Shown: piece after piece, positions 1-37,488 of the stretch
Layout: each line of letters begins with the position of its first letter
Position numbering within the stretch: position 1 is the first letter of the stretch
Virus record (IMG/VR): IMGVR_UViG_3300047300_000184
Coordinates: 1-37,488 of that record
Length of the DNA: 37,488 nt
Strand: one strand, 5' to 3'
From: a virus
Notes under the pieces: model-generated
Seen by the model: only the letters and a program-made list of their open reading frames with translations
Told to the model about the DNA's origin: nothing
The model's database searches: none
Made by a program: the position numbers and the translations under genes

Positions 1-26
1 GTGGTATCTCAGAGGGAGGAGTAAGC

Positions 27-60
27 TATACTGTTTACCAACTTAAACGGGGGAATTCCC
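27..60 (+). promoter_or_regulatory. Possible -10 box and ribosome binding site of the packaging operon
   Basis: TATACT at 27-32 is a good -10 hexamer, but a matching -35 would fall at about 4-9 and none is convincing; part of the promoter may lie across the window end. A G-rich Shine-Dalgarno (GGGGG, 49-53) overlaps the perfect 10-bp palindrome GGGAATTCCC (51-60), which abuts the ATG of the small terminase gene. Whether the palindrome controls translation is inference. Confidence 0.3.
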
Positions 61-432
61 ATGAAAAAAGCGCCCAAGCAAATCATCAACTACATCAAGA
101 ATCCTGAAACGTGGGATTCGCTGGTTTTTGAGACTCAGATTCGCAACGAAGTCGAGAACTCGACTGGCGCGCTCACGGCAAGCGATGAGCTTTTGGTTGG
201 CGTTCTCATCATCACGATGGAAACCTTGATCGAAGCGCAGAAGGGGATTGATGAGGCCGGTCATTTGCACTACTACAACGCAGGGCCAGCCGCATCACCT
301 TGGTACAAGATAAGAACCGAATCTTTGGACAAAGCCGTGAAAATCCTTGCCGAGCTTGGCCTAGTGGCCCGGGGACGCCCAAAGAAGACATCAGCACCCA
401 CGGAGATAGATGAGCTATTCGCCTCTGCTTGA
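61..432 (+). CDS. terS: Terminase small subunit (P27-like)
   Basis: A 123-residue protein that would recognise phage DNA and recruit the large terminase for packaging. The basis is its position directly before the large subunit, its length, and the C-terminal half (SPWYKIRTESLDKA then a Gly-Arg-Pro-Lys tail), which resembles the P27 small-terminase family. The ATG at 61 follows a GGGGG ribosome binding site. The gene overlaps the large subunit by 23 bp, so the two are probably translationally coupled. An HNH endonuclease gene sits at the far right of the window, which would place it upstream of this gene in a circular map. The family assignment is from recognition of sequence pattern, not from a search. 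Confidence 0.75.
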   Translation: MKKAPKQIINYIKNPETWDSLVFETQIRNEVENSTGALTASDELLVGVLIITMETLIEAQKGIDEAGHLHYYNAGPAASPWYKIRTESLDKAVKILAELGLVARGRPKKTSAPTEIDELFASA

Positions 433-2083
433 ACCCGCCTTTGTTTACGCCACTTCGGTGGTGCGCGGGGACACACTTGCGTGTGAAGACATCAAACTAG
501 CCTGTCAACGATTCCTTGACATGGTAGAGCGCAAAGATGCGCCCTATGAGTTCGCCCCATCAAAAGCCGAACACATCCTGAAATTCGCCAAGTTCTGCCG
601 CCATGTCAAAGGGCCGGACGCTGGGAAGCCCATCGAGCTTGAGGGCTTCCAAGTGCTGTTTCTGGCTGGCGTGTATGGCTTCCGTGACAAGCGCGACCAC
701 TCAAAGCGTTGGGTGACGGACGTTATCCTGTTCGTGCCGCGCAAGTCTGGCAAAACCACGCTGGCGTCCATCATCTCTCTGTATGAGCTTTTGTTTGGCG
801 AGGCTGGGCCAGAGGTGTTCACGCTGGCGACAAACCGAGAGCAGGCGTCGATTTGCTTTGACTCATCCAAGGCCATCATGGAAAGCATGGTCCCCGAGCT
901 TCAAAGCCGGTTTATTCCATACCGCAGCGAATTGAAGAAGGCCGGTGACTCCACATCGACCTACCGCGCGCTGTCCCGCGAGAACCGCAAAACTGGTGAC
1001 GGTAAAAACCCGTCCTGCGCCATGATTGACGAGGCCGCACAAATCATCGAGCGTGGCTCCATCGAGGTGCTGCATTCGGGTATGGGTGCGCGTAAGAATC
1101 CTTTAAGGATGTATCTCACCACCGCCAGCTTCACCAAAGAGACAAAGTTCTATGAGGATTTGAGCCACTTCCGCGCTGTGCTGCGTGGCGCTGCGGAGGA
1201 CACATTCAAGTGGTTTGGCCTGCTGTATAGCGTGGACCCCGGCGACGAGTGGAGCGACCCTGCCATTTGGGGCAAGGCCAATCCTATGCTTGGCATCTCC
1301 GTGACCACCGAGGCAATTCAGCACATGGCGGACGAGGCCAAGAGTAAGCCTGCGACCCTCAACGAGTTTCTGTGCAAGCAGTTAAACATTTACGTCAGCG
1401 CCAACGCTGCATGGGTCGATAGGCGCTATTGGGACGAATCCGTTGCCCCAATGCCGGAAGACAAGCCCGAGGCCACATTCATTGGTTTTGACTTGGCGCA
1501 CAGCCGAGATTTGAATGCTGTGGTGACGTTGCATCGGTATGGCGAAGAAGACCTCTATGCCAAGTTCAAATTCTTCCTGCCAGAAGATTCAATCGACATC
1601 ATTCCGAACCATTACAAGCCTATTTTCAGCCAAGCAGTTGCGTCCGGCATCCTGCATTTGACACCCGGAAACGTCACAGATTTGAACGAAATCGAGTCAT
1701 ATATTCGCATGGAGGCGGAAAAATATGAGGTCAAAGAAATTGGTTATGACCCTTACAACGCTGCTGCTCTTGTTGCCAACCTCTTTTCCTACGGCCTACC
1801 AGTCAAAAAAGTTGGACAAGGAATGGCAGTTCTATCCAACCCGTCGAAAACGGCGGAACAACTCATCCTCAAGCGCGCAATCAAGCATGATGGAAACCCG
1901 TTTGTGGGATGGCAGTTGGGTAACTGTGAGGTCTACACGGACGTAAACGGTAACGTAAAAGTGAGAAAAAATGAGGCCGACCCAAGCGCCAAAGTGGACG
2001 GAATCATTGCAATGATTATGGCTCTGCATTGCCATTTGGACAATGTTTTTGTGTCAGATTCTTATGGACTCCGTTTATTCTGA
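410..2083 (+). CDS. terL: Terminase large subunit (HK97-type ATPase-nuclease)
   Basis: A 557-residue packaging motor. The N-terminal ATPase shows a Walker A loop at residues 110-117 (PRKSGKTT) and a Walker B strand ending in the acidic pair Asp207-Glu208 (CAMIDEAA). The C-terminal RNase H-like nuclease is marked by FIGFDLAHSRD near residue 355, then a GYDPYNA segment and a KVDGI segment that supply further acidic residues. The length is typical of Terminase_1/HK97-like large subunits. It translocates DNA into the prohead through the portal encoded next and cuts it at packaging ends. The ATG at 410 lies inside the end of terS; no better start is visible. Confidence 0.93.
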   Translation: MSYSPLLEPAFVYATSVVRGDTLACEDIKLACQRFLDMVERKDAPYEFAPSKAEHILKFAKFCRHVKGPDAGKPIELEGFQVLFLAGVYGFRDKRDHSKRWVTDVILFVPRKSGKTTLASIISLYELLFGEAGPEVFTLATNREQASICFDSSKAIMESMVPELQSRFIPYRSELKKAGDSTSTYRALSRENRKTGDGKNPSCAMIDEAAQIIERGSIEVLHSGMGARKNPLRMYLTTASFTKETKFYEDLSHFRAVLRGAAEDTFKWFGLLYSVDPGDEWSDPAIWGKANPMLGISVTTEAIQHMADEAKSKPATLNEFLCKQLNIYVSANAAWVDRRYWDESVAPMPEDKPEATFIGFDLAHSRDLNAVVTLHRYGEEDLYAKFKFFLPEDSIDIIPNHYKPIFSQAVASGILHLTPGNVTDLNEIESYIRMEAEKYEVKEIGYDPYNAAALVANLFSYGLPVKKVGQGMAVLSNPSKTAEQLILKRAIKHDGNPFVGWQLGNCEVYTDVNGNVKVRKNEADPSAKVDGIIAMIMALHCHLDNVFVSDSYGLRLF

Positions 2084-2113
2084 GTGATAAACTTACGAAA
2101 AACTGGAGTCACC

Positions 2114-3511
2114 ATGGCTATTCTTGACATTTTTAAGCGTAATCCCAAACCAGCCAACGAGAGCAATACGCTTTTCGGTCAAACGGCTCTAGGCAACAAC
2201 GTCATCTACTCGGGCAGCAACACTCGCCCCACAGTAAACACCCAAATCCTCTACGTCACGACCTCTTCGACCAACACCGCTGGTCGTCCGGTCGATATGT
2301 CGCTGCTCACGCGCAACAGCACCGTCATGGCCTGCGTAGGCGCAAAGGCGCGCGCGCTGGCGCAACTTCCAATCAAGGTAATGCAAGAGGCCGACAATGG
2401 AACCTACCTCGATGCAACCAAAGATGACAAGGTTGGGGTGCGCGACAAAAACAAGGCTCGTCAAGTCGCCAAGCTACTGAATAACCCAAACAACTTTCAG
2501 TCCAAATACGAATTCTGGTATCAATGGCTGATGTGGTATGAGCTTTCGGGTGAGGCATTCACGCTTTGGTGGAGAGAAGACCAAAAGAGTCCAACTCAGA
2601 CGCCCATGGAAATGTATGTGCTGGACTCGACATTGATTGCCGTGACAATCAATCCAGCGCGCTACCCATCGTATCGCCTGTCTACACCCTCATACGGCTT
2701 CAGCAAAGACGAGCCATTGCAGGCTCATCAGGTGATGCACGTTAAGGAAGCGGCATGGCAAGGTTCTGCCGGTTTCAACAAAGGTATCTTGGCTGCTGAG
2801 TTAGTTTCGCTCGATCACGACATTGACGTTTATGCCAACTTCATCATGCTCAATGGCGCAAAGCCAAGCGGTATGTTTGTGACCGACCAAGTTATTCCAA
2901 ACGGAAAGTACGAAGAGATTGCAGCCCGTTTGAAGGAGGCTTGGTCAAGTCTCACAGGCAGTCAGAAGACCGACCCATCCAAGCCCGGTCAAGGTATGTT
3001 GCTCGATCAGGGCATGAAGTATCAGACCATCGACATCTTGACTTTGCAAGACGCGCAAGCTGCTGAATTGAAGATTCAGACCATGAAGCGTATTTGCGGT
3101 TTGTTTGGTGTTCCACCTGCCATGATTGGTATCGCAGACCAGAAATACAACAACACTCAAACCATGCTGGATGAGTTTTACAAGTCCACGATGTACCCAA
3201 CAATCGTGAACGTGCAAGACAAACTCAAGCAGCAATTATTCCCCGGCTACCCATCGCTTTGCATCCAATTCGACACATCGAATTTCTTGAAAGGCGCTCC
3301 GCTGGACCAAATGAATTACGCAAAAGCCGCTGTCGAAGCTGGTATCTTTACCCCCAATGAGGCGCGTGAATATCTCGGCAAGCCAAGCATTGAAGGCGGC
3401 GACGAATTAAAGAAAGACCCAAAGGCAAGCGAAGATTTGCCCGGTTCATCACCCCAAGACACGGGCGGCGGTGGTGGAAATCAAAAGAATAAGATGAATA
3501 TTGGAAAATAA
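2114..3511 (+). CDS. Portal protein (HK97 gp3-like)
   Basis: A 465-residue portal that forms the dodecameric ring at the capsid vertex through which DNA enters and to which the tail connects. The assignment rests on position between large terminase and protease and on HK97-portal-like segments such as VMACVGAKARALAQLPIKV near the N-terminus and KRICGLFGVPPAMIG in the clip/stem region. An open frame begins with GTG at 2084 directly after the terL stop, but the ATG at 2114 is preceded by GGAG at a good distance and gives the usual start (MAILDIFKR). The C-terminus is Gly-rich and low complexity (about residues 440-465), as is common in portals. Confidence 0.92.
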   Translation: MAILDIFKRNPKPANESNTLFGQTALGNNVIYSGSNTRPTVNTQILYVTTSSTNTAGRPVDMSLLTRNSTVMACVGAKARALAQLPIKVMQEADNGTYLDATKDDKVGVRDKNKARQVAKLLNNPNNFQSKYEFWYQWLMWYELSGEAFTLWWREDQKSPTQTPMEMYVLDSTLIAVTINPARYPSYRLSTPSYGFSKDEPLQAHQVMHVKEAAWQGSAGFNKGILAAELVSLDHDIDVYANFIMLNGAKPSGMFVTDQVIPNGKYEEIAARLKEAWSSLTGSQKTDPSKPGQGMLLDQGMKYQTIDILTLQDAQAAELKIQTMKRICGLFGVPPAMIGIADQKYNNTQTMLDEFYKSTMYPTIVNVQDKLKQQLFPGYPSLCIQFDTSNFLKGAPLDQMNYAKAAVEAGIFTPNEAREYLGKPSIEGGDELKKDPKASEDLPGSSPQDTGGGGGNQKNKMNIGK

Positions 3512-3534
3512 ATTTGTCACTTATTTTTCGATTA

Positions 3535-3732
3535 GTGGTAGCATCCTTGGCAACATACAAGCCACATGGTTTGCCGCCTCCACGAAGAGGCCGACCACCG
3601 AATACAATAAAAGACATTGACCGTTCCAAAGTCGATGAGGTAATCCATGACCAAAAACTATCTGATGGTATGCGAGGCCAAACTGGTCCTCGAAAAAAGC
3701 GCAACAAACGACGAGCCGAGTGGCAAGATTGA
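3535..3732 (+). CDS. Doubtful small basic ORF between portal and protease
   Basis: A frame with GTG at 3535 (or TTG at 3514) would encode about 65 residues, rich in Arg and Lys, with an AT-hook-like core (RRGRPP). It would fill the 135-bp gap after the portal gene but overlaps the protease gene by 86 bp and has no visible ribosome binding site. I keep it only because the gap is otherwise unexplained; it may be non-coding. Confidence 0.22.
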   Translation: MVASLATYKPHGLPPPRRGRPPNTIKDIDRSKVDEVIHDQKLSDGMRGQTGPRKKRNKRRAEWQD

Positions 3733-4450
3733 AGCAGTCGTAACCACTTGGGGACCACGCGAAGGAGCTGATGGTCGGCGCTTTAACTATCAACCCGAAT
3801 CATTTATGACATGGGCAGACGAATTCAGCAAAGCTGGTCGTCCACTTCCCATGTTCGTCAATCACAATGCTGATGCCGTTCCCGTTGGTGAATGGACATC
3901 GTTTGAGTTTGACGACAAAGGCATGACCGCACAAGGTCGCCTTTACATGAACACCACTCAAGGTTCTGACTTGTACCAAGTTATGAGCGAGAGTCCCAAT
4001 ATGTTTGGTGGCGTTTCTGTGGGGGCTTATGCCGAAGAATATCAATGGGTCAAAGAAGACGGAACCCCCTACCCCGCCGGTTCGGGAGACTATTGGGAAG
4101 ACGGATACTTCCAAATCACCAAAGGTGGACTCAGAGAAGTTTCCGTGGTTATGTACCCAAATAACCCCGCAGCAGAGGTTCAGAAGTTGGAATATTTCCG
4201 TCCTGATGGAACCGCTGACTTAAAAGTTTTGGAGCAAGCCCTTCGTGAAGTTGGGTTGTCCAAGAAAGATGCGGTCGCTGCCGCATCTACATTCAAGAAA
4301 GTGCTTGAGCAGCGTGATGCCGCACAAGAGAATCTTGAAACTGCGCCTCAACAGAGTGAGTCTGATGTGGAAGCGACCGAAGCGGAGATTCTCGAAGCAC
4401 TTGCGCAGCGCGAACTCCTTAAACTGTTAGACAAACGACTGAAAGGTTAA
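3647..4450 (+). CDS. Prohead maturation protease (HK97 gp4 family)
   Basis: A 267-residue serine protease that digests the scaffold (delta) domain of the capsid protein before DNA packaging. The likely catalytic His73 lies in PMFVNHN and the likely nucleophile Ser124 in MFGGVSVGAYA, the order and spacing of the HK97 prohead protease (peptidase U35) family. The C-terminal 60 residues are charged and predicted helical, a region that in this family is removed by self-cleavage. The start follows a GAGG at 3636-3639. It sits directly before the capsid genes, as expected for its substrate. Confidence 0.9.
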   Translation: MTKNYLMVCEAKLVLEKSATNDEPSGKIEAVVTTWGPREGADGRRFNYQPESFMTWADEFSKAGRPLPMFVNHNADAVPVGEWTSFEFDDKGMTAQGRLYMNTTQGSDLYQVMSESPNMFGGVSVGAYAEEYQWVKEDGTPYPAGSGDYWEDGYFQITKGGLREVSVVMYPNNPAAEVQKLEYFRPDGTADLKVLEQALREVGLSKKDAVAAASTFKKVLEQRDAAQENLETAPQQSESDVEATEAEILEALAQRELLKLLDKRLKG

Positions 4451-4452
4451 TC

Positions 4453-5796
4453 ATGTCAAAAGAAATCATCGAAAAATTGGATGCCATCGAAGTGGCCCAA
4501 GCCGAAAAGATCGAAGCTGTTGAAGCCAAGATCGCTCCCGCCATTGAAGCTGTGAAAGCCGAAATGAGCGAAATGGTTGCTGCTTTGGAAGCCAAAGTTG
4601 CCGCTATTCCTGCTCCCGCAGTTCACAAAGAAAAAGCCAAGAGCGTTCGCCAAGATGTGAACCGTTCTGTTAAAGAACAACTCAAGGCAATCGCAGAAGG
4701 CAAATCGTCTTTTGAGAAGCAACTGCAAGTTTTTGCGGATGAGGCTCAAATGGAAGCCTACATGAAAGAAGCCTCTGCTTTGACAGGCGGCGGTGACGGT
4801 AAAGGCGGTCGTACCGCTTATGACCCTGTGTTCGTTGCTCTGCGTTTGGCTAACCCAATGCGCGGCGTTTCACGCACCGTGTCTACCGATGGCTCTAGCT
4901 ATCAATTCCGTGTTAAGACTGGCAACGCTGGTGCTGCATGGGGCTACGCAATCCAAAACAACGGCGCAGCTACAACTGAAAACACCTCTATCTGGCAAAT
5001 GGTTTTGCAAGATTTGAACGTGCAGTTCCCCATCCGTACTGCCGCTTTGGATGACATCGACGGTTTGGAAGCAAACGTGGTTGACGATATGTTGGCTGAA
5101 TTTGCACAAGCCGAAGCCCTGTCTATGATTCAAAACGATGACCAAGGCGCTACCAGCTTGCCATACGGCGGCTCTAACGGCTTGCGCGGTTTGAACCAAT
5201 ACGGTGGTGAGGCCTCTACCTACGCTGGTGGCGAGACAACTACTGCTGCTTTCGGTTCTAGCGGTACTGGTTCTACAAGCGGTTTGCACAGCTTGGCAAC
5301 CTATGACCAATTGACCACTAACGGCAATACCGTTGGCGCAGCGAACATCACCTACAAGGACGTTGTGAACTTCATCTACGCTCTGCCACAGCAATACTGG
5401 ACAGACAGCGCCAAGTTCATCATCAACCCTGTGTTGTTGGCTCAAATCCGTGGCTTGGTGGACGACAACGGCACTCCCGTGTTCGAGCGTATGTCTCCAT
5501 TGGAAACAAACGGCATCGTTGGTCGTCTGTTGGGCTTTGATGTGGTCGTGAACAAGTATTTGGACACCCCATCTCAAACCACCACAGGTTCTGCTGGCAC
5601 AACTAGCTTGTACCCAATGTACTTCGGTGATTGGTCGCGTGGTCACACCATCATTGATCGTTTGAACATGGTGATGCGCCGCTACGACCAAACACAACCC
5701 GGATATATCACATTCTTCGGGGAAAAGCGTTTGAACTGCTCGGTGCGTGACCCCAACGCTATCGTGCGTTATCGCTCGACTGGCACAGCTACCTGA
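4453..5796 (+). CDS. Major capsid protein 1 with N-terminal scaffold domain (HK97 fold)
   Basis: A 447-residue shell protein. Residues 1 to about 100 are strongly charged, Ala/Glu/Lys-rich and coiled-coil-like, matching the HK97 delta domain that acts as internal scaffold and is cut off by the upstream protease. The HK97-fold domain follows from the KEASALTGGGDG segment onward and includes FPIRTAALDD, a long Gly/Thr/Ser-rich loop, PQQYW and the C-terminal QTQPGYITFF block. It is followed by a hairpin terminator and then by a paralogue lacking the scaffold domain (5855-6871), so this gene is probably the principal shell component. Confidence 0.92.
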   Translation: MSKEIIEKLDAIEVAQAEKIEAVEAKIAPAIEAVKAEMSEMVAALEAKVAAIPAPAVHKEKAKSVRQDVNRSVKEQLKAIAEGKSSFEKQLQVFADEAQMEAYMKEASALTGGGDGKGGRTAYDPVFVALRLANPMRGVSRTVSTDGSSYQFRVKTGNAGAAWGYAIQNNGAATTENTSIWQMVLQDLNVQFPIRTAALDDIDGLEANVVDDMLAEFAQAEALSMIQNDDQGATSLPYGGSNGLRGLNQYGGEASTYAGGETTTAAFGSSGTGSTSGLHSLATYDQLTTNGNTVGAANITYKDVVNFIYALPQQYWTDSAKFIINPVLLAQIRGLVDDNGTPVFERMSPLETNGIVGRLLGFDVVVNKYLDTPSQTTTGSAGTTSLYPMYFGDWSRGHTIIDRLNMVMRRYDQTQPGYITFFGEKRLNCSVRDPNAIVRYRSTGTAT

Positions 5797-5807
5797 TAGT
5801 TGCCATT

Positions 5808-5834
5808 GGAGGGGCCAAGCGCCCCTCCTTTCTT
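5808..5834 (+). terminator. Hairpin terminator between the two capsid genes
   Basis: A perfect 8-bp GC-rich stem (GGAGGGGC at 5808-5815, GCCCCTCC at 5821-5828) with a 5-nt loop is followed by TTTCTT. This has the look of a rho-independent terminator of moderate strength; the short, interrupted T-tract suggests partial read-through. It would lower expression of the second capsid paralogue and later genes relative to capsid protein 1. Confidence 0.65.
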
Positions 5835-5854
5835 AACTCTCATTGGAAATAACC

Positions 5855-6871
5855 ATGACCATCAATGAAAAAATCCTGAACGGCATTAAGCAAGCCATTA
5901 CCGAAGGTGGCAAAGTCACCATTGACCTGAAAGAAGCCTCTGCAATTACTGGTTCTGGTTCGGGTGTTGGTGGTAATGTCGTGTTTGATGACGCATTCGC
6001 TGCGTTACGTCAAGCGAACCCATTGCGTCAAGGCTCACGCCAAATTACTGTGGCTGGCTCTGATGCGCAGTTTGTTGCCAAAGTCGGTAACGCTGCGAAT
6101 TCCACTAACCCTTGGGGTTACACATTTACTCCCAACTCAGGTTCCCCTAATGTGGACACCGTGATTTGGCAACTTCCAGTTCGCGTTCTTGTGGCGCAAC
6201 TTCCTATCCGTACAGCGGTTCTGTCGGATGTGAATGGCTTGGATTCTTCGATTGTTAGCGACCTTGTGCTTGAGTTCTCGCAACTAGAGTCGCAATCAAT
6301 GATTTTGAACAATGACCAAGCTGGCTCTACAACCACCAGCACAGGTGCTGGCTACGGTTTGCGTGGACTTGACTCTTACGCATCCGCTTCTACTAGCGCA
6401 TTTGGCTCCTCTGGTACTGCGATGACCGATGGCATTCATAGTATTGCAACCGTTTCGCTCGGCGGCTCCGCTGTGACTTACAACAAGATGGTTGACATGG
6501 CAAAAGCCCTCCCATCTCAATATTGGTCGCTGCCAACAACTGCATGGCAAATGGCTCCAAGCATGATTCTGGCTCTGCGTGAGTTGAAGGATTCTTCTGG
6601 TATGCCTTTGTTCTTGGAAATTGGCGAAAAAGATGGCGCAGCAATCGGTCATGTGTTTGGTTTCCCTGTGATTCCTAACCCATATATGTCCAGCGCATTC
6701 CCAATCTATTTGGCTAATTGGGAACAATTTATGACTATCGGTGACACAGAGCAAATGAATGTTCAAATGATGGAGCAAACACAGCCCGGATACATTACCA
6801 TGTACGCCGAGAAGCGCGTTGTTTCCACCGTCCGCAATCCGTTTGCTGGCGTTCGCATGAGCGCAGCCTAA
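5855..6871 (+). CDS. Second major-capsid-like protein without scaffold domain
   Basis: A 338-residue paralogue of the preceding capsid protein. The two align over the whole HK97-fold domain: KEASAITGSG versus KEASALTGGG, LPIRTAVLSDVNGLD versus FPIRTAALDDIDGLE, YGLRGLDSY versus NGLRGLNQY, PSQYW versus PQQYW, and QTQPGYITMYAEKR versus QTQPGYITFFGEKR. It has only about 22 residues before the shared domain, so it lacks the delta scaffold. The ATG at 5855 is preferred over a TTG at 5843. Possible roles are a pentamer or vertex protein, a minor hexamer component, or a decoration-like shell subunit; the sequence does not decide between them. Confidence 0.82.
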   Translation: MTINEKILNGIKQAITEGGKVTIDLKEASAITGSGSGVGGNVVFDDAFAALRQANPLRQGSRQITVAGSDAQFVAKVGNAANSTNPWGYTFTPNSGSPNVDTVIWQLPVRVLVAQLPIRTAVLSDVNGLDSSIVSDLVLEFSQLESQSMILNNDQAGSTTTSTGAGYGLRGLDSYASASTSAFGSSGTAMTDGIHSIATVSLGGSAVTYNKMVDMAKALPSQYWSLPTTAWQMAPSMILALRELKDSSGMPLFLEIGEKDGAAIGHVFGFPVIPNPYMSSAFPIYLANWEQFMTIGDTEQMNVQMMEQTQPGYITMYAEKRVVSTVRNPFAGVRMSAA

Positions 6872-6881
6872 GAGGTAAAAG

Positions 6882-7553
6882 ATGTCCGTTGATTCACAAC
6901 TCGGTTATTTGAACTACGGTGCGCCTACGCGCAACCCGTTTAATTACGCAAAGACAGAGCAAATCAATCGTGACGTTGCAACTGCTTGGCTGACTCTTGA
7001 ACAAATCACTCAGCAGTTAAACCTATTTGACGATGAAAGCCAAGATAACTATTTATCTGGCCTAGAGGTGGCGGTTCGCATGGCAATCGAGGATTACCTC
7101 GGAATGTCCATTTTCCCCACCTCATATCGCGTTTGGTATAACGCATCGAGCTTGTATGGAACTCCATTGACCTTGGATTTGCCTGCCGTAAGCCAAAACT
7201 TCAATCCTGCGCTGCCGGGCGTGACTATAAATGCCGTGAAATATTGGGACGACAACAATCCGCCAACGCTGAATGTTGTGCCTGTCAATCAGTATTACTA
7301 TGACCCTTCTGGTAACAAAGTGGTCATTGCCAATTTGCCGACAAACCTCAATAGCTCAATGACAAGCCCTGTGTATTGCGAATACACAACAGCCGCCAAT
7401 CCTTTGGCGTCATATCCTGTAATTCAGCAGGCTGGATTGCTTTGGCTGACGCATCTTTACAACAACCGTAGCGAAACAACAGGGCCAATCCAGCATCGCA
7501 TTCCCTTGGGTGTTGATGTCTTGCTGCGTCCTTACAAGCCTCTGGTGATGTAA
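6882..7553 (+). CDS. Head-tail connector (HK97 gp6-like)
   Basis: A 223-residue protein in the position of the adaptor ring that docks below the portal. The N-terminal helical segment (EQITQQLNLFDDESQDNYL followed by an Ala-rich helix ending in EDYLG) is the signature of phage gp6-like/phiE125 gp8 connectors. The rest is beta-rich and looks like an added domain. An AGAGG ribosome binding site precedes the ATG. The stop codon directly abuts the next gene. Confidence 0.78.
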   Translation: MSVDSQLGYLNYGAPTRNPFNYAKTEQINRDVATAWLTLEQITQQLNLFDDESQDNYLSGLEVAVRMAIEDYLGMSIFPTSYRVWYNASSLYGTPLTLDLPAVSQNFNPALPGVTINAVKYWDDNNPPTLNVVPVNQYYYDPSGNKVVIANLPTNLNSSMTSPVYCEYTTAANPLASYPVIQQAGLLWLTHLYNNRSETTGPIQHRIPLGVDVLLRPYKPLVM

Positions 7554-7898
7554 ATGGCAATTGCACGTTTTGAGAATGTCGCCATCAACAATCTGACCTT
7601 TGCCAAGAGCGATTTTGGTGAAGGTGAGACTGTGCAAACCAAATGGTTTGACACGCGCGCTCGGGTGGCTGACGTTGCAAATAGTGTCAAGATTGCTGAG
7701 AAGTATCGTTTGTATCAAGATTTGGTGAACTTCACGTTCAATTACACGCCCAACATGAAGCAGATTGTGGACAGCCAGAATTTGTATTCAATCACTTGGC
7801 GTGGAAACGATTGGCGGATTACCGATGTTCGGGAAGCCAATGACCGTATGACCGTGATGTTCTTGTGCTATCGCTCTGACCCATCGACCGCAACATGA
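7554..7898 (+). CDS. Head closure / head-tail joining protein
   Basis: A 114-residue small beta-barrel-like protein. Its C-terminal half has the pattern of phage head-tail joining (stopper) proteins: SITWRGNDWRITDVR followed by a beta strand with MFLCYRSDP. In HK97/SPP1-type phages this protein closes the connector after packaging. It starts immediately after the connector stop and overlaps the next gene by ATGA, consistent with a tightly coupled connector cassette. Family assignment is from order plus motif, with moderate certainty. Confidence 0.68.
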   Translation: MAIARFENVAINNLTFAKSDFGEGETVQTKWFDTRARVADVANSVKIAEKYRLYQDLVNFTFNYTPNMKQIVDSQNLYSITWRGNDWRITDVREANDRMTVMFLCYRSDPSTAT

Positions 7899-8314
7899 CG
7901 ACACAGCTTAACCCCGTCCAGTATGGCAAAGCGATTCAGTATCAACTGAGTCAAATTGTCAGTCCTGTGCCTGTCTACGCCTCGTTTAACCGCAATTTTG
8001 CGACTCAGCCCAAGTTCATTACTTGGAATATTCGCAATATTCATCAACCCGTATACACGGGCCAGACGCAGAGCAACAAGGGTATTGACCGACCTGTGTT
8101 TCAGATTTCCATCTTCACTCAAGTGATTGAAGATGGTTTCGCTATTTCCAATCAGATATTACAATCACTTCACGGTTATAGCGGACAGTTTGGAAGCCCC
8201 TCAGACGGGTTTTTCATTGCAAAGGCCGATGTATATTGGCTTTACAACAGCTATGACAACGAGCAAAATATGGCACAAATCTTTTTAGATTGCGTCATAG
8301 ACGTTCCAGCATAA
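7895..8314 (+). CDS. Tail terminator / tail completion protein (DUF3168-like)
   Basis: A 139-residue protein overlapping the stopper gene by ATGA. Features typical of tail-completion proteins are the central FQISIFT strand, a following helix (AISNQILQSLHGYSG), and a C-terminal strand after a YDNEQNMAQ segment (IFLDCVIDV). In siphoviruses this ring caps the assembled tail tube and joins it to the head. It is placed directly before the tail tube gene, the canonical site. Confidence 0.65.
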   Translation: MTTQLNPVQYGKAIQYQLSQIVSPVPVYASFNRNFATQPKFITWNIRNIHQPVYTGQTQSNKGIDRPVFQISIFTQVIEDGFAISNQILQSLHGYSGQFGSPSDGFFIAKADVYWLYNSYDNEQNMAQIFLDCVIDVPA

Positions 8315-8351
8315 GACAGACCAATTAACTTTTTTTTCAGGAGAAATCCAA

Positions 8352-8876
8352 ATGGCTCTTATCAACAAAGTCTTACCCGGTTACGTTGCAACCCTGTGGT
8401 GTCAAACTGGTGCTACACCAACTCCATTGACTGACGCTCAGTTGTCTACTTGGACTGGTCAAGTTGCTGACATTATCGGTACAGCCGCCGGCGGTACTGG
8501 TACTGATGGTATCCAAGTCCCCGTGGAAGCTATCCCTGCATTCGGCGCTGATGACGCTGTGGCTGCATACTCTGTGGCTGGCGCTCGTACTGGCGCAAAG
8601 ATCACCACTCAAAACCAAGTGACATCTTTGGCTGTGACTGCTGCATGGAATCCCGCCAATACTGCTCAATTGCTAATTCGCGCAGACGGTTACAACGGCA
8701 CAATCGTGCGCACCTATGTGGTTGCCGTGTATGACGGTACAGATACAGTTGCCTACGCATTCAACGGCATGGTTGGCGGTATGTCTTGGGATATGTCTCC
8801 ATCTGCCGAAGGCAAATTCAACTTCACCATCCACCCCGTTGGTGGCAACAGCTACGGTTGGTCAAACAACGCATAA
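8352..8876 (+). CDS. Major tail (tube) protein
   Basis: A 174-residue beta-rich protein, preceded by a strong AGGAG site after a run of eight Ts. Its position between tail terminator and chaperones identifies it as the tube subunit, and codon choice resembles that of the capsid gene, as expected for a highly expressed structural protein. No catalytic motif is present. The C-terminal segment (SPSAEGKFNFTIHPVGG) is compatible with the interlocking beta-sheets of tube proteins. The assignment is mainly from gene order. Confidence 0.75.
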   Translation: MALINKVLPGYVATLWCQTGATPTPLTDAQLSTWTGQVADIIGTAAGGTGTDGIQVPVEAIPAFGADDAVAAYSVAGARTGAKITTQNQVTSLAVTAAWNPANTAQLLIRADGYNGTIVRTYVVAVYDGTDTVAYAFNGMVGGMSWDMSPSAEGKFNFTIHPVGGNSYGWSNNA

Positions 8877-8886
8877 TCAACAAAAC

Positions 8887-9111
8887 ATGACAGTACAGAT
8901 AAAAGACAGTAATGACCTATTGAGCTTTCTAGTAACCCAAGCCGATTCTCGCAAGGATTGGTTTGGGTTTCAGCAGCAGCGAATCACAGCTATCGCTTTG
9001 GCTCATAGTATTGCAATCCACCACGCAGACAAACTCACCCCTCAAGAGGCGGTGCAGTATGCTATTGCGCTAAACGAAGAGATTTTCCACAAGATCATCA
9101 AAGCAAAATAA
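8887..9111 (+). CDS. Small protein between tail tube and chaperone genes
   Basis: A 74-residue protein starting at ATG 8887, ten bases after the tail tube stop. It is predicted mostly helical (FQQQRITAIALAHSIAIHH, then TPQEAVQYAIALNEEIFHKI) with no signal or membrane segment. An upstream extension of the frame overlaps the tail tube gene and is unlikely to be translated. I do not recognise a family. Its site suggests a role in tail assembly. Confidence 0.6.
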   Translation: MTVQIKDSNDLLSFLVTQADSRKDWFGFQQQRITAIALAHSIAIHHADKLTPQEAVQYAIALNEEIFHKIIKAK

Positions 9112-9121
9112 AGGACACGAT

Positions 9122-9592
9122 ATGACAAAACTTTCTGCCGCATTTGGCAAGAAATACGAGACTGCGCTTTCGCAAATTCGCACTCGAACATTCACCGCCG
9201 GTGGATTTGAATTTAAGGTTCGCGTTCCCCTGACCGCAGAACTTAACGCCCTACAAAAGCGCGTAACAGACATTGACCCTGCCAAACTTGAGGCTCGATT
9301 CAAAGAGATGACCTCTGATTTGGTTGATATGCCCGAGGCTGGCATCGAGGTCAAGGGAGATGATGTTATCATCAACGGCAAGTCCACCAAAGAGCTTGCC
9401 ACGGCTGTCCTGACCATGGAGAACCGCATCGTGGAGTATGTGCGCCTGCTCATCCCCGCAAACGGCTCCATGGAAGACATTACCTACGAAGACATTGAGG
9501 CCGAGTGGCCCTTGGCTGTTCAAATGCAGATCATGGATGCCATCAGCGAGGCCATCCAGCCCGGGTATAAAGACGCAAGAAAAAACTCGTAA
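9122..9592 (+). CDS. Tail assembly chaperone, unshifted product (lambda gpG analogue)
   Basis: A 156-residue acidic helical protein located just before the tape measure cassette, where siphoviruses encode the chaperone that coats the tape measure protein. It ends three codons after a canonical slippery heptamer (A AAA AAC, 9580-9586), in the correct reading register, so a fraction of ribosomes should shift to -1 and make the longer product described separately. The start follows AAAGGACACGAT. Known family behaviour (lambda G/GT) plus the heptamer support the call. Confidence 0.8.
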   Translation: MTKLSAAFGKKYETALSQIRTRTFTAGGFEFKVRVPLTAELNALQKRVTDIDPAKLEARFKEMTSDLVDMPEAGIEVKGDDVIINGKSTKELATAVLTMENRIVEYVRLLIPANGSMEDITYEDIEAEWPLAVQMQIMDAISEAIQPGYKDARKNS

Positions 9593-9939
9593 GGGACACC
9601 CGCGCACAGGCCCGAGCGTATGTTTGGGCGCACGGGGGTTGTCCCGACGAAATCCCTGCCGATGAGATGCGAAATATAGAGATCATGTTTTCTGATGGCA
9701 TGATTGGGAACAAATCCGTTTTGCTTGCTCTCAGTACCCTCACCACGGGCAATATCAATTCAAAGCTGAAAAAAGAGGCAACGCCCTACAAAATGCAGGA
9801 CGTTTTGCCATCGACTCACGATTATTTAATCCCTCCTTTAACTGACGAGGAAAAGGAGGCTCAAAAGAATAGACAGCTTTTAGGGTTCATGGCAACATCT
9901 AAGGGTGTTCCAAAGAGCTTTTTGGAGAAAATATCGTGA
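9122..9939 (+). CDS. Tail assembly chaperone, -1 frameshift fusion (lambda gpGT analogue)
   Basis: Slippage on A AAA AAC (9580-9586) moves the ribosome to the -1 frame, where translation continues from codon CTC at 9586 to the TGA at 9937-9939. This adds 117 residues to the first 155 for a fusion of about 272. The added part is open without interruption and protein-like (AYVWAHGGCPDEIPADEMR, then a helical middle and a charged C-terminus). ATG-initiated translation of this frame alone from 9667 is possible but has no good ribosome binding site. In lambda the GT form binds the tape measure protein and tail tube subunits; the same is inferred here. Confidence 0.8.
9580..9645 (+). promoter_or_regulatory. 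Programmed -1 ribosomal frameshift site
   Basis: The heptamer A AAA AAC occupies 9580-9586 with zero-frame codons AAA AAC. Six nucleotides downstream a stem can form between GGGACA (9593-9598) and TGTCCC (9640-9645), with further imperfect GC-rich pairing inside (CCCGCGC region with GCGCACGGG region). The heptamer, spacer length and downstream structure are all of the classical type. The zero-frame stop at 9590-9592 lies between heptamer and stem. Confidence 0.85.
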
Positions 9940-10418
9940 TTGTGAAGCTGGAAGGATTTTCGGAGCTTGAGGCTACGCTGTTGCAGCTTTCTAGCCAAAT
10001 CAGTTCCCGTGGCGAGAACTTAGAGTTCCGTCGAATCCTGACAAAATCAGCCGAAGCTGCCATGAAGCCAGTTGAGGAATCCGTAACTGCGCTGGCTCCT
10101 TTCGACGCGAATAGACGCGCCAACAAAGCCCATCAGCCTCACCTGAAAAACACAGTCCGATTAGACGCCAGAGTTCCTAATGATAAAGATAGGCAGTCGC
10201 ACTTTGTAAATGAATCTGACGCAGCCATTGCGGTTGTATCGGTTAAGAAAAGCGCGGTTTCTTTGTCGCAAGAGTTTGGAAACGCAACGACCGCAGCGCA
10301 GCCTTATTTGCGAGTTTCACTAGAAAGAAATAGGGCAAAAGTTGTTGACATACTAAAATCTGAAATGGAAGCCCGAATGGGCGCTTTCGTGCAGAGATTG
10401 GCAAAAAAGAAGGTGTAA
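9936..10418 (+). CDS. HK97 gp10-like tail protein
   Basis: A 160-residue protein starting at GTG 9936, overlapping the stop of the frameshift product (GTGA). The N-terminal pattern (IVKLEGFSELEATL, then a helix with FRRILTKSAEAAMKPVEE) and the HLKNTVRL plus C-terminal AQPYLRVSLERNRAKV segments match the HK97 gp10 family. In most HK97-like phages this gene lies between stopper and terminator, so finding it between chaperones and tape measure is unusual. A separate DUF3168-like protein occupies the usual terminator slot. Confidence 0.7.
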   Translation: MIVKLEGFSELEATLLQLSSQISSRGENLEFRRILTKSAEAAMKPVEESVTALAPFDANRRANKAHQPHLKNTVRLDARVPNDKDRQSHFVNESDAAIAVVSVKKSAVSLSQEFGNATTAAQPYLRVSLERNRAKVVDILKSEMEARMGAFVQRLAKKKV

Positions 10419-10421
10419 GAC

Positions 10422-12788
10422 ATGGCTGGAGCCTCACAAAACATTGCTCGACTTGGCGTTGTCCTCGGCCTAGATTCTGGCGAGTTGGTAAAAGAGCTTT
10501 CTGACGCGCAAAAGAAGTTTAAGAATTTCACAAACGAGATTCGCCGCGACACCAATGACGCAGCCAAGATGACGCTCCAACTGGAGGAGGCGACTCGCTC
10601 ATACGGGAAGACTCTGACCAAGGTTGAGGAAATCCAGCAGCAAATCGACATGGGGCGTTTCAAACACGCCACAGAAACCACGAAGAAAGCCCTATTGGAG
10701 CGCGCAGCAGCCTACGACAAGGTTGCCCAAGCCGCGCAAAAAGCCAATCAAATGGAGACTAAAAAGGGTGGTCTGACGCCGCAGCAGCAGGCTGCGCTTG
10801 GCTATCAAACGACTGACATTGTGACCAGCTTGGCTGGCGGTCAAAACCCTCTTATGGTTCTACTCCAACAGGGCGGTCAGTTGCGCGACCAATTTGGCGG
10901 TTTCAAGCCCATGTTTGCAGGCATTGCCGAGGCGCTGACGCCAGTTCGTTTGGCTGTTGGCGGTATTGCTGGCGCTCTTGGTGCGCTTGCTTTGGCCTTT
11001 TATCAAGGCTCCGAGGAAAGCAAAAAGTTTAATAACGCCATGATTTTGACTGGCGGATATGCTGGCATGAGCGAGGCTAGATTCAACGGCCTAGCTAGGT
11101 CCATCAGCGACAACTATTCCGCAGCCATTGGCGGTGTCCGTGAGGCTATGCAGCAGCTTGTCTCAAGTGGTCAATTCACCAATGTGTCCTTGCAATCCGT
11201 GGCTTCCACGGTCACGCGCATTGCGTCTTTAAGCGGTCAAACAGCGTCTGAGGTGGCTCAGTCCCTTATTCCATCTTTGGATGGCTCTGCAAGTTCGGCA
11301 AGAAAGCTGAATGAGACTTACCATTTCCTGACGATTGAGCAATACAAGTACATTGAGCTTTTGAACGAGCAAGGAAAAACTCAAGAAGCTATCAAATACA
11401 CCACCGAGGCTTTGAACAAACAGCTTGATTCACAAGCCACCCACCTTGGTTATATTGAAAAGCTGTGGAAAGGCGTCAAAAACGCCGCATCAGATTTTTG
11501 GGATTGGGCCAAGAGCATTGGGCGCGAAGAAGACCCAACCATAACTCTTTTGAAGGCTCAATCTAAAAAGCTGGAAGAATTGTTTGCAAGCCCTCAGTTA
11601 TATGACAAAGCTGTGGTGCAACGTGCGCTTGACGAGTACAAGCGTTTGGCTGCCCTTGTCCAAAAAGAAGAAGAAAAAATACAAGCTGATGCAGCTAAAA
11701 AAGCCAAAGACACTAAAAAAATAAAGAACTATTCAGAGGCTGGTGGCATCCAAAAAGAACGTCAAATAGCAAGGGAGATTGCTGACGTTAAGGCGCAGGC
11801 CGAATACGAGGCCGCATCTTATGGCCTTAATAGGATTGCCCAACTTGAGTTGACCAAGCAGCGTGAGCTTGCTATGGCGAAAAACGAGCAAGATCAGAAG
11901 AATGCTGACGAGCGTTTTGAGTTTTCCATAAAAAGGGCTGATTTACTAAAAGAAAAAGAAAAGCAGATTATTGCCAAAGCAAATCGCGAAAAGTCAGACA
12001 TTCAGCGCGATGAACTTAAAAAATACACAGATAAGATTCGCGCAGAAGATGAGGAAATCCAAAAGCAGCAAGAGCTTTATGACATCTACCAAAAGAACGT
12101 CCTGATTTCCCAAATGGATTTGGATGTTGCCTTATCTCGCCTCAAGACTGCGCAACAGCTTGCCGAGATACAGGCAAACCCACTTTTGCATGATGTTGAT
12201 AAGGCTGTGCTTCGTGAACAAATGGAGCAGGCTCAGAAGCGCAAAGAGGCCGCCATAAACCAAATGGTTGACCTCCAGAGGTTGCGCGAGATGAACCAAA
12301 CAATCTATTCAAGCATGGGTAGCGCCATCGACAACTTTGTTCGCACAGGAAAGTTTGCATTCAAAGACTTTGCTCGTAGCATTATTCAGGATTTGCTTGC
12401 CATACAAATGAAGGCTCAAATGCTTTCAATGTTTAAGGGCTTCAAGTTCTTTGGCGCATCCTCTGGCGATGTAAATGTTGGCACAGTAACTGGCTCTGAC
12501 ATGATGCAGGCATTTGCTGATGGCGGCAATCCACCAGTCGGCGTCCCGTCTTTGGTTGGTGAGCGCGGACCAGAACTGTTTGTCCCACATACCGCTGGCA
12601 CAATCATCCCAAATGACAAGCTATCATCGCTTGGGGAGCCAAGCCAAGTGGTGAACTACAACGGTCCTTATATTGCCAACATGAGCGCCATAGATACGCA
12701 GTCAGCCACGCAATTCTTGGCAAAGAACAAACAGACTATTTGGGCTGTCAATCAGTCCGCCCAACGATCACTACCTGTGAGCAGATAA
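10422..12788 (+). CDS. Tape measure protein (lambda gpH-like)
   Basis: A 788-residue protein that sets tail length and is ejected with the DNA. In order: an N-terminal coiled coil (residues 1-110), a TMP_2-like helical domain (about 190-340), a hydrophobic stretch near 170-190, a very charged coiled coil (about 390-600), and a lambda-family C-terminal segment (MGSAIDNFVRTGKFAFKDFA). It ends with the common tape-measure motif VGERGPELFVPHTAGTIIPN. At roughly 0.15 nm per residue the tail would be near 120 nm long; that estimate is inference. No lysozyme or peptidase domain was seen. Confidence 0.9.
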   Translation: MAGASQNIARLGVVLGLDSGELVKELSDAQKKFKNFTNEIRRDTNDAAKMTLQLEEATRSYGKTLTKVEEIQQQIDMGRFKHATETTKKALLERAAAYDKVAQAAQKANQMETKKGGLTPQQQAALGYQTTDIVTSLAGGQNPLMVLLQQGGQLRDQFGGFKPMFAGIAEALTPVRLAVGGIAGALGALALAFYQGSEESKKFNNAMILTGGYAGMSEARFNGLARSISDNYSAAIGGVREAMQQLVSSGQFTNVSLQSVASTVTRIASLSGQTASEVAQSLIPSLDGSASSARKLNETYHFLTIEQYKYIELLNEQGKTQEAIKYTTEALNKQLDSQATHLGYIEKLWKGVKNAASDFWDWAKSIGREEDPTITLLKAQSKKLEELFASPQLYDKAVVQRALDEYKRLAALVQKEEEKIQADAAKKAKDTKKIKNYSEAGGIQKERQIAREIADVKAQAEYEAASYGLNRIAQLELTKQRELAMAKNEQDQKNADERFEFSIKRADLLKEKEKQIIAKANREKSDIQRDELKKYTDKIRAEDEEIQKQQELYDIYQKNVLISQMDLDVALSRLKTAQQLAEIQANPLLHDVDKAVLREQMEQAQKRKEAAINQMVDLQRLREMNQTIYSSMGSAIDNFVRTGKFAFKDFARSIIQDLLAIQMKAQMLSMFKGFKFFGASSGDVNVGTVTGSDMMQAFADGGNPPVGVPSLVGERGPELFVPHTAGTIIPNDKLSSLGEPSQVVNYNGPYIANMSAIDTQSATQFLAKNKQTIWAVNQSAQRSLPVSR

Positions 12789-12789
12789 C

Positions 12790-13470
12790 ATGAGTTTGCA
12801 AACCATCCTATCTATTAGCGAGTCCGTTGGCATAAATGACCATCGTTTTGTTGGCCAGACCGTCAGCCGCAACCAAAAAATCACCACCTCAGAAGTTCTG
12901 ACGGTTGTGCCTTTTGGGTTTGAGTTGAAGCCAATGAATTACCTGCGTTATTCGCAGAACCGTGGTGTTCTTAATGAGTTGCGTATTCCTGACAAAGCGT
13001 TGACGCAATATCTAAACTTTGGCTCGACTGGTTGGGTGAACTACATCAAATATCAAGGCGATATGACAGCAGTTCAGATTTCCTCCTGTCAATGGCAAAC
13101 ATCAAGTGCCAACAAGGTTTTGGTGCTTGGCTCTTTGCCAGCAATCACAAGCACCAAATACTTGTTTAAGGCTGGCGACTTTGTGCAGGTTGGTCTTTAC
13201 TCATACATCGTTACCGCTGATGTAATGAGAGGCTTGGGTTCAACTGTTAACGTGCCAGTACATCGTAGCCTTATTGACGCGCTCACCTCTACGGTTGGCT
13301 TAGTTGCTGGAGAATTTGGAACAACGGTTTCTATGGGTGGGGACACCTACACGGGTGTGACGTTTCCTGTGGTGTTGCGTGATTACCCAACATATACACT
13401 TGTGCCAATCGCCAACGACTCATTCATCCAATGGAATGGCGGCTTCTCAGCGTTTGAAAGTGTCCTATGA
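12790..13470 (+). CDS. Minor tail protein (tail tip)
   Basis: A 226-residue beta-rich protein beginning one base after the tape measure stop and overlapping the next gene by four bases (ATGA). Its site corresponds to the distal-tail or minor tail protein downstream of the tape measure in siphoviruses. It has no signal peptide or membrane segment. I do not recognise a named family with certainty. Confidence 0.6.
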   Translation: MSLQTILSISESVGINDHRFVGQTVSRNQKITTSEVLTVVPFGFELKPMNYLRYSQNRGVLNELRIPDKALTQYLNFGSTGWVNYIKYQGDMTAVQISSCQWQTSSANKVLVLGSLPAITSTKYLFKAGDFVQVGLYSYIVTADVMRGLGSTVNVPVHRSLIDALTSTVGLVAGEFGTTVSMGGDTYTGVTFPVVLRDYPTYTLVPIANDSFIQWNGGFSAFESVL

Positions 13471-14060
13471 ATGTCATAGCGCCCGTAGACGGAACCAGCA
13501 GTATTCGTATTGCGGACTTTGTTCGCGTAAATACTGGCTCTGAAATCTATCGCTTTACAACAGCACCATCCGACACGACAGTTTCGGCGGTGGACTCAAA
13601 TCCTTTTTTGGCTGTTGGCACTTTGATGAAAATTGGCGATGTGCAACGAGACATCAAAAGTACCGCTAACGAAACAACTGTCACGCTGGTCGGGATTGAC
13701 ACAACGATGCTTGGTTGGGTTCTTGGTCAAAATGTAAAAGGCTCGCAGATTCAAATGTGGCATGGCTTTTACAACACGGACGATCAGCTTATCACTTCTG
13801 GCGGTACTGGCGGCTTATATCAGTTCTTCAGCGGAATCATTACATCATTCACGATTTCAGAATCTTGGATGGAAGAAACTCGCTCATACGTTGGAACAAT
13901 TACGGTTGCCGCATCCGCCATACAGCTAATTCTGCAAAACAGAATTGCTGGCAGATACACAAACAACAATTCGTGGCAGTTCTTTAATTCAGGCGACACA
14001 TCCATGAATCGCGTGAATTTCATTCAGAACATAAACTACCAGTTCGGCAAAAGAGCATGA
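13467..14060 (+). CDS. Minor tail protein (tail tip / hub-associated)
   Basis: A 197-residue protein overlapping both neighbours by ATGA. The C-terminal block (NRIAGRYTNNNSWQFFNSGD followed by a segment ending in NYQFG) resembles a conserved ending of phage tail-tip proteins that sit between tape measure and the host-specificity protein. The central part with FFSGIITSFTISE suggests repeated beta strands. A role in the tip complex is inferred from order and pattern. Confidence 0.6.
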   Translation: MNVIAPVDGTSSIRIADFVRVNTGSEIYRFTTAPSDTTVSAVDSNPFLAVGTLMKIGDVQRDIKSTANETTVTLVGIDTTMLGWVLGQNVKGSQIQMWHGFYNTDDQLITSGGTGGLYQFFSGIITSFTISESWMEETRSYVGTITVAASAIQLILQNRIAGRYTNNNSWQFFNSGDTSMNRVNFIQNINYQFGKRA

Positions 14061-14503
14061 TAGTCCGCCACGCAACGCCTTTTGATGTGCCTGCTTTGAT
14101 AGAGCAGTTGCGTCATTATCGTGAGCATACACCTTTGCAGTTTCTCCAAGAAGCCGATGATATTCAATACATCACCACCTTGCTGACGGAAATCATCCAT
14201 GGCAAAGGCGTTGCATTGATTGCCGAGAATGATGGCGTTGCTGGAATGCTGATTGCTGGAATCCATGCAAGTCGCTGGTCCCCAAAGCATTTATTGCTGA
14301 CGGAGCTTGCCTATTGGGTTGAGCCTGAATACAGAGGCGGCACAGCAGGTCATCGCTTGCTCGCAGCTTACATTAAAGAGGGGAACGCGCTAAAACAAAG
14401 CGGTCGTATTTGCAACTTCTTTATTAGCAAAATGGTCAATAGCCCCGACCTGTCTTATGACAGAATGGGATTTGAAAAACTAGAAGAATTTTGGGTAGCC
14501 TGA
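14057..14503 (+). CDS. GNAT-family N-acetyltransferase in the tail cassette
   Basis: A 148-residue protein with the GNAT fold order: an N-terminal strand and helix (IVRHATPFDVPALIEQL), a central beta-bulge (ELAYWVEPEYRGG) and the acetyl-CoA pyrophosphate loop R-G-G-T-A-G at residues 93-98. It overlaps the previous gene by ATGA and is followed one base later by the tail-tip gene, so it is made with the tail tip. Its substrate is unknown; candidates are a tail protein, a host protein, or a small molecule. GNAT genes at this site are not part of the basic lambda-type tail set. Confidence 0.8.
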   Translation: MIVRHATPFDVPALIEQLRHYREHTPLQFLQEADDIQYITTLLTEIIHGKGVALIAENDGVAGMLIAGIHASRWSPKHLLLTELAYWVEPEYRGGTAGHRLLAAYIKEGNALKQSGRICNFFISKMVNSPDLSYDRMGFEKLEEFWVA

Positions 14504-14504
14504 T

Positions 14505-17500
14505 ATGCCTGCATCAATAGTTGTCGCCTACGAAGCATTTGCTGCATACTATGCGGCAAACACGGCATTCGCGTTTGCTGTGAACATGATTGCGTCTGCA
14601 ATCATTAGTAAGGCTTTGGGGCCAGAAGGCCCAAGCACCAATGACGCAACCGCAAACCCCGGTAGCCGCCCTCAAATCCCCCCTGCTGGCGACAATAAGG
14701 TTCCCGTGGTGTATGGCTCTGCCTACGTTGGCGGCATCATTACCGACTTGAGCATCACCCAAGACAACCAACAAATGTTCTATGTCCTTACGTTGGCGGA
14801 AGTGACCAACACAGAGACAGGCGGAACACCTGATACATACACCTTTGGGAATATCTATTGGGGTGGCAAGAAATGTATCTTTGATGGAACTGATGCCTAT
14901 AAAGTCATTGGCTTGCTTGATGAGTCCACAGGCATTACGGATAACACAGTCAGCGGAAAGATGAATATTTATTTGTTCCGCAACGGCTCATCGTCTGGCG
15001 TAAACACAACGCAGACCGCTATCCAAATCATGCAGGCAAGCGGTTTGGTTTACACATGGGACTCATCTAAGTTAATGAGTAATGTGGCATTTGCCATTAT
15101 CAACATTACCTATAACCAAGAGGCAAACCTTACCGGCATCCAGCAAACCAAATTCCAAATCACAAACAGCCGATACAAGACGGGAGATTGCTTCTCTGAT
15201 TACTGGCAGTCGGAACGCTATGGGGCTGGCTTGAGTGCGTCACAGATTGACTCTACATCGCTTGCCGCATTGAACGCTTATGGTGATGAGGCATTCACAT
15301 ATACGCCTTACTCGGGCGGCTCTGCCACGCAAGCGCGTTTCAGATTTGATGGAACGCTCGACACAAACAATACCATTATGACCAATATGCAGTCCATGGC
15401 TTCGTGCTGTGACTGCTTGATTAAATACAACGAGATCACAGGCAAGTGGGGTGTCATTGTTCAGTCGCCTAACTATGACGTTGTAATGGACATCAATAAC
15501 TCAAACATGGTTTCCGCCATTCAGGTTTCCCCGATTGACTTGGCGTCGAGTTACAACATCGCAGAAGTCAAGTTCCCCGATAGCACGGCGCAGGATGCTT
15601 TCAATAGTTCGACTTTTGATTTGGCGCAGATCAATCCATCTTTGCTTTACCCCAACGAACCGATCAACAAACAAACCATCAGTTTGCCATTGGTAAATAA
15701 CAGCGTTCGGGCGCAGTATCTTGCCAATCGGTTCCTTGAGGCGGCGCGTGAAGACTTGCAACTCAAGGTAGACATTAACTTCTCAGGCTTGCAACTTGAG
15801 GCTGGCGACATTGTGACAGTCACAAATGCAAGTTATGGATGGACAGCCAAATTGTTCCGCATCTCGCAAGTGACCGAGAAGTTTAGCGATGATGGGCAGA
15901 TCACGGCATCATTGAGCCTGATGGAATACAACCCATCAATCTATGACGACAAGAACATCACTCAGTTCACTCCATCGCCAAACACGGGCATAGGCTCTCC
16001 CTTGGGCTTTGGCACTTTGTATGTGCCTACCGTTACCAACGTGCAATCCTCTGCGCCAGTCCCATCTTTTGATGTGGCGGTGACTGCGGCAAGTAATGGC
16101 ATCGTGCAGTATGCAGAAGTCTATTACTCCGCCTATTCTTCACCAACCTTGTCGCAGCGATTCTTTGCTGGCACTACCGCAGTCAATCCGGGCGGCAACC
16201 CCTACACCCCATCGGCATCTATGGGCGTTGTAACTCTCGGGAATATTCCACAGGGTGACTGGTACTTTGCTGTGAAGTATGTCAACGCATTGGGCGCAAG
16301 CGAATTTTCATCCTCGTCTGCTGTATTCAAATGGCGACCCACCACTTTCCAATACAGTAAGCGTTGGCTGGCTATTGCTTATGCTGACAACGCTAATGGA
16401 ACAAGCGGATTCAGTTATAACCCCCGCAACAAGTCCTACTATGGCTTGCTCAACAATGACACAGCCAACGGCGGCACAAATCCTGCGCTATACACATGGT
16501 ATGCGGGGTCGTTTGGCACAGCAAATTATTTGCTCTATGCAAACCGACAAAACCGCAAATTTAGTTTTGATGTAGGCAATGCTGGCTACCTAAATTTGGG
16601 TGGCGCTTTTGTGCCTACACAAACGTCTGTCTACGATTCAACACAATGGTCTGCTTTGGTTGACCCGACGGGCGGCGTTCAAAGTTTTATTGATTTGGAT
16701 GTTCGCACAGGTCAATTAACTATTGCTGGCGCAACTGGCAACAACGTCAACGATGGATTTTTAGCGGTGACAAACAACACCGATGGGTCCATGAAGGTTA
16801 ACCTGCATGACTTCTTAAACTTTGGCGCAGGTGTTTACACCAAGTCGTTTTCGGCGGCAACATTAACAATTGACGTATACGGCAGGGTAGTCGGTTTTAC
16901 TGAGGCTGACAACTTCTACTATACCGAGCAGGTGTTTAATGCCACAGCAGGGCAAACCAGTTTTAGTTTTACGCACACAGTCGGCTGGATTCTTGTGTTC
17001 CGCGACGGGGTTTTGCTTGACCCGAGCGAATACAGCGAAACTGGCACAACCGTGGTCATGGGAACTGCTTGCGCGGCAAATGAAAAAGTGGTCATTATTT
17101 ATATGCGCGGCAACAGCACCAGCGAATACTATGAACCGCTAAACATTCAGATTGCTTCCAGCGGTTCAAACACCGTGACTTACTCGGGCTTGCCGTGGAA
17201 TCAAGTGGCGGTTGGTGACAAAATCACGTTTGCCAATACTGGAAGCCCAACTCAATACACGGTGTCTAGCGTCAACCAAACAACCAAAGTAATTACATTC
17301 ACGACCACAATTTCAGGCGCTACGGCTGGACTTGATTTGTATCGCTACCGCGCCGCTGGTTCTGACTATGCGCCGTTCACCCGCTACAACCAAAATGTTT
17401 CTGCTATTACATCGTTCTTGCCGACAACTTATGCCGTAAACAACGGGTTTGAGTTCTTGTTTATAAACGGCTGTCAGTTAAGTGAAATTGATTACGATGT

Positions 17501-17822
17501 GGACCTAACCACAGGCGCTATCAACGGGTTTCCGTCTGCCATGACGGGGCGGTTTACCGTCATTCAGTTTGCGCCGAACAACCTAGCCGTTCCAGCAAGC
17601 AATGTAGCCAACACCCCCGCCTACTCTACTTCTGGACAAACGACCTATCCATTCGCAAGCAACCCGCTTTCGATGGAAGTCTACGCCAATGGCTGTTTAT
17701 TGACCAAAGGTTCGGGCTACGACTATACCGCTTCGGCAAACAACTATATTTTGACAAACGCTTTTTCTAATAATATTACCTTGCTTAATCAGCAAACTTT
17801 TGCGAGAATGGGCGCGGCGTAA
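14505..17822 (+). CDS. Host-specificity / central tail tip protein (lambda gpJ-like)
   Basis: A 1105-residue protein, the largest in the window. Residues 1-60 are Ala-rich and hydrophobic, followed by NKVPVVYGSAYVGG, a pattern typical of tail-hub proteins. Residues 100-500 resemble the hub region that forms the tip trimer. The remaining 600 residues are Gly/Ser/Thr/Asn-rich beta domains, including a fibronectin-like or Ig-like segment near 510-620 and several later beta modules with phage-fibre character. It would form the tail tip and carry receptor-binding or fibre-docking modules. The start is one base after the GNAT stop region. Confidence 0.8.
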   Translation: MPASIVVAYEAFAAYYAANTAFAFAVNMIASAIISKALGPEGPSTNDATANPGSRPQIPPAGDNKVPVVYGSAYVGGIITDLSITQDNQQMFYVLTLAEVTNTETGGTPDTYTFGNIYWGGKKCIFDGTDAYKVIGLLDESTGITDNTVSGKMNIYLFRNGSSSGVNTTQTAIQIMQASGLVYTWDSSKLMSNVAFAIINITYNQEANLTGIQQTKFQITNSRYKTGDCFSDYWQSERYGAGLSASQIDSTSLAALNAYGDEAFTYTPYSGGSATQARFRFDGTLDTNNTIMTNMQSMASCCDCLIKYNEITGKWGVIVQSPNYDVVMDINNSNMVSAIQVSPIDLASSYNIAEVKFPDSTAQDAFNSSTFDLAQINPSLLYPNEPINKQTISLPLVNNSVRAQYLANRFLEAAREDLQLKVDINFSGLQLEAGDIVTVTNASYGWTAKLFRISQVTEKFSDDGQITASLSLMEYNPSIYDDKNITQFTPSPNTGIGSPLGFGTLYVPTVTNVQSSAPVPSFDVAVTAASNGIVQYAEVYYSAYSSPTLSQRFFAGTTAVNPGGNPYTPSASMGVVTLGNIPQGDWYFAVKYVNALGASEFSSSSAVFKWRPTTFQYSKRWLAIAYADNANGTSGFSYNPRNKSYYGLLNNDTANGGTNPALYTWYAGSFGTANYLLYANRQNRKFSFDVGNAGYLNLGGAFVPTQTSVYDSTQWSALVDPTGGVQSFIDLDVRTGQLTIAGATGNNVNDGFLAVTNNTDGSMKVNLHDFLNFGAGVYTKSFSAATLTIDVYGRVVGFTEADNFYYTEQVFNATAGQTSFSFTHTVGWILVFRDGVLLDPSEYSETGTTVVMGTACAANEKVVIIYMRGNSTSEYYEPLNIQIASSGSNTVTYSGLPWNQVAVGDKITFANTGSPTQYTVSSVNQTTKVITFTTTISGATAGLDLYRYRAAGSDYAPFTRYNQNVSAITSFLPTTYAVNNGFEFLFINGCQLSEIDYDVDLTTGAINGFPSAMTGRFTVIQFAPNNLAVPASNVANTPAYSTSGQTTYPFASNPLSMEVYANGCLLTKGSGYDYTASANNYILTNAFSNNITLLNQQTFARMGAA

Positions 17823-17831
17823 AGGACAACT

Positions 17832-18572
17832 ATGACACAGGCATTCAACCTTTCACAATTAGCCAACAACTTAAATTCTTCGGGACAGCTTGATGCTACC
17901 GATGGTTTGGTAAACGCCGTGCCCGTTGGTAACGGTGGAACTGGCGTATCTTCATTAACCGGCGTTGTTTACGGTAACGCAACTTCTGCTTTTACAGCGG
18001 CAACATCTTCGCAGTTAAAATCCGCTATTGGAACATTATCGGTTGGCGATGGTGGTACTGGTGCAACATCTTTTACTAGCAATTCTTTGCTTAAAGGCAA
18101 TGGAACAAGCGCAATTAGTTCGGCTTCCGGTTCCGATGTTGCATCTGCAATAGGCTCAAATTATGTAGCAAACGCAACAAACGCAACAACTGCCGCATCA
18201 TGTTCTGGCAACTCTGCAACAGCAACAAAATTAAGCACCGCAAGCGGTTCAGCCCCCTCATATAGCGCAAGGGCGTGGGTAAACTTTGATGGCACAGGCA
18301 CGATTGGTACTAACATGACCATCCGCGCTAGTGCAAACGTGGCGAGTGTTTATAAGGTTGATACCGGGCAATTTACAATTACTTTTACAATAGCAATGCC
18401 AGATGCAAACTATGCCATTTCGGGCTTTGTAGCAACAACTGGAAACTCTGGTATTGGCGGCGTTAACGGTGGCACAGGATATTCACTTTCTGCTGGAAGT
18501 TGCACAATTTTCACTCGTTCAACATCCACTAGAGCAGATTATGAGCAAACCCATGTAATTTTCCATAGATAA
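17832..18572 (+). CDS. Tail fibre protein with repeated GGTG modules
   Basis: A 246-residue fibre. The N-terminal half carries repeated VGNGGTG/VGDGGTG motifs and low-complexity Ser/Thr/Ala/Asn sequence with an Asn-Ala-Thr tract, as in trimeric phage fibres. The C-terminal part (starting near ARAWVNFDG, residue 150) forms a tip domain that recurs at the C-terminus of the collagen-like fibre at 20616-22721 (KAWVNFNG). It starts nine bases after the tail-tip gene with AAAGGA as ribosome binding site. Confidence 0.75.
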   Translation: MTQAFNLSQLANNLNSSGQLDATDGLVNAVPVGNGGTGVSSLTGVVYGNATSAFTAATSSQLKSAIGTLSVGDGGTGATSFTSNSLLKGNGTSAISSASGSDVASAIGSNYVANATNATTAASCSGNSATATKLSTASGSAPSYSARAWVNFDGTGTIGTNMTIRASANVASVYKVDTGQFTITFTIAMPDANYAISGFVATTGNSGIGGVNGGTGYSLSAGSCTIFTRSTSTRADYEQTHVIFHR

Positions 18573-18620
18573 AATTGACTTATTAAAATATTTTGCGAAA
18601 ATACAAGACAAGATTCGTAG

Positions 18621-18661
18621 CCCGTGAGAACATGGGTAACGTCACAACCTGAGAACAGGGA
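18621..18661 (+). promoter_or_regulatory. Two tandem AGAA-loop hairpins over a ribosome binding site
   Basis: Two short hairpins with the same AGAA tetraloop occur in the 95-bp gap before the gene at 18668: CCCGTG-AGAA-CATGGG (18621-18636) and CCTG-AGAA-CAGG (18648-18659). The second overlaps the Shine-Dalgarno AGGGA (18657-18661), which ends six bases before the ATG. Translational control is inferred. Confidence 0.4.
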
Positions 18662-18667
18662 ACTTGT

Positions 18668-19156
18668 ATGGCAGTTTTTAACAAAAATTCGATCACTCAA
18701 GTGAGTGGTTTTAACAATCCTTGCATCACGGGCGAGTTGGTCTACGAGCAACAAACCTACTGGAATCTTACGCTTACCGCAGAGAACGGCACACAAGTTG
18801 TAGATTTAACGGGCGCAACAATTGATGCCCAGATTGTTAGACGAACATTGTCTAACGTGCAAGATACCCGTTACGGTTTGTCATTTGACATTGGCAACTA
18901 TACGCCTACACCAACCCCAATCCCGTTATCTATTACCAACCGCGATGATGCGGCAGGTTCTTTCACATTAGTGATTGACGATAATTCGTGGAATTTGGTA
19001 GATAGCGATGCTGAAATGGCAATCAACTCGTCTACTGGTGCGGGTTTTTCAGGTCGCATCAAAATTAGTTTCCCGCAAATAGGGGCTACGCCGCCGGAAG
19101 ATAACATTATTTTTCTTTTGTTTATTGTCCGTTCTGATGGCATCGTAAAAGTTTAA
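18668..19156 (+). CDS. Fibre-cassette structural protein, unknown
   Basis: A 162-residue beta-rich protein with no catalytic motif. The central LTGATIDAQIVRRT and the C-terminal IIFLLFIVRSDG resemble small Ig-like or baseplate-upper-type proteins found among phage fibres, but I cannot name the family. Its ATG follows AGGGA within a hairpin. The position between two fibre genes suggests a fibre connector or decoration. Confidence 0.55.
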   Translation: MAVFNKNSITQVSGFNNPCITGELVYEQQTYWNLTLTAENGTQVVDLTGATIDAQIVRRTLSNVQDTRYGLSFDIGNYTPTPTPIPLSITNRDDAAGSFTLVIDDNSWNLVDSDAEMAINSSTGAGFSGRIKISFPQIGATPPEDNIIFLLFIVRSDGIVKV

Positions 19157-19165
19157 GGGGGCGAC

Positions 19166-19459
19166 ATGGCAACGCTAAATGTTCAAGCCGTTCCTAGCAA
19201 CACGACAGTCACAGTACAAGATTCCAACAACATTCAATTGAGTGTTACACCGCCTACAAATGTTCGCGTTGAAGTTACGCCGGTTGCAAATCAGATTGTT
19301 CAAATCAATCGCGGAGTGCAAGGCGCAAGCGGAAACAATGACATTGGCGGTTACCCCGTAAACATTGTTGGCGCACAAAATTATGACGCTTTAATGTTTT
19401 TGAATTCCGAATGGACAAACATACCGCAAACCGAAATTTCTGACGGCGGCAACTTTTAA
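19166..19459 (+). CDS. Small fibre-associated protein
   Basis: A 97-residue protein, Asn/Val/Thr-rich, with alternating beta-strand pattern in residues 1-50 and a short GVQGASGNNDIGG linker followed by a hydrophobic C-terminal segment. A GGGGG ribosome binding site precedes the ATG, and it lies ten bases after the previous gene. It may be an adaptor for the following fibres. No family recognised. Confidence 0.55.
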   Translation: MATLNVQAVPSNTTVTVQDSNNIQLSVTPPTNVRVEVTPVANQIVQINRGVQGASGNNDIGGYPVNIVGAQNYDALMFLNSEWTNIPQTEISDGGNF

Positions 19460-19470
19460 GGAGATTTGAA

Positions 19471-20577
19471 ATGTCAAACACTATTCGCATCAAACGCCGC
19501 GCAAACGGTGGCGGCGCTGGCGCACCAAGCACTTTGGCAAACGCCGAACTTGCTTTTAACGAACAAACAAATGTTCTTTATTACGGCACGGGAACTGGCG
19601 GGGCTGGTGGTTCTGCTACATCCATTATTCCGATTGCTGGTAATGGCGCGTTTGTTGATTTAAGCAATGACCAAACCGTAGCCGGAACAAAAACATTTAG
19701 TAGCCCTATTGCTGGTTCTGTTACTGGAAATGCCGCAACAGCCACACAATTAGCCACAACGCGCACACTTTCTATTTCGGGTGACGCTGATGGGTCGGCT
19801 ACTTTTAATGGTTCTGCAAACGCCGATATTGCCATTACGCTTGACACCGTAAACAGCAACGTAGGCACTTACACAAAAGTGACCATTAACGCTAAAGGTT
19901 TGGCAACTGCTGGTTCGCAAGCAAGCCTAAACGATTTGGCGTCTCCAAGTTCTTCATTTAGTTTTGGCAATCAAAACCTTACAAGTCTTGCCGACCCCGT
20001 AAATCCGCAAGACGGCGCAACAAAAAATTACGTTGATTCGGTAGCTCAAGGCTTAAACGTCAAACAGGCTTGCGTTGCTACAACCACAGGCAACATTACT
20101 TTGTCGGGTTTAGGAACGCAGGCTAATGGCGATTGGGCGTCAAGCCTTACCGCTGGCGACCGTGTATTGGTAAAGAACCAAACCCAGCAACAAGATAACG
20201 GCATTTATGTTGCTTCTGGCACAGGTTGGTCGCGTTCTACCGACGCAAACACTTGGGCTGAGTTGATTTCGGCGTTTACATTTATCCAAACCGGCGCAAC
20301 AGAAGCAGATACTGGATGGGTTTGCACAGTAGATGCTGGCGGCACATTAGGCACAACTCCCGTAACATGGGCGCAATTTTCTGGTGCTGGCACTTATACT
20401 GCTGGAACCGGCTTAACATTGTCTGGTAGCCAATTCAGCATTACAAATACTGCGGTAACCGCAGGTTCGTATGGCTCTACTGGCGGCGGTCAAACGCTGG
20501 TTGCAACAGTTAACGCTCAAGGTCAATTGACGGCTCTTGCCGCATACGACATTAACGTAGACGGCGGCACATACTAA
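19471..20577 (+). CDS. Tail fibre protein
   Basis: A 368-residue fibre with AGGAG ribosome binding site. The N-terminal module (IRIKRRANGG, then TLANAELAFNEQTNVLYYG) also begins, in divergent form, the fibre at 20616, so the two share an attachment domain. A fibre shaft with VTGNAATATQLA-type repeats follows, then PQDGATKNYVDSVAQG, a motif common in phage fibres. The C-terminal region is Gly/Thr-rich. It probably attaches to the tail tip and contributes to receptor binding. Confidence 0.75.
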   Translation: MSNTIRIKRRANGGGAGAPSTLANAELAFNEQTNVLYYGTGTGGAGGSATSIIPIAGNGAFVDLSNDQTVAGTKTFSSPIAGSVTGNAATATQLATTRTLSISGDADGSATFNGSANADIAITLDTVNSNVGTYTKVTINAKGLATAGSQASLNDLASPSSSFSFGNQNLTSLADPVNPQDGATKNYVDSVAQGLNVKQACVATTTGNITLSGLGTQANGDWASSLTAGDRVLVKNQTQQQDNGIYVASGTGWSRSTDANTWAELISAFTFIQTGATEADTGWVCTVDAGGTLGTTPVTWAQFSGAGTYTAGTGLTLSGSQFSITNTAVTAGSYGSTGGGQTLVATVNAQGQLTALAAYDINVDGGTY

Positions 20578-20615
20578 ACAATTTGTCCCGCTAAATAGCA
20601 AAAGGGGATTGCCAC

Positions 20616-22721
20616 ATGGCAAACAAAATCATTGTAAAAAAATCGTCGGTGGCGGGCAAAGTTCCCGTTGCTGGCGATTTGGATGTTGGCGAACTTGCGG
20701 TAAACGTCACCGACCAAAAAATTTACTCAAAAAACGCAAGCGGTTCGGTTGTGTTAATGGGGTCTGGTTTAGGTGGCACAGGTGATGTGGTTGGACCATC
20801 ATCTTCAACCGACAATGCAATTGCCAGATTTGACGGAACAACCGGCAAATTGATTCAAAACGGCACAATTACCCAAGATGACAGCGGTAACCTTGCTGGC
20901 ATTTTGTCTGAGCAATATGACGTTACCAATACGCCGCCTACAATTGTTGAAGGTTTAGAGGCGTGGGACAGCGGTAACGGAACGCTTGAAGTTGGTCTAA
21001 AAGGCGGTAACGTATCTTATAAATACGGACAGCAAGAATTTGTAAGAGCATACAACGGTAGCGGCTCTGCAATGACCAAGGGGCAGGTGGTCTATATTGT
21101 TGGCGCACAAGGCAATCGCGTTGATGTGCGTTTAGCTAAAGCCGATGCCGAATCAACTTCTGCGGGAACTATTGGCTTTGTAGTCGAATCAATTGCTAAT
21201 GGCGCAGAAGGTTGGGTTCAAGCGTCTGGTTCGCTTTATAAATTGGACACTTCCGCGCTAACCGCTGGACAAGCGTTGTATCTGTCTGTCGCAACCGCTG
21301 GCGCTTATACAACTACACGACCAACAGCGCCCAACCATACAGTAATTTTAGGTTGGGTTGAGCGTGTTCACGCAACAACAGGCTCAATATATGTAAAAGT
21401 AGACAACGGTTACGAACTTAACGAGTTGCACAACGTGCTTATTACAAGCGCCGCATCTGGCAACACATTAATTTATGATGCCGTTGCTGGCGTTTGGAAA
21501 AATGAAAATTTAACTGCCGGAACTGGTGTGAGCGTAACAAATGGTGCTGGTTCTATTACCATTACCAACACCGCGCCCGACCAAACTGTTGCATTGACAG
21601 GTGCGGGTGCTACAACTATTTCGGGAACATATCCTAACTTTACAATTAGTAGCGTTAATACAACATATTCTCCTGCAACATCAACCGTTGCGGGATTGAT
21701 TGAATTAGCTTCTGATACGCAACAAGCCACCGCCGCAAACGCCGTAACCTCTACCGCAAACAGAACTTACGGCCTGCAAGTAAATGCCGCAGGACAGGGT
21801 GTTATTAATGTTCCGTGGACGGACTCTGGCGGTACCGTTACTAGCGTTACAGGTACAAGCCCCGTGGCGTCAACTGGCGGAACAACACCTGCAATTAGTT
21901 TGGCATCAGGTTATGGTGACACACAAAATCCATACGCAAGCAAAATAGCAAACTATGTTTTAGCCGCGCCTAATGGTTCTGCTGGAGTACCAACATTTCG
22001 CGCAATTGTTGCCGCAGATATTCCTACGCTTAACCAAAACACAACAGGCACAGCCGCAGGACTTTCTGCAACATTAGTAGCAACATCGGGCGGCACAGGA
22101 CAAAGCGCCTATGCCGTTGGTGATTTGCTTTATGCAAACACTACAACTACCCTTGCTAAATTAGCTGATGTAGCAACTGGTAATGCTTTAATTTCAGGCG
22201 GTGTAGGTGTAGCCCCAAGTTGGGGAAAAATTGGTTTGGCAACTCACGTTAGTGGTAACTTGCCAGTAACCAATTTGAATAGCGGAACAAGTGCATCTGC
22301 ATCAACTTTTTGGCGCGGGGATGGCACATGGGCGACTGGAGTTTCGGGACCCACCGGACCAACTGGACTCACCGGACCAACTGGACCCACCGGCTCTCCC
22401 GGACCGACAGGACCCACAGGACCGACCGGACCAACAGGCCCTAGCGGTACAACAACTTTGAAGGCTTGGGTCAACTTTAACGGCAGTACTGCAACCGTCA
22501 GAGCGTCTTTAAATGTTAGTAGCGTTTCTAGATCGAGCGCAACAAACTACGCAATTAACTTTACGTCCTCTTTGGGGGACACTAACTACGCGGCTGTTGC
22601 CACGACAGATTTGAACGTCTCACCAATCACAATGCGTAGTGGTACAACAGCCTCGTCCTGCGCCGTCTCAATGGGAGGTTCAACCGATGCAACCAACTAC
22701 TCCTTTGCTGCTTTCAGGTAA
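20616..22721 (+). CDS. Long tail fibre with collagen-like segment
   Basis: A 701-residue fibre. It starts with the shared attachment module ([13 protein letters not shown], then [15 protein letters not shown]). The long shaft (about residues 50-575) contains beta-rich, Gly/Thr/Ala-rich repeats. Residues 578-610 are eleven uninterrupted Gly-X-Y triplets, mainly Gly-Pro-Thr. The C-terminal tip (from about 614, KAWVNFNG) is homologous to that of the fibre at 17832-18572. Collagen-like stretches in phage fibres form triple helices; here it links shaft to tip. The downstream 2-oxoglutarate oxygenase could hydroxylate this stretch (inference). Confidence 0.82.
22347..22445 (+). repeat. Collagen-like Gly-X-Y coding repeat
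   Basis: Eleven codon triplets encode Gly-X-Y, of which eight are Gly-Pro-Thr, one Gly-Leu-Thr, one Gly-Ser-Pro and one Gly-Pro-Ser. The DNA is a 9-bp tandem repeat with synonymous changes (GGACCAACT, GGACCCACC and similar), so it could expand or contract by slippage. Confidence 0.9.
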
Positions 22722-22725
22722 AAAT

Positions 22726-23142
22726 ATGTCAAACGCAAACGTAATCATCCACACAACAGCTGACGGTAACGTGTGTGTAACCATACCGACAGGAGAGAAA
22801 TCTATTGAGCAGGTTCAGCTATCTGACATACCAAATGGGGTGCAAAGTTTTATTGTTTCAAGAGATGCTTTACCTTTGCAACATAACGACTTCTTTGACG
22901 CATGGGAACAAACAGACGGTGTGATTACTGTTAATTTTTCCAAAGCACAAGAGATAACAAAAGCACGTTTACGTCTAGAACGCGAACCATTGTTGACCGC
23001 ACAAGACGTTGCTTTTCAACGTGCGCTTGAAACTGGCGCAGATACATCTTTGATTGTTGCCGAAAAACAAAGGCTTAGAGACATAACAAACCTTGTTGAT
23101 TCTTGCTTAACACTTGAAGAATTAAAGGCTTTGCATCCATGA
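22726..23142 (+). CDS. Tail fibre assembly chaperone-like protein
   Basis: A 138-residue protein. The C-terminal part (LRLEREPLLTAQDVAFQRAL, then EKQRLRDITN) matches the ending shared by many phage fibre-associated or tail-assembly accessory proteins. The ATG at 22726 lies four bases after the fibre stop; a longer upstream frame overlaps the fibre and is rejected. Its site right after the fibre supports a role in fibre folding or attachment. It overlaps the hydroxylase gene by ATGA. Confidence 0.65.
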   Translation: MSNANVIIHTTADGNVCVTIPTGEKSIEQVQLSDIPNGVQSFIVSRDALPLQHNDFFDAWEQTDGVITVNFSKAQEITKARLRLEREPLLTAQDVAFQRALETGADTSLIVAEKQRLRDITNLVDSCLTLEELKALHP

Positions 23143-23684
23143 CTCATCTTCCTATTTGGTATTTGGGAAAAGTCCCGTCACAAATTTGTGATGCCGCTTG
23201 TTCTGAGCTTGAAATGCTGCCATCTAGAGATGCTTCCATGGGCATTGATGGCGCTGACATAAAACACGACCATCGAGACACAACGGTTCGTTTTGCTGAA
23301 GATGGTTTTTGGTTTGCTGGCATCTTGCTGGAACACGCCATGAAAGCCAACCGAGAGTGCAAATGGGACTATGACATTACGTTCCATGAGTGCCTGCAAT
23401 ATGCTGAATATGGGCCGGAGCAACATTACAAATGGCACACAGACACTTTTGCCTTGTCCGGCGCGCCAACAGATCGCAAAGTCACCGCCGTTTGCCTGAT
23501 GAACGATGTGACCGAGTTTAAAGGCGGTCAATTTCAAATGCGCCTTTACAGCGAATACGATGCCCCATTGGAAAAGGGAACAATCATTGCGTTTCCATCT
23601 ATCCTTGAACATCGCGTGACGCCGGTGATTTCTGGTCTGCGCAAGTCTGCAACCATTTGGCTGAATGGCCCAAGATTCAAATGA
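23139..23684 (+). CDS. 2-oxoglutarate/Fe(II)-dependent hydroxylase (prolyl 4-hydroxylase-like)
   Basis: A 181-residue enzyme of the double-stranded beta-helix oxygenase family. The iron ligands are visible as His100-x-Asp102 (HYKWHTDTF) and His158 (SILEHRVTP), with Arg168 placed to bind 2-oxoglutarate (GLRKSATIWL). These enzymes hydroxylate a substrate using oxygen, converting 2-oxoglutarate to succinate. The gene overlaps by ATGA with the fibre chaperone gene and lies 400 bp after a Gly-Pro-Thr-rich fibre, which makes fibre proline a plausible substrate. Nucleic acid or host substrates remain possible. Confidence 0.85.
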   Translation: MTHLPIWYLGKVPSQICDAACSELEMLPSRDASMGIDGADIKHDHRDTTVRFAEDGFWFAGILLEHAMKANRECKWDYDITFHECLQYAEYGPEQHYKWHTDTFALSGAPTDRKVTAVCLMNDVTEFKGGQFQMRLYSEYDAPLEKGTIIAFPSILEHRVTPVISGLRKSATIWLNGPRFK

Positions 23685-23914
23685 CCACGATTGACGCCAC
23701 GGATGCAAGGCTGGAGAAACACGAAGAGATTTGCGCTCTTCGGTATGAAAACATCCAGCTTCAACTGAAAAATACCAACGACTCGATGGATGCTCAGTTC
23801 CGTGGCAGCAACGCCCGTTTGAAGCGCATGGAAACAATAATGATAGCTTCGGCTGGCTCAATGATTTTGGGCATGGCTGGCGCTGTTTTTGCCCTGATGA
23901 CGCACATAAAGTGA
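23681..23914 (+). CDS. Small coiled-coil membrane protein (XhlA-like layout)
   Basis: A 77-residue protein beginning at ATG 23681, overlapping the hydroxylase stop (ATGA). A helical N-terminal region (LEKHEEICALRYENIQLQLK) precedes one C-terminal membrane segment (IASAGSMILGMAGAVFALM). This soluble-helix plus C-terminal TM layout is typical of XhlA-type lysis accessory proteins. Its location at the head of the lysis cassette agrees. Confidence 0.6.
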   Translation: MTTIDATDARLEKHEEICALRYENIQLQLKNTNDSMDAQFRGSNARLKRMETIMIASAGSMILGMAGAVFALMTHIK

Positions 23915-23915
23915 T

Positions 23916-24647
23916 GTGGACCCATTCAGCCTTCTCATGGCGGCGCAGGCCACGGTTGCTGCAATACGCAGCGGTTGTGAGATGTTGTCTCAGGGCAAAA
24001 CTGAAATTGCAAAAACAAAAGCCTCAATCGAGCAGGCGGTCGGTGACGCAAAAGCTATCTATTCGGAGATTGCAGGGCTTTGGAATTGGATTGCTGGACT
24101 ATTCGGGTCTAAAACGTCAAATAAGCAAGAAAAGCCCGTTGCAAAAATTGCTGAGAAATCGGTATCGAAGAGACAAGTTCAATACAAGCCAAAGCCTGTT
24201 GAGCAACTGACGTATGAAGAATACCAAACTCAAGCCATACACCAGATTTGTGAGCAGCTTAAAACCTTCTTTGAAATTCGCAGGCAACTTCAAGAGTATT
24301 GCCGCGACTTAGAAGAGGAATCCAAGACAACCACGGACATCGAGGGCGCGGCACTAGACAGGATACAAATTGAAATGCAGCTTGAACAAATGACTGTGCA
24401 AATCAGGGAAACCATGATTTATACACCCAAAGAAATTGGGTTGCAAAGCATTTACAGTCGTTTTCTCAAGATGTATGACCAGATTCTCGAAGAGCGAGAG
24501 TTTGACAGGGCGTTGAAACGCAAACAGGAAATAGACGCAAAATGGCAACGAGAATACCGCCAACAAATCAAGGTCGCCAAGTTGGGTTACGCAATAGTGG
24601 TAACGGTAGTCGGCCTGTGGATGATGGCGTTGTTTTCCGTTCTATGA
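23916..24647 (+). CDS. Membrane-anchored helical protein of the lysis region
   Basis: A 243-residue protein starting at GTG 23916, one base after the previous stop. The N-terminus (PFSLLMAAQATVAAIRSG) is helical and weakly hydrophobic, the middle is Lys/Glu/Gln-rich coiled coil, and the C-terminus carries one membrane segment (YAIVVTVVGLWMMALFSVL). No enzymatic motif is seen. It may act in envelope disruption or as a virion-associated membrane protein; I do not recognise a named family. Confidence 0.55.
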   Translation: MDPFSLLMAAQATVAAIRSGCEMLSQGKTEIAKTKASIEQAVGDAKAIYSEIAGLWNWIAGLFGSKTSNKQEKPVAKIAEKSVSKRQVQYKPKPVEQLTYEEYQTQAIHQICEQLKTFFEIRRQLQEYCRDLEEESKTTTDIEGAALDRIQIEMQLEQMTVQIRETMIYTPKEIGLQSIYSRFLKMYDQILEEREFDRALKRKQEIDAKWQREYRQQIKVAKLGYAIVVTVVGLWMMALFSVL

Positions 24648-24829
24648 AAGAATTCTATTGGTGGGTCATCATTGTCACGCTGCTGCTAATGCTGCTTGGA
24701 TTTTCCATTTGGTCAGCACTTTACGCAGACAATCGTGTTCGCAAGGCCGAGGTTATCCTCCAGCGCGCCGAGCAAATTGAAAAGAAGACAAGACAGAAAA
24801 TTGAACCAACTCCCGAGAAGGAAGAATAA
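24644..24829 (+). CDS. Small membrane protein with charged tail (holin- or spanin-like)
   Basis: A 61-residue protein overlapping the previous gene by ATGA and the next gene by one base (TAATG). One N-terminal membrane segment (WWVIIVTLLLMLLGFSIW) is followed by a 35-residue charged helix. This could be a type III holin, an antiholin or an inner-membrane spanin component. A longer frame from 24542 lies inside the previous gene and is less likely. Confidence 0.55.
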   Translation: MKEFYWWVIIVTLLLMLLGFSIWSALYADNRVRKAEVILQRAEQIEKKTRQKIEPTPEKEE

Positions 24830-25329
24830 TGCTGTCTTTAATTTCTACCCTTGGCGGTCTGCTGTTGTCGGCCTTGCCAAAATTCATTGAGCTTTTTCAG
24901 TCAAAGCAGGACCAAAAGCACGAAGCCGAACTAGCTCGGATTCAGACCGAACGCGAACTAGCCCTTGCCGCGCAGGGTTTTGCAGCCCAAGCCAAAATCG
25001 AGGAATTGCGCACCGATCAGGTTTCAATGCAAACCGAAGCCGCCATGACCCAAGCCGCCTATGCCCATGACGCAAAGGTGCTAGAAAAGGCAGCAGGGTG
25101 GGTTTCGACCTACGTTGGGACCGTTAGGCCCACCATAACCTATTTGTTCGTCCTAGAGCTTGTTTTCATCAATGCTGGCCTTGGCTCCTACGTTTGGACT
25201 CATCCACAAATGATTACTGGCGTGGATGACCTTATCAAGATTGGTAACGAGATTTTCAGCGACGATGAGATGGCTATGCTTGGCGGCATTATTGGCTACT
25301 GGTTTGGCTCTCGCGGCTACAAAAAATGA
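24829..25329 (+). CDS. Holin (3-TM family)
   Basis: A 166-residue protein with a short N-terminal hydrophobic helix (LISTLGGLLLSALPKFIELF), a long Ala/Gln/Glu-rich coiled coil (about residues 25-85), and a C-terminal half with two membrane segments. The GTVRPTITYLFVLELVFINAG segment and the final YWFGSRGYKK are hallmarks of the Holin_3TM family. It would permeabilise the inner membrane at lysis. It overlaps the endolysin gene by ATGA, the usual holin-endolysin pairing. Confidence 0.8.
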   Translation: MLSLISTLGGLLLSALPKFIELFQSKQDQKHEAELARIQTERELALAAQGFAAQAKIEELRTDQVSMQTEAAMTQAAYAHDAKVLEKAAGWVSTYVGTVRPTITYLFVLELVFINAGLGSYVWTHPQMITGVDDLIKIGNEIFSDDEMAMLGGIIGYWFGSRGYKK

Positions 25330-25841
25330 GAACCAGCAACGAGGGCATCGAACTGATGCACAAGTTTGAGGGGTATCGTGACAAGCCCTACCAATGCAGC
25401 GCCTCGATGTGGACGATTGGTTGGGGTCACGTTATCTATCAAGACCAGATAAAGTATCCCATCGTCAGGAAAGAGGGTTACACAGGGATGTTGCGCCCTG
25501 AATACCCATTGAAACCGGAGGACAACCGTGTTTGGTCGAAAGAAGAACTCGTTAAGATATTCCGAGATGACCTCGTATCTTTTGAACGTGGTGTTCTTAG
25601 ACTTGCTCCCAATTTGGCTGGTCGTCAGGGTGCATTCGACGCTTGCGTTGCGTTTTCCTTCAATGTCGGATTGGGGAATTTTCAGCGGTCTACTATTCGG
25701 ATGAAGATAGGCCGCGAGGATTGGGCTGGCGCGTCAGAAGCGTTTATGGCGTGGACCAAAGCCGGTGGCAAAGAGCTTAAAGGCTTGGTCCGCCGCAGAA
25801 CTGCCGAGCGTCAATTGTTTGATTCTAGTCAAGAGACTTGA
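25326..25841 (+). CDS. Endolysin, GH24 lysozyme (muramidase)
   Basis: A 171-residue lysozyme that cuts the glycan strands of peptidoglycan. The T4-lysozyme triad is present with exact spacing: Glu15, Cys24 in place of the usual Asp, and Thr30 (KFEGYRDKPYQCSASMWTIG), then the WGH segment. Cys at the second position is known in other GH24 endolysins. The FNVGLGNFQRST block is the conserved second half. There is no signal peptide or SAR segment, so release depends on the holin. The 3' end overlaps, on the opposite strand, the last gene of the leftward early operon. Confidence 0.92.
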   Translation: MRTSNEGIELMHKFEGYRDKPYQCSASMWTIGWGHVIYQDQIKYPIVRKEGYTGMLRPEYPLKPEDNRVWSKEELVKIFRDDLVSFERGVLRLAPNLAGRQGAFDACVAFSFNVGLGNFQRSTIRMKIGREDWAGASEAFMAWTKAGGKELKGLVRRRTAERQLFDSSQET

Positions 25842-25923
25842 GCGCCAGCACAAACAAAAACACCCCTGCGCCGACGATTGCGCCAATCACAAGGATGACG
25901 ATCAGCATGATTAAGTTGTCCAT
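25825..25923 (-). CDS. Micro-protein, single membrane segment (32 aa)
   Basis: A 32-residue frame (MDNLIMLIVILVIGAIVG, then AGVFLFVLALKSLD) that is almost entirely one membrane helix. Its ATG overlaps the stop of the upstream micro-gene by 13 bp, and its end overlaps the endolysin gene by 17 bp on the other strand. It is the last member of a chain of overlapping leftward small genes. Overlap and membrane character support coding; function unknown. Confidence 0.55.
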   Translation of the reverse strand: MDNLIMLIVILVIGAIVGAGVFLFVLALKSLD

Positions 25924-26042
25924 TGCAACAAGTCCCATCCAAACATGAATGCTATGTAAAGCAGCTTAAACACCATGCCTAAAAAGGCAAGGTAGACAGC
26001 GCCAATGACAACGCCTTTGGTTGTTTCGTATAGGTATTTCAT
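25911..26042 (-). CDS. Micro-protein, single membrane segment (43 aa)
   Basis: A 43-residue protein with a membrane helix (VVIGAVYLAFLGMVFKLLYI) after a short charged N-terminus. The start overlaps the stop of the next upstream gene (ATGA), and its stop overlaps the start of the 32-residue gene. No family recognised; an inner-membrane role is inferred. Confidence 0.6.
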   Translation of the reverse strand: MKYLYETTKGVVIGAVYLAFLGMVFKLLYIAFMFGWDLLQWTT

Positions 26043-26116
26043 CGCCAAAAAATCCAATCCAAAATTGCACCGGCAAGCACTATTATGAGCAAAATTGCTA
26101 ATTGTTGGTCGGTCAT
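26039..26116 (-). CDS. Micro-protein, single membrane segment (25 aa)
   Basis: A 25-residue frame, MTDQQLAILLIIVLAGAIL plus DWIFWR, one membrane helix with a Trp/Arg end. It overlaps both neighbours by ATGA, which is hard to explain unless all are translated. It is too short for automatic gene callers. Function unknown. Confidence 0.55.
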   Translation of the reverse strand: MTDQQLAILLIIVLAGAILDWIFWR

Positions 26117-26376
26117 TTGACCTCCGATGGAATGACTCGATACTTGAATAGACCGTTGTTGATGTATTCTTTTTCTACCGTGTGACCGCCAAATCTAGGC
26201 TTTCTCAGATGCCTTAACTGCGCGCTAACACTTGCCTCGGGGTCGCCAGTTAGGTCCGCAATTTCGCGTAATGTTCGCCATTTGCTGTCTTGCACAACTT
26301 CCCACACTCGGAGAATTTGGCCCGTCAAACGAACATCGTCCCGGCTTGGGATGTAATCACTTCCGTTGAATTTCAT
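26113..26376 (-). CDS. Winged-helix DNA-binding protein
   Basis: An 87-residue protein with a winged helix-turn-helix pattern: helix (LRVWEVVQDSKWRTLREIA), turn, recognition helix (PEASVSAQLRHLRKP) and a beta wing (GGHTVEKEYINNGLFKYRV). It probably regulates phage transcription, perhaps the switch from this leftward early operon. The start codon overlaps the stop of a possible 26-residue gene; no strong ribosome binding site is present, so coupling is likely. Confidence 0.7.
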   Translation of the reverse strand: MKFNGSDYIPSRDDVRLTGQILRVWEVVQDSKWRTLREIADLTGDPEASVSAQLRHLRKPRFGGHTVEKEYINNGLFKYRVIPSEVK

Positions 26377-26453
26377 GTCTTGTCTTTTCTTAAAAGGTGG
26401 GGGCTACTCGCTGCACTTGTTTCGTCGCAAACGTGGAAGTCATCAAAGGACAT
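26373..26453 (-). CDS. Possible micro-gene upstream of the winged-helix gene (26 aa)
   Basis: A 26-residue frame starting at ATG 26453 (MSFDDFHVCDETSAASSPHL) whose TGA overlaps the ATG of the winged-helix gene (ATGA). It fills the 107-bp gap between two certain genes and would supply translational coupling. The ribosome binding site is poor (GGGA only two bases away), so confidence is limited. Confidence 0.35.
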   Translation of the reverse strand: MSFDDFHVCDETSAASSPHLLRKDKT

Positions 26454-26483
26454 TTCCCAAGCATCCGCTTTCGCCCCCGTTAA

Positions 26484-26690
26484 TCAGTTTTCAATTTCGA
26501 TCTGGTCAGGTGACTTTGCCATTTCAACTTGAATGCCATCACCCAATGATTTAACCAAATCATCTTGGCTGGCAATCCGAAGTGTCAAGAGCGAGTTTGC
26601 CACATGAGACAACGCCTGTGCGCGTGTTGTTGCCTTCACCAAACGAACTTTGTTGTCTGGTGTTCCGATAATGTAGATACGTTGTGCCAT
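26484..26690 (-). CDS. Conserved small phage protein, unknown (68 aa)
   Basis: A 68-residue protein (MAQRIYIIGTPDNKVRLVKA) with a short alpha/beta pattern, strand-rich N-terminus then a helix (RAQALSHVANSLL). The ATG at 26690 has GGAG upstream and overlaps the stop of the exported peptide gene (TAATG). Similar small proteins occur in many proteobacterial phages and prophages; no function is known to me. Confidence 0.65.
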   Translation of the reverse strand: MAQRIYIIGTPDNKVRLVKATTRAQALSHVANSLLTLRIASQDDLVKSLGDGIQVEMAKSPDQIEIEN

Positions 26691-26818
26691 TAGACTCCGC
26701 ACCCACAGATTTGCTTGCCGTTAAAGCCGACTGTGCAGCGATAAGGCATAGACATTGGGCAAGATGCGGCGGCAATGCCAGAGGCAACGAGCAGCGCGAT
26801 TGCGATTAGTTTTTTCAT
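26690..26818 (-). CDS. Cys-rich exported micro-protein (42 aa)
   Basis: A 42-residue protein with a typical Sec signal (MKKLIAIALLVASGIAAAS, residues 1-19) followed by a short Cys-containing mature part (CPMSMPYRC and ICGCGV; four Cys). The first Cys directly follows Ala-Ala-Ser, a lipobox-like but non-canonical site. A strong AGGAG lies five bases before the ATG. It would reach the periplasm or outer membrane, possibly in superinfection exclusion; that role is inference. Confidence 0.65.
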   Translation of the reverse strand: MKKLIAIALLVASGIAAASCPMSMPYRCTVGFNGKQICGCGV

Positions 26819-26827
26819 GGTTACTCC

Positions 26828-27226
26828 TTAATATGGAACGTCATCGTCATAACCACCGCCTTGTGACGCTGGTGCTTGGGGCTTTTCAGCCCTGTTGCCG
26901 GGTTGGGAAAGAATCTTGAATTCGTTTCCGCTGATGTCTGTGGAATACCGTTCGATTCCATCTTTGTCTGTCCACTTGCGCGTCTTGAGCTTGCCCTGCA
27001 CATAAAGCAACGAGCCTTTTTTGACGTATTCGCCAATGACCTCTGCGCGACGACCAAAGAAGCTGATGCGATGCCACTCGGTAGACTCCATGGCCTCGCC
27101 TGTTTGCTTGTCTTTCCATTTCTCTGTGGTCGCGATGGAGAAGTTGACGATTGCCTCGCCTGACGTTGTGTAGCGAACTTCAACGTCCTTGCCAACGTGA
27201 CCGATTACTTGCACTTGATTCAACAT
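26828..27226 (-). CDS. ssb: Single-stranded DNA-binding protein
   Basis: A 132-residue SSB with the OB-fold pattern (LNQVQVIGHVGKDVEVRYT, then WHRISFFGRRAEVIGEYVKKGSLL) and the flexible Gly-rich tail ending in the acidic tip DDDVPY, which binds partner proteins. It protects single-stranded DNA in replication and recombination. It follows the exonuclease gene in one leftward operon, the expected recombination cassette. Confidence 0.93.
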   Translation of the reverse strand: MLNQVQVIGHVGKDVEVRYTTSGEAIVNFSIATTEKWKDKQTGEAMESTEWHRISFFGRRAEVIGEYVKKGSLLYVQGKLKTRKWTDKDGIERYSTDISGNEFKILSQPGNRAEKPQAPASQGGGYDDDVPY

Positions 27227-27235
27227 TTTGATTCC

Positions 27236-27877
27236 TTAAAACTTATGTTCGTTTCCGATTTGTTCAATTAACTCGACATACAGCTTTTGAGCCGCTTCAA
27301 CCTTTGTCACTATCTTGTCTTCTAGTTCCTTGTCCCTCTTGTAAAACACACGGGTCACGCGCAGTTCAGGGGCTATGTGTTCAACGATGTGGAGGGATGG
27401 GTCTTCGTAGCCAATCAAATGATCGGGTGTGTTGACCAAGCAATAGTCAATCTCAAACTCATCCACATTCCAAAGCATCATGTAGGCGCGGCCCTGCCAT
27501 TCATAGGTCTTGTCTTCGCCTTGTGAGGCCAAAACGGGGAAGGTTTGCAGGCTCCACGATGATTTGATGTCGTGGATTTTTGAGCCTGTGAAGATGTCGC
27601 ACTCGCCGGTAATCCACTCGTTTGTTTTGCGCTCTGTGTTCTTGGTGTAGTTGGTGAACAACACTTCGTTGAGCAACGCGATGGATTGGTCCTCGACCTG
27701 CAAGCCTTTGTCCATGTATTTGGATGACACGCGATAGTCATATCCATAGACAAATTCTTTGGCAATCTGAGTGATGGCTGTCACAGCCCCAACAGACAAG
27801 ACCTCATCCTTTTTCTTGGGGTCAGTCATTATGTCTGCCAGCGACGATGCGCGAAACTTAGGAATTTGCAAGCTCAT
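27236..27877 (-). CDS. PD-(D/E)XK exonuclease (YqaJ/lambda Exo-like)
   Basis: A 213-residue nuclease. Motifs in order: a conserved Glu in DKGLQVEDQSIALLNE, an acidic GECDIF, and the catalytic DIKSSW (Asp-x-Lys), as in YqaJ-type viral recombinases, followed by YEWQGRAYMMLW with the Gln typical of this clade. It would resect double-stranded ends to start recombination, with SSB and the neighbouring conserved protein. It overlaps the upstream gene by 20 bp. Confidence 0.85.
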   Translation of the reverse strand: MSLQIPKFRASSLADIMTDPKKKDEVLSVGAVTAITQIAKEFVYGYDYRVSSKYMDKGLQVEDQSIALLNEVLFTNYTKNTERKTNEWITGECDIFTGSKIHDIKSSWSLQTFPVLASQGEDKTYEWQGRAYMMLWNVDEFEIDYCLVNTPDHLIGYEDPSLHIVEHIAPELRVTRVFYKRDKELEDKIVTKVEAAQKLYVELIEQIGNEHKF

Positions 27878-28373
27878 TTTGTAATCTCTTTTCTTGTTCT
27901 GGTGTCAGGGCGAATCGACCGCGCAAGACCTCTGTGGTTGATGTTCTAGCCTTGATAGCCTCGATTGCTTTGCCAAGCCTCTCGTCTGTGATTGGCTGCT
28001 TTTCAGCGACCTTTCTTGTGGCGGGTGGCACAGGACTGATACGCAAACCCTCGACGGTTTCTTTGCCAAACCGAACCTTGGGGTCAACGTAGATCGTCAC
28101 CTGAATGCCCGTCCAATCCTCGATAAAGGGTGAGCCAGTCAATTGCTTCATCACGCGACTGTTGGTTGCGTTTAGAACCATGGGTTTAAGTTTTTCGCCT
28201 GCCCGTATCTCTTTTTCAACGAAATACATGGTATTGAATTGTTCCTTGGATTGCTTGGTTTTGTCAGCTTCCAAGGCCATTCGAGCCACGGTTAGGGTCG
28301 TAGGCTCCACAATGTCAGCCGCGCTCAAATACGGGCTGTCAAAGGCTTTTCTGTAATGGGTTTTGTCGTTCAC
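27858..28373 (-). CDS. Conserved phage protein of the recombination cassette
   Basis: A 171-residue protein starting at GTG 28373 (GTGA overlap with the upstream gene). Conserved-looking blocks are FDSPYLSAADI near residue 10, FNTMYFVEKEIRAGEKLKPM, and VTIYVDPKVRFGKETVEGLR; the C-terminus is a charged helix. Genes of this type lie next to phage exonucleases, so an annealing or DNA-binding partner role is possible, but I cannot confirm an annealase fold. Confidence 0.65.
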   Translation of the reverse strand: MNDKTHYRKAFDSPYLSAADIVEPTTLTVARMALEADKTKQSKEQFNTMYFVEKEIRAGEKLKPMVLNATNSRVMKQLTGSPFIEDWTGIQVTIYVDPKVRFGKETVEGLRISPVPPATRKVAEKQPITDERLGKAIEAIKARTSTTEVLRGRFALTPEQEKRLQNELANS

Positions 28374-28660
28374 GATTGATTCTCGATTGCCAAAAGTTCG
28401 TTGATTTTGCGATTGATTTGAGTGACCTTGGCGGCAAACTCGGCCTCAATCTTTGTCTTTTCTTCTTGTAGTGCAGCCAGTTTTACTTCTCTCATGTCAA
28501 TGTTTTCTGGCACTTGAACAAAAAACATTTCCGATTTGATGAATTTTTCGTTAGGGCTTGAACCCACCTCTGGCGGATACTGAGAAATTACAAACGAACC
28601 TTCTTCTTCCCAATCGTATTGCTTGAAATAAACGTATCCATTTATTCCTACTGTTTTCAT
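28370..28660 (-). CDS. Small early protein with C-terminal coiled coil
   Basis: A 96-residue protein starting at ATG 28660 with a GGGGG ribosome binding site; a longer frame from 28723 overlaps the upstream gene and is rejected. The N-terminal half is strand-rich and acidic, and the C-terminal 45 residues form a coiled coil (REVKLAALQEEKTKIEAEFA). It overlaps its neighbours by ATGA and GTGA. Function unknown. Confidence 0.65.
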   Translation of the reverse strand: MKTVGINGYVYFKQYDWEEEGSFVISQYPPEVGSSPNEKFIKSEMFFVQVPENIDMREVKLAALQEEKTKIEAEFAAKVTQINRKINELLAIENQS

Positions 28661-28842
28661 TTGACCCCCAACAAGATGGCAGTCAAGAAACCAGCGGCAA
28701 AGGCCATGACAACACAAAACCAAAAGCTGAATTCTGCGCTGACTGTCACGCGCTTGTTGGTTGTGTATGGGCCTTCGATGGTCAGGCTTGGGCGAGACAT
28801 TTCTCGGGGGAAGCGGCGTGTGGATGGATTAGATTCGGTCAT
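28657..28842 (-). CDS. Small membrane protein (61 aa)
   Basis: A 61-residue protein with a basic N-terminal region (about 35 residues) and a single C-terminal membrane segment (FSFWFCVVMAFAAGFLTAILL), an N-in orientation by charge. It overlaps the next gene by ATGA and the upstream gene by 14 bp. Role unknown; early membrane proteins often serve exclusion or host takeover. Confidence 0.6.
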   Translation of the reverse strand: MTESNPSTRRFPREMSRPSLTIEGPYTTNKRVTVSAEFSFWFCVVMAFAAGFLTAILLGVK

Positions 28843-29074
28843 GGCTGTCTTTCAAATGTTTTTTGCAGGCTTGTTCCACTTCGTGTTGCTCGACATTGCT
28901 GAGTAACATCCAAATGTCTTTTTTGCCACGAAGCACCGTGATTTCAAAGCTATCTGGGTCGCCAACAGAAGGGTCGCCAACAAGAAAGTTGTAGCCGACA
29001 ATCACATCGGGGTATGTTTCTGTGGACCATTCTTCGAGGTAATGCTCGAACGTCCCATCAAATTCCCAACTCAT
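28829..29074 (-). CDS. First gene of the leftward early operon, unknown (81 aa)
   Basis: An 81-residue acidic protein (MSWEFDGTFEHYLEEWST) with an alternating strand/helix pattern; it ends in a charged helix. An AAGGA ribosome binding site precedes the ATG, which lies 46 bp from the predicted leftward -10. Being promoter-proximal it should be made earliest. No family recognised; its acidity recalls DNA-mimic inhibitors, but that is speculative. Confidence 0.65.
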   Translation of the reverse strand: MSWEFDGTFEHYLEEWSTETYPDVIVGYNFLVGDPSVGDPDSFEITVLRGKKDIWMLLSNVEQHEVEQACKKHLKDSHDRI

Positions 29075-29090
29075 ATTTTTCCTTTCGATT

Positions 29091-29111
29091 CACCCTGCAC
29101 CATACAGGGTG
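29091..29111. promoter_or_regulatory. Inverted repeat operator in the leftward leader
   Basis: A perfect 7-bp inverted repeat, CACCCTG (29091-29097) and CAGGGTG (29105-29111), separated by 7 bp. It lies just downstream of the leftward -10, where a repressor could block transcription. Confidence 0.5.
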
Positions 29112-29119
29112 TGGTAGGG

Positions 29120-29147
29120 AGTATACACAACTCAACAGTCGAGTAAA
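29120..29147 (-). promoter_or_regulatory. Leftward early promoter
   Basis: On the minus strand TTTACT (29147-29142) and TATACT (29125-29120) are separated by 16 bp, a reasonable sigma70 promoter. It would drive 29074 down to 25825. Its -35 lies inside the CTCAAC/GTTGAG inverted repeat. Confidence 0.6.
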
Positions 29148-29167
29148 GTAATCCCGACTAAGTTGAG
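29131..29167. promoter_or_regulatory. Inverted repeat operator between divergent early operons
   Basis: CTCAAC at 29131-29136 is mirrored by GTTGAG at 29162-29167, with inner partial symmetry (AGTCG at 29137-29141 versus CGACT at 29155-29159). It covers the leftward -35 and lies upstream of the rightward -10, as expected for a Cro-type regulator site. The regulator at 29208 is the obvious candidate binder. Confidence 0.5.
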
Positions 29168-29194
29168 GGGTCTATACGGTTTAGAGGAATCAAC

Positions 29195-29200
29195 TATAAT
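29195..29200 (+). promoter_or_regulatory. Rightward -10 box giving a leaderless transcript
   Basis: A consensus TATAAT ends seven bases before the ATG at 29208, so the start of transcription would fall at or next to the start codon. No good -35 is seen (CTATAC at 29172-29177), suggesting activation or weak activity. Leaderless mRNA is known for lambda cI. Confidence 0.5.
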
Positions 29201-29207
29201 TCGGCGC

Positions 29208-29372
29208 ATGAAAAAACAAGACGCCATCAAACTCGCTGGCAGCGCGATTAAACTTGCCAAAATCCTTGGCATCACCAAGGGCGCTATCTCCCATTGGGGA
29301 GAAGACGTTCCTGTGGGCCGTGTTTATCAACTCCGTTACATCAAGCCCGAGTGGTTCAAAGGACAGAAATGA
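29208..29372 (+). CDS. Cro-like helix-turn-helix regulator
   Basis: A 54-residue protein with an N-terminal helix-turn-helix (IKLAGSAIKLAKILGITKGA then ISHWGEDVP), very like YdaS/Cro regulators, and a short C-terminal strand region with VGRVYQLRYIKPEWF. It is the first gene of the rightward early operon, next to two inverted-repeat operators. It likely represses the early promoters later in infection. A partner CI repressor is not visible in this window. It overlaps the next gene by ATGA. Confidence 0.8.
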   Translation: MKKQDAIKLAGSAIKLAKILGITKGAISHWGEDVPVGRVYQLRYIKPEWFKGQK

Positions 29373-29674
29373 GTTACGCAGATTTAGAGATGAAGGTCAT
29401 CCAATGGGGTGAGGCGCGCGGAATTGTGCAAAACAGCACACCCATGGCCCAACTGCGCAAGACCTTGGAAGAGGTTGACGAACTGTCTGATGCCATCGAA
29501 AAGAAGGACGTAGCCGCCATGAGGGACGCCTACGGGGACATCTTGGTGACGCTCATCATGGGCTGTGCCACGGCTGACATTGACCTCGTTGAGTGCCTTG
29601 AATTGGCCTACAACGAAATCAAGGACCGCAAGGGCTATCTGAACAAAGATGGCATCTTCGTCAAAGAGGTATAA
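29369..29674 (+). CDS. MazG-like nucleotide pyrophosphohydrolase
   Basis: A 101-residue all-helical protein with the MazG/dUTPase-like metal site: LRKTLEEVDELSDAI (Glu34, Glu35, Glu38) and MRDAYGDILV (Asp53, Asp57), the EExxE...DxxxD pattern. Such enzymes hydrolyse NTPs or alarmones to nucleoside monophosphates. The start overlaps the Cro-like gene by ATGA. In phages the role may be nucleotide-pool control or lowering of (p)ppGpp; the substrate here is unknown. Confidence 0.8.
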   Translation: MSYADLEMKVIQWGEARGIVQNSTPMAQLRKTLEEVDELSDAIEKKDVAAMRDAYGDILVTLIMGCATADIDLVECLELAYNEIKDRKGYLNKDGIFVKEV

Positions 29675-29771
29675 TTTTTTGAAACAAGGCTAGGGTAGCT
29701 CCCGAAAAGGCGTTTCATCACCGTCCTGCCATTGTTTCTTTTGTGATGACTACCAAAGATGTGAGGTAAAA
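29675..29771 (+). other. 97-bp leader before the replication gene
   Basis: No ORF fits. TATAAT at 29670-29675 could be a -10, without a clear -35. A 7-bp inverted repeat, GAAACAA (29681-29687) and TTGTTTC (29732-29738), frames 44 bp with further short pairing. A GAGG ribosome binding site for the next gene ends the leader. A regulatory role is speculative. Confidence 0.3.
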
Positions 29772-30515
29772 ATGCTTTTGACGCCTAAAAATTGGGCAAC
29801 TTTTCAGCACTACAAAGACCGCTGCCCACCGTGGATAAAACTCCACCGCGACCTCTTAAACAACCGTGATTTTATGCGCCTGCCATTGGCTAGCAAGGCG
29901 CTAGCACCAATGCTATGGTTGCTAGCAAGTGAATCTAAAGATGGTTCTTTTGATGGCTCACTAGATGAGCTTGTGTTTAGACTCCATATCACTCCCAAAG
30001 AATACGAAGATGGCATCAAGCCATTGATTGATAAGGGATTTTTCCTGTGCGCTGACGGTATGCTAGCGCCACGCTTGCAAACTGCTATCCCAGAGACAGA
30101 GAGAGAGACAGAGACAGAGACAAAGAAGAGACAGAAAGCAACTGTCGTTGCCACGCCTGTCGGCGTTTCTGAATCTGTTTGGTTGGATTTTGTTGCCCTA
30201 CGCAAATCCAAGAAAGCCCCGTTGACCAACACAGCATTGCAGGGGCTGATGCGGGAAGCTGCCAAGGCCAAGATGACCCTTGAGCAAGTCATGTCAACCT
30301 GCTGTGAGCGTGGATGGGCTGCGTTTAAGGCTGATTGGATGATTGGGCAGGCCATACGGGTCAATCCTGCCGACATTGCCCGAGTGACCGTCCCATCGTC
30401 AAACCAGCCTGACCCGGCTTTGATGAAGATTGCAGAGGACCGAAAGAAAGCTGCGCCAATTCCTGACAACATCAAACAACAAATGTCCCGAATCCTTAAC
30501 AAGCAGGTGCTGTGA
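29772..30515 (+). CDS. Phage replication initiation protein (O-like, winged helix)
   Basis: A 247-residue protein. The N-terminal half (PPWIKLHRDLLNNRDFMRLP, then a winged-helix pattern through residue 100) resembles phage replication initiators of the lambda O/DnaT class. Residues 108-120 are a Glu/Thr low-complexity linker (ETERETETETKKR) encoded by a GAGACA repeat. The C-terminal domain is helical and may bind a host helicase loader or helicase. No helicase or primase motif exists. Four GCTAGC palindromes within the gene may form an internal origin, as in lambda O. Confidence 0.72.
   Translation: MLLTPKNWATFQHYKDRCPPWIKLHRDLLNNRDFMRLPLASKALAPMLWLLASESKDGSFDGSLDELVFRLHITPKEYEDGIKPLIDKGFFLCADGMLAPRLQTAIPETERETETETKKRQKATVVATPVGVSESVWLDFVALRKSKKAPLTNTALQGLMREAAKAKMTLEQVMSTCCERGWAAFKADWMIGQAIRVNPADIARVTVPSSNQPDPALMKIAEDRKKAAPIPDNIKQQMSRILNKQVL
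29889..30067. repeat. Phased GCTAGC palindromes inside the replication gene (candidate origin)
   Basis: GCTAGC occurs at 29889-29894, 29900-29905, 29921-29926 and 30062-30067. The first three are spaced 11 and 21 bp apart, close to one and two helical turns. CTAG is generally rare in bacterial DNA, so the cluster is unlikely to be chance. Initiator binding is inferred. Confidence 0.4.
30093..30134 (+). repeat. GAGACA short tandem repeat
   Basis: A purine-rich run with repeated GAGACA units coding for a Glu/Thr linker in the replication protein. It resembles the purine-rich spacer between O-binding iterons and the AT-rich part of lambda-type origins, or may simply be a slippage-prone linker. 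Confidence 0.55.
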
Positions 30516-30518
30516 TGT

Positions 30519-30800
30519 ATGGCAAGAAAACAAAAAGAAACGGCTCGTCTGTATGGTCCGCCATTGCAAAGACCCTCGAACTACGTCAACCCGATAACGC
30601 CCGAGATGATAGAACACATGAAAAACTGCGAAGCCCGAGAATGGATACGCCGGTACAAAGAGAAGACATCGAAGCATGGCTCAAGCGCAGCAGCAGCTTG
30701 GTGGGCGGAAATGTTAGAGGGCTTGCGCAAAATCAGAGGCGAGTCCGCTACTTTGGATTTGAGACAACGCATGAAAGCGCAAAGTGAAAATAGAACTTGA
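30519..30800 (+). CDS. Conserved small phage early protein
   Basis: A 93-residue protein; the CEAREWIRRYKEK block, the AAAAWWAEMLEGLRKIRG block and the final LRQRM form a pattern seen in many phage early regions (next to replication and RusA genes). The alternative overlapping frame from 30512 gives no such pattern and is rejected. Mostly helical, basic. Function unknown. The end overlaps the RusA gene by 17 bp. Confidence 0.65.
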   Translation: MARKQKETARLYGPPLQRPSNYVNPITPEMIEHMKNCEAREWIRRYKEKTSKHGSSAAAAWWAEMLEGLRKIRGESATLDLRQRMKAQSENRT

Positions 30801-31137
30801 TTTCCCGCCTTCCGAGCTATTTCCAAACCGAGCCAAGGGAACTCATTGGACAAAGCTGCATCAAGTTCGTGGCAACTATCGCCAAACGTCTGCGTGGTTG
30901 GCAAAACATCAATTGAAAACTTGGGCGCATGATGGTGGTGATGTTCATTTGAAACTTACCTTTGTGATGCCCGACAAAAGATTCAGAGACTTGGATAACT
31001 GCCTTGCCGCATCGAAAGCTGCGCTTGATGGTTTGTCTGATGCTTTGATGGTGAACGACAAGTTCTTTCACCCCATCACCGTCAGCCGAGAGGTTGGCAC
31101 TCGCAAAACTGCAAAACTCATCGTGGAGATGTTATGA
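30784..31137 (+). CDS. rusA: Holliday junction resolvase, RusA family
   Basis: A 117-residue protein starting at GTG 30784. The RusA motif RDLDN (Asp69, Asp71) is present with further acidic and Lys residues (Lys79; Asp92 in MVNDKFFHP), and the N-terminal strand IELDFPPSELFPNRAKG is typical. It cuts four-way junctions and branched DNA as a dimer, resolving replication and recombination intermediates before packaging. It overlaps the next gene by ATGA. Confidence 0.9.
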   Translation: MKIELDFPPSELFPNRAKGTHWTKLHQVRGNYRQTSAWLAKHQLKTWAHDGGDVHLKLTFVMPDKRFRDLDNCLAASKAALDGLSDALMVNDKFFHPITVSREVGTRKTAKLIVEML

Positions 31138-31382
31138 CAATACAGAAGACTCTAAAACAGCGCCAAAAGACCCATGGCGATTTCGCAACACACGCTGTCA
31201 TTAGTCAGCAATTGAAGGCTGTGATGCGTGAGCATGGCTTGCTTGAGCTTGCTCCTGACCAGATCGAGGGGCTGGAGATGATTGCACACAAGATTGCGCG
31301 CATCTTGAATGGTAATCCTGACCATCACGACCATTGGCATGACATCAGCGGATATGCTGAATGCGTGGCACAGAACCTGTGA
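31134..31382 (+). CDS. DUF6378-like small phage protein
   Basis: An 82-residue protein with the blocks RQKTHGDFATHAVISQQLK, LEMIAHKIARILNGNP and HDHWHDISGYAECV, the pattern of a phage domain family usually listed as DUF6378. His/Asp content suggests metal binding, but the function is not established. It overlaps neighbours by ATGA and GTGA. Confidence 0.72.
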   Translation: MTIQKTLKQRQKTHGDFATHAVISQQLKAVMREHGLLELAPDQIEGLEMIAHKIARILNGNPDHHDHWHDISGYAECVAQNL

Positions 31383-31795
31383 AATACAAACTTTACGAAA
31401 AGACCCAAGCCCATGCCGTCATGCTGGCGGTGTGGGAAAAGGTAAAGCAAGCACTCGATGGGGGAAAGAAAATTGTTCTTGAAGTCACAGAAGAGAACCG
31501 CAGCGACCCTCAGAACAAAAAGTTCCACGCCATCATTGGTCAGATTGCGAAGCAGGCAGAACACGCTGGTGCGCAATGGGACACGGAGAGTTGGAAGAGA
31601 TTTCTCCTCGAGCAATGGGCAAAGGATAGCGGTTCAATGGACGGTGGCATCGCTCCTAGTTTGGATGGTCTTAGGGTTGTTCAACTTGGAATACAGTCCC
31701 GTAAATTGAGTAAAGCACAGGGCGCTGAATTCATCGAGTGGTTGCTCATGTGGTCAGCAACAAACGGAATAGACATAAAGGAGCCTATGGAATGA
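31379..31795 (+). CDS. ninB: NinB-like recombination protein
   Basis: A 138-residue protein starting at GTG 31379 (GTGA overlap); an ATG at 31361 would add six residues. The sequence YKLYEKTQAHAVMLAVWEKV, then LEVTEENRSDPQNKKFHAII and a Trp-rich C-terminal half, match NinB (lambda Orf), which modulates RecBCD/RecA-type recombination and binds single-stranded DNA and SSB. It sits with RusA as in lambda-like nin regions. Confidence 0.82.
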   Translation: MKYKLYEKTQAHAVMLAVWEKVKQALDGGKKIVLEVTEENRSDPQNKKFHAIIGQIAKQAEHAGAQWDTESWKRFLLEQWAKDSGSMDGGIAPSLDGLRVVQLGIQSRKLSKAQGAEFIEWLLMWSATNGIDIKEPME

Positions 31796-31968
31796 ATTGG
31801 AGAAAACGTGAAATTGAAGAAGCAATCGACCGCCAAGAGGCCAAGTTGAGAGAGCTTGAGGCAAGGGTCAGGGAGCAGACGCTGGAAGAAGTGGCGCGGA
31901 AAATAGAAGCGTTGCCTTTTGGCGACACGGCTCAATCATTTGCGATTTTTGTGCGTGACATGAAATAG
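31792..31968 (+). CDS. Small coiled-coil protein (58 aa)
   Basis: A 58-residue charged helical protein (MNWRKREIEEAIDRQEAKLR then ELEARVREQTLEEVARKIEA) starting at ATG 31792, overlapping the NinB stop by ATGA. A longer frame inside ninB is rejected. No family recognised. Confidence 0.55.
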   Translation: MNWRKREIEEAIDRQEAKLRELEARVREQTLEEVARKIEALPFGDTAQSFAIFVRDMK

Positions 31969-31971
31969 CTA

Positions 31972-31980
31972 TGGTATAGT
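31972..31980 (+). promoter_or_regulatory. Extended -10 promoter before 32009
   Basis: TGG-TATAGT fits an extended -10 element, with no clear -35. It lies in the only real gap of this part of the early operon, 28 bp before the next ATG, and would give a short leader containing AAAGGA. Confidence 0.45.
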
Positions 31981-32008
31981 TGGCTCAACCCACAAGAAAG
32001 GATAAGAC

Positions 32009-32422
32009 ATGGATACAGACCAAAAAATTTGGGATGCTTGTTTGATAAAAACATGGCGTAATGCTGGAAATGTTTTAGATGCGATTCAAATGTATCAAAG
32101 CATTACACATAAGGAACTTGATTTTTCATTGTTAAGAGTTCCAAAACTAGGCTATCCGTGGAAAACGGGTATCAGGGTTTTTGTTGCCGCACATCTTCAC
32201 AAAATTAGCAAGAGATTATGGGAGCAATCCGCAGAAAAAGATATTGAGCTTTTGCGTAAATTGCAAACATCTAGCTATACAACTTCTTTAGATGATGTGT
32301 CAAAAGATCAATCTCTTGCTAATGAAGCAAATCAGCACAGAAGAAATCGTAAAAAAGTTGGCATGAGTAATTTGGCCTACCAAAATAGAAACCATGACAC
32401 AAATTGGAATGTAGTCAAATGA
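32009..32422 (+). CDS. Unknown early protein (137 aa), possible DNA-binding
   Basis: A 137-residue basic protein with AAAGGA as ribosome binding site. It has an N-terminal helical half, an aromatic VPKLGYPWKTGIRVFVAAHL segment and a basic C-terminal tail (HRRNRKKVG). The codon use is more AT-rich than in neighbouring genes and it has its own promoter-like element, so it may be a recent insertion. No family recognised. Confidence 0.6.
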   Translation: MDTDQKIWDACLIKTWRNAGNVLDAIQMYQSITHKELDFSLLRVPKLGYPWKTGIRVFVAAHLHKISKRLWEQSAEKDIELLRKLQTSSYTTSLDDVSKDQSLANEANQHRRNRKKVGMSNLAYQNRNHDTNWNVVK

Positions 32423-32508
32423 ACTGGCCCTTCCCAACTCAACCAATCCCAAACGACTATCGGTTGCCCAAATACAACCCTGCTAACGAAGAGGATGCGC
32501 CGTTGTGA
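32419..32508 (+). CDS. Micro-gene, Pro-rich 29-aa peptide
   Basis: A 29-residue frame (MNWPFPTQPIPNDYRLPKYN) that overlaps its upstream neighbour by ATGA and its downstream neighbour by GTGA. The exact double overlap supports translation. No TM segment or signal. Function unknown. Confidence 0.45.
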   Translation: MNWPFPTQPIPNDYRLPKYNPANEEDAPL

Positions 32509-32687
32509 AAACAGTTCTAGCAAAAGGCGCTCCATGGCCTGATGATTACAAGGTAGAGAAACCAAAATTTCGCAAAAAGCCCGGGAGGTCAAAGCCTGAC
32601 ATTACGGACAAGAACTTTACAAAATGGGCAAACACCCAAAGATTAGACTGTGCAAAGGTATTTGGTGATGCGCAAAAAGTGTCGTAG
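32505..32687 (+). CDS. Small basic protein (60 aa)
   Basis: A 60-residue Lys-rich protein starting at GTG 32505 in a GTGA overlap (MKTVLAKGAPWPDDYKVEKP). It is probably disordered in its middle, with a helical end (NFTKWANTQRLDCAKVFG). The end overlaps the next gene. Family unknown. Confidence 0.5.
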   Translation: MKTVLAKGAPWPDDYKVEKPKFRKKPGRSKPDITDKNFTKWANTQRLDCAKVFGDAQKVS

Positions 32688-33129
32688 GAAGATTTGGTCC
32701 ACAAGAATTGACCCGATTGCCCATGCCATTGCTGGCGCGGCAATCACGGACGAGCAGAGCCTGAACAAGTTGCGCCTTGGTGAGCTAAACGCAATAGACG
32801 CAATCGTGCGTGGCGAGGGGACTGTGACGCATTGGCAGTTGCTGGTGGATTGCATGAACATTGCTGAAACCATGGGCGACAACGGGATTGGGCCGGAAGT
32901 GCTGCCTCATTGTGCTGTGGCGCAGCAGGCGTTGTATGACGCTGCCAAACGATACGAGAAGATTCAGCGCATAGGTTTAACGGGTGTGGGTATTCAGGCC
33001 ATCAAGGAAGTGATTGAGTATCACGACCTGCAACGCTCAAGCGTATCTCGCTCGACCTATGAAACCATGATTGAGAAGACCCGAAACCGACTACGGAGCC
33101 ACGGTAAGAACGTGACGACTATCACATGA
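32668..33129 (+). CDS. Conserved phage protein, unknown (153 aa)
   Basis: A 153-residue protein starting at ATG 32668 (GTG 32665 and an upstream ATG at 32650 are alternatives). A basic N-terminus (MRKKCRRKIW) precedes a helical domain with THWQLLVDCMNIAETMG, GIGPEVLPHCAVAQQAL and EVIEYHDLQRSSVSRSTYE, a pattern I know from early regions of beta-proteobacterial phages. Function unknown; the basic start suggests nucleic-acid or nucleoid association. Confidence 0.62.
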   Translation: MRKKCRRKIWSTRIDPIAHAIAGAAITDEQSLNKLRLGELNAIDAIVRGEGTVTHWQLLVDCMNIAETMGDNGIGPEVLPHCAVAQQALYDAAKRYEKIQRIGLTGVGIQAIKEVIEYHDLQRSSVSRSTYETMIEKTRNRLRSHGKNVTTIT

Positions 33130-33428
33130 CACAAGATGATGTAATCAGAATTACAAGATCGCTTGGGATATGCGAATTGACAAGTAAACCAAAGCAAAGA
33201 ATCCATTACTCGTTAACCATCCATGAGATGTTGGAGTTGTTCAATTTAGTAATAGAGAACGAGCGCAAAGAGTTTGCAATTCATGCTGTTGACTTGACAA
33301 GACGGGCCGCTAAATATGAGCGAGAGGCTTGCGCAGATAGGGCTTGGATTGCATTGGTAAAACATAAACAGCCTTGGGATGTGCGGCAGGATGTGACTGA
33401 GGCAATTAGGGCAAGAGGTGAAGCGTGA
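33126..33428 (+). CDS. Conserved small phage protein (100 aa)
   Basis: A 100-residue protein overlapping both neighbours by ATGA or GTGA. The EREACADRAWIAL segment followed by an Arg-rich AIRARGEA ending is a common pattern of small phage early proteins. Mostly helical. Function unknown. Confidence 0.58.
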   Translation: MTQDDVIRITRSLGICELTSKPKQRIHYSLTIHEMLELFNLVIENERKEFAIHAVDLTRRAAKYEREACADRAWIALVKHKQPWDVRQDVTEAIRARGEA

Positions 33429-33790
33429 TTCCAAAGCATGAATACATCCGCAGTCCCAAGCTACTCAAGGCCGCAAGGGAGATTCCCTGCCAATCCTGCG
33501 GCGCTGATAACGGAACCGTGGTGGCTGCGCACACTAATTGGGGTGGTGGCAAGGGCCGGTCGGTCAAGGCCGATGACAACCTGATTGCCTCCCTGTGCTA
33601 CACCTGCCACGCCGAACTGGACCAAGGCAGGCTGTTGAGCAAGGAGCAGCGCAAGCAATTGTGGGTTGTGGCACATTACAAAACCGTGAGAAAATTGGTC
33701 TTGCTTGGGATGTGGCCTAGTGAAGTGCCGGTCCCGTTTGTTCAAGAATACGAGGACATTTGGAATGAAGCGATATACAGCCAGCATTGA
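33425..33790 (+). CDS. DUF1364-like zinc protein, putative nuclease
   Basis: A 121-residue protein starting at GTG 33425. Four Cys and several His form a zinc-finger/HNH-like arrangement: CQSCG near residue 22, VAAHTNWGGGKGRSVKADDN, and CYTCHAELDQGR near 59. This matches the DUF1364 family of lambdoid phages, thought to be HNH-type nucleases. Its place among RusA and NinB genes agrees with a DNA-processing role. The catalytic His is presumably in AAHTN. Confidence 0.78.
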   Translation: MIPKHEYIRSPKLLKAAREIPCQSCGADNGTVVAAHTNWGGGKGRSVKADDNLIASLCYTCHAELDQGRLLSKEQRKQLWVVAHYKTVRKLVLLGMWPSEVPVPFVQEYEDIWNEAIYSQH

Positions 33791-34169
33791 AGCGCAACAC
33801 AAGGGACCAGACCCCGTGATGGATATGGTCATGTGCCTGCTGCATAGCGTCACAAACGCTCACATCCTGCACTTGTCCACCACCAGCTATGCCGCCCATC
33901 AAGCACTCGGAAATTTCTACGAAGAAATGGGCGACCTTGTTGACAGCTTTGTTGAGGCGTTCCAAGGTAAGTATGGCTTGCTCACCGATTACAAGGCTGA
34001 ATACGCCCTGCCGCCCGAGCCAATCGCATACATGACCTACCTCAAGACTGAGGTGGAAAAGCTGCGCCGCGCAACCAATTTCCCGCAGGATTCTGAGTTG
34101 CAGAACGAGGTGGACAACATTGCCAATCTCATCAACTCGACCGAATACAAGCTGCGCTTCCTGAAATAA
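33765..34169 (+). CDS. Ferritin-like/Dps-like small phage protein (DUF5856-like)
   Basis: A 134-residue helical protein starting at ATG 33765 (ATG 33819 is an alternative). The blocks LLHSVTNAHILHLSTTSYAA, FYEEMGDLVDSFVEAFQGKY and a C-terminal helix ending in YKLRFLK resemble DUF5856 proteins of other phages, which look like a four-helix Dps/ferritin fold with conserved His/Glu. DNA or metal binding is possible; not established. Confidence 0.58.
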   Translation: MKRYTASIEAQHKGPDPVMDMVMCLLHSVTNAHILHLSTTSYAAHQALGNFYEEMGDLVDSFVEAFQGKYGLLTDYKAEYALPPEPIAYMTYLKTEVEKLRRATNFPQDSELQNEVDNIANLINSTEYKLRFLK

Positions 34170-34173
34170 GACC

Positions 34174-34344
34174 ATGCCGCTACGCAACGTCAAAGGCAAA
34201 TGGTATTGGGGCAGCAAAGGCCCGTTTGACACCAAGGCCAAGGCTTTGGCTGTCGCGCGCGCTGCGTATGCCCACGGCTACAAGGGCGAACAAAAAGACG
34301 AAAAAGTTTTTCTGGTGGTCGAGTCGAGGAAAAATTCTGCCTAG
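34174..34344 (+). CDS. Small conserved protein at the end of the rightward early operon (56 aa)
   Basis: A 56-residue basic protein (MPLRNVKGKWYWGSKGPFDT then Lys/Ala-rich helix with ARAAYAHGYKG). It starts four bases after the previous stop. The WYWGSKGPF...AHGYKG pattern occurs in small phage proteins. It is short enough to be missed by gene callers. The last gene before the non-coding region. Confidence 0.6.
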   Translation: MPLRNVKGKWYWGSKGPFDTKAKALAVARAAYAHGYKGEQKDEKVFLVVESRKNSA

Positions 34345-34412
34345 AAAATCGACTTCAAAATTTTTTTTCAAAAACCCTGAGTGGGGGTCAAACCTACTTT
34401 TTTGGCCCTGTT

Positions 34413-34426
34413 AGTGAGTACTCACT
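34413..34426. repeat. AGTGAGT palindrome
   Basis: AGTGAGTACTCACT is a perfect 14-bp palindrome. Its half-site AGTGAGT recurs in each of the two 18-bp direct repeats downstream, giving four copies in all within 200 bp. Confidence 0.7.
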
Positions 34427-34438
34427 TCGTTTTTTAGT

Positions 34439-34456
34439 AAGTGAGTGCCAACTAAC
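34439..34456 (+). repeat. 18-bp direct repeat, copy 1
   Basis: AAGTGAGTGCCAACTAAC, identical to the copy at 34602-34619. The two flank 145 bp of non-coding DNA. Confidence 0.9.
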
Positions 34457-34601
34457 ATGCCGGCGTTTTTTGATCCCGGACATGCCAAAAATCGGGCCGG
34501 CAAATCGATCAAAATCACGTTTGGCGCAAAATTATTGCCGGTTGATACCCGGGTAAGGGTTTAAACAATTGGCCCCTTAAAACGCGCAAAATTTTGCAGC
34601 G

Positions 34602-34619
34602 AAGTGAGTGCCAACTAAC
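34602..34619 (+). repeat. 18-bp direct repeat, copy 2
   Basis: Identical to 34439-34456. It ends ten bases before the bidirectional terminator and right where GAG/CTC trinucleotides disappear from the sequence. Confidence 0.9.
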
Positions 34620-34628
34620 TAGCCAAAC

Positions 34629-34662
34629 CTAAAAAAACGGGACAAAAGCCCCATTTTTTTAG
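34629..34662. terminator. Bidirectional terminator between convergent operons
   Basis: CTAAAAAAA and TTTTTTTAG pair around an inner GGG/CCC stem and an eight-base loop. The A-tract on one side and T-tract on the other allow termination from both directions, fitting the convergent ends of the early rightward operon and the accessory leftward operon. Confidence 0.75.
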
Positions 34663-34671
34663 ATTTGACGC

Positions 34672-34845
34672 CTAGGGCATGCGATCCAACAAAAGCCAAA
34701 AGTCCGCAAAGTGTGCTTCGGTTTGGTTTTCTTCATTGTCCAACGCATGAAGGCAAAGCCATTGATCGGCATGCCAGATTGTATCGATCACCCATAATCC
34801 CGGCATGCCATTGGTTAGCGCGCCAATATTGCCAATTTCAAGCAT
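34672..34845 (-). CDS. Last gene of accessory operon, unknown (57 aa)
   Basis: A 57-residue acidic protein (MLEIGNIGALTNGMPGLWVI then a Trp/His-containing helix ADQWLCLHALDNEENQ). An AAGGGG ribosome binding site precedes the ATG at 34845, the same type as the other island genes. It overlaps the upstream HTH gene by 8 bp. Too short for automatic callers. Function unknown. Confidence 0.55.
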   Translation of the reverse strand: MLEIGNIGALTNGMPGLWVIDTIWHADQWLCLHALDNEENQTEAHFADFWLLLDRMP

Positions 34846-34978
34846 GTTTTGCCCCTTCTGTTTTTTGCATAAGAATGCGTTTTAAAGTTTGGACCGATTT
34901 GCCGGTGATCTTTGCCAATTGGCAAAGGGTAAGGTTTGGATTGGTGTCGTATAGATCGCAAATTTGTTGATTTGTCAT
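34838..34978 (-). CDS. Small helix-turn-helix protein (46 aa)
   Basis: A 46-residue protein with a helix-turn-helix pattern: ICDLYDTN, then LTLCQLAKITGKSVQTLKRI and a short basic tail. The ATG overlaps the upstream stop by ATGA. It is a candidate regulator of the accessory operon, perhaps acting at the operators near 36580 and 36690 or the AGTGAGT sites (inference). Confidence 0.6.
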   Translation of the reverse strand: MTNQQICDLYDTNPNLTLCQLAKITGKSVQTLKRILMQKTEGAKHA

Positions 34979-35202
34979 GCTGCAACCTTTTGCGTTAATT
35001 TGATAATGTTTTTTGTTGTTGTATCGGGTTTAGATAACCAACGCGCGCGCCATGCCAACAAATCGGCATAAAACCAATCGATCCGGCAATTGTCGATCCT
35101 TCGCAAATCGTTTTTGTGGCATTCTTTTGCATGCCGGATTGTGTGTGCAGATCCGTTATCCTTCATTGATCGCAAATAATCTTTGTATTCTTTTTTATTC
35201 AT
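34975..35202 (-). CDS. Small basic island protein (75 aa)
   Basis: A 75-residue protein (MNKKEYKDYLRSMKDNGSAH) rich in Lys, Arg, His and Trp, mostly helical (CRIDWFYADLLAWRARWLS). The ATG at 35202 has a GGGG-type ribosome binding site; an upstream extension to 35226 overlaps the Gp88-like gene and is rejected. The sequence has no recognised domain; nucleic-acid binding is plausible from its charge. Confidence 0.55.
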   Translation of the reverse strand: MNKKEYKDYLRSMKDNGSAHTIRHAKECHKNDLRRIDNCRIDWFYADLLAWRARWLSKPDTTTKNIIKLTQKVAA

Positions 35203-35212
35203 TTTGGCCCCA

Positions 35213-35866
35213 TTAGTGCAAAGCATAGGAAATTACTTCGTTTGTCCAACAATCCCGGCAATTTTTGCATTCCCCATTTTGCGAAGGGGCCTTGCATGGT
35301 TTGCCAATCGGGTTTTTTGTGTGGACATTGGACGCGGTAACGTTTGCGATCCCTTGCAGCGATAACGGGATTTTTACCGGTTGGTCCGGATACATTGCCG
35401 ACAATCGGACAATCAAATTTGCCGGCAATTTGCCATGCTTTGCAATAAATTGTTTTACAAACGAATATTCCCGGGTTGGCAACCAATGCATTGTGTCCGG
35501 GGTTAATTCTGCAACCTTTGCAATTTTCTCTAAGTGATCGACACTTTGAAGGTCCCCAGAATCGTGCCAACGCATGAAGGGATCTTTGCCAATCAATGAA
35601 ACCATGCCGTCGATCCACAATGGATCGTTTAAAGAATCAAGCCGGGCAAATTGTGCCGGCTTGATTGTCTTTTGATACATTGAATAAAACCCTTTGTTTG
35701 CGTAGCATGAATTGCAAATTGATCCTTCAATTTGTGCCATTTTGTAGCCGGTTTTGCATGCTTCGGTTGGCAAACTATAGGATTTGCAAGGCATTTTTGA
35801 CGTTTGCGTCATTGTGCCGCATATGGATTGTGCTTCGGCCTTTTTTAGGTAGATAATTTTTTGCAT
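35213..35866 (-). CDS. Gp88-like Cys-rich phage protein, unknown enzyme?
   Basis: A 217-residue protein. The N-terminal third has closely placed Cys (residues near 16, 27, 37, and CNSCYANKG near 51-55), followed by FMRWHDSGDLQSVDHLEKIA and HWLPTREYSFVKQF, a combination I associate with the phage Gp88 family, and a C-terminal Cys cluster (PCKAPSQNGECKNCRDCW). The Cys pattern suggests a metal or iron-sulfur cluster, perhaps a radical-SAM-like fold, but no canonical CxxxCxxC motif is seen. A TAAGGGGC ribosome binding site precedes the ATG. Function unknown. Confidence 0.62.
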   Translation of the reverse strand: MQKIIYLKKAEAQSICGTMTQTSKMPCKSYSLPTEACKTGYKMAQIEGSICNSCYANKGFYSMYQKTIKPAQFARLDSLNDPLWIDGMVSLIGKDPFMRWHDSGDLQSVDHLEKIAKVAELTPDTMHWLPTREYSFVKQFIAKHGKLPANLIVRLSAMYPDQPVKIPLSLQGIANVTASNVHTKNPIGKPCKAPSQNGECKNCRDCWTNEVISYALH

Positions 35867-35875
35867 GTTTGCCCC

Positions 35876-36436
35876 TTATACGTTTTTAGTTTGTGCCAAT
35901 TGTTTAGAAGTCATGCGATATTGCATGGCATGGCCTTCTAGCGTTACAAACCAACCCCGGCGCGCGCCGGCTTTGCTTTGCAGAATGTAAACATAATCGC
36001 CTAGTTCAACGCGCATGCCTTTTGTATATGCGCGCCTAGGTTTTTTTGCGTTTGCCCGGCAATTGGCGCGCCATTGGATCGCGGACTTTGTGCCGAAGTC
36101 ATGCGCGTTTGGATCTAATGGGGCCAATTTGTCCAACAAATCGACAATCCGGATCGGCGCGTTTGCAGCATATGGACCGCAAAATTCGTCCATATCTTTA
36201 TGCCCAAACTGGCCATTTTTTAGGGTAAACAACACAATTGCACCGAAGTGCCGTTTGTACCCGTCCGGGTTTGTGGTTTCAATTACCGCATACCAAACCC
36301 GGCCTTTTGTCGATTGATCAACAACGCGCCATTGTGTTTGCAAAGTCCCGTCCGGCCTTTGCATTGGTTGCGTATATTCCCGGGTAAGAATTTCACCGGG
36401 TTTTTGTCCGTTTGCGTCAAAAAATGTCCAACCCAT
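35876..36436 (-). CDS. DUF6927-like protein
   Basis: A 186-residue protein starting MGWTFFDANGQKPGEI, with KDMDEFCGPYAANAP in the middle and a basic C-terminal half. The MGWTFFD start, the RRVV/RVVDQS strand region and the KDMDE...GPY motif match a plasmid- and phage-borne family listed as DUF6927. The C-terminal extension (about residues 130-186) contains a strand-rich, SH3-like or cold-shock-like segment (RVELGDYVYILQSKAGARRG). Function unknown. A TAAGGGGC ribosome binding site precedes the ATG. Confidence 0.6.
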   Translation of the reverse strand: MGWTFFDANGQKPGEILTREYTQPMQRPDGTLQTQWRVVDQSTKGRVWYAVIETTNPDGYKRHFGAIVLFTLKNGQFGHKDMDEFCGPYAANAPIRIVDLLDKLAPLDPNAHDFGTKSAIQWRANCRANAKKPRRAYTKGMRVELGDYVYILQSKAGARRGWFVTLEGHAMQYRMTSKQLAQTKNV

Positions 36437-36446
36437 GATATGCCCC

Positions 36447-36527
36447 TTACGCCGTTAACCAAACGATCAAAAAAGACACAAACAACAACGCATAAAGAAT
36501 GCGATCAAAAAAAGCATGTTTTTGCAT
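36447..36527 (-). CDS. Micro-protein with one membrane segment (26 aa), first gene of accessory operon
   Basis: A 26-residue frame (MQKHAFFDRILYALLFVSFL then IVWLTA), nearly all one membrane helix, with TAAGGG seven bases before the ATG. A longer frame from 36635 crosses the promoter region and is unlikely. As the promoter-proximal gene it should be made in the highest amount. Confidence 0.55.
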   Translation of the reverse strand: MQKHAFFDRILYALLFVSFLIVWLTA

Positions 36528-36577
36528 GATATAACCCTTACGATTGATTGTGGATAACCCCATTTTTAGGGGCATGC

Positions 36578-36590
36578 GTCCAATATGGAC
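36578..36590. promoter_or_regulatory. Operator-like inverted repeat 1
   Basis: GTCCAATATGGAC, a 5-bp perfect inverted repeat with core CCAATATGG. The same core recurs at 36685-36697, on the other side of the promoter. It lies 51 bp upstream of the leftward operon's first ATG. Confidence 0.5.
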
Positions 36591-36636
36591 ACAATTTGTA
36601 GGCGCAAACATTGTGCCAACGCAAAACAATGCCAAT

Positions 36637-36666
36637 TTGAAAACCTAGGGTTTAGTTTAGTATACT
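36637..36666 (+). promoter_or_regulatory. Rightward promoter toward the HNH and terminase genes
   Basis: TTGAAA (36637-36642), 18-bp spacer, TATACT (36661-36666). The spacer contains the palindrome AAACC-TAG-GGTTT. AGTATACT is itself palindromic, so the same -10 could serve a leftward promoter, although no good leftward -35 is seen. Confidence 0.6.
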
Positions 36667-36684
36667 AGGGCAAAAGTATCAATG

Positions 36685-36697
36685 CACCAATATGGTG
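36685..36697. promoter_or_regulatory. Operator-like inverted repeat 2
   Basis: CACCAATATGGTG, perfect 5-bp arms around ATA, sharing the CCAATATGG core with 36578-36590. It sits just downstream of the rightward promoter, a repression position. Confidence 0.5.
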
Positions 36698-36708
36698 TTG
36701 AGTGATCT

Positions 36709-36740
36709 AAACCGGTGCAAAGTAACACCAAACCGGTGCA
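36709..36740 (+). repeat. Two AAACCGGTGCA direct repeats 21 bp apart
   Basis: AAACCGGTGCA at 36709-36719 and 36730-36740 are identical and spaced two helical turns, in the leader of the HNH transcript. They look like a second regulator-binding site. Confidence 0.5.
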
Positions 36741-36787
36741 TGGTGTGGATTGTGTGCATAAGTCCGGGCATTGTGGATAATTACCTT

Positions 36788-37207
36788 ATGCCAACCATGC
36801 CAACAAACACAAAGTGTGAAACCCTAGGCTGCAAAGCCCCTAGATCGGGCAAAAGTGTCTTTTGTGACATGCATGCCGGCAAACAACAAACCACACAAAC
36901 CCGGGATCAATTCAATGCCATGTACAAAACAAAGGCATGGCATTCCATAAAGGCCCGGCAATTGTCCATTGCCCCATTGTGTGGATCTTGCATGTTAGAA
37001 GGCCGGATTGTGCCGGCAAACCATGTCGATCACGTTTTCCCATGGCATGCCATTGGATCGCATGCGTTTGCGAAAAATTGGTTTCAATCCCTTTGCCCGG
37101 CATGTCATTCCCGCAAAACGGCAAAAGAACAGAAGGGGATTTTTCAACACTTCACACAATCGGGCATTGTTGAATATTCGTTTGCCGATTATGCGCGCGT
37201 GAAATAG
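36788..37207 (+). CDS. HNH endonuclease (terminase-associated type)
   Basis: A 139-residue protein starting at ATG 36788 (a longer frame from 36692 crosses the operator repeats and is rejected). An N-terminal zinc-binding part (CETLGCKAP and CDMHAGK) precedes the HNH domain: LCGSCMLEG, NHVDHVFPWHA with the HxxH-type core, and SLCPACHSRKTAKE. HNH proteins next to terminase genes are part of the packaging machinery in HK97-like phages. On a circular map it lies 341 bp upstream of terS. Its DNA has island composition. Confidence 0.85.
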   Translation: MPTMPTNTKCETLGCKAPRSGKSVFCDMHAGKQQTTQTRDQFNAMYKTKAWHSIKARQLSIAPLCGSCMLEGRIVPANHVDHVFPWHAIGSHAFAKNWFQSLCPACHSRKTAKEQKGIFQHFTQSGIVEYSFADYARVK

Positions 37208-37488
37208 ATCAAAGGCCCCTTTGCCCGGGTTGGCGCGCATGCATGGCGCGCAAAACATGCCAATTGCACCAATAATTGCATACTTTATAACCAATAACGG
37301 CAAAACAACACAATTGCCGGCAATTGATTTGATACTTCGGTGCATGTAATGCGTTGTGGCCATTTTGCGCGCGCGCCAATAATTAATTAGTTGGTGTTAC
37401 ATAATCGACGCAAAAACGTCAAAATCGGCAAAATTTCCCTTCATTAGAAACTAAAATGTCACAGATCGCCACGGGAGCAGGCGCGGGG
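37208..37488. other. 281-bp non-coding end, candidate cos/packaging region
   Basis: No ORF. It contains an imperfect GGCGCGC/GCGCGC inverted repeat around GCATGCATG (about 37229-37251), a perfect 16-bp palindrome (37311-37326), a GCGCGCGCC run and a very GC-rich last 20 bases. Joined to 1-60 it gives the gap between the HNH and terS genes, where cos sites lie in related phages. Confidence 0.45.
37311..37326. repeat. 16-bp perfect palindrome
   Basis: CAATTGCCGGCAATTG reads the same on both strands. Its core GCCGGC recurs elsewhere in the island. It may be a binding site of the packaging or HNH proteins, or merely reflect the palindrome-rich composition. Confidence 0.75.

Follow-up and report, generated by a model that had tools for sequence, protein, structure and literature searches.

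The window analysed here, a stretch of 37,488 nt, is the genome of a phage for which metagenomes are the only source (IMG/VR record IMGVR_UViG_3300047300_000184). Its right end is occupied by a terminal cassette (34457..37447, assigned to neither strand), flanked on the left by a conserved intergenic stretch and on the right by a cos-like motif next to the terminase genes. The left neighbour of the cassette is a DUF5856 gene of the conserved backbone (33765..34169, + strand). Backbone homology to the relative G003 ends at about 34387, directly after a conserved stretch like AAAACCTAGGGTGGGGGGTC, and the left exchange boundary, which has no strand, is placed at 34387..34456. A 23-nt repeat, AAGTGAGTGCCAACTAAC..., is present in two + strand copies (34439-34461 and 34602-34624) at the left edge of the island (34439..34624), with inverted arms at 34410-34429 and 34600-34619. 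At the other end the motif GGGAGCAGGCGCGGGG (37473..37488, + strand), whose core recurs close to this junction in five relatives, closes the record, and the genes for TerS (61-432) and TerL (410-2083), both on the + strand, are located on the far side of this end. The record is classed as linear, with no end repeats found, and may not be complete; its end motif agrees instead with a cos site, the role that we infer for it. An assembly chimera is unlikely, since the layout recurs in independent contigs, such as G033, which reads from island to TerS to TerL.

Within the cassette, the − strand carries a small ORF of 83 amino acids (34975..35226) that belongs to no family and has a homolog in L036 (39% identity), a Gp88-family gene of 217 amino acids (35213..35866; PF17338, E 3e-21) with 46 viral relatives and no match across 84,980 prokaryote genomes, and a DUF6927-containing gene of 186 amino acids (35876..36436; PF21992, E 4e-7). 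Upstream of these leftward genes lies a non-coding gap (36437..36691, no strand) that is a plausible site for their promoter and shares the vocabulary of the island. The last gene before the terminase encodes an HNH endonuclease (36692..37207, + strand; PF01844, E 2e-8; PHROG 144); its true start may be at 36788, because most homologs begin near residue 33. The non-coding tail of the cassette (37208..37447, no strand) is again written in the island vocabulary. Apart from the HNH gene no nuclease was recognised in the cassette, nor was any known anti-defence gene.

The word composition was counted in 34621-37470, the interval delimited by an earlier sequence-only reading, against expectations from the rest of the window. 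That reading had found by eye only two GAG/CTC trinucleotides, and the count is indeed 2 versus 61 expected; the island also contains the three longest stretches without GAG in the whole window. The strongest item, which it had missed, is GATG/CATC (0 versus 33.5); CTGA/TCAG (0 versus 21), CAGG/CCTG (0 versus 18) and CAG/CTG (13 versus 88) are depleted as well, and the AG/CT dinucleotide has an observed/expected ratio of 0.40 in the island versus 0.86. The reported excess of CATG (about 40) and GATC (about 28) was borne out, with 40 and 29 occurrences versus 11.6 and 2.5 expected. CCGG is likewise frequent, as had been said (33 versus 4.9), whereas GCGC shows a mild excess only (27 versus 18.7). 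The palindromic excess is this island's own feature, as many sister islands avoid CCGG together with other classical type II words. The edges, described as abrupt at 34621 and 37470, are sharp but better placed elsewhere: the vocabulary starts at about 34430-34457, some 165 b further left, and stops at about 37447, beside the cos-like motif. A GAG at 34606 sits within the second copy of the 23-nt repeat.

This pattern exceeds chance, since CATC occurs 0 times versus 33 even when the expectation is drawn from the island's own trinucleotides, and the island holds only 879 distinct double-stranded 6-mers, whereas windows of equal size taken from this genome average 1360 (minimum 1261) and simulations matched for dinucleotides give 1223 (sd 27). 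The non-coding parts score +0.08 to +0.11 bit/base for the island vocabulary, while 300-b windows over the rest of the sequence stay at or below −0.02 bit/base. Depletion is alike on both strands. Hence, the view that this is not a codon effect holds, and an RNA-level cause, such as mRNA interferase sites, is ruled out. Slippage or duplication as the source of the words was rejected as well, because no structure is left at word length 6 and the reading frames are conserved. A purine parity rule in 4-mers, prompted by the CATC/CATG pair, fails across islands; its analysis led on to the clustering of strong and weak bases described below.

Avoidance of one asymmetric motif, as recognised by BREX or type III/ISP systems, had been offered as a possible cause. 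It does not account for the data: GAG, CATC, CCGC, CAAG and CAG are depleted together here, and the islands of relatives deplete other words, CGAG being enriched in one lineage. Moreover, avoidance of a 6-7 bp site could not nearly erase GAG, because few GAGs would fall in such a site.

Islands are located at the same genome end in 8 of 10 relatives (TerL 83-94% identical), each with different words; G015 and G016 have none. A phage with a distant TerL also carries an island, just upstream of TerL. Methylophilaceae phage P19250A, the cultured phage whose TerL is closest (62%), has no terminal island. Over 18 kb, genomes G004 and G005 show 92.4% identity, yet they have only 94 b of island in common; conversely, G004 and G006 are 73.8% identical in their late genes and 86.2% over 2.1 kb of island. 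Hence, islands swap whole between phages, vocabulary included. The words of the HNH genes match their own islands (r 0.73) better than their orthologs (r 0.37). In addition, the vocabulary is kept across 13-23% divergence of islands, with z of 4.6-8.9 in cross-fitted tests versus 1.7-2.9 for backbone controls; cassette lineages therefore keep their own strand-symmetric vocabulary of 3-5 bp words through substantial divergence. A mutational bias of a donor genome, also suggested earlier, is unlikely by itself, given that resident cassettes keep their vocabulary and the rest of the same genome is without it. A DNA search of phages and plasmids with the island gave no match.

Restriction-site avoidance distinguishes this island from most others. 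Type II words avoided in the backbone are the same ones avoided in most islands. Type II sites show no clear deficit in islands relative to backbones. For the words avoided by its own backbone, this island contains 55 versus 51.7 expected, whereas the corresponding ratio is 0.00-0.09 in the islands of G002, G003, G005, G006, G033 and L092; the G023 island behaves as the present one. As it lacks the avoidance of its genome, the cassette of this window has probably arrived recently. Its vocabulary is not accounted for by restriction avoidance of the ordinary kind. This result and the exchange of whole islands between near-identical genomes give good support to the sequence-only reading's third proposal, import of the whole block.

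A component common to most islands was found in the clustering of strong with strong and of weak with weak bases, present in 15 of 16 islands (G014 being the one without it) and in the first-step-transfer DNA of phage T5 and of a Klebsiella relative, IME260, where the terminal repeat carries it. The first-step-transfer DNA of T5 is experimentally defined. Its strong/weak lag-1 autocorrelation is 0.17 versus 0.00, with a drop at 10.2 kb. Both T5 first-step DNA and this island are terminal blocks that make up about 8% of the genome and carry small leftward genes and an HNH gene. In both, AG/CT, AC, CA and GA steps are depleted, strong-strong and weak-weak steps are enriched, and the composition shifts sharply at the block boundary, a mark of T5-likeness that was recognised here and is not a published one. 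They differ in that no long terminal repeat was found in this possibly incomplete record, the island vocabulary is far stronger, and entry in T5 proceeds in two steps, the first-step DNA going in ahead of a pause, whereas for this island gene order and analogy suggest first entry. In T5 the pre-early genes lie within the first 8-9% of the genome, and host DNA degradation depends on A1 (PMC13250531); tblastn with dmp, A1 and A2 gave no homolog here at E 0.01. The early DNA of T7 and the terminal repeat of SPO1 have no such bias, so first entry alone is not the cause. The partial parallel with T5 suggests a special pressure, at the level of sequence, on the leading DNA of phages.

Taking into account the conserved terminal location, the exchange of whole cassettes, the maintained lineage vocabulary and the probable recent import in this genome, a combination in which we have considerable confidence, we tentatively propose that the island is a swappable, probably first-entering early cassette of a cos-type tailed phage, with words held by selection at the DNA level. 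In the lambda-type order the terminase end is packaged first and the opposite end is ejected first. By this order and the T5 analogy the cassette end rather probably enters the cell first, and would be alone there for a time, during which selection on double-stranded words would hold the vocabulary. The words would most likely spare the cassette from a DNA-acting early function that the cassette itself encodes. Such an agent is favoured because the vocabulary goes with the cassette rather than with the backbone; as an identification it is possible but doubtful, and avoidance of one enzyme's sites would not itself make strongly enriched words.

The selecting agent could instead belong to the host: restriction, CRISPR (through the PAM) and other DNA defences would hit the first-entering part most and purge short words from it. 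Reportedly, defences that target DNA strike T5-like phages chiefly in their pre-early region (PMC13250531), and phages are depleted in PAMs (PMC4246573, PMC12174588); PAMs are short enough to account for depletion of 3-4 bp words, and the type II words shared by backbone and most islands are in keeping with it. We nevertheless regard it as unlikely, since the vocabularies differ among near-identical backbones that show the same restriction avoidance, islands are not clearly poorer in type II sites, and this island and that of G023 ignore words that their own genomes avoid. A mutation or repair bias limited to the genome end and specific to the cassette would need no selection, and context-dependent mutation would be expected to yield strand symmetry, words of length 3-5 and an effect that extends into non-coding DNA. 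It is improbable, however, as the bias ends no more than about 100 b from a defined boundary, differs among cassettes on the same backbone and would have to be very strong to leave CATC/GATG at 0 of 33; in addition, we know of no local mutator.

That the block merely displays a foreign donor's genomic signature, with no special function, agrees with whole-block exchange and with the restriction-naive state of this island, and such signatures exist, G016 being GAG-poor across its whole genome (6.2/kb, O/E 0.38). This is quite improbable, given that the G+C content of most islands stays near that of the backbone, that resident islands sharing the backbone's restriction avoidance still hold extreme, maintained vocabularies, and that a common component extends over most islands and T5 first-step DNA. 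Finally, words nicked by the terminase-associated HNH protein could be purged from the last-packaged part of the genome; the HNH gene is placed between the island and the terminase genes, an arrangement also seen in HK97 (PMC10448857), and HNH proteins diverge strongly among cassettes. Yet HNH identity predicts vocabulary weakly (rho 0.32), which disfavours HNH specificity as the cause; this window and G033 share vocabulary at 41% HNH identity, the G023 island lacks an HNH gene, and HK97, AS1, G015 and G016 have one at the same place and no island, making a packaging origin very improbable.

The arrangement has partial counterparts in known systems. As in the HK97-type module, the HNH gene is the last one, directly upstream of TerS and of cos, the latter deduced here; HK97 has no vocabulary island at that end. 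The HK97 HNH protein acts with terminase at cos, and the region upstream of terminase in tailed phages is a hot spot for nuclease genes (PMC10448857). Modular mosaicism of tailed phages, in which nuclease genes sit at the exchange boundaries (PMC10448857), equally swaps whole blocks between defined boundaries, but the module described here carries its own maintained short-word vocabulary, a feature for which the literature searched gave no precedent. Avoidance of restriction sites or PAMs in phages depletes short words on both strands, as here; the island differs in being confined to 3 kb, in involving many words, enriched ones included, in its smaller overall vocabulary and in the differences among cassettes on near-identical backbones. 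The leading region of conjugative plasmids (PMC11541004) is DNA that enters first and codes for early functions directed against the host's defences, and serves as an analogy only. In the open-access literature searched, which is part of the whole, no report of a short-word signature in leading phage DNA was found.

It is conceivable, although rather unlikely, that in several unrelated phage groups selection maintains a limited, self-consistent vocabulary in the leading DNA, because this DNA has to survive alone in the cell with a DNA-attacking early function. The code peculiar to each cassette would then, with similarly little assurance, mark self against non-self and let staged genome entry be read. 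If leading phage DNA does carry a maintained signature of this kind, the sequence of an uncultured phage could reveal entry order and staged entry, and cassettes for host takeover would become discoverable without homology. A leading-DNA signature also makes it testable why the first-step DNA of T5 differs from the remainder of its genome.

The phage genome is a single IMG/VR record of 37,488 bases, of the linear class, whose left end holds the start of the terminase and portal genes; by its large terminase subunit (TerL) the nearest cultured phage is Methylophilaceae phage P19250A (62%). At the right end, from about 34457 to 37447, lies a cassette. Three small genes that point leftward, among them a Gp88-family member and a gene containing DUF6927, come first; past a non-coding gap follow an HNH gene in rightward orientation and a short stretch of non-coding DNA. 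The last bases of the window are GGGAGCAGGCGCGGGG, a motif whose core recurs close to the corresponding junction of five relatives. In a manual tabulation of 83 TerL starts from the TerL search, 32 lie 340-480 bases from the start of their contig, which is what a physical end would give. On the left side, homology of the backbone to the related genome G003 ends at about 34387, directly past a conserved stretch, and the restricted vocabulary of over- and under-used short words sets in no more than 70 bases from there. Direct and inverted repeats (AAGTGAGTGCCAACTAAC) at this edge (34410-34624) are possibly a recombination or regulatory site.

The sequence-only reading had described a deficit of GAG/CTC and an excess of palindromic tetramers in this island, and the counts bear out both: GAG/CTC occurs twice with 61 expected, and CATG, GATC, CCGG and GCGC are over-used even above the prediction from the island's own trinucleotides. 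That reading had overlooked GATG/CATC (0 vs 33.5 expected). The strongest depletion falls on asymmetric words. The word structure resides mostly at lengths 3-5, with none at 6, and the island holds 879 distinct double-stranded 6-mers vs at least 1261 in equal windows of the same genome. The vocabulary is strand-symmetric and is carried by the non-coding parts too.

The close relatives are metagenomic contigs throughout, with the edges of their islands placed by eye on the divergence profile. Eight of ten genomes with TerL identity of 83-94% contain, at the same end, a 3-4 kb block in which 4-mer divergence clearly exceeds that of the remaining genome (0.25-0.54 vs mostly 0.05-0.15 bit, in 2-kb windows). 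A finer scan took in all ten relatives. The two exceptions, G015 and G016, carry the HNH gene without the terminal high-divergence block. Further raised windows in the relatives lie mainly in the tail region (~19-21 kb). The words vary from island to island: CATGC and GCAAA in the window's island, ATTCG and CCTCG in those of G002/G005, GCCGC and CGCGC in G004/G006, and CTGCC and CCTAG in G012/G013. G023, with a distant TerL, likewise has a strong island, directly upstream of TerL. The terminal island is absent from HK97, Marinobacter AS1 and P19250A. In P19250A (record L148, ~21400-25000) a long gene with a tape-measure annotation stands out by its 4-mer divergence (raised, at 0.44) and its small number of distinct 6-mers; this vocabulary anomaly lies inside one gene, off the genome end.

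The islands are exchanged between backbones. The late genes of G004 and G005 are 92.4% identical across 18 kb and their islands have nearly no shared sequence, and G004 and G006 are 86.2% identical in the island and 73.8% in the late genes. Since, in addition, the HNH gene vocabulary correlates with its own island (r 0.73) over its orthologs (r 0.37), the vocabulary belongs to the block. It is also maintained. When a vocabulary score trained on the opposite half of one cassette was applied to a second of the same lineage, with 12-23% of sites differing, the second retained almost the full score; the same substitutions at random sites, or alleles shuffled among the variable sites, lost much of it (z 4.6-8.9). 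The more diverged pair G012/G013 agreed more weakly (z 2.0-5.1), and backbone controls, under a somewhat different scoring model, gave z of about 2-3. All these z values are approximate, with sites taken as independent.

The backbone (1-34387) almost wholly avoids 46 words of 5-6 bp, a record of earlier restriction pressure; none was found of CCAGG/CCTGG (58 expected), CACTG/CAGTG (49), GATCC (47) or AAGCTT (18). The avoided-word ratio is 0.00-0.09 in the islands of G002, G003, G005, G006, G033 and record L092 (five words each for the last two), 0.21-0.23 in G004, G012 and G014, and 0.50 in G013. Backbone-avoided words number 55 in the window's island (51.7 expected) and 75 in that of G023 (78.4 expected), so these two islands stand outside the restriction history of their genomes, and the window's copy probably arrived recently. 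The restriction-naive G023 island (L154 and L155, joined ~20700-23900) also carries Gp88 and DUF6927, and has 22 each of CCGG and CGCG; its backbone has 2 each (35 and 50 expected). In G016 (L146 and L147) GAG/CTC is depleted genome-wide (O/E 0.38), and GGCC (130 expected), AGCT (106), GTAC, CCGG and ACGT are missing.

Lag-1 autocorrelation of strong/weak (S/W) bases is raised in 15 of 16 cassettes (0.16-0.32; backbones -0.07 to +0.02), with depletion of AC in 16, AG in 15 and CA in 15. In a post hoc comparison of few phages, made with the pattern already seen, T5 first-step-transfer DNA (L149, 1-10219) resembles the cassettes in S/W autocorrelation (0.17 vs 0.00 in the remainder; 0.15 in its non-coding part) and AG (0.73-0.89 vs ~1.1). 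AGAG/CTCT falls to 1.9 per kb vs 7.6, GCGC numbers 110 vs 20 in both-strand counts, and the sharp compositional edge at 10.2 kb lies at the transfer boundary. Klebsiella phage IME260 shows the clustering across its terminal repeat and Vibrio AG74 weakly; in T7 early DNA and the terminal repeat of SPO1 it is absent.

Computed results underlie the location, exchange and maintenance of the cassettes and the probable recent arrival of this copy. As putative selective agent, a host defence appears somewhat less likely than one borne by the cassette, because the vocabulary tracks the cassette across near-identical backbones with similar restriction avoidance; for such a cassette-borne agent HNH is a poor candidate. 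Gene order and the T5 parallel suggest that the cassette end would enter the cell first. T5 encodes, within the first 8-9% of its genome, a function required for host DNA degradation and entry of the remainder (PMC13250531), and these are the circumstances that a cassette-borne agent, entering first, would need.
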